This document shows positions 1 to 64,000 of a DNA stretch of 64,000 nucleotides, piece by piece. How positions within the stretch are numbered: position 1 is the first letter of the stretch; every line of letters starts with the position of its first letter. The position numbers were made by a program, and so were the translations under genes. Source of the stretch: Mycobacteriales bacterium (GTDB lineage Bacteria > Actinomycetota > Actinomycetes > BP-191); assembly GCA_035714365.1 (NCBI GenBank), contig DASTMB010000037.1, positions 1-64,000 of the forward strand, in the 5' to 3' direction. Below the pieces are notes generated by a model, which saw only the letters and a program-made list of their open reading frames with translations, was not told where the DNA came from and made no database searches.

Positions 1-594
1 GTCGCGGTCGGTGCGACCGCGGTCAGGGTGACGGCGACGGCGGTGACGCCGGTGGCCGGGACGCCGGCGGTGCCGGCGACCGGGAAGTGGATGGTGGCGC
101 CGGGACCTGCGGCGTGGCCGACGCCGCCGAGGCTGGTACGGGTGTCGAGCACCCGCCGCGGCGCCACCGGCACCCAGGTCGTGCCGGCGGTGGTGGTGCC
201 GGCGGTGGCGTAGTAGCCGATGAGGTCGGCGACGACGTGGGTGGTGCCGGCGCTGTTGTAGACGGCGGCGTGGTTGCCGGTGCCGGGTCGGACGACGACG
301 AGCGTGGTGGTGTTCTGACGGGCGGTGAAGCTCAGCGACGCGACCGCTGGGCGGGCCGATCCCCAGGGGTGCGCGACGAGGCCGCCGGTCGCGGTCGGTG
401 CGACCGCGGTCAGGGTGACGGCGACGGCGGTGACGCCGGTGGCCGGGACGCCGGCGGTGCCGGCGACCGGGAAGTGGATGGTGGCGCCGGGACCTGCGGC
501 GTGGCCGACGCCGCCGAGGCTGGTGCGCGTGTCGAGCACCCGCCGCGGCGCCACCGGAACCCAGGTCGTGCCGGCGATAGTGGTGCCGGCGGCG
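1..594. repeat. 387-bp tandem coding repeat, two partial copies
   Basis: Bases 1 to about 206 recur at 388 to about 594 with only a handful of differences, a period of exactly 387 bases (129 codons). The repeat lies inside the secreted protein gene and keeps the reading frame. The near identity suggests recent duplication or gene conversion, and the array may continue beyond the left edge. Confidence 0.85.
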
Positions 595-719
595 CCAGCC
601 ACGCTTGGCGACGTCGCCGCAACTCGCATCGCCCTCGGGGGTGACCAGCCGTATGCGGTGGTTGTGGCCGTGACGACGGCCGCCACGGCGACTGCGATTA
701 TTCCGGTGGCGCGCGGCAT
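1..719 (-). CDS. Secreted repeat protein, N-terminal 239 codons (C-terminus lies beyond the left edge)
   Basis: The gene reads leftwards from an ATG at 719, with a strong GGAGG 7-8 bases upstream, and stays open to base 1. Residues 1-24 form a signal peptide (hydrophobic AVAVAAVVTATTTAYG), so the protein is exported. From residue 52 it has a repeated unit of about 129 residues containing WVPVAPRRVLDTR, a GVPATGVTAVAVTLTAV stretch and a VVADLIGYY end; RVLDTR recurs at 60-65 and 189-194. This unit is familiar in actinobacterial cell-wall and surface proteins, often attached to hydrolase domains, but its function is not established. The repeats are almost identical at DNA level, suggesting recent duplication. 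Any catalytic domain would be outside the window. Confidence 0.8.
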   Translation of the reverse strand, partial: MPRATGIIAVAVAAVVTATTTAYGWSPPRAMRVAATSPSVAGAAGTTIAGTTWVPVAPRRVLDTRTSLGGVGHAAGPGATIHFPVAGTAGVPATGVTAVAVTLTAVAPTATGGLVAHPWGSARPAVASLSFTARQNTTTLVVVRPGTGNHAAVYNSAGTTHVVADLIGYYATAGTTTAGTTWVPVAPRRVLDTRTSLGGVGHAAGPGATIHFPVAGTAGVPATGVTAVAVTLTAVAPTA

Positions 720-771
720 CCCGGCCTCCTCCTGCGGATGTCGCTGACCGTGCCACCTCTCCCCGTGCACA

Positions 772-830
772 TCAGGTCTACCTCCTCCTGGAGGGTGAGA
801 ACGTCACCCTCCAGGAGGAGGTAGACCTGA
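772..830. repeat. Perfect 27-bp inverted repeat with 5-base loop
   Basis: The arms 772-798 and 804-830 are perfect reverse complements around the loop GAACG. Each arm contains a purine-rich AGGAGGAGG or its complement. It lies 52 bases upstream of the secreted protein start. There is no T-run, but such a strong hairpin could act as a transcription barrier between the mobile element and the flanking gene. It could also be a recombination or regulatory site. The function is not known. Confidence 0.85.
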
Positions 831-1000
831 GTCGCGCACCCTGCTGCCTCACGCGCGCGCTGCGATCACAACGAATGCGACTACTCATCGCTGCACCACG
901 ACAGCAAGTGCCTGTTTGAGGGCGCGCGGGTCAACAAGCACTCGGTGCACCTCAACGTGCCGGTTCCGGTGATCGGCGGTCGGCTCCCATCGGGGCGTGT
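831..1000 (+). other. Possible coding remnant in the element border
   Basis: One plus-strand frame from a stop at 828 reads through without a plausible start codon. From 861 to about 974 it has the strongly G/C-biased third positions of coding DNA and gives a Cys/His-rich peptide beginning CDHNECDYSSLHHDSKC. It continues open to a stop at 1103, beneath the end of the neighbouring minus-strand gene. I take it as a fragment of a broken gene at the element junction. It could also be chance. No function is assigned. Together with the two hairpins it fills the 341-base gap at 720-1060. Confidence 0.3.
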
Positions 1001-1017
1001 CGTGGTCGTTGGTGCCG

Positions 1018-1054
1018 GCCACGGTCCGGGCCGGGTTGTGGCCCGGACCGTGGC
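1018..1054 (-). terminator. Hairpin at the end of the long minus-strand operon
   Basis: A perfect 15-bp stem (1018-1032 with 1040-1054) and 7-base loop lie 7 bases downstream of the last gene of the minus-strand operon. There is no U-tract on that strand, which is common for actinobacterial terminators. On the plus strand it is followed by TTGTTCT, so it may work in both directions. Confidence 0.65.
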
Positions 1055-1060
1055 TTGTTC

Positions 1061-1654
1061 TCAGACGGCGCTGCGGACTTTCTCCGTCAGCATGGAAACG
1101 TAGCCCTCAGCCTTCGTGACGGTCGTTCGGGCCGCTGCAACATCGGCGTGGTATTGGAGGACGGCGCCGACCCGTTCAAGGGGATCGCCGCCGGCGAGGA
1201 CCTCATTGAGCAGTTCCTCACCGCGCGTGACAAGCGTGGCGAGGTTGCTGGTGCGACGAGTGCGGGGACTACGCTCACGGGTCGGCGCAGGTGGCGCAGG
1301 CTCGGGGTCGGGCTCGATCGGTAGATCGGTCGCGGCGCGAAACGCCTGTTCCAGATTCCATCCGATCGTGTACGCGTCGTTCCGTTCGTACGCGTCGTCG
1401 AACGCCTGGGGGTCGATGTCGAACGCCCTGCTGGCGTGTGGCTGGTAGCCCTTGGACCGCTTCTGCCGCCGCTTCTTCGCGGCGATCTCCATGGCGGGAG
1501 TCCCGCCGATCTGGAAGCGGCCGTAGGTGCCGATCCGGCCGTGCTGGAAGACTGCGACCGCCTCGTCGCCGCGGTCGACGACGTAGGTCCGGTAGAACTT
1601 GTTGCTCGTCCCGGTGGTGCAGCGCAGCTCCTGGGCACTGACCTGGTAGGTCAT
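1061..1654 (-). CDS. WGR-domain protein
   Basis: This 197-residue protein starts at the ATG that overlaps the preceding stop codon (ATGA). Residues 17-50 resemble a WGR domain: FYRTYVV at 20-26 and HGRIGTYGRF at 38-47, matching the Gly-Arg-Ile-Gly-Thr core although the first Trp is not conserved. WGR domains occur in PARPs, in bacterial proteins next to MoxR/VWA genes and in DNA-end-binding contexts. A Pro/Glu-rich linker around 115-135 leads to a helical C-terminal part. It is the last gene of the operon, close to the MoxR-VWA pair, so it may work with them. The precise role is unknown. Confidence 0.6.
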   Translation of the reverse strand: MTYQVSAQELRCTTGTSNKFYRTYVVDRGDEAVAVFQHGRIGTYGRFQIGGTPAMEIAAKKRRQKRSKGYQPHASRAFDIDPQAFDDAYERNDAYTIGWNLEQAFRAATDLPIEPDPEPAPPAPTRERSPRTRRTSNLATLVTRGEELLNEVLAGGDPLERVGAVLQYHADVAAARTTVTKAEGYVSMLTEKVRSAV

Positions 1655-2619
1655 GCGACCACCGTCGTCCGGGCGCGCATGTCGCACAGGGCGTTGATCG
1701 CCAGCTCGAGCGCCGCGGTGGCGCGCCCTTCGGCCTGGCCGAGGATCTGGGTGAACTCCCGGGTGCGGTCAACGACGTCGTCGTACTGGGCCCGGAGCTG
1801 CTGGTAGACGGTCGCGGAGATCGTGCCGGTGCCTCGGGCGGCCCGATCGTTCTCCTCGGCGATGCGCCGTACCAAGCCGGTGATGGTCGTCTCGACCTCG
1901 TCTGCGAACGCCTGGCCGATCATGCGTCGCTGCTTACCGGTGTCGACGAGAGGAAGCGAGTGCAGCATCGACGCCGTGGAGAAGCGGCCGACGAGCGTTT
2001 CGAGTTGGCCGAGGGCTTCGTGGCGGGAGACGTGGACGAAGTAGACACCGCCTGACGGACGGACCGCGACCGCCCGCAGCGAGAGCAGGTACGAGCGGAC
2101 GACCGCGCGCAGCGCCTGCGCTTGTAGATGCGTGCTCATCGTCGTGTACCGGTTGCGGATCGAGTGGCACAGCGTCTCGGCGTGCGGCTGCTCGTCTGCG
2201 GAGAGTGCGGCGAGGTCGAGGTCGAGCTCGACGCGGGCGGGATTGCGGTGGAAGACCGCGTCGCCGACGTTGTCGTACGCCAGCCGGCGGCCTTGCGGGT
2301 CGCAGGTCTCGCGCATGATGTGGCGGGCGACCTCGTCGTGGGTGCTGGCGACCTCGCGCACCATCAGCGTCGCACGTCGCCCACCCGGCAGCGGGTACAC
2401 GGCGGTGGCATCAGTGCTCGCGGCGCGGAACGCGTCGACCGGCTTGATCGGGTGCGGGAGATGGGCGGGGTCGAGCTTCAGCTCGTCGAACCAGTCGACA
2501 AGCTGGTCACGGGTGACGGCGCTCGCCGCGACGGTGTACCAGGTGATCGAGCCGATGAACCGGTCGGCGGGCAGGTCGGCGATCTGCTCGCGGTAGTCGT
2601 CGAGGACAGTGACAGTCAC
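1651..2619 (-). CDS. Element protein of unknown function (DUF6744-like, tentative)
   Basis: A 322-residue soluble protein of mixed alpha/beta character with a long helical C-terminal half (about 195-315). It has no signal peptide, membrane segment or catalytic motif that I recognise. The N-terminus, with SITWYTVAASAVTRDQL near 24-40, and the overall length recall DUF6744 proteins of actinobacterial plasmids and phages. This assignment is from memory of the family and is tentative. It is coupled to the WGR gene by an ATGA overlap and lies 84 bases after the VWA gene, so it probably belongs to the same functional group. Confidence 0.55.
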   Translation of the reverse strand: MTVTVLDDYREQIADLPADRFIGSITWYTVAASAVTRDQLVDWFDELKLDPAHLPHPIKPVDAFRAASTDATAVYPLPGGRRATLMVREVASTHDEVARHIMRETCDPQGRRLAYDNVGDAVFHRNPARVELDLDLAALSADEQPHAETLCHSIRNRYTTMSTHLQAQALRAVVRSYLLSLRAVAVRPSGGVYFVHVSRHEALGQLETLVGRFSTASMLHSLPLVDTGKQRRMIGQAFADEVETTITGLVRRIAEENDRAARGTGTISATVYQQLRAQYDDVVDRTREFTQILGQAEGRATAALELAINALCDMRARTTVVA

Positions 2620-2703
2620 GGCGCTCCTTTCAGTTTCGAGGCTCAGCCGGCGGCGCGGTCGGGCCGCGTCGCGAGCAGGCGTGGACTTGGACCGGCGACG
2701 GGG

Positions 2704-4311
2704 TCAGACCATCCGGAAGATGTCGGCGACCCGGGCCGGGTCGGCGAACTCGGTGATGGAACGGACGTTGTCCGACAGCGCGTGCAGTGGTCCGCCGACG
2801 GCGCAGCCGACGGCGATGCCGAACAGCCGGAACCCGAGCCGGTGCTTGGCGGCGAGGAATCCGCGCTGCCAGTCGGAGGTGACGGCGCAGTCGTCGTCGG
2901 TGATGAACACGACGTCGGCCGCCTTCCGGCCGGTAACCGTGAACTCCTCGTCGAGGATCTGGGCAGCGAGGTCGAGGGGGACCATGAAGTCGGTGCCGCC
3001 GTTGAAGAAGGTCTCGACGAAACCGAGCACGTCCTCGATGGGGCCGCGGCCGGCGGGGAACCGGTACACCTGCTGCTCGTTGGCGCTGGAGAACAGGACG
3101 GCGACGAAGTCGCGGCCGGCGGCGCGCGCCTGGTCGAGCAGGGCGAGGGCGAACGCCTTGGCCCACGCCTCCCGCGTCACTCCTGCCGTGTCCCTGATTG
3201 TCATGGACCCTGAGGTGTCGACGCAGCACACGATCGCGCCCTGACCGACCCGCTCAGTGCCCTGGTGGGCGTAAGTGAGGACCTGACCTTCGACGAGGCG
3301 GGCGAGCAGGCTGCGTCGCAGGTGCGGGTTGGCGAGCGCCGCAAGTTCGGAGCCGACCATGTCCGGTAGCCGATCGGAGAGGGTGACACCGATGACCTCG
3401 TCACGGCCGTAGACAACCTTGCGGGCCCGTTCGCCGGCGGCCATGAGCCGGAACCGGCCGAGCAGCTTGCGGAACTCTGCGATGCGGTTGCGTCGCAGCG
3501 CGGCGACGAGCGCAGCACGTTCGGCGTACGGGAGCTTCTGCACGACGCCCGGCTCGACGCCCCACGCGCGCAGGAGCTCGGCTTCGTCGGTGAGGGCATC
3601 TGCGGCGTCGGTCACAGCCTGCTCTACGGGTTTGCGCGCGGCCGCGGCGAAAGCGGCGCGGGCCTCGTCAGCGTCCTGCCGGGCCTGGTCGGACTCCTTC
3701 TGCGCCTGACCGGCCGCGGTGGCGGCTTGGGCGAGCGCGTCCGCAGCCTGCTGCTGTGCCTCGGTCAGCGGGCCTTCCCCGTCGTAGTCGCCGAGGGCAG
3801 CGGATGCCGCGTCCAGGCACGCTTGCAGCGCCTGTTCGGCGGCGGTCCGGCCGTCCTCGGCGCGGCGTTCGGCCTGCATGGCTTCCGCGGTCTCCGGCTG
3901 GCTGTCGAGGACCTCGCGGACCTGCTCACTGACGCCGAGCGCGGCCATCGCCGCGCCGTAACCGTCGTGACGGGTGTACGCGCGCAGCCGCTGCGCGTCG
4001 GGGCTGGTGGCGATGTGCTCGGCGACGGCGTGGTTGCCGTGGCAGCGCGGGTCCATCTCCGGGAGAGCTCGGAGCTGCGGGTCGGCCTTGTAGAACTGCA
4101 GCACGGTGTCGCGGACGAGGTCGGGAGCGAAGTCGTGGTGCAGCGCAAGCTCGTCGGTGAAGCGGCGCAGCGCGGGAAGGCCGTCGGCGAGCTCGTCGAA
4201 GACGGCGGCGTCGAATCGGTCGTGGCGTACCGCGTCGGTCGCGGTGCCCTGCGGTGGCCGTGCGCTAAGCAGCGCCCGGCCCTTGGCGAGCAGGTCAGTG
4301 AGGAAGCCCAT
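2704..4311 (-). CDS. VWA-domain protein, partner of the MoxR ATPase (ViaA-like)
   Basis: A 535-residue cytoplasmic protein. The C-terminal third is a von Willebrand A domain with an intact metal-ion-dependent adhesion site: DTSGSM near 365-370, GGTD near 438-441 and ITDDD near 470-474. The N-terminal two thirds are helical with an Ala/Glu-rich coiled segment around 150-230. The start codon overlaps the stop of the MoxR gene (TGATG), so the two are translated together. In the RavA-ViaA and MoxR-VWA families the VWA protein serves as adaptor for the AAA ring, directing it to a substrate that is remodelled or loaded with a cofactor. The substrate here is unknown. Confidence 0.85.
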   Translation of the reverse strand: MGFLTDLLAKGRALLSARPPQGTATDAVRHDRFDAAVFDELADGLPALRRFTDELALHHDFAPDLVRDTVLQFYKADPQLRALPEMDPRCHGNHAVAEHIATSPDAQRLRAYTRHDGYGAAMAALGVSEQVREVLDSQPETAEAMQAERRAEDGRTAAEQALQACLDAASAALGDYDGEGPLTEAQQQAADALAQAATAAGQAQKESDQARQDADEARAAFAAAARKPVEQAVTDAADALTDEAELLRAWGVEPGVVQKLPYAERAALVAALRRNRIAEFRKLLGRFRLMAAGERARKVVYGRDEVIGVTLSDRLPDMVGSELAALANPHLRRSLLARLVEGQVLTYAHQGTERVGQGAIVCCVDTSGSMTIRDTAGVTREAWAKAFALALLDQARAAGRDFVAVLFSSANEQQVYRFPAGRGPIEDVLGFVETFFNGGTDFMVPLDLAAQILDEEFTVTGRKAADVVFITDDDCAVTSDWQRGFLAAKHRLGFRLFGIAVGCAVGGPLHALSDNVRSITEFADPARVADIFRMV

Positions 4312-5468
4312 CAGGCCGCCGACCCGGCGCCGAGCACCTCATTGAACAGCCGCAGCTTGATGTTCCGCGCCCGCGCGACGACCTCGTCGAGCTTCGACGT
4401 CGACCGCCCGTCTGCCTGCGCCTGCTCGGCCAGGGTCTTCGCTCGCTGCTCGATCTCGCCGGCCTTGAACTGGGCCTCGATGGCGTAGCTGGTGCGCTTG
4501 TCGAGCGCTTCACCGGCGCGAGCGGCGAGCTCGGTCTCGATGTCGTCGAGCTGGCGGGACATCTCGACGGCCTCGCGGTTCGCCGGGCTGGTCTTGGCGA
4601 GTACCTGGCCTTCGACCACCGGCGCGTGCTCGATCGCAGTCCAGAGCACGTGCCGCAGCACCGGCAGGTCGTCGTCGTCGACCGCAGAACGGCCGTCGAG
4701 GTACGCCGACGCCTGCAAGAGGCGGACCGCCTGCTTCCACCGGCGGTCGGACGCCTGCACTCCATCGCCGGCGAGGCTGACCCGCAGTTCGAGCAGTGCG
4801 TCGCGGATGCCGGCCGGGACGGCGACCGTGGGCACCTCGCTGTCGATCGCGGCCTGGAGCTCGGCGAGGTCGATCGTGGTCCTGGCGGTCGCCGGCGACG
4901 TCCTGGTGGCCGTGTCGAGCAGGGTGGTGAAGCTGCCCGGCTCCTGCACGTAGTCGACGAAGACGTGGACGAGGAACCGGTCGCGGATGGCCGCGAGCTC
5001 CGGTTCGAGCAGCTCGTTCGATGCGCCGATGAAGCTGATGAGCGGCAGCGTCATCGGCGTGGAGTTGTGGTGGTACACCCGCTCGTTCAGCGCGGTGAGC
5101 AGCGGGTTGAGGACCGTGGGGCCGGCCTTGCCGATCTCGTCGCCGAATGCGATGTGCGCGGTCGGCAGGTAGCCGTCGACGTTGCGGTGCCAGACGCCGG
5201 TGGCCTCGAACGCCTTGAGGTCGATCGGGCCGAACACGAACTCGGGTGGGAGTAGCCGGTCCAGCAGCGTTTCCCAGTAGCGGGCGCCGTCGAAACGGCC
5301 GGTCAGCGCGCGGACCAGCGCCGACTTCCCGGTGCCGGGAGGGCCGTAGAGGATGGCGTGCTGCTTGGCGAGCACGGTGACCATCAGCGTCTCGAGGACG
5401 TCGCGCCGTTCGAGGAACTCGCCGGCGAGCTCGCCGATGATGGCGCGGCAGCGGTCAGCAACGGGCAT
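4311..5468 (-). CDS. MoxR/RavA-type AAA+ ATPase
   Basis: This 385-residue protein starts at an ATG preceded by GGAGG. It has Walker A GPPGTGKS at 42-49, a Walker B-like AFGDEIGKA near 107-115, sensor 1 GASNE at 148-152 and the arginines of IRDRF just after it. Between Walker A and B lies the MoxR-type insert. The C-terminal lid and helical tail cover about 220-385. MoxR proteins form hexamers that use ATP to remodel partner proteins together with VWA-domain adaptors, and one follows directly here. MoxR-VWA pairs occur in chromosomal stress loci and in mobile elements. The target is unknown. Confidence 0.88.
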   Translation of the reverse strand: MPVADRCRAIIGELAGEFLERRDVLETLMVTVLAKQHAILYGPPGTGKSALVRALTGRFDGARYWETLLDRLLPPEFVFGPIDLKAFEATGVWHRNVDGYLPTAHIAFGDEIGKAGPTVLNPLLTALNERVYHHNSTPMTLPLISFIGASNELLEPELAAIRDRFLVHVFVDYVQEPGSFTTLLDTATRTSPATARTTIDLAELQAAIDSEVPTVAVPAGIRDALLELRVSLAGDGVQASDRRWKQAVRLLQASAYLDGRSAVDDDDLPVLRHVLWTAIEHAPVVEGQVLAKTSPANREAVEMSRQLDDIETELAARAGEALDKRTSYAIEAQFKAGEIEQRAKTLAEQAQADGRSTSKLDEVVARARNIKLRLFNEVLGAGSAA

Positions 5469-5524
5469 GGAGGAACCTCCGAAGCGTGGATGGGTGTGAA
5501 CGGCTCTGCGGGTGGCCGCGGCCG

Positions 5525-5992
5525 TCAGAGAACGGGGATGCCGAGCAGCGGCTGGGCGGCCGGCCGGGTGGTGCAGCCGCGCTGCCATGGGAATCGCCCG
5601 GCGGGGTCGGGCCAGACGAGTTGCACGGCGCTGATTGGCGGGCCGTCGCCGCGGTAGATCGCGTTGGCGATCGGCAACAGGCGGCTGTCGGCGACCGTGA
5701 CGAGGACGCAGGCGTAGGAGCGCAGCAGGTCGTCGATGCGCTGGCCGGCCACGAGCCGATTGCCGGCGCGAACGCGCTCGGCGAGCGTGTTGAGCTGCGA
5801 CTGTGCGACCGCCGGCGGGAGGCCGACGACGACGATCTCCGGGTGACCCCACTTGGCGAGGCCGACGGTGTAGCTGAACGGCGGGAACGTGACATCGCCG
5901 TGGGCATGCTGGACGGCCCATCCGTGCTGGTCGATCAGGCCGTTGACTTGGAGCAGGTAGTTCTGGACCTGTGCGGGCATGTCGCCGGTCAC
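5525..5992 (-). CDS. DUF4262-domain protein
   Basis: A 155-residue protein matching the DUF4262 pattern: GWAVQHAHGD near 24-33, FSYTVGL near 39-45, the PEIVVVGL strand near 51-58 and the C-terminal LVWPDPAGRFPW. These proteins occur widely in actinobacteria and their elements, and no activity is established. The GTG at 5992 overlaps the preceding stop (GTGA), so I prefer it to the ATG at 5980. Confidence 0.8.
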   Translation of the reverse strand: MTGDMPAQVQNYLLQVNGLIDQHGWAVQHAHGDVTFPPFSYTVGLAKWGHPEIVVVGLPPAVAQSQLNTLAERVRAGNRLVAGQRIDDLLRSYACVLVTVADSRLLPIANAIYRGDGPPISAVQLVWPDPAGRFPWQRGCTTRPAAQPLLGIPVL

Positions 5993-6219
5993 CGCTCGTC
6001 CACGACGGCGCCGCGCGGGTGTACGTCGACCTGGCCGTCGAAGATGACCGGCGCGTCCGTCGCAAGGGACGCGTAGACCCGCAAGCGTGCGGTCCCGTCG
6101 GCGAAGTCGATGTCGTAGATCTCAACGAGCGCGCAGTCACGGATCCGGACTGCGACGTCGCCCCCGCCGTACCAGGCCAGCTCGACGTCGTCGACGTCGA
6201 GCGCACGTTCGGTGGTCAT
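5989..6219 (-). CDS. Small hypothetical element protein
   Basis: A 76-residue acidic protein starting MTTERALDVDDVEL at the ATG 6219, seven bases after the previous stop. It is predicted to be mainly beta strand, has no cysteine cluster or membrane segment, and resembles no family I know. Longer upstream extensions would overlap the previous gene and are rejected. Coupled to the DUF4262 gene by a GTGA overlap. Confidence 0.6.
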   Translation of the reverse strand: MTTERALDVDDVELAWYGGGDVAVRIRDCALVEIYDIDFADGTARLRVYASLATDAPVIFDGQVDVHPRGAVVDER

Positions 6220-6226
6220 CGGCCGT

Positions 6227-6442
6227 TCACGCGGTACGTGAGTCACGCCACGCGTCGATCGCGGCGTCGGGGTCGAAGCAGTCGCGGTCGCGGCAGTACG
6301 CGGCGTGACACGCATGGTGCGACACACCGTCGGGGCAGCCGGTAATGGTGTCGTCGGGCTGGTGCTGCGGGCAGGCCGGGTCGGTGCAGTAGTAGCAGGC
6401 GACCGCGTCCGGGCAGCCTGGCGGGCACGTGAGACCGGTCAT
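6227..6442 (-). CDS. Small cysteine-rich protein, probably zinc-binding
   Basis: A 71-residue protein with nine cysteines and several histidines in a spaced pattern (CPPGC, CYYC, CPQHQ, CHAAYC, CFDPDA). This points to one or two zinc-binding knuckles in a cytoplasmic protein. It starts at an ATG overlapping the stop of the upstream gene (ATGA). The pattern fits small element-encoded Zn proteins that bind nucleic acid or another protein. No specific family is recognised. Confidence 0.65.
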   Translation of the reverse strand: MTGLTCPPGCPDAVACYYCTDPACPQHQPDDTITGCPDGVSHHACHAAYCRDRDCFDPDAAIDAWRDSRTA

Positions 6443-7104
6443 GCGGTGGCTCCGAGCAGCGACTCCGCGGCGAGGACGGCGAATCCCCGCTGCAAGAGCA
6501 GCAGCGTGGTCACCTGGTCCGCGAACGGCTGCGACATGCCATCGGCCTGCTGGACGGCGGTCGGTGCGCCCATCGCGTCGCGTAGCCGGTCGGGGATGCG
6601 GCCGGCGAGGGTGAACGGCGGCTGCTCGATGGCGAGCTGCTCGGCGCGCGAAGGCGTCCAGGTGACCGTGCGAGCTGTCTTGTCGATGTGGTACGGATCG
6701 GTCCACATGGCGAGCTGCCCGGCGCGGTTGGCCCAGGTGCTGACCATCGCGTTGGTGAGCAGCCCGAGGTCGCAGGCGCCTTCGGTGTCGCAGAGCCGCT
6801 GCATCTCCCCCGGCGCCCAAGGGCGGCCGGTACGCGGGTTCGTCCCCGAGTGGCTCAGGTGTGCGTCGGCGGAGAGGACGAGCTCGTCAGCCGCGTAGCC
6901 GACCGCGGCAGCCCCGATTGCGGACAGGCCGAGCGTCACGTCGAGTGCGGGCGCGGCGACGACCGCGAGCACCGTGCCGCCGCGGATCACGGTGAGATGC
7001 GGGTTGAGGTCTTCGTCGGGCTGGCAACGCGTCGCGGCGACGAGCTGCTCCTTGCGGGTGCGGATCTCCGCCGCGGTCGCGGCGAGATGGACAGGAATGG
7101 TCAT
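6439..7104 (-). CDS. Hypothetical element protein, 221 aa
   Basis: A soluble 221-residue protein starting at an ATG with GGAG nine bases upstream. The N-terminal region to about 60 may bind another macromolecule; residues 75-90 (AADELVLSADAHLSH) and 140-165 form regular secondary structure. A GTNPRTGRPWAPGEMQ segment near 92-107 is Pro/Gly-rich. No motif identifies an activity. It is followed by a coupled cysteine-rich protein, so the two may act together. Confidence 0.55.
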   Translation of the reverse strand: MTIPVHLAATAAEIRTRKEQLVAATRCQPDEDLNPHLTVIRGGTVLAVVAAPALDVTLGLSAIGAAAVGYAADELVLSADAHLSHSGTNPRTGRPWAPGEMQRLCDTEGACDLGLLTNAMVSTWANRAGQLAMWTDPYHIDKTARTVTWTPSRAEQLAIEQPPFTLAGRIPDRLRDAMGAPTAVQQADGMSQPFADQVTTLLLLQRGFAVLAAESLLGATA

Positions 7105-7166
7105 CAGAGCTCCTGGGGGATTGGAGAGGGCGCGCCGGCTTCGCCGGAACGGCCGTGGGGGTCGGG

Positions 7167-7973
7167 TCAGGCGGTGCGTGCTGCGGCGCCCGCGGGATGC
7201 GCATAGCGGGCCAGGCCGGCGGCGAGCCGATCGCGTTCGGCCTCGTGCATCTCGCCGGCGGTAGCGGTCAGGCCGTTGCCGCGGTGCAGCACGGTTACGT
7301 CATGCAGGTTCCAGGTCGCGGTGTTGATCGCGGCGATCGCGATGGCGACCGGGTCGGTGTCGATGCCGTACCAGCGGCAGGTGCGCGGGTCGCGACCGGC
7401 GCGGCGCATCGCGGTGGCGCCGGCCCAGAGCATGACGCCGCTACCGACCGCTGGGTCACAGATGCTCGTGTTCTCTTCCGGGTCGGTGAGCATCGCGATC
7501 ATCAGCGCGACATTCGGGGGTGTGTAGAACGCACCGGCGGCCGCGAGGCTTCGCCCTGACCGCAGCCGACCGTAGAGCGCGCCGAGCAGGTCCGGCCCGT
7601 ACGCCGCGTCATCACCGCAGTGCCGGTCGGGATCTGCGGACACGAGGATCTTGGCGATCTGCCCGACGGCCCGCTCGCTTGTCTCGGTGCCGGTCGCCTG
7701 CCGCAGCGGGTCGAGCAGAATGTCGTAGCGGCCCCACAAGTGCGGCGTCCGGGCGACACCACCGTCGATCAGCGTGACTGCGTCGGCGGCCGGCGTGCCG
7801 CTCGCGGCGAGCCGGTCGAGTGTCCGAACGGCATAGCCGTGCGGAGCGAGCATCACCGCGAGACCGACGATCGCGAGGACCGCTTCGGTTGGCCGGTCGA
7901 GGGGCACCGCAGCCTGCACGATGCTCTTCGCCAGCAGGTCAAGGTTCCGCGGCCCGCGGTGACTTCTGCTCAC
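7167..7973 (-). CDS. N6-adenine DNA methylase-like protein without the catalytic motif
   Basis: A 268-residue protein from a GTG that overlaps the previous stop (GTGA). It has a helical N-terminal part and then the start of an N6_Mtase fold: GAFYTPPNVALMIAML, the SAM-binding ICDPAVGSGVML and the GIDTDPVAIAIAAINT acidic loop that holds the SAM ribose. These are features of type I/HsdM-like enzymes. The gene ends about 40 residues later, before any [N/D]PP[F/Y/W] catalytic motif, so adenine methylation by this chain alone is unlikely. It may be a SAM-binding regulator or a decoy. Similar truncated forms are common in actinobacterial elements. Confidence 0.7.
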   Translation of the reverse strand: MSRSHRGPRNLDLLAKSIVQAAVPLDRPTEAVLAIVGLAVMLAPHGYAVRTLDRLAASGTPAADAVTLIDGGVARTPHLWGRYDILLDPLRQATGTETSERAVGQIAKILVSADPDRHCGDDAAYGPDLLGALYGRLRSGRSLAAAGAFYTPPNVALMIAMLTDPEENTSICDPAVGSGVMLWAGATAMRRAGRDPRTCRWYGIDTDPVAIAIAAINTATWNLHDVTVLHRGNGLTATAGEMHEAERDRLAAGLARYAHPAGAAARTA

Positions 7974-8350
7974 GGCACACCCGGAGGCGTGCGGCGGGTC
8001 CACTCCTCGAGGCGGCGCAGCGCCGCAGGCTCGTCCCAGACGATGCCATCGAAACGGGCGGTGAACGCCGCGATCGTCTCCTCCCGAGTGGGCGGGTCCC
8101 CGACGACTTCCAGGCTGACGAGCTCGTGCCACGGGTCGTCGTCCGGGTAATGCGTCGACCAGCGCTCGTACAGCGGCGGCAGGCCGACTTGTTCGGCGAG
8201 GAAGTGGACGCCCTCGTCGAGCGCGGCGAGGACGCTGGTGCGCTGCTCGGCGGTGATTGCGCCGGCGAACACCTCGTGGCCGTACTGCTTGTAGTTCGAC
8301 GCGTCGCGGTAGAGGTACTCGACGCGGGTGTTTCGCGTCGATGGGGTCAC
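7970..8350 (-). CDS. Hypothetical element protein, 126 aa
   Basis: A 126-residue acidic protein with a GTG start overlapping the upstream stop (GTGA). The sequence is rich in aromatic and acidic residues (EYLYRDASNYKQYGHEVF near 11-28; LYERWSTHYPDDDPWHEL near 60-77). It is probably a compact alpha/beta protein. Its own stop overlaps the start of the methylase-like gene, so expression is coupled. No family is recognised. Confidence 0.6.
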   Translation of the reverse strand: MTPSTRNTRVEYLYRDASNYKQYGHEVFAGAITAEQRTSVLAALDEGVHFLAEQVGLPPLYERWSTHYPDDDPWHELVSLEVVGDPPTREETIAAFTARFDGIVWDEPAALRRLEEWTRRTPPGVP

Positions 8351-8622
8351 GCCGGCGCCAGGGCAGGCTCGTCCGCGTCGTCGAGGCGCGACGGGTCGCT
8401 GGCCGGGTCGTAGCCCGGGTTCGGAACGATCTCGCCCTCGGGATGGGCGTCATGGTCGTCGGTGCCGGTCAGCGCCGGGTTGTAGACGTGGAACCACTCC
8501 CCCTCGTACAGCACGACGGGGTCGCCGCAGCCGCAGTGCGACTGCGCTTGCTGGTTGGCGACGATGTCGAGGTCGTCGTCGTACCGGTCGTCAGCGACGG
8601 CCGGGTCAGCGGTGACGGTCAT
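8347..8622 (-). CDS. Small acidic protein
   Basis: A 91-residue very acidic protein. A CGCGD knot near 31-35 precedes a short beta segment (VVLYEGEWFHVYNPAL), and the rest is Asp/Pro-rich and probably disordered. The strong negative charge could mimic DNA or bind a partner protein, but that is a guess. It is coupled by GTGA to the next gene. Confidence 0.5.
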   Translation of the reverse strand: MTVTADPAVADDRYDDDLDIVANQQAQSHCGCGDPVVLYEGEWFHVYNPALTGTDDHDAHPEGEIVPNPGYDPASDPSRLDDADEPALAPA

Positions 8623-8699
8623 GGGTTCTCGCAGGTGTTCGGGCGCACGCCGCGGACCCGGCCACGGGAATGACGGCCGGGTCGCGCGCGAACGTGTGG

Positions 8700-9653
8700 T
8701 CAGTGGGTGAGCTGGCGGGTGGTGCAGTCCGCGCGGGTCAGGTCGAGCCGCAGCGCGGTGAACACGGGGAAGCGGAGCTGCCCGTTCGGCGAGACCTCTT
8801 GGTAGGTCACGTCGACGATCACGTCGCCGCCGGCGCGGAGCCGTTCGGTGAGCAGCTGGAGCATGTCGTCGGTGAACCCGCTGCCGACCTTGCCGATCGG
8901 CTGCGGCGTGCCGTCGTCGTTGGTCAGTTCGAGGTGCAGCGCGCCGAATGTGGCGGCACGAACGCCCTTGCCTGGTTCGGTGCCGACGACCAGTGCGGAC
9001 AGGCTGCGGGTGAACTTGATCTTCACCCAGTGCCCGCCGCGGCCGGGCGTGTAGCGGCTGGACGGTCGTTTCGCGATGAGACCTTCCAGGTGCTCGGCCT
9101 CGGCGAGCGCGAGCATCGCCGGGCCGTTGAGACCGGTGGGTGAGACGACCAGGCCGCCGGCAGCGGCGATGTCACCGAGCCGAGCGAGCCGGGCGGTGAG
9201 CGGTCGCCGGCGAAAGTCGTTGCCGTCGTAGAGCAGGTCGAACGCGATGAGCGTCGCCGGCGCGGTGGCCGCCGCGTGACGGATCGCGGCCGGCGTGGCC
9301 TGCGCGGCGCGCCGATGCGTGAGCGGGAACGACAGGCGTCCGTCGGCGTCGAAGCAGACGAGTTCGCCGTCGACGACGAGGGGGGTACTCCCGGGGAGGG
9401 CCGCAAGGGCGGCGGCGACGTCAGGGAAGCGGGCGGTGAGGTCGCCACCGTCGCGGCTGCGTAGCCGCACCTGCCGCTTCTCATCGACGTAGCCGAGGCA
9501 GCGCACCCCGTCCCATTTCACGTCGAACAGCCAGCCGGCGTTCGTGAGTGCGGTCACTGCCTCGCCGGGCGTGGCGGCGACGGTCTTGCCGGCTGCGGCG
9601 AGCATCGGCGCCTGGTCGAGCAGGTCAGGCGGGAATGACGACCCCGTGGTCAC
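8700..9653 (-). CDS. ATP-dependent DNA ligase
   Basis: A 317-residue ligase with the minimal two-domain architecture. The adenylation domain has the nucleotide-binding lysine in DVKWDGVR (Lys46), motif III-like FDLLYDGNDF, motif IV EGLIAKRPSSRY and motif V WVKIKF. The OB domain follows (about 215-317) and carries the ALHLELTND strand. Such LigC/LigD-type ligases seal breaks in non-homologous end joining with Ku. A Ku gene lies 1.3 kb upstream in the same operon, which supports that role. The start ATG overlaps the stop of the upstream gene. Confidence 0.9.
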   Translation of the reverse strand: MTTGSSFPPDLLDQAPMLAAAGKTVAATPGEAVTALTNAGWLFDVKWDGVRCLGYVDEKRQVRLRSRDGGDLTARFPDVAAALAALPGSTPLVVDGELVCFDADGRLSFPLTHRRAAQATPAAIRHAAATAPATLIAFDLLYDGNDFRRRPLTARLARLGDIAAAGGLVVSPTGLNGPAMLALAEAEHLEGLIAKRPSSRYTPGRGGHWVKIKFTRSLSALVVGTEPGKGVRAATFGALHLELTNDDGTPQPIGKVGSGFTDDMLQLLTERLRAGGDVIVDVTYQEVSPNGQLRFPVFTALRLDLTRADCTTRQLTH

Positions 9654-10018
9654 GGCGACGGCTGCCCGCTGCGTGGGTGGCAGCAGGACAACGGGATGCC
9701 GCCGAGGATGTGCTCGGTCACGCCGTCCGGGACGTACGTCTGCGTGATCTGAGCGTCGCGCAGGCGCCGGGTCGACGCCTCATCGAGGCGCACCTGACCT
9801 CGCGTCCTGGAGATGCTGATGACCGTTCCGGTCAGCCCGTCGAGCTCGCGCGGCCTCAGGCCGGCGAGGACGACGTCCTGGCCGACGTTGACAGCGGCGG
9901 CGCGGATCGCCCGCAGCGCCTTCTGCCGGGCCCGGGCGGCGTCCCAGATGCGGTTGAGGTCCTCGGCGCTCGCCTGGCCGGCGATGAACGTCAGGACGTC
10001 GGTAAGGGTGAGGTTCAC
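9650..10018 (-). CDS. Hypothetical protein between Ku and ligase
   Basis: A 122-residue protein starting at a GTG with GGAG at -10. Residues 1-40 are helical (LTDVLTFIAGQASAEDLNRIW); 50-85 form a small beta barrel-like segment with VVLAGLRPRELDGLTGTV, resembling short KOW/SH3-like folds. The C-terminus ends in CCHPRSG. It is coupled to the ligase gene by an ATGA overlap. It could bind RNA or DNA, which is inference. No named family is recognised. Confidence 0.55.
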   Translation of the reverse strand: MNLTLTDVLTFIAGQASAEDLNRIWDAARARQKALRAIRAAAVNVGQDVVLAGLRPRELDGLTGTVISISRTRGQVRLDEASTRRLRDAQITQTYVPDGVTEHILGGIPLSCCHPRSGQPSP

Positions 10019-10104
10019 AAGGTTTCTCCAGATCGTCAGGCCGCGCGGCGGGCTCCCGGGCATGGGCGCACGCGCGCCGCGCGGCGGTGTGGTGGGGTCG
10101 CTCG

Positions 10105-10488
10105 TTACGAGCGGGCGGGGGCGGTGGCGAGCTGATCGGCGTACGCCGCGATGTCGGCCGGGTCGTGGCAGGCGGCCAGGCCACTGTCGCGGTGAACGAG
10201 CGCAGAGGATCGCTGCTCGACGGCTTCGCCGCACAGCGCACACCGCTCGGGCTCGACGGCGAGTTGGTTGAGCCAGTCGTCGCCGTCGTAGGACCAGCCG
10301 CAGTAGCAGCAGTTCACGCCGACGGTGGTTGCGCTGTCATAGTCGACCTCGGTTCGGCCAACCCAGTCGAAGTGGCGCGTGCCGTCGGCGGCCGCGGTGA
10401 CGTGCACGATCGGCGCGTGCCCGGACAGCCGTTCCGTCGTGGACAGCCCGTCGTTTCGTGCGCAGTTCGGGCAGACGAGCGTGCTCAC
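10105..10488 (-). CDS. Zinc-ribbon protein
   Basis: A 127-residue protein with three CxxC pairs: CPNC at 6-9, CCYC near 60 and CALC near 85, the last followed by Cys/His (HRDSGLAACHD). These give one or two zinc ribbons, typical of nucleic-acid or protein-binding adaptors. The GTG start overlaps the previous stop (GTGA). It is one of several small zinc proteins in this element. Its partner is unknown. Confidence 0.6.
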   Translation of the reverse strand: MSTLVCPNCARNDGLSTTERLSGHAPIVHVTAAADGTRHFDWVGRTEVDYDSATTVGVNCCYCGWSYDGDDWLNQLAVEPERCALCGEAVEQRSSALVHRDSGLAACHDPADIAAYADQLATAPARS

Positions 10489-10943
10489 GCAGCGCCGAGC
10501 GTCGTCGTGAACTGCCCGCTGCCGGGAGCCACATCGGTCGGTTCGAGCAGGCCGAGCGCGCTGCGCAGTGGCGTGGACCAAGGCGCGTCCCGGTCGAGCA
10601 GCTTTCCCCACGTCGTCGCGGCGCCGCCGGGCGCGTCGCCGAACGACAGGCCGCCGGTGATGTAGACGGTGACGGGTCCGAGTTCGAGGCCGTCGACCTC
10701 CTGGAAGTCGAGCGACTCGACGAAGTCGTCGACCAGGGTGCGCAAGGCCCGTCGGACCGCGTCGCGCAGGTCACCTAGACGGCCGTTCGACGGACGCGTG
10801 TCGTCGTCCAGGCGGTCGAGGATGTCCTCCAGGGTCTCGCGATCGAACGTGTCGGCGAGCCGGCACGCCGCACCGCGCGCGGCCTCCACGTCGACGACAC
10901 CGCCGACGGTGTAGACGGCATAGAGCATGAAGCAGGAGCTCAC
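10485..10943 (-). CDS. Hypothetical element protein, 152 aa
   Basis: A 152-residue acidic protein. The N-terminal MLYAVYTVGG is strand-like; the middle (ETLEDILDRLDDDTRP and LRDAVRRALRTLVDDFVESLD) is strongly helical; the end is Gly-rich. It is coupled on both sides, starting inside the stop of the Ku gene and ending inside the start of the zinc-ribbon gene. Its position beside Ku suggests an accessory role in DNA metabolism. No family is recognised. Confidence 0.55.
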   Translation of the reverse strand: MSSCFMLYAVYTVGGVVDVEAARGAACRLADTFDRETLEDILDRLDDDTRPSNGRLGDLRDAVRRALRTLVDDFVESLDFQEVDGLELGPVTVYITGGLSFGDAPGGAATTWGKLLDRDAPWSTPLRSALGLLEPTDVAPGSGQFTTTLGAA

Positions 10944-11755
10944 GCCGACCTGGCCTCCTCCACCGTGGCGGGCGTCGCGGCCGCCGCGGCTGCGCTCAGC
11001 GCGTCGAGGAACGACACGACGTTCGTCTTGCCCTTCGGCGCGGACGGGATCGGGACGACGGTGCCGTTGGCCTTCGCCGCGATCAGCGCCTCGCGGGCCG
11101 CCCGCTGGGTGTTCTGGTAGTTGTCCGGATCGAACGGGGCGCGCAGCGACTCGACGAGGGTCTGCGCGAGCGGCAACGCCCGTTCGTCCACCGGCGTGTC
11201 GGGGATCGCCGGCAGTTCCTTGACCTCAGCCGGCCAGGCGAGCTGGCGCAGCGTCACCACGCCCCGGTAGCTGCCGAGCTGCCACATCGCCGGCTTGCCG
11301 CGGACAGCGAACACCGTGCAGAACACGGTATCGGGGTCGCCGTCGACGATCGCCCGCAGGATGGCGTACGCCTCGGCCGCGCCCTTAGCGGGGCTCAGGT
11401 AGTAGACCTTCGCGCCAGGCAGCGTGTGCTGGGCGACTTCGTCACGGCCGTGAGCAAGGAGCGTGATGGAGTCCTTCACGTCCTCGTCGACCTGTCCGGC
11501 CTGCTCGATCTCTGCCTGGGTGAGGACAACGAGCGCACCGTCGAGCTCCGCAGCCCGGTCGGGGAACTCGTTGAGCCTGCCGATACGGCCGCACTGCTCG
11601 CACGCGTACTGCTGGTGCACGCGTCCCGCGTCATGCCCGTCGCAGCACACGGCGTGCAGACCGTCGCTGCCGGCTTCAACGGCCGTGTGGACGTTGACCG
11701 GGATCGACAGCAGCGGACCGAGCCGGACTGCGACGTTCGATCGCATCGCGCGCAT
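10940..11755 (-). CDS. ku: Ku-like DNA end-binding protein
   Basis: A 271-residue protein with the core of the bacterial Ku fold. It shows RSNVAVRLGPLLSIPVNVHT near 5-24 (the SIPV strand of the family), HQQYACEQCG with a CEQC pair near 52-55, LTQAEIEQAGQ, and VYYLSPAKGAAEAYAILRAI in the dimer ring region. An Ala/Lys-rich C-terminal tail ends the protein. Ku dimers thread onto broken DNA ends and recruit LigD-type ligases. The chain is within the usual bacterial range, and the CxxC pair is an unusual addition. With the ligase downstream it forms an element-borne end-joining set. Confidence 0.8.
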   Translation of the reverse strand: MRAMRSNVAVRLGPLLSIPVNVHTAVEAGSDGLHAVCCDGHDAGRVHQQYACEQCGRIGRLNEFPDRAAELDGALVVLTQAEIEQAGQVDEDVKDSITLLAHGRDEVAQHTLPGAKVYYLSPAKGAAEAYAILRAIVDGDPDTVFCTVFAVRGKPAMWQLGSYRGVVTLRQLAWPAEVKELPAIPDTPVDERALPLAQTLVESLRAPFDPDNYQNTQRAAREALIAAKANGTVVPIPSAPKGKTNVVSFLDALSAAAAAATPATVEEARSA

Positions 11756-11756
11756 C

Positions 11757-12941
11757 TCAGCCTGCCAGCCGCACCGTCATGAGCAGATAGCTCATCGCGG
11801 GATCGGTCGGGCTCGTCAGCAGCGCCGGCTTGGCCGGGCCGACCAGGTTGAGGTCGAACTCCTCGCTGTTCAGCACCGCCGTCCCGTCGAGCAGATAGGC
11901 CGGCGTGAATGCGACGCTCATCGGTTCTCCTTCGTAGGCGATGTCGAGTGGTACGGCGACCTGGCAGTCCTGCTCGCTGCCTGCGCTGGCCCGGCAGTCA
12001 CCGTCGGCGAGGTCGAGGATCATCGGGCGGGTCGGCTGCGAACGACCGGTGTGCCGTGAAGTCCCCCCTGCGTCGACCGCGACCTTGAGCTTGGTGATCG
12101 CGTCGCGCAGTGAACGCGTGTTGACCCGCGCGCGGGCGGCGAACTCGGTCGGCAGCAACGTGCGCCACTTCGGGAACTCGCCGTCGATGGTGCGCAACGT
12201 GGTCCGGTAGCCGAGGCTCGACAGCGTCGCCCACCGGACGTCGTCTTGCTCGACCTGCCCGAGCGTCGCAGGCGCGCCGCGGTCGACATGCTTACGCGCG
12301 GTCGTGACCTTCAGGACGTCATCCAGTGGCTTCGCCGGGACGAGCATCGGCTCGGACAGGTCGGCGTGGATGCCTGTGCGGTACACGGCGAGCCGGTACC
12401 GGTCGGTGGTAGCGGCGACGAGTTCACCGCCGTCGACGCTGAACTCGATCGCGGTCAGCAGCGGCAGCGTGTCGTCCGTGCCGGCACCGATCGCGACACG
12501 GCGGAGTGCGGCGAGCGGCTGCTCGCCCAGCGCGGCGACCGGGATGTCGTCGTTCGCCGGGATGGCCGGGAAGTCGCTCTCCGCGAGGGGCAGCGTCGCG
12601 ACGACGTTTCCGCAGCGGACGGTCAGGCGCGCGTCGTCAGCGTCGAGGCGAACCTCGGCAGTCGAGTCCAGACTGCGCAGCAGGTTGTGCAGCCGCGGAC
12701 GGTCCACGGCCGCGTGGCCGACTCCGGAGCCGTCGATGTGGGCGCTGGTGGCTCGCTCGTAGTCGAAGCCGGTGAGCTCGGCCGCGTCCGGGTGCCCGGT
12801 GACCAGGACGGCCTTGAGGAACGGCATCGCTGCGTGTCGTGGTGAGGCGATCGACGCGAAGGTCAGCGCCTCGGCCACATCGGTGACCCGGGCGCGGAGA
12901 TGGAGCCGAGCCCCCGTAGGGGTCGTCAGCGCAACAGTCAT
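11757..12941 (-). CDS. dnaN: DNA polymerase III beta subunit-like sliding clamp
   Basis: A 394-residue protein with three clamp repeats, the length of chromosomal DnaN. Recognisable parts are FLKAVLVTG and SDFPAIP in repeats one and two, ATDRYRLAVYR near 185-195, the GEFPKWRTLLP segment that begins repeat three, and the terminal YLLMTVRLAG, close to the YLLMPVRL ending of true beta clamps. It would encircle DNA and tether polymerases or ligases. A second clamp on a mobile element usually serves its own replication. Ku follows after one base, so co-expression is clear. Confidence 0.85.
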   Translation of the reverse strand: MTVALTTPTGARLHLRARVTDVAEALTFASIASPRHAAMPFLKAVLVTGHPDAAELTGFDYERATSAHIDGSGVGHAAVDRPRLHNLLRSLDSTAEVRLDADDARLTVRCGNVVATLPLAESDFPAIPANDDIPVAALGEQPLAALRRVAIGAGTDDTLPLLTAIEFSVDGGELVAATTDRYRLAVYRTGIHADLSEPMLVPAKPLDDVLKVTTARKHVDRGAPATLGQVEQDDVRWATLSSLGYRTTLRTIDGEFPKWRTLLPTEFAARARVNTRSLRDAITKLKVAVDAGGTSRHTGRSQPTRPMILDLADGDCRASAGSEQDCQVAVPLDIAYEGEPMSVAFTPAYLLDGTAVLNSEEFDLNLVGPAKPALLTSPTDPAMSYLLMTVRLAG

Positions 12942-13016
12942 GTGCTGCTCCGATCAGGGAGAAGGGATTGAACGGATTGCGGCGGCGGCGGGCCGCGCGG
13001 AACGCCGGGTTGGCCC

Positions 13017-15992
13017 TCAGGCGGCGGAGCGTTCGGCGGCGAGGATGTCGTCCAGGCGAGGCAACCGGACGTTGCGACGACCGACGCCAGGGGCCACGCG
13101 ACGACCGACGCGGGCGTGCAATGCCGCGATCTGGTCGGCGACGCGCGTGGTGATCGTGCCGTTGACGTCGATCTTGACCGCGAGTTGGGCGTAGCCGAGC
13201 TCGCGGGCGATCCATCGCTGGTTCCAGCCCCGCGTCTCAAGGTCGCGCAGGAGCCGGGTCGTCGGTCCGGCGTCGACCGGCAGTTCGCAGCTCATGACCA
13301 GCCGACCGCGGCTGCCCTCGGTGTCGTAGAGCGCCAGGACGTCGTCCGCAGTCGTCGCACGGATGCGCCGGGCGTGCTCGTCCTCGATCTCGGCCAACCG
13401 GCCGTTCACGAGGCCGCGAACGACACCGACCGGCACGTCGGCGGCTACCGCGTACGCGGACGGGCCGGGCGGTCGCTCGAAGTGCCGGTCACCGGCGATG
13501 CGACGTCGGATGATTCCGGCGAGGGCTTCGAGGTGGCGCCGGGCACCGTCGGGCGGAACCGGATTGCGCAGCCGTTTGTGCGCAGCCATCGACCTACGGC
13601 CGCTTTCGCGGTTGTAGGTGAGACAGTCCTCGCACCGACAGCCGACCGCGTAGCCCTTGGCGGTGCCGTGCGGATGGTCGCCGAGGTCGATCGGCTCGTC
13701 GGCGGCGCGGGTGACGCCGGGAGCGGTCCACACCCAGCCGGGTAGCGCCGCGAGCCAGGCCGCGTGCTGCGGGTCGAGCTGCCGTCGGTGGTAGAGCAGC
13801 CGTTGCTGCGCGACCCAGTTGCCAAGGTTCACCGTCGCGTCCGGCAGCTGTTCGCGGCGGTAGGTGCCGGGCGGGGCGGCGTGGCCTTCCCGCGCGGCGT
13901 ACTGGCGCAACGCCGAGTAGTGCAGCCGCCAGGTGGTCTCGGCGACGTTCCACTGCCACATCCTCATGCGGCCGCGGAAGCCGGCGGCCGCCATGAGTTC
14001 GTCGTGCAGCGCCGGGTGGAGCCTGCCGACGAGCTTGCGGCGGCGTACCGCGAGTACCCAACGACCCAGCGGCAGCCCATCTTCGACGTGATCTTCCGGG
14101 ACGTCGGCGTGGTGCTCGAAGTCGATGAACACGCGCAGCGCGTCGACCATGGCCAGGTCTTCGGCCGGGACGGGCGTCCACGTGAAGCCGGGGATCCGGC
14201 GCAGGCGGGCGACGCGGTCCGCGTCGAGCAGTCCGTCTCGGTATGCCTGCCGCTGGTGCGCGAGCCACACGCCGAGCCGGTACCGTCGATCGGCCGAGCG
14301 CTGCCCGTCGAGCACGCTCGACGTGTCGGTGAACAGGACCCCGTGTTCGCGCGCAGCCTGCTCGACGAGGTCGGCGCTGTCGTTCCACCAGGCGTCCGCG
14401 CGGTCCCACGCCCATCCCGGAACCTCGTCGAGCAGACGAACTCGCCGGGCGGGCAGCCGGCCGTGACGGCGCAGGAGGCGCTGATCCTCAGCCCACGCGC
14501 CGAGTCCCACGCCGCGCCAGGTGAGGTTCCAGGCGAGGCGCGCACCACCGGTGCTCTCGGCGTAGTCGAGCAGCAGCCCGTACATGCGCTGCCACCCGGT
14601 GCCGACCTCGTGGACGAGCCGCAGCTCGACGTCCGGCAGCCGTACGCCGGGCGGCAGGTCGAACACGACGCGGTCGGTCGGGCGAGCCCTGACCTGCCCG
14701 GTCTTGCCGTACTCGACCGCCGCCCGTTCCAGCGCGTCGGCGAGCCGCTCGTCGTGCGCGCGCAGGCCACGCAGGACCGCCCACACGGCGCCGAAGCAGC
14801 CCGTCGCGAGCGCGGTGTCGTCGTCCACGCCGATCGGGACAGCGACCGGCAGGATGATCGTGCCCTCGGTCTTGCCCGGCGCCGTGCGCAGCACCCGCCC
14901 GACGGACTGCACGATGTCAACGGTCGACTCGCGGTTGTCGGTGAACATGATCCCGTCGACGGCGGGGACGTCGACACCTTCCGACAGGCACCGGGCGCTC
15001 GTCACCACGCGCAGCTCGCCCGGGTCGCCGGCCGCGAGCCAGCGCAGGATCTCCGCGCGTGTGCTCGCAGGCAACGCGCCGGACACCCACCGGGCGCGCA
15101 CCGTACGGCCATCGTCGAGCGGCAGGCCGTCTATCTGCTCGGCGAACGCCTGCGCCTTCGCCACCCGCCCGTGGTAGGTGAGCACGCGAGTGAGCCCGCG
15201 CGCGGTGGCGGCCTTGCGCAGCGCTGCGGCCGGTAGCAGATGACCGTCATCTGACTGCTCGTCCGCGATGACGAGCACCTGGTAGTCGCAGAGCAGCCCG
15301 GTGGCGATCGCGCGGGCGAAGCTCACTTCGTGCGCGACCGGGCCGAACATCGCCTCGTCGGCCATCGTGTACCGGGCCGCGTCCTCACCGGACTCGACAC
15401 CGCCGGCGGTCGCGGTCATGAACAACCTGCGGGCGACGTCGATCTGACGGCCGAGGATGAGGCGGAACTCCGGCCGGGGGCGGCCGGTGAGGCGGTGCGC
15501 CTCGTCGCACACGGCGAGGTCGAACTCGATGCCGCAGCCCCGTTGCGCCTGCGCGACCACCGGCAGCGAGTGGTACGTCGAGAACACCACCTTCGCGCGG
15601 ACAGGGCCGCGGCGCAGGAACGCCATGACCTTCCGGTGGTCGGTGGTCACCCGCGCCCGTACCGCGTCCCAGTCGGGGTCGGCTTCCGGTTCGTCGCTGA
15701 CGCGTTCCGCTTCACCGGCTGCGGTCGTCGGGTCGGAGCAGACGACCAGCGCGTCGAACGGCCAAGTGCGGATACGCCGCCACTCGCGCAGCGTCTGCCC
15801 GACCAGGCTCAGGCTCGGGAGCAGGACGAGCACCGTTCTGGCGTCCGACGCCTCGGCGTGCCAGCGGCCAACGAGCGTCTTGCCGGTACCGCATGCCATG
15901 CGGAGCTGCGCTCGGTCTGACACGGCGAACGCGCGGGGCAGCGCGGTCAGCGCGTCGAGCTGAATCGAACGCGGCCGGATGACCGCGCTCAC
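13017..15992 (-). CDS. SF2 DEAD/DEAH helicase with four helicase-associated repeats
   Basis: A 991-residue protein starting at a GTG overlapping the WhiB stop. The N-terminal half is an SF2 motor: MACGTGKT (motif I), CDEAH (II), FMTATAG (III) and IVQSVGRVLRT (VI). Then follow about four HA repeats of 65-75 residues, each ending in a form of LGxWxxxQRxxYxxGxL...LPGWxW. A GYAVGCRCEDCLTYNRE zinc-like knuckle follows, and the C-terminal 150 residues contain helix-turn-helix segments. HA-repeat helicases are common on actinobacterial plasmids and elements, probably for DNA unwinding in replication, transfer or exclusion. It is co-transcribed with the clamp and SSB genes. Confidence 0.85.
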   Translation of the reverse strand: MSAVIRPRSIQLDALTALPRAFAVSDRAQLRMACGTGKTLVGRWHAEASDARTVLVLLPSLSLVGQTLREWRRIRTWPFDALVVCSDPTTAAGEAERVSDEPEADPDWDAVRARVTTDHRKVMAFLRRGPVRAKVVFSTYHSLPVVAQAQRGCGIEFDLAVCDEAHRLTGRPRPEFRLILGRQIDVARRLFMTATAGGVESGEDAARYTMADEAMFGPVAHEVSFARAIATGLLCDYQVLVIADEQSDDGHLLPAAALRKAATARGLTRVLTYHGRVAKAQAFAEQIDGLPLDDGRTVRARWVSGALPASTRAEILRWLAAGDPGELRVVTSARCLSEGVDVPAVDGIMFTDNRESTVDIVQSVGRVLRTAPGKTEGTIILPVAVPIGVDDDTALATGCFGAVWAVLRGLRAHDERLADALERAAVEYGKTGQVRARPTDRVVFDLPPGVRLPDVELRLVHEVGTGWQRMYGLLLDYAESTGGARLAWNLTWRGVGLGAWAEDQRLLRRHGRLPARRVRLLDEVPGWAWDRADAWWNDSADLVEQAAREHGVLFTDTSSVLDGQRSADRRYRLGVWLAHQRQAYRDGLLDADRVARLRRIPGFTWTPVPAEDLAMVDALRVFIDFEHHADVPEDHVEDGLPLGRWVLAVRRRKLVGRLHPALHDELMAAAGFRGRMRMWQWNVAETTWRLHYSALRQYAAREGHAAPPGTYRREQLPDATVNLGNWVAQQRLLYHRRQLDPQHAAWLAALPGWVWTAPGVTRAADEPIDLGDHPHGTAKGYAVGCRCEDCLTYNRESGRRSMAAHKRLRNPVPPDGARRHLEALAGIIRRRIAGDRHFERPPGPSAYAVAADVPVGVVRGLVNGRLAEIEDEHARRIRATTADDVLALYDTEGSRGRLVMSCELPVDAGPTTRLLRDLETRGWNQRWIARELGYAQLAVKIDVNGTITTRVADQIAALHARVGRRVAPGVGRRNVRLPRLDDILAAERSAA

Positions 15993-16291
15993 GCCGCGTC
16001 CACAGCGGTCGCAGCGGCATCGCAGGGCAGGTAGGTGTCGGCGGTGACCGGGACCGCATCGATCCCGTCTCGTTCGCGCCGTTCGCGCCGTTCGGCGTAG
16101 GCCGTGCCGGCCCACAGCCCGCGGACATCGTGCGCGATCGCGTACTCGAGGCAGGGTCCGGAGAACGGGCATCGCCGGCACGCCGCGAGCGCGACCTCGG
16201 GGTACACGTCCAGTTCCGAGTGGAACAGGTCGGGATCTTCGACGGTGCAGGGAGGCGGGCTCGGGAACCGGGGCAGCCGGTCAGGGGGCAT
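15989..16291 (-). CDS. WhiB-family Fe-S transcription factor
   Basis: A 100-residue protein with the four-cysteine pattern of WhiB proteins: an N-terminal Cys15, then ACRRCPFSGPC (Cys38, Cys41, Cys47). These bind a [4Fe-4S] cluster that senses oxygen or NO. GLWAGT near 58-63 is the G[V/I]WGG-type turn. WhiB proteins act with the sigma A subunit on promoters. It is one of two in the element, here translated just before the helicase, and may regulate transfer or replication genes. Confidence 0.85.
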   Translation of the reverse strand: MPPDRLPRFPSPPPCTVEDPDLFHSELDVYPEVALAACRRCPFSGPCLEYAIAHDVRGLWAGTAYAERRERRERDGIDAVPVTADTYLPCDAAATAVDAA

Positions 16292-16297
16292 GCGTCA

Positions 16298-16565
16298 TCA
16301 CTCCTCCAGAACGGACGTGGTGCCGGATGGGATGAACTCGACCTTCAGCACGGCGATGCGCTGCCCGCCGCAGAGGTCGTCGGGGACACGGCGGACGACG
16401 TGTTCGGTCAGGCCGCGCCAGGCGCGACAGTCGAGGAAAGCGACCCATCGCTGCGTCCTCTTGTCGAAGCGCCGCGGGGTCGAGGCACGGTGAAGTTCAC
16501 GACGACCGTGCCGCACCGAGCCGGGTCAGCACGGGCGTGTCGACGAGGTTGCCGACGATGGTCAT
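16298..16565 (-). pseudogene. ssb: Single-stranded DNA-binding protein, broken by two -1 frameshifts
   Basis: The ATG at 16565 overlaps the previous stop (ATGA) and begins MTIVGNLVDTPVLTRLGAAR, a clear SSB N-terminus that hits a stop after 22 codons. VVNFTV then appears in another frame, and STPRRFDKRTQRWVAFLDC, WRGLTEHVV and GQRIAVLKVEF in the third, exactly the SSB order. Adding one G in each of two short G runs (about 16503-16506 and 16482-16487) would restore an OB-fold protein of about 89 residues. It lacks the long acidic tail. It is either decayed or carries assembly errors. It sits with the helicase and clamp. Confidence 0.75.
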
Positions 16566-17074
16566 GGACGTGGTGGAACACGGGCACCTCCTGTGCCTGG
16601 ACGGCCGGTCAGGTTGAGCCACGCCTCGAGCGCCATCGCGTCGTCGACCGTGATGCCGTCGCGAACGCTGACGAGACCGATCCGGGTGAGCTGCTCGGCG
16701 GGGAACCGTGATCTGGCCACGGTCGGGTAGTTGACGACGAGCCGGTTGGTCGCGGCCTCGACCGCCTTCTTCCAGTTCGCGTGCACGTCCTCGCCCGGCC
16801 GGCTGTAGAGCCAGCCCTCGTACGACGTGTCGATCTGGTCGCTGTCGCTGTCGGGGACACCCACGACGCCGCTGCGCGCGGCAACGTGTTGCGCGGCGTA
16901 GGTGCCGGCGACCGGCATGTACAGGTCGACAGTGACGTCGGCTGCCTGCGCGTAGGCCCACCGCTCGGGGTAGCTTGGTGCCGCGCCGCAGGCACCGCAG
17001 CGCGGCCAGCCGAACCGCGTCGTCGCGATCGGCTGGTGCGTCGGGTCGCGCCAGCAAGTCCAGGTGTCGGTCAT
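16562..17074 (-). CDS. Zinc-ribbon element protein, 170 aa
   Basis: A 170-residue protein with an N-terminal CWRDPTHQP...CGACG zinc-binding segment (about 7-31). It is followed by an alpha/beta region containing DLYMPVAGTYAAQHVAA, an aspartate-rich GVPDSDSDQID stretch and a helical C-terminus. The start ATG overlaps the stop of a small upstream gene, and its own stop overlaps the ssb start. No family is recognised. A role in element replication is plausible only from position. Confidence 0.55.
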   Translation of the reverse strand: MTDTWTCWRDPTHQPIATTRFGWPRCGACGAAPSYPERWAYAQAADVTVDLYMPVAGTYAAQHVAARSGVVGVPDSDSDQIDTSYEGWLYSRPGEDVHANWKKAVEAATNRLVVNYPTVARSRFPAEQLTRIGLVSVRDGITVDDAMALEAWLNLTGRPGTGGARVPPRP

Positions 17075-17205
17075 CGGCTGCGCTCGGTCGGCGGGGGCGC
17101 CGGCTTCGCGTCGCGGATGCACGGCGGGACGGGCGTACCGACGTGGTCGTACAGCGCGACGTACTGCTCGTGGCCGATGGCCTCGTAGAAGCTCTTCGTG
17201 AGCAT
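17071..17205 (-). CDS. 44-aa small protein
   Basis: A small gene starting MLTKSFYEAIGHEQYVALYD at an ATG preceded by GTGGAGG. It ends in the ATGA overlap with the next gene, which argues that it is translated. The peptide has one predicted helix and a Pro-rich tail. It has no known relative. Confidence 0.55.
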   Translation of the reverse strand: MLTKSFYEAIGHEQYVALYDHVGTPVPPCIRDAKPAPPPTERSR

Positions 17206-17247
17206 GCGGAACCTCCACGCGTGAGTGGTTGGACCCGTCGCAGCGGG

Positions 17248-17748
17248 TCAGGATGTGAACGGCCGTTGCCGCGCGCCGCGCGCGAGCGGGCCTTCGTGGC
17301 TGTCGAGGACCAGACGGTCCGGGAAGCCGATGCCGGGGAAGCCTTCCCGCAGGCACCACAGGTGGTACTGGTTGGCGGTGTCGACGCGCCGCGACTCCGC
17401 TGGGTAGAGCTCAACGGCTTCCCACTCGTGGCCAGTGAGCTCGTTCTTGACGCGCTGGAGCTCGCGCCAGTCGTGCCGGGTGTCGTTCTCCACCGTGCGC
17501 AGCGACAGATGCACGGCGCCGTCGGCGATGGTTCGTCGGACGACCAGGTAGTGGCTGTTGGCCCAGAACGTCTCGCCGTCAGCGAGCACTTCCGGTGACG
17601 GACGGCCGTCAACGGTGGGCACCGCCTCGACGAACGGGCGCCACGGCCGGGTGTCGTAGTGGAACGCCCGTTCATCGAGCCACCCGAGGACCGGGTGGAA
17701 GACGTCCCAGCCGGCGTCCGGCCGTTCCCGCCAGCGCGGCTCAGGCAA
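17248..17748 (-). CDS. Hypothetical element protein (DUF7694-like, tentative)
   Basis: A 166-residue protein with many aromatic residues. The region from about 95 to 150 reads WRELQRVKNELTGHEW, AVELYPAES, ANQYHLWCL, GIGF, a pattern found in a short domain of phage and plasmid proteins (DUF7694, from memory). That domain has no known activity. The N-terminal half (ERAFHYDTRPWRPFVEAV) has no match I can name. It overlaps the upstream gene by eight bases. Confidence 0.55.
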   Translation of the reverse strand: MPEPRWRERPDAGWDVFHPVLGWLDERAFHYDTRPWRPFVEAVPTVDGRPSPEVLADGETFWANSHYLVVRRTIADGAVHLSLRTVENDTRHDWRELQRVKNELTGHEWEAVELYPAESRRVDTANQYHLWCLREGFPGIGFPDRLVLDSHEGPLARGARQRPFTS

Positions 17749-18073
17749 GGACGTTCGCGTGCGGGCTGTGGTCGATGACGACGCCTAGGCGGTCGGCGGC
17801 CTCGTCGACGGCCCGCACCCGCAGCTCGCTGGCCGTGACAGGCTGCGTGCCGTCGTCGTCGAGCCAGCCGACGAGCACGCCGGTGTCGTCGTGGACGGGC
17901 GTCCAGTCGTTCGCCGCGCAGTGCAGCAACTGGGTGTACCGCGTCGCTGCGCCGTGCGCGAGCGTCTCGACGTCGATGGGCAGGCCGAGCGCGGCTGCCG
18001 CCGACGTGAACCACACCAGGTCGACTGGCGGCGAGACGTGCATGGGCTGGCTGTCGAGCAGATGTGCGGGCAT
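17741..18073 (-). CDS. Hypothetical element protein, 110 aa
   Basis: A 110-residue protein starting MPAHLLDSQPMHVSPP; a second in-frame ATG ten codons on is possible, but the first lies closer to a G-rich ribosome site. The sequence has two helices (FTSAAAALGLPIDVETLAHGA) and a strand pair (GVLVGWLDDDGTQPV). It is soluble, with no motif recognised. Its end overlaps the next gene by eight bases. Confidence 0.5.
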   Translation of the reverse strand: MPAHLLDSQPMHVSPPVDLVWFTSAAAALGLPIDVETLAHGAATRYTQLLHCAANDWTPVHDDTGVLVGWLDDDGTQPVTASELRVRAVDEAADRLGVVIDHSPHANVLA

Positions 18074-18168
18074 GGCTGAACGCCCCCTTTGGGGTCGGAG
18101 GTACAGGACGAGGAAGCGCGTGGCGAGGTCAACAGGCGTTGCGGTGCGGCCCTGTGGGCCGCGGCGAC

Positions 18169-18561
18169 TCAGGGAGTGAGGTTCAGCAGGGCGGTCGCCC
18201 ACGTCGGCGGTGACCACGTGGCGTAGGCGGTGCGGATCGCGGCGAGGTCGAGGTCCACAATCTGCTCACGCCCGACGAAGGTGGCGAAGGGTCCCCAGAC
18301 GTCCTTGTTGCCGTCGTTGAGGTTCGACAGCGGCGCCCACAGCGCGTCGTTGAGGTCGTCCAGCGTCGGGTCGTAGAACGTATCGGGCACGAGGCTGCCG
18401 TTGTAGTCCTGGTCGCTGAAGTCGACCGGCAGCCGGTCACGCCCGTCGGCGACCGCCGCGATGGCTTGCAGCGACAGGTCCGTGACGAGTCGCGCTGACT
18501 CCCGGTACGGCTGGTACGAGCGTTCCAGCGCGGTGATGACGCGCTGCGCGGATTCGTTCAC
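18169..18561 (-). CDS. Hypothetical element protein, 130 aa
   Basis: A 130-residue acidic, mainly helical protein (SAQRVITALERSYQPYRES at the start; LDLAAIRTAYATW near the end). The middle is rich in Asp/Asn (DFSDQDYNGS). The GTG start overlaps the DUF3846 gene stop (GTGA). No family is recognised. Confidence 0.5.
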   Translation of the reverse strand: MNESAQRVITALERSYQPYRESARLVTDLSLQAIAAVADGRDRLPVDFSDQDYNGSLVPDTFYDPTLDDLNDALWAPLSNLNDGNKDVWGPFATFVGREQIVDLDLAAIRTAYATWSPPTWATALLNLTP

Positions 18562-19226
18562 GACGCACCGTCCAGCGGCGTCGTTCCGTGCGTGGTTGCG
18601 TTGGTGACGGTCAGCGTCTCGACCCACGTGAAGCCGCTGGGCGAGGCTACGGCGAAGACATTGCCGTCGGTGACGGCGAGCACATCACCGACGCTGAGGC
18701 TGCGGTTGCGCCGTTCCCGGTACGCGACGGCGACCGGCGCAGGCGGCCCGAAGTCCGGATCGTCGCCGACGTTGAAGAGGAACCACGCGCGGTCCAGCAC
18801 CGCGTCGACGCTGGTCGCGATCGTGTGGTACCGCGCGACGAGCGTCAGCGGGTCACCGTGCTGATAGCCACGCGACGGTGCCAGAGCTTCGCGGTTGGTG
18901 TTGTGGTAGACGGTGACCGACCACGGCGCACCGGTCAGGTCGAGCACCGGACACGCCGCCCAGTTGCCGTCCTCGTCGATGCCGACGACGAGCGCGTCGC
19001 CGAGGATCGGTGCGCCGAGCCGCCGGTAGCGGACCAGCCGAGTCGCGGTCGAGTTGACCGGCAGCCGCCGCGGTCTGGCGTCCTCGTCGACGATCAGAGC
19101 GGTCGCTGGGTCGTCGAACAGCGGTACCTGCGCGAAACCGCCGACTTCGCGCCGCACGACATCAGGGGTGAGGTCGAGGTCGAGCTCGGCGATTTCGCCG
19201 GCGGCGGTCAGCTTCAGCGCGCGCAT
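18558..19226 (-). CDS. DUF3846-like element protein
   Basis: A 222-residue protein. Residues 1-85 match the DUF3846 style: MRALKLTAAGEIAELDLD, LIVDEDARPRRLPVN, and ILGDALVVGIDEDGN. This small domain occurs in plasmid and phage proteins and is of unknown role. Residues 100-215 add a second beta-rich part with FLFNVGDDPDFGPPAP and SLSVGDVLAVTDG. The start ATG lies inside the end of the upstream gene (13-base overlap), showing coupling. Confidence 0.65.
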   Translation of the reverse strand: MRALKLTAAGEIAELDLDLTPDVVRREVGGFAQVPLFDDPATALIVDEDARPRRLPVNSTATRLVRYRRLGAPILGDALVVGIDEDGNWAACPVLDLTGAPWSVTVYHNTNREALAPSRGYQHGDPLTLVARYHTIATSVDAVLDRAWFLFNVGDDPDFGPPAPVAVAYRERRNRSLSVGDVLAVTDGNVFAVASPSGFTWVETLTVTNATTHGTTPLDGAS

Positions 19227-19726
19227 GAGGAGCCCCCGGAACGGGCGTTCTGTTCGGTGAGCCAGGCGAGCTGCTCGCCGATGCGCAGCCCGTCCATCGG
19301 CACGCTGACGTTGGCGGCCCAGCGGCGCAGCATCGGCAACAGCTCGTCGCGGTAGGTCACTCCGGCGAGGACGATCACGTGTACCGGCCCGCGCCCGGCG
19401 ACGGTGCGGCGGAGGTCGTCGTTGACGCGATGCGCCCACCGGTAACGCTCAATCGGCCGCGTGCCGGTGAACGATCGGTCGTACGGCTGGAGCGTCGTGT
19501 CCGGGGCCACGAGGTGGTGGAACGCGGAGAGCACGTACCACTCATCCGCGTGTGCTTCGGCGTACGCCGCCGCCTTGCGGAACAGCGCACCGGTGTAGAG
19601 CTCGCGCGCCGGCGCCGCGGCGTCGGCCTTGACCTTGCCGCAGCCGACCAGGGCGACGGTGAGCGGAACCGGAACGAGCGTTGTGCCGCCGGTCTCGTCG
19701 AGATCGGCGACGGGTAGTGCGGTCAT
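19214..19726 (-). CDS. DUF6884-like protein
   Basis: A 170-residue protein with the motif set ALVGCGKVK near 25-33, LYTGALFRKAAAYAE near 43-57, YVLSAFHHLVAP near 64-75 and LQPYDRS. These resemble DUF6884 proteins, small alpha/beta proteins in bacteria and mobile elements without a proven activity; the fold is thought to resemble DNA-modification enzymes. It lies first after a hairpin in the mRNA. Confidence 0.65.
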   Translation of the reverse strand: MTALPVADLDETGGTTLVPVPLTVALVGCGKVKADAAAPARELYTGALFRKAAAYAEAHADEWYVLSAFHHLVAPDTTLQPYDRSFTGTRPIERYRWAHRVNDDLRRTVAGRGPVHVIVLAGVTYRDELLPMLRRWAANVSVPMDGLRIGEQLAWLTEQNARSGGSSCAR

Positions 19727-19750
19727 CGCACCTCCAGGTGAACGAACACG

Positions 19751-19784
19751 CCGGAGGTGACCCCTTGAGGGAGGTCACCTCCGG
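19751..19784 (-). terminator. Hairpin between two operon genes
   Basis: A perfect 12-bp stem (19751-19762 with 19773-19784) around a 10-base loop, in the 81-base gap between the 150-aa gene and the DUF6884-like gene. It has no T-run. It may cause partial termination or protect the RNA. Confidence 0.55.
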
Positions 19785-19807
19785 CCATGGGCAGGACGGA
19801 ACGGTCG

Positions 19808-20260
19808 TTACGCGGCGGCAAGCTGGGAGATGTCGAACCGGTCGAGGTCCGCGACGAACTCCAGGTCGGGCTCGTCCTCCCTCGCCGACTGCGGGGCGAG
19901 CGCCGCCCGCCACACCGCCCAGGCGTGCAGCGTCTGCCGGGTGATGAACACCGGCTCGGCGCTGGGACGTTCGTAGTCCCAGGCGACAACCAGGCCGTCA
20001 CCGTCGGTGCCCTTCGCCGTCCACTGCTGCGCGGCGCGCAGCGAGTGCGCGAAGTGCAGGACCGCGTCCTGGCTGAGGTCGTCCGCGATGTCGCTCGGCA
20101 ACGCAAAGCCGAGGTCGTCGCGTAGCTGCATGCAAGCCCGCTGGGCGGCAGCACGCAGGGCGGCGAAGTCGTCGTCGGTGACCCGGGCAAGGTCGGCGGA
20201 GCCGAGCTCGGTCAGGCAAGGCGGGATCAGGCAGGTGCTGGCGATCGTTGCGGTGCGCAT
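19808..20260 (-). CDS. Hypothetical element protein, 150 aa
   Basis: A 150-residue protein starting at an ATG with GAGAACGAG upstream. It is mainly helical, with DDFAALRAAAQRACMQL and DDLSQDAVLHFAHSLRAA as long helices and a short aromatic middle. No cysteine cluster or membrane segment is seen and no family is recognised. It is the first gene after a 408-base gap, so it may begin a transcript. Confidence 0.5.
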   Translation of the reverse strand: MRTATIASTCLIPPCLTELGSADLARVTDDDFAALRAAAQRACMQLRDDLGFALPSDIADDLSQDAVLHFAHSLRAAQQWTAKGTDGDGLVVAWDYERPSAEPVFITRQTLHAWAVWRAALAPQSAREDEPDLEFVADLDRFDISQLAAA

Positions 20261-20668
20261 CTCGTTCTCCTCGTTGTCATGTCCTGGTGGACAGGGCTAG
20301 GCCGCGGCGGAACCTCCGTTCCGGTGCTGTGCGGCTGGTTGTGGGCATGCGGGATCGCCCCGGGTCGCGTGTGCGCGAGCGGGTGGACACATCCGCGATT
20401 TCTGGGCGTGCTTGCTGGGCGGGGCCGGCAGGTTGCCGGGCCGCGAGAGCTAGCGGTCGTTCGGTGCTGGTGACGTCCGTGCTTCGCCAGGCAGTGCTGC
20501 CGTGTCGCTGGTCTGGATCGACGGGCGAGCCGGGTCGGCGGTCACGGTGTCCGGGCAGGACGTACGAGCCGAAGGGTCACAGCGCGAGCGCGTTCGCGCG
20601 GCCGACTGGCGGCGTGGTCCACGTCGGCGCGGCGAGACGGTCGGGTCCGGGTCGCGGGGTCGCGTAGC
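20261..20668. other. 408-base gap without a recognised gene
   Basis: No frame on either strand here has a convincing start, ribosome site and length. The DNA is GC-rich with short repeats. It lies upstream of the 150-aa gene on the minus strand, so it may contain its promoter, though no clear -35/-10 pair was found. Confidence 0.4.
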
Positions 20669-20878
20669 TCAGTCGTTGTTGATGGCATCGCGGTAGGCGG
20701 CCGGAGCCGATGGCTCGCGGGGCGGCGGGATCACGAACGCTCGTTCCGGTGCGTGATGTGCTCGTGCGTGCCCCGGGGGCGCGCAGGTGCCAGCGCGGTC
20801 AGCGTGCCGGCCGGACGGTCGTCGTTCGATGCGGACGTGCGAACCGGCGGGCGTGCAGGCGGAAGGTCGGGCGTTCAC
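20669..20878 (-). CDS. 69-aa small protein coupled to the replication-relaxation gene
   Basis: Its GTG start overlaps the stop of the replication-relaxation gene (GTGA), the arrangement used throughout this operon, which argues that it is real. The peptide is Arg/Pro-rich (AFVIPPPREPSAPAAYRDAI near the end) and probably mostly disordered. No function is assigned. Confidence 0.45.
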   Translation of the reverse strand: MNARPSACTPAGSHVRIERRPSGRHADRAGTCAPPGHARAHHAPERAFVIPPPREPSAPAAYRDAINND

Positions 20879-21831
20879 GTGCGCTCGATATGAACCTCCT
20901 CGTCGTCGTGGTTGGCGTAGCGCCAGGAACGGGCGCTGTCAGAGGCGGCACGAAGCCGGGCGGGAAGCGGAATGTCGACGTCGGCGAGTTCGGCGAGACG
21001 GAGACGGCGGGTAGCGCGAAGCGGCAGCCAGATCGCGTCGGCCGGACAGCCCGGAACGGCTGTTGCGATCGGCACGTCGTCGATGTCGGCGAAGGCGCGC
21101 CGCAGCTCGGCTTCGCGGCCGGCGCTGGGGAACGCGAAGACGACCCAGCTTGCGATGCCGCGGTCTCGCTGAAGGGCGCGGTAGCCCGGGATCTTGTCGA
21201 GTAGCCGGTGGTGGTTCTCGGTGCCGCGGTCGTACTCCAGCAGCACGTCAACTGAGCGGCCGTTCTCAGTCCAGACGAGACGGGCGTCCGGGCGGGCAGT
21301 CTCACCGCACCAGAGGCGGCAGCGGCGTTCGGAGGACCAGCGTTCCAGGGCGGCACCGGGTGTACGGCGGGCGTGGCCGGCGAGGGCGGTGGCGAGCTCG
21401 TTCACGCCGAGGGTGTGCGCAAGCCGCTGGGAGTGCTCGACGCGGATCTTGTGGTGCGGCTGCCGGTAGCGCGGATCGAGCCGCACCGGGGTCTCCGGCC
21501 GGCGAGGGTCGCTGCCCTGGTCGGTTTCGCCGTGGCGGCGTAGCGCGAGGACAGCGGCTCCCGCTTCTCCGAGGACGTAGCGGAACGAGGTGTGTCCTCC
21601 GGTGTCCTTGCGTTCGTGGAAGCGGTCCACCAGGTCGTAGTGGTGCAGAACGGCGAGACGGTGCTGCGCGCTGACAGGCGAGCTGAACAGCAGACGGGTG
21701 AGCTGCTCGGTGGTGAGCACGACGTGCTGCTCGAGCGTCCGCAGGATCGTGAGGTCGCGGGCGGTGAGACGGTCGCCTACGGCGGCCAGCCGTTCCTCGA
21801 CCCAGGGCGGAAGCCCTCTGCTATGCCCCAT
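20875..21831 (-). CDS. Replication-relaxation family protein
   Basis: A 318-residue protein. Residues 20-105 form a winged helix: LTARDLTILRTLEQHVVLTTEQ, then LTRLLF, HRLAVLHHYDLVDRF and FRYVLGEAG. The C-terminal part (130-250) has RPDARLVW, DVLLEYDRGTEN and KIPGYRAL, which fits the PD-(D/E)XK-like fold noted in this family. Such proteins are standard in actinobacterial conjugative elements, next to the type IV coupling ATPase, where they are thought to bind plasmid DNA. It follows the coupling gene after 156 bases. Confidence 0.85.
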   Translation of the reverse strand: MGHSRGLPPWVEERLAAVGDRLTARDLTILRTLEQHVVLTTEQLTRLLFSSPVSAQHRLAVLHHYDLVDRFHERKDTGGHTSFRYVLGEAGAAVLALRRHGETDQGSDPRRPETPVRLDPRYRQPHHKIRVEHSQRLAHTLGVNELATALAGHARRTPGAALERWSSERRCRLWCGETARPDARLVWTENGRSVDVLLEYDRGTENHHRLLDKIPGYRALQRDRGIASWVVFAFPSAGREAELRRAFADIDDVPIATAVPGCPADAIWLPLRATRRLRLAELADVDIPLPARLRAASDSARSWRYANHDDEEVHIERT

Positions 21832-21910
21832 GTGGAACGCCCCCTACCTGAGTCCGGGCAGCACGCTGCCGGGGCTGCGGGCCGCTGACCTGCGGGAACG
21901 CGCCCCCCAA

Positions 21911-21936
21911 GCCCGGCAACGTCAAGGCTGCCGGGC
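21911..21936 (-). terminator. Hairpin after the coupling ATPase gene
   Basis: An 8-bp perfect stem (21911-21918 with 21929-21936) around a 10-base loop, in the 156-base gap downstream of the transfer genes. No U-run is seen. It may end or attenuate the transfer transcript before the replication-relaxation gene. Confidence 0.45.
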
Positions 21937-21987
21937 CACTGCCGGCGTCGCTGCCGCCCTCGCGGCGGCGTACGGCAGGACGGACGT

Positions 21988-24339
21988 TCACGCCGCCCTC
22001 CCCTGCGGTTCCGCCGGCGGACCGATCGGCCGCGGCGGGCGGGTCCGCGCCGTGAACGCGGCCTGGTCCTCACCGCGGACGACGGTGCGCACCGCGACCT
22101 GGTAGGCGGCAAGGTGCGCGAGGTCGTGCTCGGAGAGCTCCGGTGCGAAATGCCGGGCGAAGCGGTGGGCGTCTTCCGGGGAGCAGGTGAACGCGAGCTT
22201 GGTCCGCGCGTTGGTGGAGATCGCGTCACCGACCTCGCGGGAGAGCTGGCCCAAGTGCTGGTGCGCGAGCCACAGCGCCAACCGGTATCCGCGGGCCTCG
22301 GCCAACATCTCGTCGAAGGAGCGCGGCAGGGTGAGGAAGTTCTGGAACTCGTCGACGATCAGGGCCGCGTCGACCCGGACCGCCTCACCGAGCGCCGCGC
22401 GGCCGGTGGCGGCCTGCCACACCTTCGCCACGACGAACGAGCCGAGCAGCCGGGCGGTGTCGTCGCCGAGCAGTCCCTTAGGGACGCGGCACAGCAACAG
22501 GCCACCGTCGAGAACCTCGGCCATGTCGATGCTGGACCGCGGCTGGTCGACGACCTCCCGGACGAACCCGCGCAGCAGGAAGGCGCGGAGCTTGTTCAGC
22601 ACCGGGCCGACAACTTGGGCGCGCTGCGCGTCGGACTGCTTGATGTACCAGGCCCAGAAGCCGCCGAGGACCGGGTTGTCCTCGATGCCGAGCAGGTACG
22701 GGTTGAGGAACTCGGTGTCGGTGAGCAACCGTGGAACCTGGCCGAGCTTGCCCGGCGGGTGGCGCAGCAGGGTGAGGCACGCGGCGCGCAGCACGTCGTC
22801 GGTGCGCGGACCCCAGTGCTGCTGGAAGATGCGCCGGAAGATGCCGATGAGGTGCTCGACGACGAGGTCCGCGTCGACGCCGTCCGGGACTTCGAGCATG
22901 TTCAGCGTCGGCGGCGCACCGGGCGCCTGCGGGTCCAGGACGATCGCGCCGCGCCGCTGCGCCGGCGACATGCGCGCCAACACGTCGGTGATGAGGTCGC
23001 CCTTGGGGTCAATCACCACGGTGCCGCGGCCGGCTTCGGCGTTCTGCAGCACGACGTTGCACAGCAACGTGGACTTGCCACCGCCGGTCGTCCCGGAGAC
23101 GTGCACGTGATGACGCGCATCGGCGGCGCGCAGCACGACCGCCCGTTCCGGGCCGGCGTCCGCGTCGCCGAGGACGATGCCAGCCGCCGGGTCGCGTGGG
23201 ACCGCGGGTGGCGGCGGCACCGAACGGGCACCGGCGCGGGTGAGCCCGACGACGGCGACGTCGGTGGGCAGGTGCGCGAGCCCAGCCAGCTCGAGGGTGG
23301 ACAGCAGGCTGCCGTGACCGAGGCGGCGGGAGGCGAGCGCCGCGACGGGCTGCCGCAGCCGGTGCCGTTCCAGCCGGTTACGGCCGCTGTGCAACGCGAA
23401 CGCCGAGGCGAGCGCGTGCGCGCGCCCGCGCAGCGTCCGCCGTACGACGGGCGTCCGCTCGGCGTCGGTGGCGACGGCGTAGCGGACGGCACCGGTCCAC
23501 AGCGCACCTTCGGCTTTGGCGAGGATCGACCGGACGTCAGGGCTGGCGGCCGGGTCGACCGGCGCCCGGCCGGCCCGGCTGCCCGGCGCAGGCAGGAGGT
23601 CGAGTGCCCGTCCCAGCCGGGACGCGGGGCGGCCAGACCGGACGTCCCGGGCGGCGCGGCGACAGCGGGCGAGCGCGCGGCCGGTCGCGGGCCGGGCGAG
23701 CACCTGCACGGCGGCGCGTTCGCCGGTGTGCAGTGACCCGACCGCGCCGATGAGCGCGCGCAGCGGGTCGGCCGGGTGCTCGGTCCGCAGCGGGTACCAG
23801 CCAGGGCCGGCGAGCCGCAGCTCGCCGCCGGTCGCGTTTCCGCCGGGAGGGAGTGGCGCGGGTGCTGGGTCCGTCACCTCGGTCTTCGCACCCGGCCACG
23901 CGGCTTCGACGGCCTGCTCGACGAGGCGGCGCGGTACGCCGCCGGGCACCCACAGGCTGATCGAGAGGCCCTCGACCGTCCAGACGTACTCGAACGCGAG
24001 GTGCGGCTGGCCGAACGCGAGACGCCGCCAGCGTGGGCGGAGCAGGTCGTGCAGGTTGTCCCACAGCGCGGCCGCGCCGTCCGGCTCAACCTCTGGCGGG
24101 GAGAGGATCGCCACCTGGCGGGCGCCACGAAGCAGCCGCGCGAGCTGCCGGCGGCGCAGCCAGGCCGCGGCGGCGACGGCGCCGGCGAGCGCGCCCCCGG
24201 CCAGCGCGACCCGGGGCGCCGTCACCACGGTCAGGCCGTCAAGGTGGTGAAGCAGTCGGCTCCACTCGCCGGCCGGATCGACGAGCCAGCGGGCGAGCGG
24301 CCCGGCCGGTGGCGGGCTCGGCAGCGGGGCCGGGGTCAT
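21988..24339 (-). CDS. Type IV secretion coupling ATPase (VirD4/TraD-like)
   Basis: A 783-residue protein. Residues 44-61 form a single membrane segment. A region of about 300 residues with PPGWYPLR-like beta structure precedes the motor. Walker A GTTGGGKS lies at 416-423, Walker B-like ALIVDEFQNFL around 680, and WLAHQHLGQL is a Q-loop-like segment. Such ATPases pass the DNA-relaxase complex to the type IV channel at the inner membrane. The ATG overlaps the stop of the preceding zinc-ribbon gene. No recognised relaxase is beside it. Confidence 0.88.
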   Translation of the reverse strand: MTPAPLPSPPPAGPLARWLVDPAGEWSRLLHHLDGLTVVTAPRVALAGGALAGAVAAAAWLRRRQLARLLRGARQVAILSPPEVEPDGAAALWDNLHDLLRPRWRRLAFGQPHLAFEYVWTVEGLSISLWVPGGVPRRLVEQAVEAAWPGAKTEVTDPAPAPLPPGGNATGGELRLAGPGWYPLRTEHPADPLRALIGAVGSLHTGERAAVQVLARPATGRALARCRRAARDVRSGRPASRLGRALDLLPAPGSRAGRAPVDPAASPDVRSILAKAEGALWTGAVRYAVATDAERTPVVRRTLRGRAHALASAFALHSGRNRLERHRLRQPVAALASRRLGHGSLLSTLELAGLAHLPTDVAVVGLTRAGARSVPPPPAVPRDPAAGIVLGDADAGPERAVVLRAADARHHVHVSGTTGGGKSTLLCNVVLQNAEAGRGTVVIDPKGDLITDVLARMSPAQRRGAIVLDPQAPGAPPTLNMLEVPDGVDADLVVEHLIGIFRRIFQQHWGPRTDDVLRAACLTLLRHPPGKLGQVPRLLTDTEFLNPYLLGIEDNPVLGGFWAWYIKQSDAQRAQVVGPVLNKLRAFLLRGFVREVVDQPRSSIDMAEVLDGGLLLCRVPKGLLGDDTARLLGSFVVAKVWQAATGRAALGEAVRVDAALIVDEFQNFLTLPRSFDEMLAEARGYRLALWLAHQHLGQLSREVGDAISTNARTKLAFTCSPEDAHRFARHFAPELSEHDLAHLAAYQVAVRTVVRGEDQAAFTARTRPPRPIGPPAEPQGRAA

Positions 24340-24551
24340 GACGCCCTCCGCGCCACAGGCCGCGTGACGTCGGCGGACGACGATGCCGGGGTTTCCGGCG
24401 TGCTCGGGTGCGCGCGGGTCTCGCCCGGCCGCGTCAGCGGTATGAGCGGCGCGCACGATCGGCACAGCGCGGCACCGTTGTCGAGCCGCCTGAAGACGGT
24501 GCGGATGCGCGCGCAGCCGCAGCAGATCAGGTTCGGCTTACGGCGGCTCAC
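24336..24551 (-). CDS. 71-aa zinc-ribbon protein
   Basis: Starts at a GTG overlapping the upstream stop (GTGA) and ends in an ATGA overlap with the coupling ATPase gene. CCGC near 10-13 and CRSC near 31-34 form one zinc ribbon; the C-terminal 35 residues are Pro/Thr-rich and disordered. It may be a small adaptor for the coupling protein. Confidence 0.6.
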   Translation of the reverse strand: MSRRKPNLICCGCARIRTVFRRLDNGAALCRSCAPLIPLTRPGETRAHPSTPETPASSSADVTRPVARRAS

Positions 24552-24832
24552 GGGCAGTCCCGTCGGGCGCGACAGACGGCCCCCGTCGGGGACGGGGCTG
24601 GCTCGGAATCGGGCTGGGGCGCGGCGTGCCAGCGCAGCCAGTTCCAGGCGGCGATCACAGCAGCCACCGCGGAGGCGACGACGCCGGCCCAGACGTGCAA
24701 GCTCGCGTTGATCGCCAGCCACAGCCCGCTCGCGAGGACGGTGAGGAGCCAGCCGGTGCGCTGGTTTCGGCCGCATAGCCACATCGCGGTCCAGCCGAGA
24801 GCGGCCGCGGCCCAGGCGGTGACGCCCGTCAT
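24548..24832 (-). CDS. Small membrane protein, three predicted helices
   Basis: A 94-residue protein with hydrophobic segments near 5-17, 24-42 and 46-66, then a polar tail ending CRARRDCP. The start overlaps the stop of the NlpC/P60 gene. It lies between the transfer-associated hydrolase and the coupling ATPase, so it is probably part of the transfer apparatus. No family is recognised. Confidence 0.55.
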   Translation of the reverse strand: MTGVTAWAAAALGWTAMWLCGRNQRTGWLLTVLASGLWLAINASLHVWAGVVASAVAAVIAAWNWLRWHAAPQPDSEPAPSPTGAVCRARRDCP

Positions 24833-25338
24833 GACGCCCCCGGAGCTGGCGCCGCACGCAATGATGGCCGGCTGAAGCCGAGCAGGTCGCCCGCGGCGAA
24901 CGGCTGGATGCGCACGACGGCACCCGTGTGCGGCGCGGCGATCATCTGCGTGGTGTCGATGACGAGGCCGACGTGGTGCACCCGGGTAGGCGTGCCGAAG
25001 AACACGAGGTCGCCGGGTTGCGGTTTGGTCCCGGGAGGCAGCAGCGGCCCCGCGTCGTATTGGGTCTGCGCGGTGCGCGGCAGCGCGATGCCGGCCTCGG
25101 CGTAAGCGGCCCAGGTCAGCCCGGAACAGTCGAACCCGACGCCGGGCGTCTCCTCCCCCCACCGGTACGGCACGCCGAGCTGCTCGCGGGCGAAGCCGAT
25201 GGCGGTGGCGGCGGGCTCGGTCGGTGCGCCGATCTCCACCGGTGTGCCGCTCGTTCCGGTGAGCGCGCCGGTCGCGGCGCCGATGAGGATGACCGGCGCG
25301 ACGAACACCCCGGCGAGGGCGGCGACGACGGCGTTCAT
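24829..25338 (-). CDS. NlpC/P60 cell-wall hydrolase of the transfer system
   Basis: A 169-residue protein. A membrane or signal segment at 2-28 is followed by an NlpC/P60 peptidase domain with catalytic FDCSG (Cys near 70), HHVGLV (His near 120) and a third polar residue in APHTG. The enzyme would cut peptidoglycan stem peptides outside the cell, opening the wall for the conjugation channel. The ATG at 25338 overlaps the VirB4 stop and is preferred to the one four codons upstream. Confidence 0.88.
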   Translation of the reverse strand: MNAVVAALAGVFVAPVILIGAATGALTGTSGTPVEIGAPTEPAATAIGFAREQLGVPYRWGEETPGVGFDCSGLTWAAYAEAGIALPRTAQTQYDAGPLLPPGTKPQPGDLVFFGTPTRVHHVGLVIDTTQMIAAPHTGAVVRIQPFAAGDLLGFSRPSLRAAPAPGAS

Positions 25339-27092
25339 GCGGCGTCCCACTCGTCGTCGTCCGCGTCGTGGCGGACGCCCTGGGGATCACTCCGCACCAG
25401 GTCGTCTTCCGCGTCGCTGGCGAGCGAGCGGAACGCGACCCGTTCCCCGCCGCCGCAGAGCAGCGCCTCCCCTTGCTGCGCGTTGAGCAGGAACGCGCAC
25501 TCGCCCTGGGAGAGCCGGAACGCGGTCGCGAGCGCGTCGATCGCCTGCGGCGCCTGCCGCAGCAGCACCTGCGTCGCGGCGTTGCTCACCACCGCGAGAC
25601 CGAGATCGGTGCCGAGCAGGTCGGCGGCGTCCTGCGTGACCACCGTCAACCCGCACCAGTGCTTCCGCGCCGACTTCGCCAGTTTGTAGAGAAACTTCGC
25701 GCCAGCCGGGTCACGCATCAGCAGCCACGCCTCGTCGACGACGACGATCCGCGGCCGGCGGTTCTCCGGGTCGGCGACGGTGCGCCAGATCGCGTCGAGG
25801 GCGAGCAGCGTGCCGGCACTCTTGAGCTCGTCGGGCAGGCTGCGCAGCGAGAACACCCGGAAGTGCCCGCCCGGCGCCGTCGTCGTCGGGCCGTCGAACA
25901 GCAGCCGGTACGCGCCGGTCACGAACGGCGCCAGCCGCTGCGCGAGCGCTCGCGAAGCCTCGGAGCCATCCGCAGTGAGCGCGACGGCCAGGTCGGCGAG
26001 CAGCGGTGGGGGTCGGCGGTGCGTCCGCGGGTCGGCGGTGATGCCCTTCGCGGCGTACGCGGCGAGGATCGCCGTGTCCAGGGCCGCGCGTTCCGCCGAG
26101 GTCAGTGGCTCGTCGAGGAGGACGCCGATGAGGGTGTGTACGAACAGCGCGCGGCGGACGACCGCTTCTGGGTCGCCGTCGCCTGGCAGGTCCAGCGGGT
26201 TGAGTCGCACGCCGGCGGCACCGAGGCGCAGCGTGGTGCCGCCGACCGCGTCCGCGAGCGGCCCGTACTCGTCCTCCGGGTCGACGACGTGGACCTCGAC
26301 GCCGCGGTAGGCCCAGCGCAGCGCGTCGAGCTTCGCCAGGTAGCTCTTGCCGGCGCCGCTTCTGGCGAGGATGACGAGGTTGTGGTTGGGCTGCGCGAAC
26401 CGGTCCCAGCAGACCAGGCCGTGGCTGTGCGCGTTAGTGCCGTAGAGGATGCCGGCGACGTCGGGCAGGTCCGCGCTCACGAGCGGGAACGCGGCGGCGA
26501 GGGCCTCGGTGTCCATCGTGCGGCGCATCCGCAGCAGGTCCAGGCTGAGCGGCAGCGTCGTCAGCCACCCGGCGAGCTGCCGGAACGACGCGGGCGCGGT
26601 GTCCAGCAGCAGCGCGCTGAACAGCGACCGGACTCTGCTTGTCTCCTCGGCGAGCGTGTCCCGGTCGGCGGCGCGGACAGTCGCGTAGAGGCCGACGCTG
26701 AACAACTTGCCTTCGCCGCGGGCGAGCCGCTCAGCGAGGTCCCGCGCGTCCTCCGCGGCGGCGTCGAGCGACGGGTCGGCGAGACGGCCGCGGTCCGCGC
26801 TCAACCGGCGGGACGATTCGAGGCGGCCGAGCTGGCGGCGCAGCCTGTGCGCGGCGAACTGGGTCGGCAGCGGTTCGATGTGCATGGCGACGTCGACCGG
26901 TCCGGTGTAGGTGACGATCGGTTCGAGCCAGCCGCCGCGCACGTCCCGCGGATAGCCGGTCACGGCGAGGGTGGTGCGGTACGAGTCGTTGACCTTCAGG
27001 TCGGCGGCGCTGACTTCGACCGCGTCGAGACCGGGGAGGCCCGCCGGGGCCGCGGGCGGGCGGCGGCGGAGAACGAGCGTCGAGAGGTTCAT
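25335..27092 (-). CDS. VirB4-like ATPase of the type IV secretion system
   Basis: A 585-residue cytoplasmic ATPase. The N-terminal half carries the VirB4 beta domain (PIVTYTGPVDVAMHIEPLP near 58-76). The motor has ARSGAGKSY (Lys249), VVDPEDEYGPLA, Walker B RIVVVDEAWLLM and VTQDAADLLGTDLG, all hallmark VirB4 segments. It powers assembly of the conjugation channel. It is coupled by ATGA to the PrgI-like gene upstream. Confidence 0.9.
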   Translation of the reverse strand: MNLSTLVLRRRPPAAPAGLPGLDAVEVSAADLKVNDSYRTTLAVTGYPRDVRGGWLEPIVTYTGPVDVAMHIEPLPTQFAAHRLRRQLGRLESSRRLSADRGRLADPSLDAAAEDARDLAERLARGEGKLFSVGLYATVRAADRDTLAEETSRVRSLFSALLLDTAPASFRQLAGWLTTLPLSLDLLRMRRTMDTEALAAAFPLVSADLPDVAGILYGTNAHSHGLVCWDRFAQPNHNLVILARSGAGKSYLAKLDALRWAYRGVEVHVVDPEDEYGPLADAVGGTTLRLGAAGVRLNPLDLPGDGDPEAVVRRALFVHTLIGVLLDEPLTSAERAALDTAILAAYAAKGITADPRTHRRPPPLLADLAVALTADGSEASRALAQRLAPFVTGAYRLLFDGPTTTAPGGHFRVFSLRSLPDELKSAGTLLALDAIWRTVADPENRRPRIVVVDEAWLLMRDPAGAKFLYKLAKSARKHWCGLTVVTQDAADLLGTDLGLAVVSNAATQVLLRQAPQAIDALATAFRLSQGECAFLLNAQQGEALLCGGGERVAFRSLASDAEDDLVRSDPQGVRHDADDDEWDAA

Positions 27093-27976
27093 GGGGCACC
27101 GTCCGGGATGCGGGTCGTGGCTCGGTCCGGGTCCGCTGCGGCGCGGAGTTCAGCCGTGGCGGCGGGCTCGTCGAGCGGGGTGAGGGAGATGCCGATCGCG
27201 GCGAGCGCAGCGGCCGCGTCGGAGGCGCGGCGCGCGAGTGCGGCCGCCGTGGTGTCGGTGCGCGGCGCGGGGTCGCGGAAGACGAGCAGGATGCGGCGTC
27301 GTACGACGTCGCGGCGGCCCGCCAACTCGGCGAGGAACCGGGCGTGGTCGAGCGCGGCCGCTTCGAGCATCGGGTCGGCGAGGCTTGCCGCGCCGGTTTC
27401 GATCTCGCGGATCGCACCGTCGAGATTCGTGCGTTCGTCGTGGACGCTGATCTCGACCGGCGTCGACAGGCTGTTGACGAACCGGCCGAAACCGGCGATC
27501 AGCGCGACCTGCTCGTCCTCGGTACGGAGCCGGAAGTTCACTGGCGACACGACGCAGCGCAGCGATGCCCCGTCCGGACCGAGGTCCTGTACGCCGTCGG
27601 CCGCCATGTCCCCGACCGGCAGGCTCAACGCTGCCGGAGGGCGGGACCTGTCGGCACCCCGCGCCCACGCGGGAAGCGCCGGTACGCCATCGGGAGCGGG
27701 GACGAGGCGCCGGGGTGCGCCGACGTAGCGGAGTACGGCGAGCGCGAACCGGTCCGCGCCGAGACCGTGCCAGCGGCCGACCGCGAGAGTGACCGACGCC
27801 GCGGCGACCGGCAGGGCGAGGAACCCGAACACCGTGGGCGGCACCAGGTGCCGGGTCGCGGTGAACAGCAGCCACAGCGCGACGGCCGGCACTGCGACCA
27901 GACCGAGCTGCCGGGCGGTCAGCCCGGCGACGAGCGTGTCGTCGCGGTCGACGTCGGCGGGGATGCGAGCCCACAT
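27089..27976 (-). CDS. PrgI-like membrane protein of the transfer channel
   Basis: A 295-residue protein starting at the ATG that shares a base with the upstream stop (TGATG). Residues 1-85 follow the PrgI pattern (MWARIPADVDRDDTLVAGLT, then two membrane helices near 22-38 and 44-60). The soluble C-terminal part (about 100-295) has FRLRTEDEQVALIAGFGRFV and ISVHDERTNL, usual in actinobacterial transfer proteins. It corresponds in place to VirB3. Confidence 0.8.
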   Translation of the reverse strand: MWARIPADVDRDDTLVAGLTARQLGLVAVPAVALWLLFTATRHLVPPTVFGFLALPVAAASVTLAVGRWHGLGADRFALAVLRYVGAPRRLVPAPDGVPALPAWARGADRSRPPAALSLPVGDMAADGVQDLGPDGASLRCVVSPVNFRLRTEDEQVALIAGFGRFVNSLSTPVEISVHDERTNLDGAIREIETGAASLADPMLEAAALDHARFLAELAGRRDVVRRRILLVFRDPAPRTDTTAAALARRASDAAAALAAIGISLTPLDEPAATAELRAAADPDRATTRIPDGAP

Positions 27977-29319
27977 CAGGACGGCACCTGCCACCGCTGG
28001 CGCGGGTTGCGCCACCGGTCCAGCGACGACACCCCACCGTCAGTGGACGGTCGAGCAGCCGGCGCACCGCGCGGCATCGGGGGCGCAGTGGGGAACGTTG
28101 GGCGGGTCGACGGCGACCACACATTCGGCGGAGCGAACTCACCGCTGGTGGCAGCGGCGCTCGGTGCGGCCGAACGTGCGGCGCGCGCGCCGCGGCCAGC
28201 GACGCCGGCGGCGGCGAGCCCGGCGGGGCCGGCGACCGCGCCGATCGCGCGGCTGATGACGAGGTACTTCACGACCCGGCCGATGCCGCCCGTGCCAGCC
28301 CGCATCAACAGACCGCGCCCGACCCAGCTCGGGATCTTCACCAGCACCCACAGCAGGGCGATGACCACAAGCAGGTCCATCAACGGACCGCCCGGAACGC
28401 CGAGCGACGGGCTGCCGACCCCGTCGTAGAACATCCGCGTCGCGGTCGCGAGCACGAGCGCCTGCGCGACCTGGATAGCAAGCGCCGCGCACAACGCCCG
28501 GCACCACACCCGCGCCAGGCCCTCAGTCGCCGGCAGCGCCAGCCCGGCCAGGCACAGCGGCGCACCGACGGTGAGCACCACGACCAGGCCGAGGCGCAGG
28601 ACGCCGACGACCGTCACGTAAAGGGCGAGGACGACCACGACCAGGCCGAGCAGGATCGCGAGGGTGCTCGACTGCGACGTAAGCAGGTTCACCCGGAATA
28701 AGCCGGTGCTGACCTCACGCTGGTCGAGGCGCTGACCGTAGAACGCGCCCGATAGGGCGTTCGCGAAGCCGATCGCGACGTCGACGAGTTGCAGGCTCAG
28801 GTTCGCGCCGACGAACCCGGCAATGACACGGGGCAGCGCGTCCTTCACCGCGTACCGCGACTGCACCGTCTCGTAACCCATGAGGGTCAGTCCGGCGATC
28901 GTGACCAGCAGCACGAACAGCGCGACGGCGATGCCACGTGAGATCGACCACACCTCGCGCACCGGCGGGTGCGCGGACACGTCCGGCGTCCCCCACACCG
29001 TGTCGTGCATCAGTCGCATCGACGGCTTGAGCGCCCCGTCGACGAGCGTGCGGAAGAAGCTGGTGACGCCCTCCGAGACCTTGCACTTCACGTCCACGAG
29101 ACCGCAGCCGCCACCGTCGTCCTCGTCGCCAACCAGCGACGGGGACAGGGACGGCGTCACAGTTGGCACGACGGAGGGAGACGGTGACGGCGTACTCGAC
29201 GGGACCGGGGTCGGCCGCGGCTCGGCGTACGCCGGCCCGGCCGCAGCTGAGACGAGCAGCCACACGCCCGCGGCGAGCGACACAACGCAGCCGCAGACCA
29301 GCAGCCGATGAACGTTCAC
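27976..29319 (-). CDS. TrbL/VirB6-like channel protein
   Basis: A 447-residue protein. A signal peptide (1-32) is followed by a Pro/Ser-rich extracellular linker, then CGLVDVKCK. At least six membrane helices lie between 125 and 375 (VALFVLLVTIAGLTLMGY; LAILLGLVVVVLALYVTVVG; LLVVIALLWVLVKI). The C-terminus is cytoplasmic and Pro-rich. Such polytopic proteins make the inner-membrane pore of type IV systems. It is coupled to the pilin-like gene by ATGA. Confidence 0.85.
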   Translation of the reverse strand: MNVHRLLVCGCVVSLAAGVWLLVSAAAGPAYAEPRPTPVPSSTPSPSPSVVPTVTPSLSPSLVGDEDDGGGCGLVDVKCKVSEGVTSFFRTLVDGALKPSMRLMHDTVWGTPDVSAHPPVREVWSISRGIAVALFVLLVTIAGLTLMGYETVQSRYAVKDALPRVIAGFVGANLSLQLVDVAIGFANALSGAFYGQRLDQREVSTGLFRVNLLTSQSSTLAILLGLVVVVLALYVTVVGVLRLGLVVVLTVGAPLCLAGLALPATEGLARVWCRALCAALAIQVAQALVLATATRMFYDGVGSPSLGVPGGPLMDLLVVIALLWVLVKIPSWVGRGLLMRAGTGGIGRVVKYLVISRAIGAVAGPAGLAAAGVAGRGARAARSAAPSAAATSGEFAPPNVWSPSTRPTFPTAPPMPRGAPAARPSTDGGVSSLDRWRNPRQRWQVPS

Positions 29320-29663
29320 CGGCCCACCACGGACTTCAGCGCCGTCACGAGGATCGGGGCGAGCGCCGCGACGGCGTAGCCCAGGCCGGCGTACTTGAAC
29401 GACGCCTTGCCCTTCTCCACCGACGTCGGGTCGCCGTTCGCCGTCAGGTAGCGAACACCGCCGACGGTCAGGTACAGCGTCGCCAAAGCCGCCAGGAACC
29501 CGCGCAGCCAGCCGGCCATGTTGTCGATCACCGCCGTCAGCTCCGGCGGCGGCGCGATCGGCGTCGGTGCCGGCGTCGGCGCGGCGTGGGCTGGCGCGGC
29601 GAGCAGGGTGAGCAGGGCAGCCGCGGCGACGACGCCAGCGGCGAGAGAGCAGAACCGTCGCAT
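29316..29663 (-). CDS. TrbC/VirB2-like pilin
   Basis: A 115-residue protein starting at an ATG with CTGGAGG upstream. A signal peptide (about 1-28, ending HAAPTP) is followed by a Pro-rich segment and two hydrophobic helices (near 50-70 and 90-110) separated by KGKASFKYA, the VirB2 layout. It is the first gene of the transfer operon, 180 bases from two operator-like sites. Confidence 0.75.
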   Translation of the reverse strand: MRRFCSLAAGVVAAAALLTLLAAPAHAAPTPAPTPIAPPPELTAVIDNMAGWLRGFLAALATLYLTVGGVRYLTANGDPTSVEKGKASFKYAGLGYAVAALAPILVTALKSVVGR

Positions 29664-29845
29664 GACGCGACCGCCTCCAGACTTACGAGTCCGATGTGGT
29701 CGGTCGCTCCGGAAGGGCCGTACGAGACGGCGTCACCACTGCCTAGCGGGTTCGGGCCCGAACGTCGGCGGGGCGGCGGGACTCGCTCTCCCGGAGCGAC
29801 CGCGCCCCCACAACCGCGTCGTTTTGGCCTGGAATCTCCCGTCGT

Positions 29846-29916
29846 GATCTTCGTAAGTTCCCGTAGGTTCACGTGCCTACGTGGTGGCTCGCCGCCTACG
29901 AGAACCTACGAAGATC
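29846..29916. promoter_or_regulatory. Inverted pair of 22-bp operator-like sites upstream of the transfer operon
   Basis: The site at 29846-29867 (GATCTTCGTAAGTTCCCGTA plus GG) and the one at 29895-29916 (reverse orientation, CCTACGAGAACCTACGAAGA plus TC) match at 20 of 22 positions when one is inverted. Each holds two CCTACGA units ten bases apart, one helical turn, suggesting a protein that binds as a tandem dimer. The pair lies upstream of the pilin gene and over the stop codon of the sigma-like gene. Confidence 0.75.
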
Positions 29917-30666
29917 ATTGCCGCGTCCCGCGGACTCGGCGTGCCAGGGGTCACGGCGTGAGGACCGCTGGCCGGCATCGATCCAGGCGACGAGCCGCTT
30001 CTCGGCCCGGAGGCGTCGCTTGGTCAGCGCCGTCACGGACTCACCGCAGTGCGCGGCGTACGCGGCAAGCGATAGACCGCTGAGCCGCGTCTCGCGGATC
30101 AGGTAGCGGTCACGGTCAGAGATTTCGCCAGCGCGATACGCGGCGTCGAGAACAGCTTCCGGAGTGCCGGTCACCCTGGCCGTGGCGCTGATGTCCTCGC
30201 GGTGTACCTCGTACCGGTGCGTCTCCAACGCACGTGCGACGGATCGACGCGCTCGCACCACGGCGCGGCCGATGAACGCGCCGGCGACTCGGTCCGTCCG
30301 CGTGACGTGTACAAGGTCAGCGACCAAGCCAGCGAGCACCTCCGCCTGCGCATCCTCGGAGAGTTCACCGTGAACGAAGCGAGCCAGAGCGCGGCGCAGT
30401 CCGGGTAGCAACAGTCCGATGAGCCCAACGGCCCATCGATCGTCGCGCTGACGAGCCCGGGCAACGACCCCCGCGACGACGGCGTCGCGGGTCTCGTAAC
30501 GCACATGCGGCTGGAGCAGCAGACCTCGAAGCTCAGTGAGCGGGATGAGACGCGATGGAAGGTCATCGAAGGCGCTGCCATCGATCACGAGGGGATCGCG
30601 CCCCTCACCGCACTGCTGGAACGCTCGCTCGACGAGGTCGAACGGCAGTGGCTCCCTTGTGAACAT
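29896..30666 (-). CDS. Sigma-factor-like regulator, 256 aa
   Basis: Starts at MFTREPLPFDLV with AAGGAGG upstream. The protein is helical and basic in parts. The C-terminal third (EISDRDRYLIRETRLSGLSLAAYAAHCGESVTALTKRRLRAEKRL; about 185-230) has the helix-turn-helix style of sigma-70 region 4, with the AAYAAHCGES turn. It may act as a sigma-like activator of the transfer genes, transcribed from the same region that carries its operator sites. The assignment rests on the HTH and position only. Confidence 0.55.
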   Translation of the reverse strand: MFTREPLPFDLVERAFQQCGEGRDPLVIDGSAFDDLPSRLIPLTELRGLLLQPHVRYETRDAVVAGVVARARQRDDRWAVGLIGLLLPGLRRALARFVHGELSEDAQAEVLAGLVADLVHVTRTDRVAGAFIGRAVVRARRSVARALETHRYEVHREDISATARVTGTPEAVLDAAYRAGEISDRDRYLIRETRLSGLSLAAYAAHCGESVTALTKRRLRAEKRLVAWIDAGQRSSRRDPWHAESAGRGNDLRRFS

Positions 30667-30717
30667 CGCCGAGTCCTCCTTCACATCGACGGCTCTGTCG
30701 ACATGAAGCACAGCCCG

Positions 30718-30810
30718 GACGTTCGTAGGTTCTCGTAGGGCGGCGGCGCTACGACCGGCTACGAAGATCACGCGCGCCAGCCAGCAAACCTACGAGAACC
30801 TACGAAGATC
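30718..30810. promoter_or_regulatory. Three 22-bp operator-like sites in the divergent region
   Basis: Copies lie at 30718-30739 (forward, 20/22), 30748-30769 (reverse, 17/22) and 30789-30810 (reverse, identical to the copy at 29895-29916). They fill the gap between the sigma-like gene (minus) and whiB-xis (plus), so one regulator probably controls both directions. No standard -35/-10 boxes were certain among them. Confidence 0.75.
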
Positions 30811-30892
30811 GCGACGGGAGATCCGTCGCCACAGGGGCGCGATTTCGGGGTGCCTGCGCACGGTCAGTGCGCCAATCCTCCCCGGAGTCTTC

Positions 30893-31114
30893 TTGCTGAA
30901 CTGGATGGATGCTGCGCTCTGCGCCCAGACCGACCCCGAACTGTTCTTCCCGGTGCGGGATGTGGACTCGACGCGAGCCGCGAAAGCTGTGTGCTCTCGG
31001 TGCTCGGTGCAGGGTGAGTGCCTCGATTTCGCTCTCGCGGATCCGGCCCTCAAAGGCATCTGGGGCGGCACGACCGCTGACGAGCGTCGCAAGATGCGGA
31101 GCAGCGACCCATGA
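30893..31114 (+). CDS. WhiB-family Fe-S transcription factor (second copy)
   Basis: A 73-residue WhiB protein with ALCAQTDPELFFP at its N-terminus and four cysteines (Cys10, then AVCSRCSVQGEC at 33-43). KGIWGGTTADERRKMR is the GVWGG turn and DNA-contact region. It is shorter than chromosomal WhiB proteins. The TTG at 30893 has CGGAG well placed; the ATG at 30905 is the alternative. It overlaps the xis-like gene (ATGA), so the two are made together. Confidence 0.85.
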   Translation: MLNWMDAALCAQTDPELFFPVRDVDSTRAAKAVCSRCSVQGECLDFALADPALKGIWGGTTADERRKMRSSDP

Positions 31115-31317
31115 ACGAGCGCAGCCACCGCTTGGACTTGCTGACTACTGCGGAGGTGGCGGCCGAGTTCCGCGTTCCGGAGTCAACCGTGCGCTACTGG
31201 AGGCAGACCGGCTACGGACCTAAAGGCGTCCGCGTGGGCCGGCGTGTGCTCTACGAGCGAGGTGAGATTGACCGCTGGTGGAAGAGGCGCACGGCCGGCT
31301 CGCCGAATCTCAGGTAG
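31111..31317 (+). CDS. Excisionase-like MerR/HTH protein
   Basis: A 68-residue protein with one winged helix: LLTTAEVAAEFRVPESTVRYWRQTGYGPKGVRVGRRVLY, and RGEIDRWWKRR at the end. This is the Xis/MerR HTH_17 fold that binds at att sites and directs integrase to excision. It ends the plus-strand pair after whiB. An integrase usually follows in such elements but none is found here, so it may instead be a regulator. Confidence 0.75.
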   Translation: MNERSHRLDLLTTAEVAAEFRVPESTVRYWRQTGYGPKGVRVGRRVLYERGEIDRWWKRRTAGSPNLR

Positions 31318-31439
31318 CTGGCCATCCGTCACGACGCACTCGGTTCGGGCCCGTCACGGGGTTGCCCGACTGTGCGGGATTGCGCAGGGCGGTCGCAGGC
31401 ATCGACGCAGCCCGGGTGCTGCGCTCGGCGGCGCAGCAT

Positions 31440-32602
31440 TCACGACACGGTGGTCGCGCCAACGACGGCCCCTAGTTGGTAGCGCCCGAAGAACACCTCG
31501 TTGAAACAGTCGTGACTGCGCAAGACGCCGCGGACCTTGGTTTCGCCGCACGCGACACGCAGCGGTGGCAAGGCCGTGGCGAGCTCGCGGGCCGACTGGT
31601 GACCTCGCGGTGGTCGTGCGAGGAGGTGCGCACAGGCTCGGGTGAGGACGAGGCTCGGGTTCACCTGTTCCGCGAGGGCGTCCCAGGCAGGTACCAACGG
31701 CGCCGCGGCGAGAGACCGGCGATGTGCCTGAGTCTGCTCGACGGCGACGTCACTGAGGACGCGCAGCGTCGCGGAGAGATCGTTGCGTAGCTTGCGCGTG
31801 TGCTCGGGCGTCCACCTGGCGAGCAGGTATCCCAACGCGAGCGCGAGCGGTATGCCTAGCCACGGCGCGTCTGTGACGAGCCGCCTGGCAGCACGCGCTA
31901 ACCCGTGACCGGCCAAGCCGCCGACGAGCGTTGTCGTATAGAGCAGTTCGCCCAGCTGCCCGGCGTCGCCGCACGCGACGAGAACTTGGAGCCATCGGAC
32001 GTGCTCGACGAAGTCGTGGTCGTGGCCGTACACCGCGTGCACGGCGCGACGGTCCTTGCTGAGGTAGAACGCCTCGAGCAGCAGGGCGAGAGTCGCCGAG
32101 GGGACATCGTCGGGGTCGACGCCGCGGAGCCGCTCGATACGTGCGGCCTCGTCAGGGTGAAGCAGGCCTTCTGGAACGGAGACAACGCGCAGCAGAGGCA
32201 CGTAGTTGGCGCGCCAGCAGTCGACGAACGCCGCCGTCGTAACCGGGCCGTCGGCAGTCCATTCCGCCGCATGCTCCTCGATCTCATCTATGACGTGGTT
32301 GGCGCAGTAGAGGCGGACTGCGCCGGTGTTCGCCGCGTTGACCAGGACGGTCCGTCGCTGGTTGCGGCAGGCGTAGAGATGTCTCCGCGAAGCTCGTTGG
32401 CATCAGGCACCACCGGGACAGCCGGCCATAGCTGTTCTGGGAACGCGCCGTTCTCGTCAGCGCCACGGATCGGATCGTTACTGCTGCGGTCGTGCGCGAG
32501 TCGGAGCATCGCCTTGATCGGGAACGCTCGTCCGTCACCGGCTCCAACCAGCATCCGGTCCGAGGACGGATGGTCAGGCACCGTCACTGTCGATCGAGCC
32601 AC
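31440..32602 (-). pseudogene. PIN-domain nuclease-like protein broken by a 2-base frameshift
   Basis: From the GTG at 32602 the frame gives VVPDANELRGDI, the first acidic strand of a PIN domain. At about 32375-32379 it shifts: RTVLVNAANTGAVRLYC, HVIDEIEEHAAEW, DPDDVPSATLALLL and LSKDR follow in the next frame. Removing a TC from the repeated TCTC would join them into one protein of about 386 residues with all four PIN acids (Asp, Glu, Asp, Asp). A C-terminal part (WLGIPLALALGYLLAR) may be a membrane helix. PIN domains cut RNA in toxins and defence. The gene is last in the island operon. Confidence 0.7.
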
Positions 32603-33546
32603 TGCTCGACCTCACGTAGTGCGTTGTACCAGGCGACTTGCGGGCCGAGATGGGAGAGGCCGACACCCGCGGGCGGCATGGCATAGGGAAAGCGGCCTTC
32701 GGCGAAGATCATCGCGTACTGCTCCTCCACGGACGGCACAGGCCCGTCCCCGATGGGGTAGGCGAGCTCGACCTCATACATGCCCGTGAAGCTCGCGCTC
32801 GGCGCGTCGTCGCGTGTGCTAGGCCAACGCTTCACCCGGGCAACGTGGCGGTAATGGCGTCGGAGTTCGTCACCAAGTCGAGGCAGGCCGTCGTCCTCGA
32901 CGATGACCCAGCGCGGTTCGTCACGGCCAAGATCGAGCTGGGCGATCTCCCGCAGTCGTGTGCCCATCGCGCGGTGTCGGGCCCAGAGCCGGTTCGCGAT
33001 CGTCACGAGCGGCGGGTACGGGTGTTCCAGGTCGAAGACCAACTCGACGTCGAGCTCAGGGTGGTCGCCGATCAGGAACGATCCGGCCGCCTCGAATTCC
33101 TGCGGGTCCATCGCGGCGATGTCGGCATCGCGGTCGGCGATCATGCCGGGCATCGCCGACTCGTAGGCGCGCCAGCGCCTCGCCAGCCATGCCACAAGGG
33201 TCAGCTCTTCGATCTCGTGTAGGTGTCGCGCGTCGAAGCGCAGGAGGCCGAGGAACGCGGTCGCACATAGGAGGTTCTTGTCGAACATGTGCGGGTCAGG
33301 CTCGCCCTCGTCGAACTCGACGGCGAACAGCGGCCGGTGCGTCGCCGCGTCGTGGACTACGAAGTCGAAGGTCTCGACCGGCACGATCGGGGCGGCGCGG
33401 TCGAGGCGACCGCGGTCGGAGGGTTCGAGGCCGAAGACGGCGGACAACGCTACGTGAGTGTTGATGATGCAGCCGTGAGCGAGCTCGGTGTCAATGAGAG
33501 TGTGGACCCGTCGTTGATCGTCGGACGCGAACTCGCGGAGGTACAT
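32584..33546 (-). CDS. DUF2726-like predicted nuclease
   Basis: A 320-residue protein from an ATG with AGGGAG upstream. Residues 57-105 read VETFDFVVHD, PLFAVEFDEGEPDPHMFDKN and LLRFDARH. This is the DUF2726 pattern (FDFV...AxExD...KxxLC...LLR), a restriction-enzyme-like fold with Asp61, Glu77 and Asp79 as candidate metal ligands; the usual His after the acids is shifted. The C-terminal 200 residues have no match I recognise. It lies 28 bases after the 283-aa gene and overlaps the PIN gene, so it belongs to one operon. A nuclease role is inferred. Confidence 0.65.
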   Translation of the reverse strand: MYLREFASDDQRRVHTLIDTELAHGCIINTHVALSAVFGLEPSDRGRLDRAAPIVPVETFDFVVHDAATHRPLFAVEFDEGEPDPHMFDKNLLCATAFLGLLRFDARHLHEIEELTLVAWLARRWRAYESAMPGMIADRDADIAAMDPQEFEAAGSFLIGDHPELDVELVFDLEHPYPPLVTIANRLWARHRAMGTRLREIAQLDLGRDEPRWVIVEDDGLPRLGDELRRHYRHVARVKRWPSTRDDAPSASFTGMYEVELAYPIGDGPVPSVEEQYAMIFAEGRFPYAMPPAGVGLSHLGPQVAWYNALREVEQWLDRQ

Positions 33547-33574
33547 GGGTCTCCCTGTCGGTCGTGCGACTCAG

Positions 33575-34426
33575 TCACCGGGTGCGGTCGGCTCCGGGCT
33601 CCGACCGCTCCGAACCAGGCTCGTGTAGCGCAACGAAGGCACCGACCGCGCCCTCGAACGCGTTCATCGCTCGTTGGGTGGCGGCGATCAACGCGGTCGG
33701 GTTGCTCCGCACCAACGCCTGCGCTCGATCAGTCTCGTCTAGGTCCGCGACCTGCTGGGCTCCTTGCACTGTTGCCCACTGCTTGCCGTGGGCGTAGCCG
33801 GAGTAGAGGCGGTACACGAAGGAACCCTTGCTGCCCGGCTTGGTCGGCTCGAACCGATCGAACAGCTCGATGACGCTCGGCATCGGGACGGCTAGCACCT
33901 GAGCGTTCTTCTTGTTGAGCTTTGTCATCCCGCGTCGCTGCGCCTCGGAGAACAGGTCGTCGTACCGCTCGGCCGCCGTCTTTGCACGTCCGGTGAGCTT
34001 CGTGACGCCGAGGGCTGCTTCGAGCTTGCGGCGTTCGTCGTAGTCGTCGAGTTGCGCGGCGAGGCCGCGGGCGGCCCGGTCCGCGACCGTCGGCACGGGT
34101 TCGAGGAGCCACAGCGCGGAGAACGCCGCCTCGTGCGCGACGCGGCATAGGGAGACAAAGGCGAAGCTCGGAACGATACGTGCGTCGGCCACGAGCGCCC
34201 GCCATGCGGCGAGGTGGTCGGCGGCCGCGACGATGAACGTTGCGGCCAGGTCGTAGGCGAGCGCGGCGAGCTCGTCGGCACGGTCGCTCGCTGCGGCGCT
34301 CGCCGGATCTGTGGTGGAGGTGACAATCTCCGTGAACGCGTTCCGGAGCGGCTCAAGCCGCGATAGGTCATTCAGCACCACGGATACGACCTGCGGCGAC
34401 GTCCAGTATGTCGCCCCCGCCGTCAC
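33575..34426 (-). CDS. Unknown protein of the island operon, possibly HEPN-like
   Basis: A 283-residue, mostly helical protein starting at a GTG that overlaps the stop of the 1436-aa gene (GTGA). Segments such as CRVAHEAAFSALWLLEPV near 93-110, AQLDDYDERRKLEAALGV near 123-140 and FVYRLYSGYAHGKQWA near 213-228 recall DUF5677/HEPN-related helical bundles, in which a His near the end of the bundle is important. The canonical Rx4H is not clear here. It probably forms a complex with the large protein upstream. Confidence 0.55.
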   Translation of the reverse strand: MTAGATYWTSPQVVSVVLNDLSRLEPLRNAFTEIVTSTTDPASAAASDRADELAALAYDLAATFIVAAADHLAAWRALVADARIVPSFAFVSLCRVAHEAAFSALWLLEPVPTVADRAARGLAAQLDDYDERRKLEAALGVTKLTGRAKTAAERYDDLFSEAQRRGMTKLNKKNAQVLAVPMPSVIELFDRFEPTKPGSKGSFVYRLYSGYAHGKQWATVQGAQQVADLDETDRAQALVRSNPTALIAATQRAMNAFEGAVGAFVALHEPGSERSEPGADRTR

Positions 34427-37400
34427 GATGACTCGCCGTCGACACGTTCTGCGTCGACCGTGCGGCGTGACCAACTGCTGGGCGTGGGCAGGTTGGCGTT
34501 GATGACGACGACGAGGACGAGTGACGGGTGTGCCGGGTCCGTCAGACCGTGGGCGGCGGGCTGCATGAGCCAGACGTGGTTCTCCAGTGCGCCGGGCGGC
34601 GCGGCCTTCGCGGACAGGTCGAGGACACAGAGGATCGACAGTCGCTTTCCGCCGCCGGTGGCGTACTGAGTCGGCTGGCCGAGGTAACGGTGGCAGTTGT
34701 CCGCTGTGACAGGCGTCTTGCGCTCGACCTTGAGTTCAGCGGTGACGCCGTCGTGGTCGAGGTCGAGGTAGCCGAGCGCACGCGGATCGTTGCGGGTGAG
34801 CCGGCCTCCGAGCCGCGAGTCGGCCCGCAGGCGCGCTTCGAGGTCGTCGTGGAACTGCCGCTCCGTGACGCGGGTGCCGCGCTTGTAAGTCGCGTCGAAC
34901 TGGATCCTCTCGGCGGCGGTAACGATGGCGGTAAACAACCGGGCGGTCGCTTGGATGTCGTCGTCCGGGAGTTCGCGGCCGTGCAGACGCGCGTAGAGGT
35001 CGAGCAGTCGAGCGTCGACGGACGGGTAGTCGGTGAGCATGTCGCGGGTCGGATCGAACGGGCGCAACGCCAGTTCGGGATGTCCCGCGATCTTCGCCAC
35101 GGCGACTCGCTCGCGTTCTCCGGCGACCTCTGGCGGTCCGGCGAAGCGCGCGGCGATACGTACGGTCTGCGGGGGCCGGCCGGGCGCTAGCCGGAAGCGG
35201 AGAACCAGCGTGCCCGAACCTGACGCAGCGTATCCACCCGTCGTGGAAGGCGTGGGGCGCGGGAACGAGAAAGAAGGCAAGGTGAGGTCGCTCTCGCGGA
35301 GCACGGTGAGCATCTCGATGTCGAGGCGCTCAGCCCACTCGGGCCACGAACTCGCCCGGACGTCGAGGCGGAGCTCGTATGCCTGGTCGGGGTGAAGGAC
35401 CTGGGCGTGGTTCACGCAGGGCTGGTCGTCGATCGAGGCGAGTACCACCAGCACGCCGTCATCAGTCTTCGGTATCGACCGTTCTGGCAGCCGGGACGAC
35501 ACGAACGGCGGTGGCGGAGAGGTGACAGGCCCATCGACGGCACGGACCGGAACGGCGATCGCGCGGATCGCCGCAAGGACGGCGGACATTGGCGGCGTGC
35601 CCATCGCGAGCTCGCCGAGCAGCCCTCGCAGCGCGTCGATACTTCCGCCGCCGGGCGTGCGCTGGTCGAGGCGTTCAACGGCGACTTCGGCGCGGCGACA
35701 GGCGGCTGCCTTTAGCGCGTCGTGACTGTCGCCTCCGGTCACGCCGCGTTGCAGCGCAGCATCAGCTCGAACGGTCAGGACAGCGATGTCCACCACGTCA
35801 GCGAGCGTGGCGATGACGTGGCCGCTCGGGGAATCGTCGACGGTGCGGCGTAGCTTCCCGGTCGCGTCGGTCAGAGCGGCAGCCACAGCGTCGAGTTCGT
35901 CCGGCGAGAGCCCAGGTCCGGCGGTGTCGATGGCAGCGAGCAACTCGACCCGGGCGTCGGCGAGGTCGGCCAGGCGATCGACGGCGCCGTAGGAGTGGTT
36001 CATCTTGTCACGGTTGCGGACCGCGACGACCACGTCCCGAACCGCATCCGCCGCCGCCGCAATCGCCTCCGGATCGGTCGCGACAGCCACTTCGAGCGCG
36101 GTCGCGGCGCGGATCGCCGCGGCGGCCACCCGGCGGCTGGCGAACTCGGTGGTGGCCGGCAGCGACTGCTCGTGTGCCTCGGCGAGCGTCGCGGCGTCGG
36201 CGAACCGTCCGTGATGGGTGAGGACCTCGACGAGTTCCGCGGCCTTCCCGGGCCACGGGTGGTTGTCGACGACGGCCCGGAACGCGTCGAGCGACACCTG
36301 CGCGGTGCCAGTGCACCGTTGCAGCGCAATGAGCAGCTTCCGGTCGTCACGACGGTCGCCGTGCCGGTCGCGATCAAACGCCTGAAGGCACAGCTCGGCG
36401 TACCGCCGGCTCCGCCGGAGGACATCGGGCCAGTCGCGGTCCAACTGCCAGATCAACTTGTACGGGTGCAGGTTCTTGCACGCGTCGAGCGCGACCGCGA
36501 AGCCGTACAGCCGTTCGTGCCCTCTCGCCCGCGCAGAGATCCGGAAGAGGGCGTTGATCGCCGAGTCGAGGTCCAGGTTGTGCTCGCCCGGCGCGCTCCG
36601 GCATACCGCGACGGCCCACCGGAGGGCGACACCGATATCCTCGTCGCGTAACGGCAGCCGAGAGAACGTGTGCAGCAGCGCGGAGACGACCCCGACAGTC
36701 GCGTCACCGAGCAGGACGGGCATGCAGTCGGCGAGCGTCGTCGGCAGCGGCTGAGCGGAGTGCGTGAGCTCGGCCCACGCGGTAAGACCAGCCATCCGCA
36801 GACGCACCGATGTCCCCAGCAGAGCCGAGTAGACCTCGGGAAGGACGCGGCGCAGCAGTCCCGGCTCGGCCGGATGGTCACGGCCGAGCTCGCCGAGCAG
36901 TTCGATGAGTTCGGCCCGCAGGTTCTCGTCGTGCTCCAACAGAGGATCGGTGGCGTCCTCGCCAGGAGGTGGCATGGGCGGGTCCGCGTCGAGGATCGTG
37001 AACGCGGCGTCAGCGACCGGAGTCGGGTTGATCGAGGCGAGAGCGCGCAAGCTGCGGCGGAGCGTGCGTCGCCTGCTGCTCTCGCCAGTCGACTTCGCAA
37101 GGGCATCGAGCGCCGCCATCCACGGGTCCTGACCAGCGACGATCGGTCCGGCCGGTGCGACGGTCGGTGGGGCGAGCAGGGCTCCGAACAGCGCGTCGAT
37201 CTGGTTTCCGAGAACGGCGGGGTGGTCGCCAGCGAGCCGTTCGAGAGTCGACGTCGCATCCGTCGTCACCTCGAGTCCCCACGTGCCGTCGATCTTCGTC
37301 AGGGCTGCGGTGAACAGGGTGGACGCGGCGGTTGTCACCTCGGCGGCGGTGAGGCGCGCACGCCACGACGTGAAGTCGCCGATGTCGTCGACGGGATCAG

Positions 37401-38733
37401 GGCCCGGCGGGTCGTCGGGGGACGGCTCGCTCGGTTCGGCGCGCAGGTTGTGAGCCGCTTCGGAGACGACCGCGAACAATCTGGCTCGCACGTCATCGTC
37501 GGCGGCGGGATCGGCACCACGATGCTCGATCAGCGCCGCGAGGGACGGCCGGCGTTGCAGCATGACCGCGAGCGTTTCGGTGATCTCGGACACCGGCGAG
37601 ATGCCGTAGTCCTCGGAGTCGGGAACGGTCACCGCGGCTAGCAACTGTTGTTCGAGGACCGGCGCGATATCCGGGAACTCATCGAACAGAACGCGGCTCG
37701 CGACCGCCGCACTCGCCCGCTCGTGGTCGGTTGCGGGGGTTGACCGTCGGGTGGGGAAACCGGTCGGCAGGATCAGCTCAGTAGGAGGTGCCGGCGCCGG
37801 GATCGCGAGCATCTCCTCGACGACACTGAGGACGACTGGCAAGTTGAGCTTCGCTGCCGCGAGCAGCCCTGCGGGGTCCCGGACCCGGCCGCGGCTGAGC
37901 TCGCCGGCGAGACCATGAAGCTTCGGCGTACCTGCGAGGAAGATCAGTGAGCGCGCTACGTCGGGCGTCACATCATCCGGACGAAGCTCGGTGGCGAGAT
38001 CCGCGACCGCGCGGGCCGCGTCCGGCCCGGCGTGCTGGCCGCGCAGGTGGTCCAGTGCCGCATCCAGGACGGCACGTGAAGCAACCGTTCCTGTGCGGGC
38101 GAGCGGGCGCAGTACGCCGAACAGATCGCTCTGCCCGGCCCGTGTGACTGCGAGTACCTCATCGACCGCGGCCTCGGTGAACACCTCCGGCGCGCTGCGA
38201 GCCAGCTCGGTCAGCCGGGCGAGCGCGTCCGACCGCCCACCAGCATCACTGTCGACGGGCTGGTCGACGAGCGACAGATCGTCCAGGACGCGCGCCGCCG
38301 TTACAGGCTCCAGGGCCGCGAGCGCCGAACGGGACCGTGCACGCTCCGCTGCTGCGGCCTCAGCGGCCTCGGCCTGAGCGGCGGCAAGTCCGCGGCTGCG
38401 CGCCGACTCAGCCTCGATTTCCGCGACGTAGGTGGCGAGGTTCGGCACATCGCGCGGCTGCCGAAATGGGCACCCTCGGCAGTTCGCGTTGTAGAACTCG
38501 ATCGCGAGCGATCGCAGCTCCGAGCCAGCCGTCGTTGGTGCCGGCGCGTGGTCGCAGTGGATCATCCGCATGTTGATCGGCAGACCGGACATCGCCTCGG
38601 CCATGCCGCGGCCGCCCATCGGCGCCAGCTCGAACCGGAAGTGCGCGCAGTGCGCCTCGGCAAGGTCGATGATCTGCTGGTTGGCGCGGCCGAACTCCAG
38701 CGCGTGCGTCATGGAATCGGCCGATCGGCGCAC
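34423..38733 (-). CDS. 1436-aa protein: Cys cluster, helical repeats and a C-terminal PD-(D/E)XK-like nuclease
   Basis: The GTG at 38733 has AAGGAGG seven bases upstream. The N-terminal 90 residues carry Cys29, His/Cys60 and CRGC (Cys85, Cys88), a possible Fe-S or zinc site. Residues 110-1050 are helical and Ala/Leu/Asp-rich, with repeats of 35-45 residues like HEAT or ARM arrays. Near 1165-1215 is a beta-rich part. At the end, ERQFHDDLEARL precedes YLDLDHDGVTAELKVERK (Asp1324-1328, Glu1333, Lys1335), a D...ExK nuclease core. I know no family with this arrangement. A sensor-nuclease of a defence operon is my inference. Confidence 0.7.
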   Translation of the reverse strand: MRRSADSMTHALEFGRANQQIIDLAEAHCAHFRFELAPMGGRGMAEAMSGLPINMRMIHCDHAPAPTTAGSELRSLAIEFYNANCRGCPFRQPRDVPNLATYVAEIEAESARSRGLAAAQAEAAEAAAAERARSRSALAALEPVTAARVLDDLSLVDQPVDSDAGGRSDALARLTELARSAPEVFTEAAVDEVLAVTRAGQSDLFGVLRPLARTGTVASRAVLDAALDHLRGQHAGPDAARAVADLATELRPDDVTPDVARSLIFLAGTPKLHGLAGELSRGRVRDPAGLLAAAKLNLPVVLSVVEEMLAIPAPAPPTELILPTGFPTRRSTPATDHERASAAVASRVLFDEFPDIAPVLEQQLLAAVTVPDSEDYGISPVSEITETLAVMLQRRPSLAALIEHRGADPAADDDVRARLFAVVSEAAHNLRAEPSEPSPDDPPGPDPVDDIGDFTSWRARLTAAEVTTAASTLFTAALTKIDGTWGLEVTTDATSTLERLAGDHPAVLGNQIDALFGALLAPPTVAPAGPIVAGQDPWMAALDALAKSTGESSRRRTLRRSLRALASINPTPVADAAFTILDADPPMPPPGEDATDPLLEHDENLRAELIELLGELGRDHPAEPGLLRRVLPEVYSALLGTSVRLRMAGLTAWAELTHSAQPLPTTLADCMPVLLGDATVGVVSALLHTFSRLPLRDEDIGVALRWAVAVCRSAPGEHNLDLDSAINALFRISARARGHERLYGFAVALDACKNLHPYKLIWQLDRDWPDVLRRSRRYAELCLQAFDRDRHGDRRDDRKLLIALQRCTGTAQVSLDAFRAVVDNHPWPGKAAELVEVLTHHGRFADAATLAEAHEQSLPATTEFASRRVAAAAIRAATALEVAVATDPEAIAAAADAVRDVVVAVRNRDKMNHSYGAVDRLADLADARVELLAAIDTAGPGLSPDELDAVAAALTDATGKLRRTVDDSPSGHVIATLADVVDIAVLTVRADAALQRGVTGGDSHDALKAAACRRAEVAVERLDQRTPGGGSIDALRGLLGELAMGTPPMSAVLAAIRAIAVPVRAVDGPVTSPPPPFVSSRLPERSIPKTDDGVLVVLASIDDQPCVNHAQVLHPDQAYELRLDVRASSWPEWAERLDIEMLTVLRESDLTLPSFSFPRPTPSTTGGYAASGSGTLVLRFRLAPGRPPQTVRIAARFAGPPEVAGERERVAVAKIAGHPELALRPFDPTRDMLTDYPSVDARLLDLYARLHGRELPDDDIQATARLFTAIVTAAERIQFDATYKRGTRVTERQFHDDLEARLRADSRLGGRLTRNDPRALGYLDLDHDGVTAELKVERKTPVTADNCHRYLGQPTQYATGGGKRLSILCVLDLSAKAAPPGALENHVWLMQPAAHGLTDPAHPSLVLVVVINANLPTPSSWSRRTVDAERVDGESS

Positions 38734-38993
38734 TGAGCACCTCCTTCACTCAGTATGCGGCGGGGGTGTGACAACGTCGTCCACTCCCCCCGGCGGATTG
38801 CCGGCTGCCGTTTGGCGGCGCGGTGCTTTACGGCGCGTGCTGGGTCGCGAGAGCCCGTAGTGTCGTCTGCTTCGATGCAGCCGTGCGGGCTGGCACCGTG
38901 AAGGAAGCCGGGCGCGCGGGCGTCGATCTGATCGCCCTCGACCGGACTGATCTTCGGCCGGCGCCCACACAGCGCTAATGAGATCGTCAGCGA

Positions 38994-40181
38994 GTGCCAC
39001 TGATGGACGGGGATAACCTGCCGACCGATGCCGCCGGCGCTGTCTTCGGTCTGACCTCGCCGGCACCGCGCGATGAGACCGTCGTGGTCGACGGCGGGAC
39101 AGTCTCGCTGCGCGCGGGGCGATCGACGCTCGCCGTCGCCGGGGCGGGCGGCCGCGACCACCGCGAATCGGTCGACGCGGCGGTCGATGTTGCGGAGCGG
39201 GCACTCGATTTGCTCTGCTACCGGCGCGGCGTGGCCCTTGCGGTCCCGGACCCGTACGACGAACACATCGCCTGGCTGCCGAGTGCCGCTGGTGTGCACA
39301 TGGTGCTCACCACGCTCGCGCCGCTGTCCGCGGCCGTCTCGGCAACCGCGGAAGTACACGATGCCCACGGACGCAGAAAGCCATCGGCGCCGCGGCCGGC
39401 CACGCAGTGGGACGCGTCGCTGCGTTACTTCCGTGCGTCGCAGCTCGCCGCGACCCTCAACGACTCGTACCGGTCGCTGTGGCTTGCCGTCGAGTCTCTG
39501 CTCGACGTTGTGCTGCCGTACACGACGGGCGGCGAGTCGACGTGGGTGAAGGACGCGTTTGCTGCTGCTGGCGTCGCGGGCATCGACGTCCTACGGGGCG
39601 TGCCGAGACGCGCCGTCACGCCCAACGCCGCCAAGGCGGCGTACCGCTACTTCTACGACAGCCGCCGGAACCTGCTCTTCCACTCCAAGCGCTCGCGTGG
39701 CTCGCTCAGTCGCCGGTCCGAGGCACAGCACCGCGACCTCGAAGAAGCACTCGCGGCACTGGCAGTGCTCTATGCCGACCTCGGTCAACAGATCACGGGT
39801 GAGCACCGTCAGACGAGCGGCATGACGTACGTCGGATTCGACAACATCGGGGACGGGATCGAGGCAGCGGGCGCCACGATGTTCCTCCTCGACGAGGAGC
39901 CGCAGCCGGACGACATCGCGTTCACACTCGGTGCCCGCGCCGCCGCCTCTGGGATGGCACAGGCACCGGCCCCCGAGCGTGAGCCGGGGTTCGTCACCTA
40001 CACCGCGTCGGATCTACGCCCCACCGCGCCATTCCAGATCGTCGCGGTGACCGCCGGCCACCGACAGGCTGTTGCCGCCCGGTTCCTTGGCCGCGTCGAC
40101 GCGTCAGATGTAAGCCGCGTCGATGTCCGCCTGAGGCATCGGTTGAGTAACGCCGGCACGAGAGATCGCTTCGCCCACTAG
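38994..40181 (+). CDS. HEPN-motif protein, 395 aa
   Basis: Begins at GTG 38994 (ATG at 39003 possible), divergent from the 1436-aa gene. The C-terminal half is helical with SYRSLWLAVESLLDVVLP near 158-175 and the sequence RNLLFH at 225-230, which is the Rx4H signature of HEPN RNases. RGSLSRRSEAQHRDLEEALAALAVLYADL completes the bundle. The N-terminal 140 residues are beta-rich and may sense a ligand. HEPN proteins act as RNases in toxin-antitoxin and phage-defence systems. Here it may be the effector of the neighbouring operon or an independent gene. Confidence 0.65.
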   Translation: MPLMDGDNLPTDAAGAVFGLTSPAPRDETVVVDGGTVSLRAGRSTLAVAGAGGRDHRESVDAAVDVAERALDLLCYRRGVALAVPDPYDEHIAWLPSAAGVHMVLTTLAPLSAAVSATAEVHDAHGRRKPSAPRPATQWDASLRYFRASQLAATLNDSYRSLWLAVESLLDVVLPYTTGGESTWVKDAFAAAGVAGIDVLRGVPRRAVTPNAAKAAYRYFYDSRRNLLFHSKRSRGSLSRRSEAQHRDLEEALAALAVLYADLGQQITGEHRQTSGMTYVGFDNIGDGIEAAGATMFLLDEEPQPDDIAFTLGARAAASGMAQAPAPEREPGFVTYTASDLRPTAPFQIVAVTAGHRQAVAARFLGRVDASDVSRVDVRLRHRLSNAGTRDRFAH

Positions 40182-40408
40182 GAGCCGAGCTGCTCGGCAT
40201 GGCTTCGACTGCAGGGGTTAGATCCTTCCGCGCGCGACCCTGGACGTCACCGCACCCCCGTCCTCGAGGTCCGCAACCTCACGGAGCCAACGCGTCGGGC
40301 ATCCGCGACCTCGCGTAAGGCACCGGCCCGCGGGACGTGTAGAGGGCGCAGCGCCGGCCGTGGCCTGCCGGCCGGGCGGCTGTACCGCCCCACTCGCCAG
40401 GAGCTCCC

Positions 40409-40975
40409 ATGAAGATCCACCACGTCATTGCCGTCCCGCTCGTCGTGCTCGGACTGTTCGCGCCGTCCGCAGACGCCCGCGAGAACCGGCACCCCTGCCG
40501 CGGCCCGAGGGACAGCTACTGCTACATCCCCGGGATCAACCGTGACTGCGACTTCTACGTCGAGGTGCAGGGCAGGCTCGTCCACTGCGGGCCGCAGTCC
40601 TATTACTTCTACAAGGGCGCCTTCGTCCTGGCCGGGCTCGCGGAGATGGCGCCGGGGCTTGGGCAAGCCGCGACATTCGAGTCCGTCCACTGGACGTTCG
40701 AGCTCGCCGGCCTCGCGTCGGAGTGCGTGTTCGACGGTGGCAGTACGGGGCCGGAGACGCTGCTGAACGGGGAGGGCTCCGGGATAGTGTCGGGCTGCAG
40801 CGGGGCCTCGATCTCCGGGACGTTGGCGTACGTCCGGCAGGGCACGGCGATGACGGTGTCCGGCACGTGGACCGTCGAAGGGGTGGCCGGTCCGGTCACG
40901 GGGGCCTGCGAGCTCGCGCCGACGTCGGTGAACCCCGCCACGTCGTACAGCCTCGAGTGCGCCGTGGTGATCTGA
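40409..40975 (+). CDS. Small secreted protein with a CDFY motif, paralogue of 57344-57934
   Basis: A 188-residue exported protein starting at ATG after CAGGAG. A signal peptide covers 1-24 (PLVVLGLFAPSADA). The mature part has cysteine-rich GPRDSYCYIPGINRDCDFY and VHCG near 32-60, then a beta-rich region with paired cysteines (SECVFDGG, SGCSG, GACEL). The other copy in this window shares the layout: signal peptide, RxCDFY, a Cys, a beta domain, and SGxLAYxRQ. These are probably surface or exported proteins held by disulfides. The function is unknown. It lies 230 bases after the HEPN gene. Confidence 0.7.
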   Translation: MKIHHVIAVPLVVLGLFAPSADARENRHPCRGPRDSYCYIPGINRDCDFYVEVQGRLVHCGPQSYYFYKGAFVLAGLAEMAPGLGQAATFESVHWTFELAGLASECVFDGGSTGPETLLNGEGSGIVSGCSGASISGTLAYVRQGTAMTVSGTWTVEGVAGPVTGACELAPTSVNPATSYSLECAVVI

Positions 40976-41041
40976 TCTCCTCCAGACATCGGGTGGTCCC
41001 GGTGTCGGTGACGCCGGGACCACCCTGTCCACTGCGGCTTC

Positions 41042-41330
41042 CTAGTACCGCCAGAGCTCCGCTCCGCCGGGATCCACCAGTCGTGCTGGCCGACGCGCTC
41101 CCAGCCGACGTAGTTGGAGCCGACGACCCAGACGTGGCCGCCGCCGTAGTTGCGCATGACGATCGCGGTATGCGGGCTGCCGGTCTGGATGATGTCGCCG
41201 GGCCGAAGCGCGTTCACGTCCCAGAGGCGCATCGCGCCGGACGCGGCGTACCCGTAGCGGGCTGTCGGGTACTTGGCAGTCCGGCACGGTGTCAGCGCCC
41301 GTAGATGGCGCCTGGTCCAACAGTCTCAAC
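41042..41330 (-). pseudogene. C-terminal remnant of a secreted CHAP/NlpC-type amidase
   Basis: One minus-strand frame gives PCRTAKYPTARYGYAASGAM, WDVNALRPGDIIQTG, HTAIVMRN, HVWVVGSNYVGW and HDWWIPA. The block has the PGD...HtaIV order of CHAP-like cell-wall peptidases. The expected ending ELWRY and a stop lie in another frame, separated by a tandem GCGGA repeat at about 41055-41064; dropping one copy restores the end. The 5' catalytic cysteine region is not recognisable. I treat it as a decayed gene at the island edge. Confidence 0.55.
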
Positions 41331-41449
41331 ACCACGAGCCAGGCTGTGCTGAAAGGACCTCACAGGTCTGCACATCGGGTTCCGCTACTTGTGGTCGCTG
41401 ACCGGCAGCATCCGTGCCGTTCAATCGAGCGGGGAGCGTGCCGGGAAAT

Positions 41450-42949
41450 TCATGCCGGGGCTACCACCTCGTTGCCGGCCGACGGGCTGTACGGAGCGAG
41501 ATGGCGCACGGCGCTACGTGGACGATCAGCCGAGCTAGTAGCACCGATGCGTGCCAGCTCGCTCCGCCACGCATCGCGCCAGACTTGTCTTGTTGCCTCG
41601 TCCGCCAAACTCGAGTCGACCCCGTCATCGCTGCCGAGCGGCCATAACGGCTCGGCCCTCGCGGCGAGGCAGATGCGCATTAACAGGCTGCGACGTACTA
41701 GATCGCGCAGTCGGTCCACCAGGTAGCCCAGGGCGATCCCGTACATCTCCTCCGTCGGCACCGTGGACAGCGCGTACACCTTCCTCCGAAGGGCCTTGTG
41801 CGTGAGGCTGCCCCCGTGAACGAGCGTGGAACGCAGGTCGTAGAGCACTTTGATGTCGTCGAAGATCGCCGTCGCCGGGTCGCGCTCCGTGACGAGCAAC
41901 GCCGCCGCTCGGTTGCAGAGGCGGAGGGTGACGTCGGTGGTCGCCGCGCCGGACAAGGCGGCTTCGAACGCTGTACTGAGGTCAACGACCTGCTCGTACC
42001 AGGCGTGGGCATGGTAGGAGAGCACGAACTTCTGCATGGCCATCACAAATGACGTGAACGCCATCCCCGGTTGGTCACGCTTGGCGGCGTTGATGAGCTG
42101 ATGCAGCCCGGTGAACCGGCTGTCGTCCTCAGACGTGATGGCAGTCTCGCGTCGAAGCATCTGGGTGCGTGACGTGATGGAGTGATCGCCGCGGAAGCGT
42201 TCGAGCGTCGGTCCGTGCTCCCGAACCGGGGCGGTCTCGCCACGAACCTCGAACAGCGAGTCGCTGGTGCCGGCGTGTAGCAGACGAAGGGCCAGCAGGA
42301 AGTCTTCGATCTTGCCGGACGCCAGAGCAGACGCGTCGAACGGCCTCTTGCCCTGTTCTCGCACTACGACGACCGACTCGGGCGGTCCATACACGAGCGG
42401 GTACTGGCGACCGAAAGCGCTGTCGGCGCCGGGTATCACGTCTCTGATGATCGAGAACACGTCGCTGCGCGGATCCCGCGCGATGGGCTGCACGGTCACG
42501 CCTGCGACATCGACGGGACCACCCGTCAAGGTCGTGAGGTGGGTCACGACGCGGCAGCAGGCCACCTGACGCTCGACGGTCTTGAGGGCCTCCTTCAGCG
42601 CGGAGACAGCGCGGTCAACCGCGGCGGCAGTCGTGGAGAACGCTTCGCAATCAAGCGTGAGTTCCGCGATCGCCGTCTCAAGGAAGCTATAGACGTACTG
42701 CCCGGCGAACGCCCTCTCCGGGAGAGGGGTGTCGTCGCCAAACCGAGGATGAGCCGCAGTGATCGCCGATTCCAGCGCTTTGTACTCCGGCAGGTGGTCG
42801 AGACCGCGCCCGAAGTAATCGGTGCCGACCTGGAGGAACGGGTGAAACCTCGGTGGGGGCACGACGTGTTGGGCTTCCAGCCCGTCCCAGGCGGCGGCGA
42901 GGAACTCCCGAGCGCGCTGGTCCAGGTCGGGGTGTTCGGCGGAGTCCAT
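41450..42949 (-). CDS. Apea-type HEPN protein, 499 aa
   Basis: The ATG at 42949 has GAAGGTG at -7 and is preferred to the upstream GTG. The N-terminal 300 residues (CEAFSTTAAAVDRAVSALKEAL and others) are mixed alpha/beta. From about 310 the sequence follows ApeA-like HEPN proteins: YEQVVDLSTAFEAALSG, LRLCNRAAALL, and DLRSTLVHGGS with RSTLVH (373-378) as the Rx4H RNase signature. ApeA-type proteins defend against phage by cutting tRNA or other RNA. The gene stands alone, convergent with the remnant, just before the core genome. Confidence 0.75.
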   Translation of the reverse strand: MDSAEHPDLDQRAREFLAAAWDGLEAQHVVPPPRFHPFLQVGTDYFGRGLDHLPEYKALESAITAAHPRFGDDTPLPERAFAGQYVYSFLETAIAELTLDCEAFSTTAAAVDRAVSALKEALKTVERQVACCRVVTHLTTLTGGPVDVAGVTVQPIARDPRSDVFSIIRDVIPGADSAFGRQYPLVYGPPESVVVVREQGKRPFDASALASGKIEDFLLALRLLHAGTSDSLFEVRGETAPVREHGPTLERFRGDHSITSRTQMLRRETAITSEDDSRFTGLHQLINAAKRDQPGMAFTSFVMAMQKFVLSYHAHAWYEQVVDLSTAFEAALSGAATTDVTLRLCNRAAALLVTERDPATAIFDDIKVLYDLRSTLVHGGSLTHKALRRKVYALSTVPTEEMYGIALGYLVDRLRDLVRRSLLMRICLAARAEPLWPLGSDDGVDSSLADEATRQVWRDAWRSELARIGATSSADRPRSAVRHLAPYSPSAGNEVVAPA

Positions 42950-43122
42950 GGGCACCTTCGTGTCGGCGGGCACACCGTCGCTATACGCGTGCCGGCAGTC
43001 GTCGCGGTCAAACGGGATGTACGTCGCGGAACACCTCGCGACCCCCGCTGGGCCGCCGCGGTGCTCAGGGTGCGCAAGCTACCCGCCGCATGGCAACAGT
43101 CATGGCACGAACTGCCCGTGTG

Positions 43123-43146
43123 GCATGCCTCATGGCATGCTTTTTT
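43123..43146 (+). terminator. Rho-independent terminator pointing right
   Basis: A 7-bp stem (43123-43129 with 43134-43140), a TCAT loop and six T residues immediately after form a classical terminator for plus-strand transcripts. No plus-strand gene precedes it closely. It lies in the 271-base gap before the core genes, close to several TGGCA repeats (43091-43137), and may insulate the chromosome from island transcription. Confidence 0.7.
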
Positions 43147-43220
43147 CGTCGCCTACCGTCAGGTACCATCGCTAGCCGACGCCTGTTTTAGCAGGTCAGA
43201 GCGGGTCTTCGCAGGTCAGG

Positions 43221-43331
43221 CTACCGCTGGCCGTGGAAGAGCTTGTACACGACGTAGACCGAGAACCAGCCGATCAGCAGGAACACGCCCACGAGGATCA
43301 GCGTGTAGACCTTCTCGATGTCGAGGTGCAT
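43221..43331 (-). CDS. 36-aa membrane protein
   Basis: Reads MHLDIEKVYTLILVGVFLLI then a Tyr/Trp-rich end with YKLFHGQR. A single membrane helix covers about 9-27, with a basic C-terminus. It is too short for usual gene finders but has a clean start and stop and good codon bias. It follows the exported DUF916-like gene by 10 bases on the same strand, so it is probably co-expressed. Confidence 0.65.
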   Translation of the reverse strand: MHLDIEKVYTLILVGVFLLIGWFSVYVVYKLFHGQR

Positions 43332-43341
43332 GGCCGCAAGC

Positions 43342-44640
43342 CTACCGGCCGCCGCGGGCCACGCGTTCGCCGAGGTCGCGCGCCGTGTCGACCGGCAACG
43401 CCGCCAGCGCGGGCGACGCCATGATCGCCTCCTTGCCGTACGACGCCGCCAGGTCGAGCAGCTCGTCGCGGCGGGCGCCGCTGGCGGTGAGCAGCTCGGT
43501 GAGCGCGTCGTCCAGCGGGAGCCGCGGGGCGGGCGCGGGCGCGGGAGCGGCCGGAGCCGGAGCAGGCGCGGGAGCCGGGGCAGGCGGCGGCGCGGCGGCC
43601 GGTGCCGGTGCCGGGACAGGCGGCGGCGCGGCGGCGCGCGGCTCGTCGCCCTTGCGGCGGCGGGTGACGAGGAAGACGACGAGCAGCACGCCGAGCAGCC
43701 CGAGGACGGCGACGCCGCCGAGCACGAGCGGCAGGACGCCGTTGCCGCCGGTCTTCACCGGGGTGGCGGGGACCGGCGACGCGGTCGCCTGCGCCCCTTC
43801 GGGGAACGTGATCCGCGCCGTCGCCACCCGCACCGTCGTGCTCGAACGCAGCTCGATCCGCGCCTTCCACGGACCGGCCGGCAACGACTTGTCGAGCAGC
43901 ACGGTGACCGGCTCGCTGGCGCCGATGGCGAGGGTGGTGCCGAGCTTCACGTCGAAAGGCCCGGCGGTGAGCTTGTTGGGGCCGTCGGAGAGGCGGAGCT
44001 CGCCGTTGAGGTCGAGGGCGCGGCCGCCGGTGTTGCGGACGATGGCCTTGACGACCGGGCGCAGCTCGGCGTCGCGTTCGGCGGTGAGGCTCTCGATGAC
44101 GAAGTCGGTCGGCGGCTCGCCGCCGGCGCCGACGGAGAGGTAGACGCGCAGGCCGACGCGGTTGACGACGGCGATGCCGCCGCCGGGCGGCGTGCGCGGC
44201 GGCAGCTCCGCCCAGACGACGGCGTACCGCTCGCCGGCGGACGCTTCGGCGGGAACGGTGATGGTGAGCCGCGGCTGGACCGACTTGCCGGGGTCGAGGT
44301 CGGCGCTGGCGGTGTCGACGCTGATCCAGCCGGAGAGCTCGTTCTGCTGCCGGCCGTCCAACGGCACGAACTCGCCGCCGCGCACGTCCGCGCCGGCCGC
44401 GTAGATGGAGATGGCGCGGCGGCCGTCGGTGGTGTTGGTGACCTCGAACTTCCGGGTGAACGACTTCCCGGGGGCGACGTGGTCGACGATCGAGCGCCGG
44501 GCACGGGGGTCCTTCTCACGCTCGGTGGGCGCCTCCAGCAGGCGGATGCCGACGCCGCCGCTGCTGGTCTGGGCGGACGCGCCGATGGCCGGGGCGAGTG
44601 CCCCGGCCATCAGCAGCAGTACGAGGAGTGCACGGCGCAT
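43342..44640 (-). CDS. Secreted/membrane DUF916-like (WxL-associated) protein
   Basis: A 432-residue protein. A signal peptide (1-24, ending IGASAQ) is followed by an extracellular beta-sandwich region: TRKFEVTNTTDGRRAISIYAAG, LTITVPAEASAGERYAVVWAELP and LSVGAGGEPPTDFVIESL, as in DUF916/WxL-interacting proteins that bind cell wall. A membrane helix near 301-323 (LPLVLGGVAVLGLLGVLLVVF) is followed by RRRK and a Pro/Ala-rich cytoplasmic segment ending in a helical domain. It probably anchors the exported protein encoded upstream. Confidence 0.75.
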   Translation of the reverse strand: MRRALLVLLLMAGALAPAIGASAQTSSGGVGIRLLEAPTEREKDPRARRSIVDHVAPGKSFTRKFEVTNTTDGRRAISIYAAGADVRGGEFVPLDGRQQNELSGWISVDTASADLDPGKSVQPRLTITVPAEASAGERYAVVWAELPPRTPPGGGIAVVNRVGLRVYLSVGAGGEPPTDFVIESLTAERDAELRPVVKAIVRNTGGRALDLNGELRLSDGPNKLTAGPFDVKLGTTLAIGASEPVTVLLDKSLPAGPWKARIELRSSTTVRVATARITFPEGAQATASPVPATPVKTGGNGVLPLVLGGVAVLGLLGVLLVVFLVTRRRKGDEPRAAAPPPVPAPAPAAAPPPAPAPAPAPAPAAPAPAPAPRLPLDDALTELLTASGARRDELLDLAASYGKEAIMASPALAALPVDTARDLGERVARGGR

Positions 44641-44682
44641 GAGGCTGTTGTACCTCAGCGGCGGACGCTCAGGAGGCGGTTC

Positions 44683-45228
44683 TCACGCACCCGTGACCGA
44701 GTGGGTGATGGTGCCCGAGTAGGTACCGACGACGGCCTGCGCCGGGACGTTGACGACCACGGTCGGCACCCAGGAGGTCGAGTTGTTGCCGACGGTGGCG
44801 GTCGCGGAGAACGCCGTCTGGGCGGCGCTCAGCGCGACCTTGTTCAGCGCGGTGGCCTGGCCCGGGACCGCGACCGCCGTGCCGCTCGACGCGGTCGCCG
44901 CGCCCGAGTAGTAGTCGACGCGGGCCTTCGCGATGGTCTCCTCCGCCGACGCGGCGCCGGTGGTGAAGTCGGTCGACGTGACGCTGGAGGTCCAGGTGCC
45001 GCCCAGGGCGCCGCGGTTGTCGGTGACGGTCACGGTGCCCAGGGTGCTGGTGATGGTCGCGGTGCCGGTCGAGGCGGAGCCCAGGGACTTGCTGGCGGGG
45101 TCGGACACCTGGAGCGCACCGGCCGTCAGGGTGAACGTGACGCTCTGCCCGGCGTTCGCGGGGGCGGCGAGCATGACCACGCTGCCCGCGGAGGCAACGG
45201 ACAGGGCGAGGGCGAGGCGCTTGCGCAT
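44683..45228 (-). CDS. Secreted WxL-like protein, 181 aa
   Basis: Starts at an ATG with GAAGGG about eleven bases upstream. Signal peptide 1-26 (SVVMLAAPANAG). The mature chain is Thr/Ser/Ala-rich with many beta strands (TATITSTLGTVTVTDNRG, TWTSSVTSTDF) and ends VVGTYSGTITHSVTGA. This ending is typical of WxL surface domains, though the first WxL Trp motif is modest (GTWTSSV). It pairs with the DUF916-like gene as in WxL surface complexes. Confidence 0.7.
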   Translation of the reverse strand: MRKRLALALSVASAGSVVMLAAPANAGQSVTFTLTAGALQVSDPASKSLGSASTGTATITSTLGTVTVTDNRGALGGTWTSSVTSTDFTTGAASAEETIAKARVDYYSGAATASSGTAVAVPGQATALNKVALSAAQTAFSATATVGNNSTSWVPTVVVNVPAQAVVGTYSGTITHSVTGA

Positions 45229-45475
45229 CGGTGAAGATCCCTTCGGAGGCTGGGGTACCGGAGAGGCTTCCGGTGACTTCCTGCCTGTTCATCGTCGGGA
45301 CCTAAGGCCCGGCCGATAGTCCGGCGGGACTGTTTACGGGCCAGATCGCGCAACTAGGTACTACGGGCCTGGGTGGGGGCTGAACGGAGCAGCGCCGGGG
45401 TGGCGGGCCGGGTACGTTGCGCGGCAGAACCGCGCGTACCGGGACGCATCGACTGGTCCTCCGGAGGGAGCCGGC

Positions 45476-45838
45476 GTGGCGAACAGGCTAGTGGTGAAGG
45501 TCACCGCGGGTGAGGACGCGTCGGAGCGCTGCTCGCAGGCGTTCACCGTCGCGGCGGTGGCGGTGGCCAGCGGCGTGCCGGTGTCGCTGTGGCTGACCGG
45601 GGAGTCGGCGTGGTTCGCGCTGCCGGGGCGGGCGGAGGCGTTCGTGCTGCCGGAGTCGGCGCCGCTCGCCGACCTGCTGGCGGCGGTGCTGGCCGGGGGG
45701 ACGGTGACGTTGTGCACCCAGTGCGCCGCGCGCCGGTCGATCGGCCCCGAGGACGTGGTCCCCGGGGTCCGCATCGCCGGCGCGCAGGCGTTCCTGGAGG
45801 AGGCCCTGGCTGAAGGCGCCCAGGCCCTCGTCTACTAG
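45476..45838 (+). CDS. DsrE-family protein
   Basis: A 120-residue soluble protein starting at a GTG (TTCGTGCTG-like context). LVVKVTAGEDASERCSQAFTVA, SGVPVSLWLTGESAW and the conserved cysteine in LCTQCAARRS (about 79-82) fit the DsrE/DsrF-like fold, which carries sulfur as persulfide in sulfur relay. The neighbouring operon makes thiosulfate sulfurtransferase, which fits. It is convergent with the DUF1416 gene and overlaps its end by four bases. Confidence 0.8.
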   Translation: MANRLVVKVTAGEDASERCSQAFTVAAVAVASGVPVSLWLTGESAWFALPGRAEAFVLPESAPLADLLAAVLAGGTVTLCTQCAARRSIGPEDVVPGVRIAGAQAFLEEALAEGAQALVY

Positions 45839-46125
45839 AGCGTGATCGTCGTCTCCGTCACGCCGCGGTCGGCCGCGACCGAGGCCTGGCCGGTGCCCGA
45901 CGACGACAGCGCCCGGAGCGTCCACTCGCCGGGCGCGGCGAAGAACCGGAACGCGCCCGTGGCCGAGGTGACCACCTCGGCCGTGAACTCACCCGACGAG
46001 TCGAGCAGCCGGACGAACGCGCCCGGCACGGGCTGGCCGGCGTTCTCGACCGTCCCCTGGATCACCGTCTCCTTGGTCACGTCGATCCCCTCCACGGAGA
46101 GTCCGCCGACGGTCGCGCCGCACAT
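45835..46125 (-). CDS. sseC: DUF1416 protein (SseC-like)
   Basis: A 96-residue protein starting MCGATVGGLSVEGIDV at an ATG sharing a base with the CysA stop (TGATG). It has a carboxypeptidase-regulatory-like beta sandwich (PVPGAFVRLLDSSGEFTAEV and WTLRALS). In mycobacteria and streptomycetes this small protein (SseC) is always next to the sulfurtransferase gene, suggesting a partner role in sulfur transfer. The activity is not proven. Confidence 0.85.
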   Translation of the reverse strand: MCGATVGGLSVEGIDVTKETVIQGTVENAGQPVPGAFVRLLDSSGEFTAEVVTSATGAFRFFAAPGEWTLRALSSSGTGQASVAADRGVTETTITL

Positions 46126-46958
46126 CAGGCGTCCTTCTCGATCGGGACGCCGACGAGCGAGCCGTACTCGGTCCACGAGCCGTCGTAGTTCTTGACGTCG
46201 GTGTACCCCAGGAGCTCGCGCAGCACGAACCACGTGTGCGACGAGCGCTCGCCGATCCGGCAGTAGGCGATCGTCGGCTTGTCCTCGGTGACGCCCTTGC
46301 CGGAGTAGAGGGTGCGCAGCTCGTCGTCGGACTTGAACGTGCCGTCCTCGTTGGCGGCCTGCGACCACGGGATGTTCGCGGCGGACGGGATGTGGCCGGC
46401 GCGCTGGCTCTGCTCCTGCGGCAGGTGCGCGGGCGCGAGGAGCTTGCCGGAGAACTCGTCGGGCGAGCGGACGTCGACGAGGTTCTTGGTGCCGATCGCG
46501 TCGACGACCTCGTCGCGGAACGCGCGGATCGACAGGTCCTGCTCCCGCGCCGTGTACTGGGTGCGCGGCCGCTGCTCGACGTCGGTGGTGAGCGGGCGGG
46601 AGTCGAGCTCCCACTTCTTGCGGCCGCCGTCGAGGAGCTTGACGTCCTGGTGGCCGTAGAGCTTGAAGTACCAGTACGCGTACGCGGCGAACCAGTTGTT
46701 GTTGCCGCCGTAGAGGACGACGGTGTCGTCGTTGGCGATGCCCTTCTCGGACAGCAGCGCCTCGAACTGCGCCTTGTCCACGAAGTCGCGCTTGACCTGG
46801 TCCTGGAGCTCGGTCTTCCAGTCGAGGCGGACGGCGCCGGCGATGTGGCCCTTGTCGTAGGCCGAGACGTCCTCGTCGACCTCGACGAAGACGACGCCCG
46901 GCTGCCCGACGAGGCCCTCGGCCTCGTCGGCGGTGACCAGTACGTCGGAACGGCTCAT
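46125..46958 (-). CDS. cysA: Thiosulfate sulfurtransferase (rhodanese, CysA/SseA type)
   Basis: A 277-residue enzyme with two rhodanese domains. The N-terminal one contains VVLYGGNNNWFAAYAYW; the C-terminal one has NLVDVRSPDEFSG and the active site CRIGERSSHTW, whose cysteine takes up sulfur from thiosulfate and passes it to cyanide or thiols. The start overlaps the stop of the DUF4395 gene (ATGA). The gene order with DUF4395, thioredoxin and SseC is the conserved actinobacterial sulfur operon. Confidence 0.92.
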   Translation of the reverse strand: MSRSDVLVTADEAEGLVGQPGVVFVEVDEDVSAYDKGHIAGAVRLDWKTELQDQVKRDFVDKAQFEALLSEKGIANDDTVVLYGGNNNWFAAYAYWYFKLYGHQDVKLLDGGRKKWELDSRPLTTDVEQRPRTQYTAREQDLSIRAFRDEVVDAIGTKNLVDVRSPDEFSGKLLAPAHLPQEQSQRAGHIPSAANIPWSQAANEDGTFKSDDELRTLYSGKGVTEDKPTIAYCRIGERSSHTWFVLRELLGYTDVKNYDGSWTEYGSLVGVPIEKDA

Positions 46959-47419
46959 GCGGATGCTCCCTTGGTGTCGGTTCGGGGGACGAAGCGGGCG
47001 ATCTCGGCGCGGCCGAGCACGCGGCGGGCGAGCAGCAGCACCTCGCAGCCGAGGCAGAACGCGAACGCCGCGTTGAGGAACGCCGCCGCGAGCGCGAGCG
47101 CTGTCGCGGCGGTGCCCACGGCGGGCGCGCCGGTGGCGTAGCCGAGGGTGGCGACGGCGCCGAACGCCGCGCCGACCGCCTGCGCGAACCGCGGCGGCAG
47201 CTCCGCCTCGAGCTCGGCGGGCGGGGCGAGGCGGGGGGCGACGAGGCGCCGGTAGAGCAGGCCGTACGGGGCGGCCTTGAGGCCGGCGGCGGCGCCGGCG
47301 AGGAAGACGAGCGTCTGCGCGGCGGCGAGCCACGGCGACCGGGTCAGCAGGACGAGCGCGAGCACGATCGTCGTGACCCAGGCGCCGAAGCGCGGACCGC
47401 GCGGGTCGACGTAGGACAT
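46955..47419 (-). CDS. DUF4395 membrane protein
   Basis: A 154-residue membrane protein with about four helices (FGAWVTTIVLALVLLTR, TLVFLAGAAAGL and two after residue 80) and the conserved FCLGCEV near 121-127, whose two cysteines suggest redox or sulfur handling. DUF4395 proteins accompany rhodaneses in actinobacteria. RBS is GGAGT. It may bring thiosulfate or a thiol substrate to the sulfurtransferase, which is inference. Confidence 0.8.
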   Translation of the reverse strand: MSYVDPRGPRFGAWVTTIVLALVLLTRSPWLAAAQTLVFLAGAAAGLKAAPYGLLYRRLVAPRLAPPAELEAELPPRFAQAVGAAFGAVATLGYATGAPAVGTAATALALAAAFLNAAFAFCLGCEVLLLARRVLGRAEIARFVPRTDTKGASA

Positions 47420-47460
47420 GGTGGGGACTCCTGGAACGGGACTGGGGAACGGTCCGTGCG

Positions 47461-47532
47461 TCAGGAGCGACAGAGGCAGCTCGACGCGCGGCCGTAGTCG
47501 ACCGCGCGGCGCTTGACCAGCGAGACGTTCAT
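47461..47532 (-). CDS. 23-aa cysteine-containing leader peptide of the sulfurtransferase operon
   Basis: Reads MNVSLVKRRAVDYGRASSCL then CRS. Short peptides of this type (basic VKRRAVD start, Cys near the end) precede sulfur-assimilation genes in mycobacteria and streptomycetes. The two Cys codons close to the stop allow ribosomes to stall when cysteine is scarce, so they sense cysteine supply. It begins within the stop of the thioredoxin gene (ATGA) and ends 41 bases before DUF4395-cysA-sseC. Regulation by cysteine is inferred from the known cases. Confidence 0.75.
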   Translation of the reverse strand: MNVSLVKRRAVDYGRASSCLCRS

Positions 47533-47972
47533 CGGCTCGACCCTACGGCATCGCCGGAGACGGCCTTCCCGACGCCGGCGAGCACGTCGGCCTTGCGCGG
47601 CTGCCCGGACGCGCGGACGACGACGCGGCCGGTGCGGTCGAGGACGAGCACGGTGGGGGTGCGCAGGACGTCGAAGCGCCGCACCGCGTCGAGGTGCGAC
47701 TCGGCGTCGACCTCCGCGTACGCGACGCCGTCGACCATCTCGGCGACCTCGCCGAGGATGCGGCGGGTGGCGCGGCACGGCGCGCAGAACGCCGACGAGA
47801 ACTGCACCAGCGTCGCCCGCTCGCCGAGCCGCGCGAGGCCGAGGGCGGCGAGGTCATCGCCGGTCAGCGCGCCGTCCGCGACCGGGCGGACGCGGCCGTT
47901 GCGCCGGGACCAGCCCAGGCCGAACGCCGCGCTGGCGAGCAGCGTGGCGAGGAGGACGGCGTAGGGCGGCAT
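47529..47972 (-). CDS. Thioredoxin-like protein, membrane anchored
   Basis: A 147-residue protein. A hydrophobic N-terminal segment at 4-20 anchors it or exports it. The thioredoxin fold has the active site SSAFCAPCRAT (CAPC near 63-66), VDAESHLDAVRRFDV and the cis-proline RTPTVLVLDRTG. It would reduce disulfides or sulfenic acids at the membrane, possibly recycling the sulfurtransferase or DUF4395. It is the first gene of the unit. Confidence 0.85.
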   Translation of the reverse strand: MPPYAVLLATLLASAAFGLGWSRRNGRVRPVADGALTGDDLAALGLARLGERATLVQFSSAFCAPCRATRRILGEVAEMVDGVAYAEVDAESHLDAVRRFDVLRTPTVLVLDRTGRVVVRASGQPRKADVLAGVGKAVSGDAVGSSR

Positions 47973-48015
47973 CGTTCCGACGGTAACGCCGCCCGCGCAC
48001 CGGGCATTCCGGCCG

Positions 48016-48918
48016 TCAGGTCAGCGTGACCGACGTGCGCGGCGCGCCCCAGTAGCCGCTGCGCCGCGGCGGCGCCGGGTCGCCGTCGGTGCGCGTCTCC
48101 CAGTGGACCCGCAGGCCGGCCGTGTACGTGCCAGCCGGCAGCGGCGTGTCGTCGTCGGACGTGTCGCCGCAGGCCGTCGTCGGCACGGAGACGTCGATCG
48201 TGGTGTCCTCGCCCGCGTCGAGCTCGACGACCCTGCTCATGATCGCGTCGTTGCCGTAGACGCCGGACCGGTGGTGCTCGGTGTCGCCGAGCACCGTCTG
48301 GAACCGTCCCGAGTCGCCCGTCAGCACGAACGACACGTAGTGGTCGCTGCCGTTGTGGATCGTGACGGTGCCGCTGGCCCCGTCGCCGGCGTGCACGGAC
48401 TCCGGCACGGTCAGCTCCATGGTGAGGCCCTCGAACGGCGCCTCGCCCTCGTCCGGCACCGAGTCGGGCACGCTGCACCAGGTGAAGCCGGTGCTCCAGC
48501 CGGGCTTGCCGTCCGGCTGGTCCCAGCCCGGCTCCTGGGGCGTCGGGGACGACGTCGGCGACGGGCTCGGCGACTCGGACGGCGACGGGTGCGGCGAGAC
48601 GGTGGCGGGGTTCGGCAGCGGCGAGGACGAGGTAGGCGGCGGCGGCGAGTGCGGCGTGGGGTGCTGCAGCGTCTCGGTCGGCGTCGGGCTCGGCGTCTCC
48701 GCGACGACGGTGGGCGTCGGGTCCCCGGCCGCGATCCGGTCGGTGCCGTCGTGGCGCAGGCCCGCGGCGGCCGCGACGAGCACGAGCGCCAGCGACGCGC
48801 TGCCGGCGGCCCAGCCGGTGCGGCGGTGGCGGCGGATCCGCGCGGCCCGCGCGGCCACGGCGGCACGCGCCCCCGGCGGCGGCACGGCCGGCCGCGGGTC
48901 GTCCAGGTCGTCGAACAT
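48016..48918 (-). CDS. Membrane protein following an ECF sigma factor, possible anti-sigma/sensor
   Basis: A 300-residue protein. The cytoplasmic N-terminal 40 residues (DDLDDPRPAVPPPGARAAVAA) are followed by one membrane helix (about 39-54). A long Pro/Ser/Thr-rich extracytoplasmic linker (75-150) leads to a beta-sandwich domain (LTMELTVPESVHAGDGASGTV and more). The N-terminal part lacks the zinc HxxxCxxC motif of ZAS anti-sigmas. It follows the sigma gene by two bases, so a sensor or anti-sigma role is likely. Confidence 0.65.
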   Translation of the reverse strand: MFDDLDDPRPAVPPPGARAAVAARAARIRRHRRTGWAAGSASLALVLVAAAAGLRHDGTDRIAAGDPTPTVVAETPSPTPTETLQHPTPHSPPPPTSSSPLPNPATVSPHPSPSESPSPSPTSSPTPQEPGWDQPDGKPGWSTGFTWCSVPDSVPDEGEAPFEGLTMELTVPESVHAGDGASGTVTIHNGSDHYVSFVLTGDSGRFQTVLGDTEHHRSGVYGNDAIMSRVVELDAGEDTTIDVSVPTTACGDTSDDDTPLPAGTYTAGLRVHWETRTDGDPAPPRRSGYWGAPRTSVTLT

Positions 48919-48920
48919 CG

Positions 48921-49382
48921 TCAGCTCCCCACTGGCTCGCCGAGCCGGGCGCGCAGCGCCGCCAGCCCGCGCGAGGCGTGTGACTTCACGGCGCCGACCG
49001 AGACGCCGAGCGCGGTGGCGACCGCGGCCTCGGGCTGGTCGGCGAGGTAGCGCAGCACGACGACGTCGCGCTGGCGCCGGGGCAGCGCGCGGAGGGCGCG
49101 TTGCAGGTCGAGCCGTTCGTCGCAGAACGCGTCCGGGCCCGGTCGGTCGGGGGCCGTCTCGCCGGAGAGCCGGCGGGTGCGGCGGGTGCGGTCGATGGCG
49201 AGGTTCGTGGCGACGCGGCAGGCCCACGGCGCGGCGTACGCCTCGACCGTGCGCCAGCGGACGTACGTCCGCGCCAACGCCTCCTGCGCCACGTCCTCCG
49301 CCTCCGTCCGGTCGCCCAGCAGCCGGAACGCCACCCGGTAGGCGGCGCGGTAGAGCACGGCGAAGTCGTCGTCGAAGCTCAC
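48921..49382 (-). CDS. ECF-type sigma factor
   Basis: A 153-residue sigma-70 family protein. Region 2 (FAVLYRAAYRVAFRLLGDRTEAEDVAQEALARTYVRW) spans about 8-43; region 4 (LRALPRRQRDVVVLRYLAD, then ALGVSVGAVKSHASRGLAAL) spans about 96-145. This length and order fit the SigE/SACE ECF group. It starts near GGGGTG. It directs RNA polymerase to promoters unknown here. Confidence 0.9.
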   Translation of the reverse strand: MSFDDDFAVLYRAAYRVAFRLLGDRTEAEDVAQEALARTYVRWRTVEAYAAPWACRVATNLAIDRTRRTRRLSGETAPDRPGPDAFCDERLDLQRALRALPRRQRDVVVLRYLADQPEAAVATALGVSVGAVKSHASRGLAALRARLGEPVGS

Positions 49383-49442
49383 CCACGCACCCCCCTCCGG
49401 GTCCGTCCGCCCCCCTGCTAACGCGCCGGGCGGCGCGCAGGT

Positions 49443-50159
49443 TTACCGGCGCAGGTCGACGACCAGCCCCTCGGCGGACGCGGCGACGACGAGCGCCTCG
49501 CCGGTGAGCCGCGCCGACTCGACGGTGATGCCGAACGGAAGCTTCGACAGCGGGATCGTGAACGACGCCCGCGCGCCGGCGGCGCCCGCCTGCGCGGCGG
49601 TGAGCCGGGTGCCGGCGGCGACGGCGCGGACGTTCGAGACCGTGACGCGGACGTCGTCGCCGCTGACCCGGACGGACGGCGTCCCCTCGACCTCGACCTG
49701 GCCGAGGCCGGTGACGCCGTAGGTGGACGTGACGTAGACCTGGCCGGCGCGGACGGCGAGGCGGATGTTGCCGGGCTTCCTGGCGAGGTACGCGCCGAGG
49801 TCGGCGTAGGTGAGCGTGACGGTGGCGCGGCCACGCTGGATCGGCACCGCGCTGACCCGGCCCTTCAGCGCGCGGCCGAGGTCGATCTTGACGCCCTCCA
49901 GGTGGGCGTCGATGCGGTCGACGGTGAGGCCGTCGCGCTCGACGTCGCGGGCGGTGACGTCGACCGCGCGGAACCGGCCGTGCACCGCCTGGGTCACGAA
50001 CGGGAAGCCGCGGAACGTCACGTCCGGGTCCTCGCGCAGCCCCTCGTGCAGGCGTACCTGGGCGGCGGTGGCGTTGCCGGCGACGGCGGCGAGGCCGCGG
50101 TCGGCGGCGACCGCGAGCCCCGCCAGGATGGCCAGGAAGATCAGCAGCCGGCGGAACAC
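49443..50159 (-). CDS. LmeA-like (DUF2993) exported protein
   Basis: A 238-residue protein starting at a GTG after GGAGGTCCC. A signal/membrane segment (1-25: RRLLIFLAILAGLAVAADRG) is followed by a beta-rich domain with FRGFPFVTQAVHGRFRAVDV and VRVSGDDVRVTVSNVRA, the pattern of DUF2993. LmeA proteins of actinobacteria bind phospholipids and help mannan or lipoglycan elongation in the cell wall. Confidence 0.8.
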   Translation of the reverse strand: MFRRLLIFLAILAGLAVAADRGLAAVAGNATAAQVRLHEGLREDPDVTFRGFPFVTQAVHGRFRAVDVTARDVERDGLTVDRIDAHLEGVKIDLGRALKGRVSAVPIQRGRATVTLTYADLGAYLARKPGNIRLAVRAGQVYVTSTYGVTGLGQVEVEGTPSVRVSGDDVRVTVSNVRAVAAGTRLTAAQAGAAGARASFTIPLSKLPFGITVESARLTGEALVVAASAEGLVVDLRR

Positions 50160-50181
50160 GGGACCTCCTGGTGTCCTGGCA

Positions 50182-51003
50182 CTAGCCGACGAGCAGGCGG
50201 ACGGCGGCGTACGCCACGGGCGCGGCGACGACGAGCGGCAGCAGCAGCGTGAGCGCCCGGAGCGCGCCCGCGCGCCGGGGGTCGAGCGCGTCGGCGGCGG
50301 TGAGGTCGAGCGCGAGGTCGGCGGCGACGGCGGCGAGGCCGGTCGCGACGCCGACGGCGGCGCCGGACCGCGCCGACAGCGGCGCCCACAGCGACCCGAG
50401 CACGGCACCCAGCACGGCGGCCGCGACGGTGGCCGCGACCAGCCCGAGCGCGCCGCGCCGGGCGCCGGTGGCGAGCGCCGGGCGGACGGCGAGGCTGTCG
50501 CCGGCGCGGCCGAGCAGCAGCGCGGCGCCCGGGCAGAGCACGGCGACCGCGACGACGCCGCCGCTGGTCTTCGCGGCGACGGCGAGCAGGTGCGCGGCGA
50601 ACACCGCGAGCACCACGCCGCTGACGGTGCCCGCGAGCGACTCGGCGACGCGTTCGCGGCGCGGCCGGAAGAGCTGCCAGGCCAGCGACGCGACGAACGC
50701 CAGCGCCACGACCGCGACGGCGCCGGACACGGCGGCGCCCTCCTTGCGGACCGCGACGAGGTCGGCGGCGACCGCGCCGGCGAGCACGATGGCCGTGGCG
50801 CCCTCGGCGCCGTCGACGTCGGTGAGCGCGAGCCAGGCGAGCGTGACGACGGCCTGCACGGCGAGCACGGCGAGGCCGAGGGCGGTGTGCCCGAACGCCG
50901 CGGCACCGGCGAGCACGCCCGCCGCGGCGGCGGCGCCCGCGGCGGGCAGCGCCTCGCGGACCGCGAGCCGGCCGGGCGGCGCGTCGTACGCCGTGGTCGT
51001 CAC
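50182..51003 (-). CDS. Multi-pass membrane protein of unknown function
   Basis: A 273-residue protein with at least seven membrane helices (AAAAAGVLAGAAAFGHTALG; AVAVVALAFVASLAWQLF; VVLAVFAAHLLAVAAK; ALTLLLPLVVAAPVAYAAV). The GTG start overlaps the stop of the upstream gene. No motif indicates a substrate. It lies between an exported lipid-binding protein and another membrane protein, suggesting a cell-envelope unit. Confidence 0.6.
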   Translation of the reverse strand: MTTTAYDAPPGRLAVREALPAAGAAAAAGVLAGAAAFGHTALGLAVLAVQAVVTLAWLALTDVDGAEGATAIVLAGAVAADLVAVRKEGAAVSGAVAVVALAFVASLAWQLFRPRRERVAESLAGTVSGVVLAVFAAHLLAVAAKTSGGVVAVAVLCPGAALLLGRAGDSLAVRPALATGARRGALGLVAATVAAAVLGAVLGSLWAPLSARSGAAVGVATGLAAVAADLALDLTAADALDPRRAGALRALTLLLPLVVAAPVAYAAVRLLVG

Positions 51004-51845
51004 GCGGCAGATCGTCGCACGCGCGGCAGCGGGACGAGCAGCAGCCAGACCGCCGCGAGCAGCGCGAACGGCAGCGCCGCCCACAGCGTGGCCGCCGCTG
51101 CGCGGACCCATGCGGGCGCCGTCGCGCCGAGGCCGAGGTCGCCGTCCGGCGACGAGCTGCACAGCACCGCGACCAGCCAGAACGCCACCGTCCCCGCGCC
51201 GCAGAGCCGCCGCCACCGGCTGCGCCGGCGCGGCCAGAGGCTGAGGCCGGCCCACGCGGCGCCCACGCCGACGAGCCCCGCCGCCGACGCCGCCAGCCCG
51301 TCCGCCGGCCGCGGGCGCAGCCGCACGTCCGCCTCCGGGAGGCGTTGCACGGCGATGCCGCGCCAGGCCCAGCGGGCGTAGCGGCGTTCGGTGGGGCGTT
51401 CGGTCCAGGTCGCGCCGACGCGGTCGACGTCGGGGACCCCGACGGTGACGTCGGCGAACTCCCAGCCGTACGCGCCCAGCACGCCCCGCGCGGCGCCGAG
51501 CGGCACGGGCAGCACGACCGGGTCGCCCGGCGGCACGGCGTCGCGCACGGTCGCGACGGCGACGACGTGGCCGCGCACGCGGCGGGTCCGCGCCGACGGC
51601 AGCGCCCGGCCGGGGAACATCGCGGCGGCCACCCGCAGGGCCGCGTCGCGCACCTCGACGGCGGGCCGGTCCGGCCCGCCCGGCTGCACCGCCACCGTCG
51701 CCGAACGGTCCGGCCGCAGCGTGATCTCCAGCCGCACCCGGTCGGCGCGTTCCGGCGGGGCCGGCGTCCCGGACCGCGCCCACAGCACCAGCAGCCCGAC
51801 GGCCAGCAACGCCGCCACCGCGCGCGCCAGGCGCCCCGGCGTCAC
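51000..51845 (-). CDS. Membrane protein with large extracellular domain
   Basis: A 281-residue protein. One N-terminal helix (LARAVAALLAVGLLVLWA, 6-23), a beta-rich outside region (LEITLRPDRSATVAVQPGG; VLPVPLGAARGVLG) and then about three helices after residue 185 (GLAASAAGLVGVGAAWAGL; VAFWLVAVLCS; LPFALLAAVWLLLVPL). It is coupled by GTGA both to the hydrolase upstream and to the next membrane protein. No family is recognised. Confidence 0.6.
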   Translation of the reverse strand: MTPGRLARAVAALLAVGLLVLWARSGTPAPPERADRVRLEITLRPDRSATVAVQPGGPDRPAVEVRDAALRVAAAMFPGRALPSARTRRVRGHVVAVATVRDAVPPGDPVVLPVPLGAARGVLGAYGWEFADVTVGVPDVDRVGATWTERPTERRYARWAWRGIAVQRLPEADVRLRPRPADGLAASAAGLVGVGAAWAGLSLWPRRRSRWRRLCGAGTVAFWLVAVLCSSSPDGDLGLGATAPAWVRAAAATLWAALPFALLAAVWLLLVPLPRVRRSAA

Positions 51846-52627
51846 GACGTCGCGGGCACCCGCGCGACCAGCGCGGGCAGGTGGCGCCCGATCCGGTCGA
51901 GCAGCTCCTCCGTCGCGCCCGACTCGGCGTGCGCGAACCCCTCGACCAGCCACAGCTCCTTCGGCTCGTTCGCGGCCGCGAACAGTGCCTCCGGGTGCTC
52001 CACCGTGAAGTACGAGTCGCGGTCGCCGTGCACGACCAGCAACGGCACCGGCGCGATCCGGCCCACCACCTCGACCGGCGACTCGGGCTCGTCCGCCCAG
52101 TGCGTCGCGAGCCGGGTGCGCAGGTAGGCGCGGCCCACGACCCGGCCCAGGCGGCGTTCGACCACCCAGTGCAGGCGGCGCATCGGCTTGGTGTCGCGGA
52201 CCCGCCACCGGCTGGTCGCGCTCACGCTGATCACGGCGTCGATGCCGCCGAGCAACGCCGCGTGCCGGATCACCGCGGACCCGCCCATCGACCAGCCGCA
52301 GGTGACGACGTACCGGTAGCCGAGCGCGCGCGCCCAGGCGACCGCCGCGTCGACGTCGAGCACCTCCAGCTCGCCGAGCGTCGACACGCCGCCCGAGTCG
52401 CCGTGCCCGCGGAAGTCGAACGCCACCACCCCCGCGTGCTCCGCCAGCGCCAGCGCGACGCGGGCCTGCCACGGCTTGCGGTGCGTCCCGGTGAACCCGT
52501 GCGCGACCACGACGGCGATGTCGCTGCCGGGGCGCGGCAGGTGCGAGGCCGCCAGCCGCACGCCGTCGGCCGTGCGCAGCGTCGTCGTCTCCGCCCCCTC
52601 GGAAAGGGGCGGGTACCCGCGTCCCAT
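51842..52627 (-). CDS. Alpha/beta hydrolase
   Basis: A 261-residue enzyme with HGFTGTHRKPW (oxyanion region, near 43-53), FDFRGHGDSGG, nucleophile elbow CGWSMGGSA (Ser near 111), and LLVVHGDRDSYFT with the catalytic Asp, then HAES with the catalytic His. This is a complete Ser-His-Asp triad. It probably hydrolyses an ester or amide, substrate unknown. It is divergent from the glnR gene with 64 bases between starts. Confidence 0.82.
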   Translation of the reverse strand: MGRGYPPLSEGAETTTLRTADGVRLAASHLPRPGSDIAVVVAHGFTGTHRKPWQARVALALAEHAGVVAFDFRGHGDSGGVSTLGELEVLDVDAAVAWARALGYRYVVTCGWSMGGSAVIRHAALLGGIDAVISVSATSRWRVRDTKPMRRLHWVVERRLGRVVGRAYLRTRLATHWADEPESPVEVVGRIAPVPLLVVHGDRDSYFTVEHPEALFAAANEPKELWLVEGFAHAESGATEELLDRIGRHLPALVARVPATS

Positions 52628-52691
52628 TCGGCTATCGTGCCGTATCCGGCAACGGCGCCGCGAGGACGGTTCGCGCGGGAGGTGAACGCCG

Positions 52692-53411
52692 TTGAGCACG
52701 CTGCTGGTCCTGACCGACGCCCACGACCCCGTGCTGCCCGCGCTCGCGCTGCTCCCGCACAACGTCGTCGTCGCCCGCGCCGAGCCGGCCGCGCTGCTCG
52801 ACGCCCCGGCCGCCGACGTCATGGTGGTCGACGCCCGCACCGACCTGGTCGGCGCCCGCTCGCTTTGCCGGCTGCTGCGTACGACCGGTGTCGCGACGCC
52901 GTTGCTGGCCGTCGTCACCGAGGGCGGCATGACCGTCGTCAACGCCGACTGGGGCGTGGACGACATGATCCTCGCGGTGGCCGGGCCGGCCGAGATCGAC
53001 GGGCGGCTGCGGCTCGCGCTCGGCCGCGCCGGCGCCCTGCCCGCCGCGCCCGGACCGGCGGACGAGGTGATCCGCGGCGGCGACCTCGTCATCGACGAGG
53101 GGACGTACCAGGCGCGGGTGAAGGGCCGGCCGCTGGACCTGACGTTCAAGGAGTTCGAGCTGCTGAAGTACCTCGCGCAGCACCCGGGCCGGGTGTTCAC
53201 GCGGGCGCAGCTCCTCCAGGAGGTGTGGGGGTACGACTATTACGGCGGCACGCGCACCGTCGACGTCCACGTGCGGCGGCTGCGCGCCAAGCTCGGCCCC
53301 GAGCACGAGGCGCTGGTGGGGACCGTGCGCAACGTCGGCTACAAGTTCGTGACACCCACCGAGACGGCTAGCACCGCCGTTGCTGATGCAGCGCCGGCAG
53401 CATCGAGGTGA
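52692..53411 (+). CDS. glnR: GlnR-type OmpR-family response regulator
   Basis: A 239-residue regulator starting at a TTG with GGGAGGTG upstream. The N-terminal receiver-like domain (1-110) has [17 protein letters not shown] around the usual Asp but lacks some acidic-pocket residues, as in GlnR, which is not a standard phosphorylation partner. The C-terminal winged helix is complete ([40 protein letters not shown]). GlnR controls nitrogen assimilation genes in actinomycetes. The neighbourhood of mshD, cysA/sseC and pit fits the usual GlnR region; other OmpR proteins cannot be excluded. Confidence 0.72.
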
Positions 53412-54354
53412 CGAGCGGGTCGCCCGCCCGGCCGAGGTACGGCAGGCAGAACACGTCCTCGATCGTCCGCAGCAGCGAGTAGTGGTCGTACGCCGCCGTC
53501 AGCCTGCTGCCCTTCGCCAGCCGCGGCGTGACGAGCACCGTGAACACCCGCCCGCCCACGTCGGGCTCCCCGGACTCGACCGACAGCGGCGCGTCGTCGT
53601 CGACTGTCGCGCCCTCGTCGAACGTCAGCACCAGCAGCCCGCCGTCGCGGAACGACCGGTCGGCGAGGATGCGCGGGATCGTCCGCCGCGCGAACGCGTC
53701 CGCCTCGGCCAGCCCGCCCCCGGCGGAGCAGGACGCGCCGGAGTCGTGGCCGTCGTGGCAGAGGTCCGGCACGACGTAGGCGAACTCCGGCACCTTCCCG
53801 GCCTTCTGGTCGCGCCAGAGCTGGTCCAGCGCCACGACGTGCGACGCGCACCGCTTCTGGTCACCGACGATCGAGCGGTAGTAGACGAACGGGTTGTGCC
53901 GGGTCGCGTAGTGGCCCTGGTTGCCGTCGGGGGCGTTCTCGGCCGGGTGCGCGCACGGCCGCGGCATGCCGTCCATATAGCCGCGCCAGGTGTGGTGCGC
54001 GGCCTCGAGCTGGTCGGCGACGTTGGCCACGTCCTGCACGCAGAGGGCGGTGGCGTAGACGAGGCAGTCGGTGGCGGTGGCCGGGTTCGGCGGCTGCCCG
54101 CTGGTCATCGAGATGTAGTTGCCGAGGCTCTCGTGGCCGGTCGCGGTGTAGTTGGTGGCGAGCGCGTACTGCTTCGCGAGGGCGTTGAGGTACGGCGCCT
54201 TCGGGTTGCCGAGCACGTCGGCGTACGAGGCGTTCTCCAGCACGTAGACGAAGACGCGCTTCACCGGCGGCGGCGCCGGGGCGGCGGTCGACGGGAGCGG
54301 CAGCAGCAACGCCGTCGCGGCGGCCAGGGCGAGTCGCTTCCTCACCGGACCCAT
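53368..54354 (-). CDS. Secreted phosphoesterase (acid phosphatase/phospholipase C-like)
   Basis: A 328-residue exported protein. Signal peptide 1-24 ([19 protein letters not shown]). The domain has [17 protein letters not shown] (metal-binding Glu/Asn), [17 protein letters not shown] and [15 protein letters not shown] (two metal ligands), the PF04185 phosphoesterase pattern. It would cleave phosphate esters outside the cell, useful for phosphate supply. The tail overlaps the end of glnR by 44 bases on the opposite strand. The start overlaps the region before mshD. Confidence 0.82.
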
Positions 54355-54388
54355 GGTGCCAGTCCCGGGGGCGGCGTTCCTGGGTAAC

Positions 54389-55363
54389 GTGACGTTCGTG
54401 GCGACGCCCGAGAACCTCACGCTCGACGTCCGCACCCGCCTCGACCGCGAGCAGGTGGCCGACGTGCGGGCGCTGGTGGACGCCGCGAGCGACGCCGACG
54501 GCGTCCACCCGCTCTCCGAGCACGTCACCCTGCACCTCGGCCACGGCGGCGACCCGGACGCCCGCAACGTCCTCGCCTGCGTCGACGGCCGCCTCACCGG
54601 TTACGCCCACCTCGACCTCACCGACGTGGTCGAGGGCGCCAGCGCCGAGCTGGTCGTCCACCCCGACGCGCGCCGCCAGGGCGTCGGCCGCGCGCTCGTC
54701 GGCCAGCTCGTCGGCCTCACCGCCGGGCAGCGGCTGCGCCTGTGGGCGCACGGCTCGCACCCGGCCGCCGCCGAGCTCGCCACGAAGATGGGCTTCCGGC
54801 GCGGCCGCGCGCTGTGGCAGATGCGGCGTTCGCTGCACGCCGCGCTGGCCGCGCCGGCGCTGCCGGACGGCGTGACCGTGCGGACGTTCGTGCCAGGCCG
54901 GGACGAGGAGCCGTGGGTGGTGCTGAACAACGCGGCGTTCGCCGACCACCCGGACCAGGGCCGCTGGACCGTCGAGGACGTGATGGTCCGCGAGAAGGAG
55001 CCGTGGTTCGACCCCGGCGGCTTCTTCCTCGCCGAGCGCGACGGCGAGCTCGTGGCGTTCCACTGGACCAAGGTGCACGGCGCCACGCAGCACCTCCACG
55101 AGCACGGGCACGGCGAGGACGACCCGCACGACCACGCGCACGACCCCATCGGCGAGGTCTACGTCGTCGGCGTCTCCCCCTCCGCGCAGCGCCTCGGCCT
55201 CGGCCCGGCGATGACCACCATCGGCCTGCGCCACCTGCGCTCGCTCGGGCTGGCGCAGGTCATGCTCTACGTCGACGAGGTCAACACCAACGCGATCCGC
55301 GTCTACGAGCGCCTCGGCTTCACCCGCTGGAACACCGATGTCTCCTACGTGAACTGGTCATAG
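54389..55363 (+). CDS. mshD: Mycothiol synthase
   Basis: A 324-residue enzyme with two GNAT domains. The N-terminal one has ELVVHPDARRQGVGRALV; the C-terminal one has GEVYVVGVSPSAQRLGLGPAM and MLYVDEVNTNAIRVYERLGF, typical of MshD, which transfers acetyl-CoA to the cysteinyl glucosamine-inositol to make mycothiol. Between them is an unusual acidic, His-rich insert (HLHEHGHGEDDPHDHAH) at about 235-255. The GTG at 54389 is my choice; the ATG at 54353 would overlap the promoter of the opposite gene. Confidence 0.88.
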   Translation: MTFVATPENLTLDVRTRLDREQVADVRALVDAASDADGVHPLSEHVTLHLGHGGDPDARNVLACVDGRLTGYAHLDLTDVVEGASAELVVHPDARRQGVGRALVGQLVGLTAGQRLRLWAHGSHPAAAELATKMGFRRGRALWQMRRSLHAALAAPALPDGVTVRTFVPGRDEEPWVVLNNAAFADHPDQGRWTVEDVMVREKEPWFDPGGFFLAERDGELVAFHWTKVHGATQHLHEHGHGEDDPHDHAHDPIGEVYVVGVSPSAQRLGLGPAMTTIGLRHLRSLGLAQVMLYVDEVNTNAIRVYERLGFTRWNTDVSYVNWS

Positions 55364-55365
55364 CG

Positions 55366-56460
55366 TTGCGGCTGCTCTTCTTCGGGACGTACGACGTCCG
55401 CGCGCACCCGCGCGTCGAGGTGCTGATGGAGGGGTTCCGCGCGCTCGGCGACGAGGTCGAGGAGTGCGACGTCCCGCTCGGCATCGACACGGAGATGCGG
55501 GTGCGGATGCTCAGGCAGCCGTGGCTGCTCGTGCTGCTGGCGGTGCGCATCGCGGCGGCGTGGGCGCGGCTGTCGTGGCGGGTGCTGCGCCGCCGCCCGC
55601 GCCCCGACGCCGTCGTCGTCGGCTACCTCGGGCAGGCGGACGTGCTGCTGGCGCGGCGGCTGTTCCCGCGCACGCCGATCGCGCTCGACTACCTCGTCTC
55701 GCTCTCCGACACCGCGACCGACCGGCAGGCCGGCGGCTCCGCCGTCAACCGGATGCTGGCCCGCGCCGACGACGCCGCCGTCCGCGCCACCGACGTCGTC
55801 GTGGTCGACACCGAGGAGCAGCGGGTCACCGTCCGCGCGACCCCGCGCGACACCACCGTCGTCGTGTCGGTGGGGGCGCCGCAGTGGTGGTTCTCCCCGC
55901 CCGCGCCGCTGGAGCCGGCGCCGTTGCGGGTGCTGTTCTTCGGGCTCTACACGCCGTTGCAGGGCGCGCCGGTGATCGGGCGCGCGATCGCGCTGCTCGC
56001 GGACGACGAGCGGGTGGCGTTCACCATGGTCGGCACCGGCCAGGACCGCGCCGCGACGGAGGCTCTGGCCCGGGCCAATCCCCGCGTCGACTGGATCGAC
56101 CGGGTGCCGCCGCGTGAGCTCCCCGCGCTCGCCGCCGCGCACCACGTCAACCTCGGCGTCTTCTCCACCGCCCCCAAAGGGCTGCGCGTCGTCCCGAACA
56201 AGGTCTACCAGGGTGCCGCCGCCGGCTGCGCCACCGTCACCTCCGACTCCCCGCCGCAACGCACCGTCCTCGGCTCGTCGGCGCTGCTCGTCCCGCCCGG
56301 CGACGCGGACGCGCTGGCCGAGACGCTGCGTACGCTGGCGGGCGACCCGGCCCGGGTGGACGCGCTGCGGGACGCGGCGTACGACCTGGCCGTACGGTCG
56401 TTCCGTCCCGACAACCTCGTCGCGCCGCTCCGGGCGCGCCTGCTGGGAGGCACCGCATGA
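55366..56460 (+). CDS. Glycosyltransferase family protein
   Basis: A 364-residue protein, first codon probably TTG 55366 just after mshD. LRLLFFGTYDVRAHPRVEVLMEGF is the N-terminal strand of a GT-B fold; the second domain has LRVLFFGLYTPLQGAPVIGRAI, VDWIDRVPPRELPALAAAHHVNLGVF, KGLRVVPNKVYQGAAAGCATV and LVPPGDADALAETL, as in GT4-type enzymes with the nucleotide-sugar site. The product is not known. It is coupled by ATGA to the methyltransferase, so a glycolipid or polysaccharide step is likely. Confidence 0.8.
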   Translation: MRLLFFGTYDVRAHPRVEVLMEGFRALGDEVEECDVPLGIDTEMRVRMLRQPWLLVLLAVRIAAAWARLSWRVLRRRPRPDAVVVGYLGQADVLLARRLFPRTPIALDYLVSLSDTATDRQAGGSAVNRMLARADDAAVRATDVVVVDTEEQRVTVRATPRDTTVVVSVGAPQWWFSPPAPLEPAPLRVLFFGLYTPLQGAPVIGRAIALLADDERVAFTMVGTGQDRAATEALARANPRVDWIDRVPPRELPALAAAHHVNLGVFSTAPKGLRVVPNKVYQGAAAGCATVTSDSPPQRTVLGSSALLVPPGDADALAETLRTLAGDPARVDALRDAAYDLAVRSFRPDNLVAPLRARLLGGTA

Positions 56461-57191
56461 GCGAGCCCGCGCTGACCGCCATGGCCTGGCTCCGCTGGGA
56501 CGTGGTCGAGCGCCTGTGGCGGCGCATCGGCCCGGTCGAGAAGGTCGTCGAGGTCGGCGCCGGGCGCGGCGCCGTCGGCGTGCGGCTCGCCCGGCGCGCG
56601 CGCCACTACGTCGGCTACGAGCCGGACGCGACCTCCGCCGCCGTCGCCCGCTCCCGCGTCGAGGCCACCCACCGGGGCACCGTCCGCACCGCCATCCTCG
56701 ACGCGGCCGCCGCGACCGGCGACGCCGACGTCGTCTGCGCGTTCGAGGTGCTCGAGCACATCGACGACGACCTCGGCGCGCTCGAGGCGTGGGGCGCCCA
56801 GCTCAAGCCCGGCGGCTGGCTGCTGCTGTCGGTGCCGGCGTTCGCCGAGCGGTACGGCCCGTGCGACGCCCACGTCGGGCACCTGCGGCGTTACGACCCC
56901 GACCTGCTCCGCGAGCGCCTCGTCGCCGCCGGCTACACCGTCGAGGAGATCGCGTTGTACGGCTGGGGGCTCGGCTACGCGCTGGAGTCCGCGCGCAACG
57001 CCATCGTTCGCCGGAAGAAGCCGCCCGAGTCCGTGGCCGAACGCACCGCCGGCAGCGGCCGCTTCTTCCAGCCGCCGGACGCGCTGGGCGTGGTCACCGC
57101 CGCCGCGACGGCGCCGTTCCGCCTGCTCCAGCGGATGCAGCCGGCGAAGGGCACCGGCCTCGTCGCCCTCGCCCGCAAGCCCGCGGCGTGA
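56457..57191 (+). CDS. SAM-dependent methyltransferase
   Basis: A 244-residue class I methyltransferase. Motif I VVEVGAGRGAVGV, motif II VGYEPDATSA, VVCAFEVLEHIDDDLGALE and the post-motif LKPGGWLLLSVP are clear. The C-terminal 80 residues include RRYDPDLLRERLVAAGYTVEEI and a Lys/Arg-rich tail. Coupled to the glycosyltransferase (ATGA), it probably methylates the same sugar or lipid product. Confidence 0.85.
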   Translation: MSEPALTAMAWLRWDVVERLWRRIGPVEKVVEVGAGRGAVGVRLARRARHYVGYEPDATSAAVARSRVEATHRGTVRTAILDAAAATGDADVVCAFEVLEHIDDDLGALEAWGAQLKPGGWLLLSVPAFAERYGPCDAHVGHLRRYDPDLLRERLVAAGYTVEEIALYGWGLGYALESARNAIVRRKKPPESVAERTAGSGRFFQPPDALGVVTAAATAPFRLLQRMQPAKGTGLVALARKPAA

Positions 57192-57343
57192 CGCGGTCCT
57201 GGCTCGAGCGGCGCACAGTTGTCCGGCGGCGCCAATGACGCAGCCCGCGGCCGTGCACTAACGTCCACGAATCCATTCGGGAGAGCGCGTGCCGTCGGGT
57301 GCGCTCGGCTCCCGCATTCGTCTCGCACCAGGGGGAAGCACGC

Positions 57344-57934
57344 ATGAGTCGAGTCACGGTTGGCGTCCTCGGGGTCCTCTTGAGCTTGGTGACGGCCGCA
57401 CCGGCACAAGCCTTCCCTTACGACCACTGGTGCAGCGGCCGACACGATTCCAACTGCCGCGTCGGGCTGTTCCGCCGCTGCGACTTCTACGACGACACCA
57501 GCGACATGGACGGCAAGCGGTACTGCACCAAGATCCTGACGATCATGAACGGCGCGGGGAGCGGGGACGTCTCGCCGGGTCTGACGACGGCGGCCACGAA
57601 CGTCACCTACACCGTGAACCTCAACGTGACCCTTCCGTATGGCGACGAGGTCATCACCACGGCGTGCACCTATAAGGCCACGAGCATCGTCGCCGAGTCG
57701 GTGATTGCCGGCTCCGGCCACGGAACCTTCTCCTGCGCGGCCGGGATGTCCGGCAACCTCGCTTACACGAGGCAGGCCGGCGTCATGTCGCTCACGGGGA
57801 GCCTCGACCATGACGGCATGACGTACCCGATCCGTCAAAGCACCCTGGACCTCATCTACACGTCAGCCAATCCGGTCACGTCATTCGTGGCCGTAGGCGA
57901 GATCGCACTGGACGGCTACGTCACCGAGGTCTGA
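57344..57934 (+). CDS. Small secreted protein with CDFY motif, paralogue of 40409-40975
   Basis: A 196-residue exported protein from an ATG with GGGGGAAG upstream. Signal peptide 1-23 (VLLSLVTAAPAQAFP). Mature chain: WCSGRHDSNCRVGLFRRCDF, YCTK, then a beta-rich region with VITTACTYKA, FSCAAGMSGNLAYTRQAG and SANPVTSF. The layout mirrors the island-edge copy: several cysteines, RxCDFY, SGxLAYxRQ and a NPxTS ending. It has its own promoter region. Function unknown; a cell-surface protein is likely. Confidence 0.7.
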   Translation: MSRVTVGVLGVLLSLVTAAPAQAFPYDHWCSGRHDSNCRVGLFRRCDFYDDTSDMDGKRYCTKILTIMNGAGSGDVSPGLTTAATNVTYTVNLNVTLPYGDEVITTACTYKATSIVAESVIAGSGHGTFSCAAGMSGNLAYTRQAGVMSLTGSLDHDGMTYPIRQSTLDLIYTSANPVTSFVAVGEIALDGYVTEV

Positions 57935-58037
57935 GACAGCCGGCGCTCGAACGCGCTCGCGATCCCTCGCGCGATCACTGCGGCGCCGCCGCGCACGGAC
58001 CCGGACGCAGCGCCGCATTGATCGCGGCGGGCAGCCG

Positions 58038-58202
58038 CTACGAACGGCGGCGGGACAACGCGTCGGCGGCGGCCAGGAGGGTGAGCACGGCGTAGAGGGC
58101 GGCGAGCGCCTTCGGGACCCACTGGAACTTCGGGTCCAGCACGGGCACCAGCGTCAGGCAGACGACCGCCGCGCCGCCGAAGAAGACGACCCGGCGGTTC
58201 AC
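58038..58202 (-). CDS. Small membrane protein after pit
   Basis: A 54-residue protein from a GTG that overlaps the pit stop (GTGA). Two membrane helices (VVFFGGAAVVCLTLVPVL; ALAALYAVLTLLAAADAL) and a basic tail LSRRRS. It is probably a small helper of the phosphate transporter. No named family. Confidence 0.6.
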   Translation of the reverse strand: MNRRVVFFGGAAVVCLTLVPVLDPKFQWVPKALAALYAVLTLLAAADALSRRRS

Positions 58203-59206
58203 GCGAACGCCTTCACGAGCAGCGACGTCAGCATGGCGATGGCGAACGCTCCCGGGATCGTGAGCACCCACGCCCACACGACCTGGCTGGCGACGCCCCA
58301 CCGCACGGCGGAAAGCCGGTGCGTGGCGCCGACGCCGACGATCGAGCCGGCGATGGTGTGCGTGGTGGAGACGGGGATGCCGTTAGCGGCGGTGAAGAAC
58401 AGCGTCACCGCCGACGCGCTCTCGGCCGCGAAGCCGCCGACCGGCTGGAGTCGCGTGATCTTCGAGCCCATCGTCTTGACGATGCGCCAGCCGCCGGAGA
58501 GCGTGCCGAGGCCGATCGCGGTGTGCGCGGACAGCACCACCCACAACGGCACCTCGGCGGTGGAGCTGGCGTGCCCGGTGGCGATGAGCAGCGCGAGGAT
58601 GATGCCCATCGTCTTCTGCGCGTCGTTGGCGCCGTGGCCGAGGCTGAACGCCGCCGACGACAGGAGCTGCCCGGCGCGGAAGCCGGAGTTGAGCACCCGC
58701 AGCCGCCGCACCCGGTGGAACAGCCAGAGGATGACGAGCGTCGTGACGAGCCCGAGCGCCAGCCCGATCAACGGCGCCAGCACGATGAACGCGCCGATCT
58801 CCCGCACCTTGGCCAGCAGCAGCACGTGGAACCCGGCGCGCGCGACGGCGGCGCCGGCGATGCCGCCGACGAGGGCATGCGACGACGAGGTGGGCAGGCC
58901 GAGGTAGAACGTCAGGAGGTTCCACGCGATCGCGCCGACGAGGCCGGCGAAGACGACGCCGATGGTGAGCGTCTTGGTCTTGGGGTCGACGATCCCCTTG
59001 GCGATGGTGTCGGCGACCTTGGTCTTGAAGACGAGGAACGCCACGAAGTTCCAGAACGCCGCCCACAGCACCGCCAGGCGGGGCGTGAGCACGCGGGTGG
59101 AGACGATGGTGGCGATGGAGTTGGCGGCGTCGTGGAAGCCGTTCGTGTAGTCGAACGCCAGCGCGATCCCGACGACGACGACGAGCGCGAACGTCGTACC
59201 GGTCAT
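58199..59206 (-). CDS. pit: Low-affinity phosphate transporter (Pit family)
   Basis: A 335-residue membrane transporter with about ten helices. The two PHO4 signature repeats are present: FDYTNGFHDAANSIATIVST near 18-37 and SLGHGANDAQKTMGI near 190-204, plus GLPTSSSHALVGGI and GIPVSTTHTIAGSIVG. Pit proteins import phosphate or metal phosphate with protons. It is coupled by ATGA to the upstream PhoU-like gene, a common arrangement. Confidence 0.93.
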   Translation of the reverse strand: MTGTTFALVVVVGIALAFDYTNGFHDAANSIATIVSTRVLTPRLAVLWAAFWNFVAFLVFKTKVADTIAKGIVDPKTKTLTIGVVFAGLVGAIAWNLLTFYLGLPTSSSHALVGGIAGAAVARAGFHVLLLAKVREIGAFIVLAPLIGLALGLVTTLVILWLFHRVRRLRVLNSGFRAGQLLSSAAFSLGHGANDAQKTMGIILALLIATGHASSTAEVPLWVVLSAHTAIGLGTLSGGWRIVKTMGSKITRLQPVGGFAAESASAVTLFFTAANGIPVSTTHTIAGSIVGVGATHRLSAVRWGVASQVVWAWVLTIPGAFAIAMLTSLLVKAFA

Positions 59207-59817
59207 GCGAACTTGAGGACGATCGACTCGACGACGTTGGAGACGTCCTCGGTCGTGTTCAGGGCGCCCTCCATGGCCTGGACGATGTCCTTCCACTTGA
59301 GGACGTCGAGCGCCTCGAACTCCGCGAACAGCCGGGCGAGGGTGCGCCGGTAGACGGAGTCGCCCTCGCTCTCCAGCCGGTCGATCGCGTCGAGCATCGG
59401 CTGCATGTCCTTCATGGACTTCAGCCGGCGGAACAGCTCGACGGTCTGCTCGGTCATCTGCACGAGGATCTCGGCGAGCTCGTTCATCTCGGGGAGCACC
59501 GACTCCACCGAGACGAGCTGCATCAGGTCGCTGACGGCGAGCATGTCGTCGACGACGTCGTCGAGTTCCTCGGCGAGCGCGTGGATGTCCTCGCGGTCGA
59601 ACGGCGTCACGAACGACGAGTCGAGCCGCCGCAGGATGTCCTTGGTGAGCTGGTCGCCGCGCCGCTCGCACTCGACCACCGCGTCGTGCTTGGCCTTGAC
59701 GTCGGTGAAGTCGTTCATCAGCGTGCGCAGCCGCTTGGCGGCCTCGGCGGCGTTGGCCGCCGACTCGCTGAACATGGCGAAGAACGTGTCGTCCGTCGGG
59801 ACGAGCTTGAACCTCAT
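59203..59817 (-). CDS. DUF47/PhoU-like regulator of Pit
   Basis: A 204-residue helical protein with a PhoU-like fold: FSESAANAAEAAKRLRTLMN, KHDAVVECERRGDQLTKDIL, DREDIHALAEELDDVVDDML and DRLESEGDSVYRRTLARLF. The E/D-xx(x)D pairs bind metal ions. DUF47 proteins act with Pit, adjusting phosphate import. It is first in the operon. Confidence 0.88.
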   Translation of the reverse strand: MRFKLVPTDDTFFAMFSESAANAAEAAKRLRTLMNDFTDVKAKHDAVVECERRGDQLTKDILRRLDSSFVTPFDREDIHALAEELDDVVDDMLAVSDLMQLVSVESVLPEMNELAEILVQMTEQTVELFRRLKSMKDMQPMLDAIDRLESEGDSVYRRTLARLFAEFEALDVLKWKDIVQAMEGALNTTEDVSNVVESIVLKFA

Positions 59818-59917
59818 GGCGCCGGAGACTACCGGCTGGCCACCACCCGTTCGCGCGGTGAGGCGGGGAACGCCGCGAAGGTTCGCGCAGCGTTCACCCG
59901 CCGTTCACCGAACGCGG

Positions 59918-62743
59918 CTACCGCTGCGTCGCGACCCCGTCGATCGTCACCCGCGGCCGCCCGCTGGTGCCGAGCGCCACGACCTTGACCGTGTGCGCCT
60001 TCGGCCCGCCGGGGAGCAGCGGCGACGTCCACAGCGACTGCCGCACCTTCGTGGACGACGCGTAGGTGTCGACCGTCGCCTTGAGCACGCCGTCGATGTA
60101 CACGCGCAGGCCGCCGCAGGTGTTGCAGCGGTCGCCGACGAGCGTGAACCGCTCGGTCTCCGACGACACGGTCATGGTCGCGCCGCGCGTCGTCGTCCAG
60201 TGGAGCGTCGACAGCCACCGGCCCGACGCGGGGCCGCGGGCCCAGCCGGACGAGTAGCCGAGGTGGTACGAGTAGTCGTCCAGCGGCTCGGACGCGCTCC
60301 TGACGACCGGCAGGCTGGGGTTGCCGAACTGGTCGTACGCCTTGACCTGGAAGTGGTACGTGTACCCCGGCTGCGGCGTCAGCGGCTTGCCGCTCGTCCC
60401 GAACGCCGCGGTCGACAGCGTGGTGCCGGTGAGCCACGGCGTCCACTTCGAGATCACCCAGGACGTGCCGACCTTGGTCTTGGTCGCGTACGACACGTCC
60501 CACCGCGCCGCGCGGCTGCCGCCCCAGGCGACGCGGAACGGCGTGCTGGCGCTGACCGCCGAGACCACCGACGGCAGGGACAGCGTCGCGGTCGTGCCGA
60601 GGTAGCCGAGCTTGAGCTGGTAGCGCGACGTGGACGAGGAGTCGTCGTTCGCGGAGGTGAGGAACCAGCCGACGAGGTACCGGCCCGGCCGGCACTCGCG
60701 CCCGGCCGTCCGGTCGCAGACGTCGACGCCGGGCTCGACCCAGTCGGCGCCGCTCTCGGCGCCCGCGTAGTAGACGGGCTCGGTCGCGGCGTCGGCGCTG
60801 CCGCCGACCGACTGCGGCTCCCACACCGCGAGCTGCGCGAAGCCGGGCGGCAGCCAGCCGTGCGGGTCGAACGTCCACGAGAAGTCCAGGCGGCCCTGGA
60901 CGTAGGCGCTGCGGACGTACGCGCTGCGGGTGCCGTAGGCGAGCGGCACGCTGGTCTGCTCGCCGCTGGCGGCGGGCAGACCCTCGTAGTTGTCGCCGGC
61001 GTCGAGCAGCTTCACGGGCACGCCGCTGTGGTCGGGGCCGGTGGTGGCGCCGTTGCCGGACGCGCGGAGCGTGAAGCCGAGGTTCGCCTTGTTGTCGGGC
61101 GGGGCGACGTAGGTGGCGGTGGTGCGGGTGACGTTGCCGGCCGAGGTGGACGCGGCGCCGGTGACGGTGCCGTAGCCGGCGGGCGGCGCGGTGATCGCCG
61201 CGGCCGCCGGGGCGGTGCCGGCGGGGTTCACGCGCAGCGCCTCCAGCGCGCGGCGGCCGACGCCGGTGGCCACCTGGCCGCCGCGCGTGATCGCCATCGC
61301 CGTGTAGGTCTCCGGGCCGTTCGCCGTGTCGATCGCGCCGGGGGCGCGGACGCGGCCGAGGCCGGTGCTGACGCTGGTGCCGGTGTGGAACGCGCCGGCC
61401 ATGATCGCGGCGCGCGCGGCGTCGCCGGTCGCGCCGTTCGGCGTCGCGGCGACCAGGGCGGCCACGCCCGCGACCATCGGCGCGGCGAACGACGTGCCGT
61501 CGACCTTCGTCACCTGGACCGCGCCGTTGACCTCGCCGAACTCGTTCGACGGCGCGTAGTACGACGTCACGCAACGGCCGGGCGCGACGACATCGACGTC
61601 GCCGCGGTTGGAGAAGTCCACGACGGTCCACGGGTTGGCGGACGAGGCGGGGCAGTCGACGGGGTTGCCGTTCGCGTCGTACGGCTGGGTCTGGCCGATC
61701 GCGCCGACGGAGAGCACGTACGGGTCGCCGGCCGGGTAGTCGGCGCGCTCGCGGCCGTCGTTGCCCGCCGCGACGACGACCGTCACGCGCGGCGCGTTCG
61801 CGTGGAGCTGCGCGATCGCGAGGCGGATCAGCGGGTCGTCGAACTGCCCGCCGAGGCTCATGTTCACGGCGACGAGGGACGGGTGCGACGGCGCGTAGGC
61901 CGCCACGTTGGCGAGCGCGTCGGCGATGTCGCCGCTGCTCGCGCCGCTCTCCTCGCAGGTGACGGTGGTCTCCGGGTCGGCCGGGTCCTGGCACGGGTAG
62001 CGGAAGCGGCGGAACACGTCGTACGAGCGGATCTTCGCGGCCGGCGCGACGCCGTAGACGCTGGTGTCGCCCTCGCCGGCGGCGACGACCGCCACGGCGG
62101 TGCCGTGCGGGCAGGTCGCCGGGGTGCAGTCGAGGTCGACCGTCGGGTCGTCCGGCTGCTGCGTCACCGGGGTGGAGAAGTCGCCGGCGTCGGTGACCTT
62201 GCCCGCCGTGTCCAGGTCGGGGTTGGCCGGGTCGACCGGCGAGTCGATGACGGCGATCTCGGTGCCGGCGCCGGTGTTCGGGAGGACGCCGTTGCCGGGG
62301 TCGCCCGCGTGCACGGTGTCCGCGCCGACCTCCACCAGCTCCGGCGTGTGCGGGTCGGCGGCGAACGCCTGGTACCGCGCCTCCGGCGCCACCAGCTCGA
62401 CGGCCGCGTCGGCGCGCAGCAGCCGGTGCACGGCGGCGACGCTGTCGACGCTGAGGACGGCGGCGTTCAGCGCCGGGATGGTGCGGTCGACGCGCACCCG
62501 GTGCCCCTTCGCGACGACGCGCGCGTACGCGGCGTCCCGGCCCTTCGCGCCGACGCCCGCCTTGAACTTCACCTCGACGCGCCCGGTCGGCCGCGGCACG
62601 CCGTTGCGGCGCGCGGCCACCGACGGCGTGCGGCCGCCCGGGCCGGCGGGGGCCGGGGGCGCCGGCGGCGCGGCGGCGGCCGGGACGGCGCCGAGGGCCA
62701 CGGCGGCGGCGATCAGCGCGGGGACGAGGCGCAGGGCGCGCAT
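59918..62743 (-). CDS. Large secreted subtilisin-like serine protease
   Basis: A 941-residue secreted protease with GGAAGG upstream of the ATG 62743. Signal peptide 1-25 (ALIAAAVALGAVPAAAAPP). A prodomain of about 80 residues (RVEVKFKAGVGAKGRDAAYA) precedes the S8 domain with Asp (AVIDSPVDPANP), His (CPHGTAVAVV), Asn (VVVAAGNDGRE) and Ser (DGTSFAAPMVAGVAAL). The C-terminal half has beta-rich modules including a fibronectin III-like one (PFRVAWGGSRAARWDVSYAT; GYTYHFQVKAYDQFG). It probably digests extracellular protein. Two cysteines in CNTCGG near the end may hold a disulfide. Confidence 0.9.
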   Translation of the reverse strand: MRALRLVPALIAAAVALGAVPAAAAPPAPPAPAGPGGRTPSVAARRNGVPRPTGRVEVKFKAGVGAKGRDAAYARVVAKGHRVRVDRTIPALNAAVLSVDSVAAVHRLLRADAAVELVAPEARYQAFAADPHTPELVEVGADTVHAGDPGNGVLPNTGAGTEIAVIDSPVDPANPDLDTAGKVTDAGDFSTPVTQQPDDPTVDLDCTPATCPHGTAVAVVAAGEGDTSVYGVAPAAKIRSYDVFRRFRYPCQDPADPETTVTCEESGASSGDIADALANVAAYAPSHPSLVAVNMSLGGQFDDPLIRLAIAQLHANAPRVTVVVAAGNDGRERADYPAGDPYVLSVGAIGQTQPYDANGNPVDCPASSANPWTVVDFSNRGDVDVVAPGRCVTSYYAPSNEFGEVNGAVQVTKVDGTSFAAPMVAGVAALVAATPNGATGDAARAAIMAGAFHTGTSVSTGLGRVRAPGAIDTANGPETYTAMAITRGGQVATGVGRRALEALRVNPAGTAPAAAAITAPPAGYGTVTGAASTSAGNVTRTTATYVAPPDNKANLGFTLRASGNGATTGPDHSGVPVKLLDAGDNYEGLPAASGEQTSVPLAYGTRSAYVRSAYVQGRLDFSWTFDPHGWLPPGFAQLAVWEPQSVGGSADAATEPVYYAGAESGADWVEPGVDVCDRTAGRECRPGRYLVGWFLTSANDDSSSTSRYQLKLGYLGTTATLSLPSVVSAVSASTPFRVAWGGSRAARWDVSYATKTKVGTSWVISKWTPWLTGTTLSTAAFGTSGKPLTPQPGYTYHFQVKAYDQFGNPSLPVVRSASEPLDDYSYHLGYSSGWARGPASGRWLSTLHWTTTRGATMTVSSETERFTLVGDRCNTCGGLRVYIDGVLKATVDTYASSTKVRQSLWTSPLLPGGPKAHTVKVVALGTSGRPRVTIDGVATQR

Positions 62744-62889
62744 GGTGATGCCTTCCGGGAGCGAGCGTGGAGGGTGCGGCGTTCCCATGATCGGTGCCGG
62801 GAGCCGCGTCCGTACCGGTTTCAACGCATTCGCGCGCCGTTTTCCTCCCGACCGGCCGGGTACCGCACCCCCGAGCGAGGAGGAGACGC

Positions 62890-63846
62890 ATGGTGCGGAT
62901 CGGCTACGCGCTGTCGAGCGAGGAGCACGAGGCGATGGACCTCGTGCGCAACGCGCAGCGCGCGGAGGCGCTGGGGCTCGACTTCGTGTCGATCTCCGAC
63001 CACTACCACCCGTGGGTGGACCGGCAGGGGCACAGCCCGTTCGTCTGGGCCGTCATCGGCGGCATCGCCGCGACGACGGAGCGCATCGACGTCGCGACCG
63101 GCGTGACCGCGCCGATCCTGCGCATCCACCCGGCCGTCATCGCGCAGGCGACGGCGACGGTGGCGACGATGCTGCCCGGCCGGTTCTCGTTCGGCGTCGG
63201 CACCGGCGAGGCGCTGAACGAGCACATCACCGGCGAGCACTGGCCGCAGCTCGACGTGCGGCTGGAGATGCTGGAGGAGGCCGTCCACGTGATCCGCGAG
63301 CTGTGGGAGGGCAGCCTCTACAGCCACCGCGGCACCCACTACACCGTCGAGAACGCCCGCATCTACAGCCGCCCGGACACCCCGCCGCCGATCATCGTGA
63401 GCGGCGCCGGCGAGAAGGCGACCGAGCTGGCCGGGCGGATCGGCGACGGCTACTGGGGCATGGGCCCCAACGCCGAGCTGGTCGAGACGTTCCACAAGGC
63501 CGGCGGCGACGGGCCGACCTACGCGCAGGTCACCTGCTGCTGGGCGCCGGACGAGAAGCAGGCGCGGCGCACGGCGTTCGAGATCTGGCCGAACTCCGGC
63601 CTGTCCGGCCAGCTCGCGCAGGAGCTGGCGCTGCCGTCCTACTTCGAGTCGGCGTGCGAGGCGCTGACCGAGGAGCAGGCGACCGAGAACACGCCGTGCG
63701 GCCCGGACCCGGAGCCGTACCTCGAGCAGTTCCGCACCTACGTCGACGCGGGGTTCGACCACGTCTACTTCCACCAGATCGGGCCCGACCAGGAGGGCTT
63801 CCTGAGCTTCATGGAACGCGAGCTGCTCCCGCGGCTGCGCGGCTGA
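62890..63846 (+). CDS. F420-dependent LLM-class oxidoreductase (FGD-like)
   Basis: A 318-residue TIM-barrel protein with GAGGAGGAG before the ATG. RIGYALSSEEHEAMDLVRNA, FVSISDHYHPWVDRQGHSPF, TGVTAPILRIHPAVIAQATA and FGVGTGEALNEHITGEHWP are close to F420-dependent glucose-6-phosphate dehydrogenase and its relatives (TIGR03557-like). Such enzymes move hydride between F420 and a sugar phosphate, alcohol or other substrate. The substrate is not fixed. The next gene follows 13 bases later. Confidence 0.88.
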   Translation: MVRIGYALSSEEHEAMDLVRNAQRAEALGLDFVSISDHYHPWVDRQGHSPFVWAVIGGIAATTERIDVATGVTAPILRIHPAVIAQATATVATMLPGRFSFGVGTGEALNEHITGEHWPQLDVRLEMLEEAVHVIRELWEGSLYSHRGTHYTVENARIYSRPDTPPPIIVSGAGEKATELAGRIGDGYWGMGPNAELVETFHKAGGDGPTYAQVTCCWAPDEKQARRTAFEIWPNSGLSGQLAQELALPSYFESACEALTEEQATENTPCGPDPEPYLEQFRTYVDAGFDHVYFHQIGPDQEGFLSFMERELLPRLRG

Positions 63847-63859
63847 CCGAGAGGACGAC

Positions 63860-64000
63860 ATGGACGCCATCACGATGCTCCGGGAAGACCACCGGCAGGT
63901 CGAGAAGCTGTTCAAGCAGTTCGAGAAGCTCGCCAAGGGCGGCGACGAGCAGGCGATGCGCGGCGTCGTCGACGAGATCGTCACGCAGCTCTCGGTGCAC
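63860..64000 (+). CDS. Hemerythrin-domain protein, N-terminal part
   Basis: The first 47 residues, from an ATG after GAGGACGAC, read MDAITMLREDHRQVEKLFKQ and continue in the same helical style with a QLSVH segment at the end. LREDHRxVEKLFxxFE is the first iron-binding His helix of small hemerythrin-like proteins, which bind O2 or act as regulators. The rest is outside the window. Confidence 0.75.
   Translation, partial: MDAITMLREDHRQVEKLFKQFEKLAKGGDEQAMRGVVDEIVTQLSVH

Follow-up and report, generated by a model that had tools for sequence, protein, structure and literature searches.

The locus considered here raises a simple question: what would a mobile element gain from genes for a β sliding clamp, a Ku protein and an ATP-dependent DNA ligase in a genome that already encodes such proteins? 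These genes, together with those of three small proteins, occupy positions 8700–12941 on the minus strand of the window, the stretch of DNA analysed here, which comprises the first 64 kb of the 241-kb contig C37 of a Mycobacteriales bacterium with a genome of 3.8 Mb. Both the high GC content of this DNA and its relatives point to actinobacteria.

Organization of the gene row and its setting

In the order of transcription, the region encodes a WhiB-like transcription factor (15989–16291; PF02467, 1.3e-9), an SF2 helicase with four helicase-associated (HA) domains (13017–15992; PF03457 in four stretches, PF04851 and PF00271), the clamp (394 aa, 11757–12941), Ku (271 aa, 10940–11755), a 152-aa protein (10485–10943), a 127-aa cysteine-rich protein (10105–10488), a 122-aa protein with a helical N-terminus (9650–10018) and the ligase (317 aa, 8700–9653), all on the minus strand. 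The regulator gene overlaps the start of the helicase gene (GTGA), and 75 nt separate the end of the latter from the clamp. From the clamp to the ligase most junctions are overlaps or contacts: reading of the sequence places the clamp and Ku genes 1 nt apart (TGA-g-ATG), whereas 4-nt GTGA overlaps join Ku to the 152-aa gene, the latter to the cysteine-rich gene, and the 122-aa gene to the ligase; the single gap, of 86 nt, lies between the cysteine-rich and the 122-aa genes. The GTGA overlaps imply translational coupling and, given that no terminator-like site is present within the row on its own strand (the nearest one, at 19785–19750, lies upstream), they make a single transcript likely; the term operon is used below on the basis of gene spacing and overlaps. 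All frames from the clamp to the ligase are intact, with strong coding bias and third-position GC (GC3) of 0.87–0.93. The matches to Pfam and NCBIfam given below, together with these overlaps, bear out the preliminary description, in which dnaN-like, Ku-like and ligase genes had been placed with small proteins in one coupled row; its start for the third small gene, at 10243, has to be moved, most likely to 10018, which is preceded by GGAGAA.

The 152-aa protein matches no Pfam or NCBIfam family and has one weak homologue among the 394 other genomes of the class. For the cysteine-rich protein, probably zinc-binding as judged from its sequence, there is no Pfam match and one weak homologue was found; the sequence inspected around these two homologues contains no Ku, ligase or clamp. 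Homologues of the 122-aa protein, approximately 40% identical, occur in L112, L114, L116 and L123, which are related conjugative elements devoid of Ku.

The third-position GC content of likely genes is mostly 0.74–0.93 from 1 to about 43 kb and becomes chromosome-like, 0.95 and above, from about 43.3 kb on. Within the first of these regions, minus-strand genes between 20875 and 29663 encode, according to Pfam, a replication-relaxation protein, a TraG/TraD-like protein, an NlpC/P60 protein, a TraC-like ATPase, PrgI and TrbL. Based on the presence of the coupling protein, the TraC/VirB4 ATPase, PrgI and the relaxation protein, the element is a conjugative one of the T4SS type; the TraC-like ATPase family is found in 45 of 395 genomes of the class. 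On its left side the element is truncated where the contig ends, and none of the families tested revealed an integrase between 29 and 43 kb. A comparison of the contig start with 37–47 kb for direct repeats that could be attachment sites gave only two scattered 15-mers, which were rejected.

A diverged Ku without basic tail and a bare ligase domain

The Ku protein matches PF02735 (2.4e-10, over the cut-off) and TIGR02772 (Ku_bact; 5.8e-29), the latter with 101 bits vs. a curated cut-off of 150. The ligase matches PF01068 (5e-26), PF04679 (2.9e-10) and, again under the curated cut-off, the NHEJ ligase family TIGR02779 (4.8e-54); the position of both proteins under the NCBIfam cut-offs indicates that they are diverged. 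An initial AlphaFold2 model of the Ku monomer, obtained from a 15-sequence alignment (pLDDT 57.6), was superseded by one from a 42-sequence alignment with a pLDDT of 79.3. The top Foldseek matches of this model are all Ku proteins, and its best PDB matches are BsKu and MtKu over about 240 columns, with TM-scores of 0.5–0.65 and a high rmsd, which show that the model gives no confident arrangement of the parts relative to one another. By predicted fold and by sequence the protein is a Ku, its core being matched over the full length. It may assemble into a homodimeric ring on DNA.

Functional residues described in PMC12658125 and PMC12784961 were mapped on an alignment of 62 Ku sequences. The BsKu contact residues R49, K79, R126, R161 and R188, as well as Y128, mutation of which reduces DNA binding (PMC12784961), correspond to H34 (also a histidine in MtKu), R67, K116, R152, K179 and Y118, respectively; as aligned, the five main DNA-contact positions are thus retained as basic or MtKu-like residues. 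The ring residues, on which the preliminary description had made its identification of Ku depend, are consistent with that identification, as the model matches Ku across the core and these positions are kept. The dimer residues W174/E177 and the positions L253 and S256 of the minimal C-terminal region are also retained. Contacts K36 and K106 of BsKu are lost (N21 and D92), W5 is replaced by R5, and GPLL takes the place of GLV in the synapsis loop. The CxxC motif had been taken for an insertion; instead, C52/C55 align with MtKu C48/C51, which bind a putative metal ion at the bridge of the ring jointly with His35 from the partner protomer (PMC12658125), and constitute the normal metal-site pair of bacterial Ku, the first cysteine being present in 58 of the 62 aligned sequences and the second in 32, MtKu among them. 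The actual insertion is the pair C37-C38, just before D39, which replaces His35 of MtKu; with this additional pair, the metal site at the bridge may be cysteine-rich.

In a tree of the 62 Ku proteins, that of the element stands on a longer branch than any other (4.4 changes per site vs. a median of 0.32) and has no resolved relatives, its placement being blurred by the branch length. A direct origin from the host Ku is not supported, the two being 30% identical and separate in the tree, within the limits that the long branch sets to placement. A further peculiarity concerns the C-terminus. After the minimal C-terminal region a single basic residue (K or R) remains, vs. a median of 11 for the 60 Ku proteins compared with it, a value that can only be too low since some of the compared tails were cut at 300 aa; the element protein is the only full-length Ku without a basic tail in the compared set.

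The ligase presents a corresponding reduction. Motifs I, III, IIIa, IV, V and VI are all present and the best PDB match is the ligase domain of MtLigD (1vs0), but both the LigD_Prim-Pol polymerase domain and the LigD_N 3'-phosphoesterase domain are missing from the gene. Contig C37 contains no LigD-Pol, the three of the genome being located on C43, C50 and C56. The earlier designation as a LigD-type ligase therefore holds for the ligase domain and not for the two others; judged by its domains, the enzyme would work like the ligase domain of LigD rather than like full LigD. In M. tuberculosis, the tail of Ku engages the polymerase domain of LigD but has a hindering effect on the ligase domain when the latter is isolated; a Ku trimmed to the minimal C-terminus, by contrast, stimulates nick sealing by the isolated ligase domain, which seals nicks but not double-strand breaks well (PMC9638933). 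The element pairs both trimmed forms, a tail-less Ku and a bare ligase, and we found no more specific hint at a mechanism. Given the poor sealing of breaks by the isolated MtLigD domain, the pair may need a host LigD-Pol or may only seal nicks.

The clamp is identified by the three DnaN domains of Pfam (PF02768, 1.4e-15; PF02767, 8e-15; PF00712, 9.7e-7) and, just over the cut-off, by TIGR00663 (2.5e-40). It is the second copy of the genome, 35% identical to the host's own clamp on C41 and 34–36% identical to chromosomal clamps of the genus.

Host end joining and comparison with other mobile DNA

The preliminary description called for a check of the host chromosome for Ku, and such a protein is indeed encoded on C56 (PF02735, 2.3e-57); genes for a phosphoesterase-ligase protein and a LigD-type polymerase lie in its vicinity. 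C43 and C50 encode another two LigD-Pol proteins as well as three further ATP-dependent ligases. Since Ku, LigD parts and a clamp are thus already provided by the host, those of the element represent an extra set. The C56 locus provides the same pathway parts as the element, but its ligase carries LigD_N and its genes are divergently oriented, in contrast to the bare ligase and the single gene row found here. The proposal that the element brings its own end joining is plausible and in part supported, by its conjugative nature and by the intact motifs of Ku and ligase; the pair would not, however, be the only end joining of a cell whose host genes already provide Ku, a phosphoesterase-ligase and three LigD-Pol proteins.

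Ku on plasmids and phages, Ku–ligase pairs and clamps on plasmids occur commonly or have been published before. Matches to Ku were obtained on 689 of 72,556 plasmid records (with the host Ku as query), in 49 phage records (with the element Ku as query) and on about 70 viral contigs, Ku lying near a ligase on plasmids and on two viral contigs; 232 plasmid records carry a clamp. Plasmid kuC–ligD pairs have been described (PMC5124664), and 60 genomes are reported with NHEJ on plasmids (PMC7719229). Close in arrangement are the Streptomyces plasmids on which kuC, one of the 'variable' NHEJ genes of the genus, comes with a ligD that stands alone (PMC5124664; S. coelicolor SCP1; S. anulatus NBC 01543, L040), and in which Ku lies beside a bare ATP-dependent ligase as in the element; these plasmids are, however, linear, their Ku proteins have basic tails and no clamp is adjacent. 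On the S. anulatus plasmid the partner of the bare ligase is a Ku with a tail, so that loss of the tail is not strictly tied to bare ligases. Mycobacteriophage Ku proteins (Omega, Corndog and Baka types; Duke13 gp202) are likewise encoded on mobile genomes and are 28–31% identical to the element Ku, but they retain W5 as well as the basic tail and have a GLV loop of the canonical form; for Duke13, no ligase or clamp gene is annotated within 5 kb of Ku, whereas the element has both in the row. Phage Ku is said to use the host LigD (Pitcher et al. 2006, as cited in PMC7719229). On viral contigs L056/L194 and L193, Ku is likewise accompanied by a ligase, of 254–322 aa and directly adjacent, but there is no clamp and the ligases are only 25–30% identical to that of the element. 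Plasmid-borne dnaN genes, in Streptomyces and others, likewise encode second clamps carried by mobile replicons (about 30% identity to the element clamp), but do not lie beside Ku in the examined records; NBC_00724 and NBC_01544 carry both, more than 100 kb apart.

No clamp lies directly beside Ku in the sampled plasmid, phage and viral neighbourhoods, those of plasmid Ku amounting to a handful of records. Searches of genome contigs with Ku and with the clamp, and of viral contigs with the ligase, returned no close relative, and the same gene packing with a diverged, tail-less Ku was not met elsewhere in the sequences searched. The 20 related T4SS elements inspected up to 40 kb downstream of TraC contain no Ku, and two of them contain a clamp.

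Possible roles of the operon

We read Ku and ligase as a co-adapted pair, and the interpretation that we favour, to which we give roughly even credence, is that of an accessory end-joining pair, Ku with a bare LigD-type ligase, within the DNA-metabolism operon of an actinobacterial conjugative element, which also encodes a helicase and a second clamp. In favour of it are the intactness of both proteins, the retained DNA-contact, metal-site and dimer residues of Ku, the combination of a tail-less Ku with a ligase domain alone, the translational coupling by GTGA overlaps and the precedent of the plasmid kuC–ligD pairs (PMC5124664). Recircularisation after conjugation is normally carried out by the relaxase on single-stranded DNA, and a role at double-strand ends must for this reason stem from breaks and not from ordinary transfer. 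A Ku dimer would thread onto such ends in the element DNA, arising for instance from host restriction or replication collapse, and would shield and bridge them to the benefit of the element; without its tail, it would stimulate the co-encoded ligase directly, in the absence of the polymerase domain through which LigD normally docks on Ku, and ends needing fill-in would borrow the LigD-Pol proteins of the host. The clamp would serve the element's own DNA synthesis, sharing the operon for reasons of timing and not as a partner of Ku. Against an end-joining pair speak the long Ku branch, the W5 to R5 replacement, the GPLL loop, the loss of the K36 and K106 contacts and a host that is already equipped.

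A distinctly less probable interpretation, which nevertheless deserves weight, is that Ku shields ends from host nucleases and the ligase seals nicks during replication of the element with the helicase and the clamp, without end joining proper. The common DNA-metabolism row with helicase and clamp, the preference of the isolated MtLigD domain for nicks over breaks (PMC9638933) and the lack of a polymerase domain on contig C37 are all in line with it. On the other hand, the ligase has its nearest match in the NHEJ family (TIGR02779), and the recurrence of Ku–ligase neighbourhoods on plasmids and viral contigs points to joint action.

The preliminary description further proposed that the clamp ties repair to replication. 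In its strongest form, the clamp would tether the ligase or Ku and replace the missing polymerase domain as a docking platform, in agreement with the adjacency of clamp and Ku at a distance of 1 nt and with the known tethering of ligases by clamps in PCNA–Lig1 and β clamp–LigA. Neither a strict nor a loose pattern for the clamp-binding motif, however, was found in Ku, the ligase, the helicase or the small proteins of the row, and clamps occur without Ku in related elements and on plasmids, which makes such a machine improbable in our view. The lack of the motif, the frequency of plasmid clamps and the clamps without Ku in two of 20 relatives rather suggest a clamp that serves DNA synthesis of the element; a functional link between Ku and clamp is suggested by gene order alone. 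Slightly more doubtful still is a polymerase-free, clamp-assisted end joining in which the tail-less Ku and the bare ligase, with the clamp and the cysteine-rich protein as tethers, would seal the element DNA upon establishment in a new cell. That the genes are decaying passengers of an old acquisition, as the extreme divergence of Ku, an apparently broken SSB-like gene nearby and the host's own end joining might suggest, is equally hard to sustain in view of intact frames, the GC3 values, the complete set of ligase motifs, the conservation of most Ku contact positions and the tight coupling.

One question in bacterial end joining is how Ku engages a ligase that is devoid of the polymerase domain. 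The in vitro work on M. tuberculosis predicts a pairing of tail-less Ku with an isolated ligase domain, and the present operon looks like a natural example of it. Moreover, with it a likely break-repair kit next to a replication clamp is seen on a further conjugative element, an observation relevant to the survival of mobile DNA in a new host.

Ku and its neighbouring genes on other replicons and elements

On three linear plasmids, two from Embleya (L211 and L212) and one from S. anulatus (L040), a plasmid dnaE gene, encoding the DNA polymerase III alpha subunit, lies a few kb from Ku; this proximity constitutes another recurring link between Ku and replication genes. The 122-aa gene that overlaps the start of the ligase gene (9650–10018, minus strand) has homologues of about 40% identity in four related conjugative elements devoid of Ku (L112, 517–876; L114, 2614–2976; L116, 2118–2951; and L123, 16078–16437).

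Further genes of the element and its surroundings

In the element (2704–5525, minus strand), the gene for a MoxR-type AAA ATPase adjoins one for a von Willebrand A protein, an arrangement typical of MoxR-vWA systems. Directly upstream of the WhiB gene, an SSB-like sequence (approximately 16298–16562, minus strand) matches an SSB model only partially and is apparently split across reading frames; it appears to represent either a broken gene or an assembly error. The 1436-aa protein encoded at 34423–38733 (minus strand), to which no Pfam family corresponds, weakly resembles the OloB and OloA models of PADLOC and is possibly a defence protein.

Additional T4SS loci in the source genome

Two more T4SS ATPase loci are present on other contigs of the source genome (L223, C23:3931–5499; L224, C95:1404–2981). 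Since these ATPases are only distant relatives (32–34% identity), the genome probably harbours two additional conjugative elements at these loci.

Follow-up and report, generated by a model that had tools for sequence, protein, structure and literature searches.

A candidate single-protein defence nuclease with a HEAT-like solenoid in a variable region of a Mycobacteriales genome

Four tightly packed genes on the minus strand of a Mycobacteriales contig raise the question whether they form one defence system, as proposed in an earlier note made from the sequence, or whether the largest of them, which encodes a protein of 1436 amino acids (P0001), works on its own. We analysed the whole stretch of 64,000 nucleotides, which will be referred to as the window; its features are collected in Table 1. 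The described operon was borne out as far as the open reading frames and their overlaps are concerned. The stop codon of P0001 overlaps the GTG start of the downstream gene in the sequence GTGA, P0002 and P0003 are separated by 28 nt, and P0003 overlaps the start of the PIN gene at 32602. Counted from the GTG that overlaps the P0001 stop, P0002 has the 283 amino acids given previously. The PIN gene, however, cannot be read through in a single frame: VVPDANELRGDI belongs to ORF 32288-32602, and the remainder, with YACRNQRRTVLVNAAN, continues in a second frame that ends at 31440. The switch between the two is located near 32350-32370 and reflects either a genuine mutation or an error in the sequencing.

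Table 1. Features of the locus, with positions in the window.
Feature	Position	Strand	Basis
Fused scaffold-nuclease gene (P0001), 1436 aa	34423..38733	-	Conserved unit; full-length relatives and split relatives
N-terminal Cys domain, residues 23-100 (C29, C60, C85, C88), probable metal site	38434..38667	-	Cys invariance; putative metal binding
HEAT-like helical solenoid, residues 101-960	35854..38433	-	AlphaFold, Foldseek, HEAT Pfam traces in relatives
Ig-like beta-sandwich, residues 1094-1225	35059..35454	-	AlphaFold strands, pLDDT mostly >80; Foldseek Ig-like matches
Predicted PD-(D/E)xK nuclease, C-terminal, residues 1291-1412 (D1324, E1333, K1335, Q1353, Y1357)	34498..34863	-	Motif, alpha/beta order, dN/dS
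Gene after P0001 (P0002), 299 aa as longest ORF	33575..34474	-	Weak DUF5677 match; not a conserved partner
DUF2726-like gene (P0003), 320 aa	32584..33546	-	Not a conserved partner
PIN-domain gene, interrupted by a change of reading frame	31440..32602	-	ORF frames; one homologue in L020
Remnant common with congener G297: end (~25 codons) of a nuclease-like ORF plus the DNA after it	38896..39025	+	91-92% identity to L052
Flanking protein P0005, 395 aa, RNLLFH	38994..40181	+	No family match
Flanking protein P0006, 507 aa, RSTLVH	41450..42973	-	phrog_28161 match only

The architecture of P0001 was derived from two AlphaFold models. Residues 1-960 were modelled as the Cys domain followed by a helical solenoid (pLDDT 80.7), for which Foldseek returned CAND1, importins and SF3b, all of them HEAT solenoids, as best matches; HEAT Pfam traces were also detected in relatives of P0001. 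The long helical repeats noticed from the sequence were thereby confirmed, and the four-Cys N-terminal cluster and the D...ExK motif, noticed likewise, proved to be invariant in full-length relatives. The four cysteines are unchanged in 14 sequences from two phyla and probably bind a metal. Residues 945-1436 were modelled as helices, a beta-sandwich and an alpha/beta domain (pLDDT 76.5). Within the alpha/beta fold lies the conserved PD-(D/E)xK signature, present in P0001 as D1324...E1333-L-K1335; the core D-ELK-QxxxY is kept in full relatives, and the five residues listed for this domain are invariant over 14 nuclease domains, one of which belongs to a Lamassu LmuA (L012). Foldseek with the C-terminal model returned no nuclease, and profile searches of the PDB, run with alignments of the C-part and of the nuclease, yielded no relative. 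The C-terminus is nevertheless predicted to be a PD-(D/E)xK nuclease on the basis of the motif, the strand order and homology to LmuA: used alone as query, it matched positions 516-654 of the LmuA model PDLC03853 (E 1e-12), which a relative of P0001 matched with 2e-15. Comparison of two Streptomyces copies gave dN/dS values of 0.21 overall, 0.25 for the solenoid and 0.06 for the nuclease. Judged by these values, purifying selection acts strongly on the nuclease, the constrained, putatively catalytic part, and the solenoid is the faster-changing, sensor-like part.

Full-length P0001 had no match in Pfam, NCBIfam or the PDB, and as a single-sequence query it had none among genome contigs and viral sequences. 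Searching phage and plasmid sequences with tblastn revealed no full relative, only a decayed copy of the nuclease domain on a megaplasmid of Rhizobium sp. WSM1274 (L005:10001-10375). The matches H3 (R. anhuiense) and H4 (P. caribensis) turned out on inspection to be unrelated. When an alignment of the two nuclease domains was used as query, 18 related loci were obtained in other genomes. Actinobacterial relatives are single fused genes of ~1404-1436 aa, found in Streptomyces, Gandjariella, Pseudofrankia, Mycobacteroides and Blastococcus, and the full-length ones (L017, L019-L023) share 32-36% identity with P0001 over the full length. At six proteobacterial loci (L027-L032) the equivalent consists of two overlapping genes encoding ~860 and ~490 aa. 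The S. aurantiogriseus relative is divided into two ORFs near this natural junction; a broken gene was seen in Curtobacterium and at L024. In Streptomyces sp. TRM64462 the same fused gene and neighbourhood occur on two contigs (L017, L018), either as a duplicate or as an assembly artefact.

The split gene pair was also found on two IMG/VR contigs that are near-identical to each other (L054, L055). There it is flanked by amidase/PAAR-like and terminase-like genes, and terminase-, repressor- and primase-like genes were recognised by eye on L054; the pair is likely prophage cargo. No member of the family was detected in either of the two other genomes of the window's genus that were compared, or in nearly all genomes sampled. 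The family is scattered among bacteria, and only the large protein is conserved as a unit. Conservation of the large gene and its motifs across Actinobacteria and Proteobacteria goes beyond chance.

In a raw tally of neighbours, known defence genes were encountered repeatedly within 10 kb of P0001 relatives: GajA and GajB of Gabija (L030), a SIR2/Dsr1-like protein (L024), JetA of Wadjet with 770 bits (L023), pPIWI_RE (L016, placed by means of its contig coordinates) and AbiEi/AbiEii, which inspection of the sequences attributes to L032. Neither the JetA nor the pPIWI_RE model matched any of 14 control genomes. Some relatives stand without a recognised defence neighbour. Wall-type proteins of L024 and of the window, the latter ~8 kb away, resemble each other; as their orientation differs, we take this as coincidence.

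This context, together with the two IMG/VR contigs, supports the earlier view of the large protein as a defence nuclease with a scaffold or sensor part. Because P0001 joins a scaffold to a predicted DNA-cutting end and its relatives stand repeatedly beside known anti-virus systems, we consider it probable, at roughly two chances in three, that it is a stand-alone anti-phage (or anti-mobile-element) scaffold nuclease. The Cys domain and the ~850-residue HEAT solenoid would serve as sensor and scaffold and keep the C-terminal nuclease inactive. Upon recognition of an invader component the solenoid would be reshaped or would oligomerise, and the nuclease would then cut DNA; in Proteobacteria the equivalent machine would be made from two overlapping genes. 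Most likely this would be a sensor-scaffold nuclease following a Lamassu-like logic, with the Cys/HEAT part of the same chain as sensor. Metal binding, catalysis, trigger, target and defence activity are what we infer for P0001, and the outcome would be either destruction of the invader or abortive infection with death of the cell. The natural occurrence of fused and split forms makes the coupling of sensor and effector testable.

The alternative that survives best is that P0001 represents Olokun, a known system, in a one-gene form with OloA and OloB fused. The PADLOC models match the split relatives strongly, OloA (PDLC03925) the N-part with E 3.5e-50 to 5e-63 and OloB (PDLC03926) the C-part with ~5e-42. 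The order in which the fragments match is the expected one, no match is obtained with shuffled or reversed controls, and the split genes are adjacent, as are OloA and OloB; some sequences of the split-pair type are therefore probably among the inputs of the Olokun models. Against this, P0001 of the window itself is matched weakly (OloB 8.8e-9, OloA 5.2e-4), and the proteins scoring best with OloA and OloB (540-620 bits; L003, L034, L038, L039) differ in architecture, having an N-terminal nuclease-like region. Between them and the P0001 family blastp gave no match and hhalign a probability of at most 1%, and for this reason P0001 was not filed as Olokun. The models match two protein pairs without mutual homology (L003, L034, L038-L041) and appear to be mixtures of two families. 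A search of the literature yielded no usable text on the domain content of Olokun. P0001 may work like Olokun, from which it is set apart by the comparison with the best matches of the PADLOC models; that it is Olokun in fused form we regard as a possibility of about one in three. This widely used model thus seems to merge two unrelated pairs, and surveys of genomes may be counting two different systems as Olokun.

A housekeeping role in DNA repair or genome maintenance is unlikely. HEAT repeats and nuclease domains are known in repair proteins too, where they also occur in combination, and L027 adjoins SbcC/SbcD-like genes, as judged by eye. Nevertheless, the sporadic presence of the family, its mobile-element and defence-island context and its carriage on viral contigs speak against such a role, and no conserved repair neighbour was found.

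What remains is the proposal that P0001, P0002, P0003 and the PIN protein constitute one defence system. The small proteins of the window were compared with the 18 related loci by tblastn and phmmer. Homologues of P0002 and P0003 were found at none of them, and a PIN homologue at one (L020), where it is encoded on the opposite strand at a distance of two genes and outside any operon; an all-against-all comparison of the neighbours of P0001 relatives likewise gave no conserved partner. Proteins like P0002 and P0003 stand alone elsewhere, on plasmids. They resemble the DUF5677 and DUF2726 families, respectively, by weak Pfam matches that fall below the cut-offs. For P0003 the DUF2726 match in Pfam is weak (E 0.017), but a full-length homologue with 32% identity is annotated as DUF2726. 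The genome-neighbourhood comparison, for which lack of conserved co-occurrence had been named beforehand as the refuting outcome, thus found no conserved co-occurrence of the four genes. Although the tight overlaps, including GTGA, suggest co-transcription and a PIN homologue lies near the L020 relative, the four-gene system is rejected as highly improbable since P0002 and P0003 accompany none and PIN only one of the 18 related loci, and the PIN reading frame is broken. P0002, P0003 and the PIN gene are best read as separate cargo of the same variable hotspot.

Comparison with two congeners illustrates this variability. Both have DNA in common with the window from 43085 rightwards. One of them is nearly empty here, an acyl-CoA dehydrogenase-like gene and a PIG-L-like gene lying near each other. 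The other (L052) carries a nuclease-like ORF whose start resembles an integrase, along with two TIR-like proteins (L052 11477-13511). These gene contents were read by eye. The remnant at 38896-39025 is 92% and 91% identical to L052 10381-10458 and 10537-10590; its reading as an integrase end was dismissed, as it is the tail of the nuclease-like ORF with the integrase-like start. The differences between the congeners and the common remnant place P0001 in a turnover hotspot; positions 38896-43085 of the window mark a site of integration in this genus. The first 19.9 kb of the window had no counterpart in either congener, and conjugative-element-like genes were noted by eye in positions 1-30000, for example at 27089-28015 and 27976-29319. 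The flanking proteins P0005 and P0006 had been taken for HEPN proteins. Their RNLLFH and RSTLVH strings are indeed present, but neither protein matched a HEPN family, and the sole family match of P0006 is phrog_28161 (E 8e-5), a phage family without assigned function. No homologue of P0006, and at a threshold of E 0.01 none of P0005, was found beside P0001 relatives. As both lie beyond the remnant common with the congener, they are probably a module separate from the P0001 operon.

It had been stated that no described system contains this set; parts of the P0001 family are, however, recognised by the PADLOC Olokun models and the Lamassu effector model. We tentatively propose, at somewhat less than even odds, a defence family that has not been described in this role. 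Its members would be nucleases with a HEAT solenoid and a Cys sensor at the N-terminus, all in a single protein, but made as two subunits in Proteobacteria. The family would have its nuclease in common with the effectors of Lamassu and, contrary to the database label, would not be related to Olokun proper. With Olokun it shares the combination of a large helical-repeat protein and a nuclease, its split relatives scoring strongly on both models. It differs in being fused, with the nuclease at the C-terminus and no relation to the best-fitting OloA and OloB; the two-gene OloA-OloB layout is not found in the window, where there is one fused ORF, and two genes occur only in proteobacterial relatives.

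Lamassu employs diverse effectors that are activated by a sensor (PMC10586767). The likeness of P0001 to LmuA lies in a homologous C-terminal PD-(D/E)xK domain, and the match to PDLC03853 and the alignment with LmuA of L012 mark it as an LmuA-type effector domain. At L012 and L015 a Lamassu-like locus consists of an SMC-like gene and an LmuA that combines helical repeats with a nuclease at its C-terminus; a protein bearing an IAHAG motif comes next. P0001, in contrast, has no SMC-like LmuB beside it in the window and no conserved neighbour at related loci, and carries the HEAT solenoid and the Cys domain in the same chain. One nuclease module would thus be placed on two different sensors, a HEAT solenoid in P0001 and an SMC protein in Lamassu.
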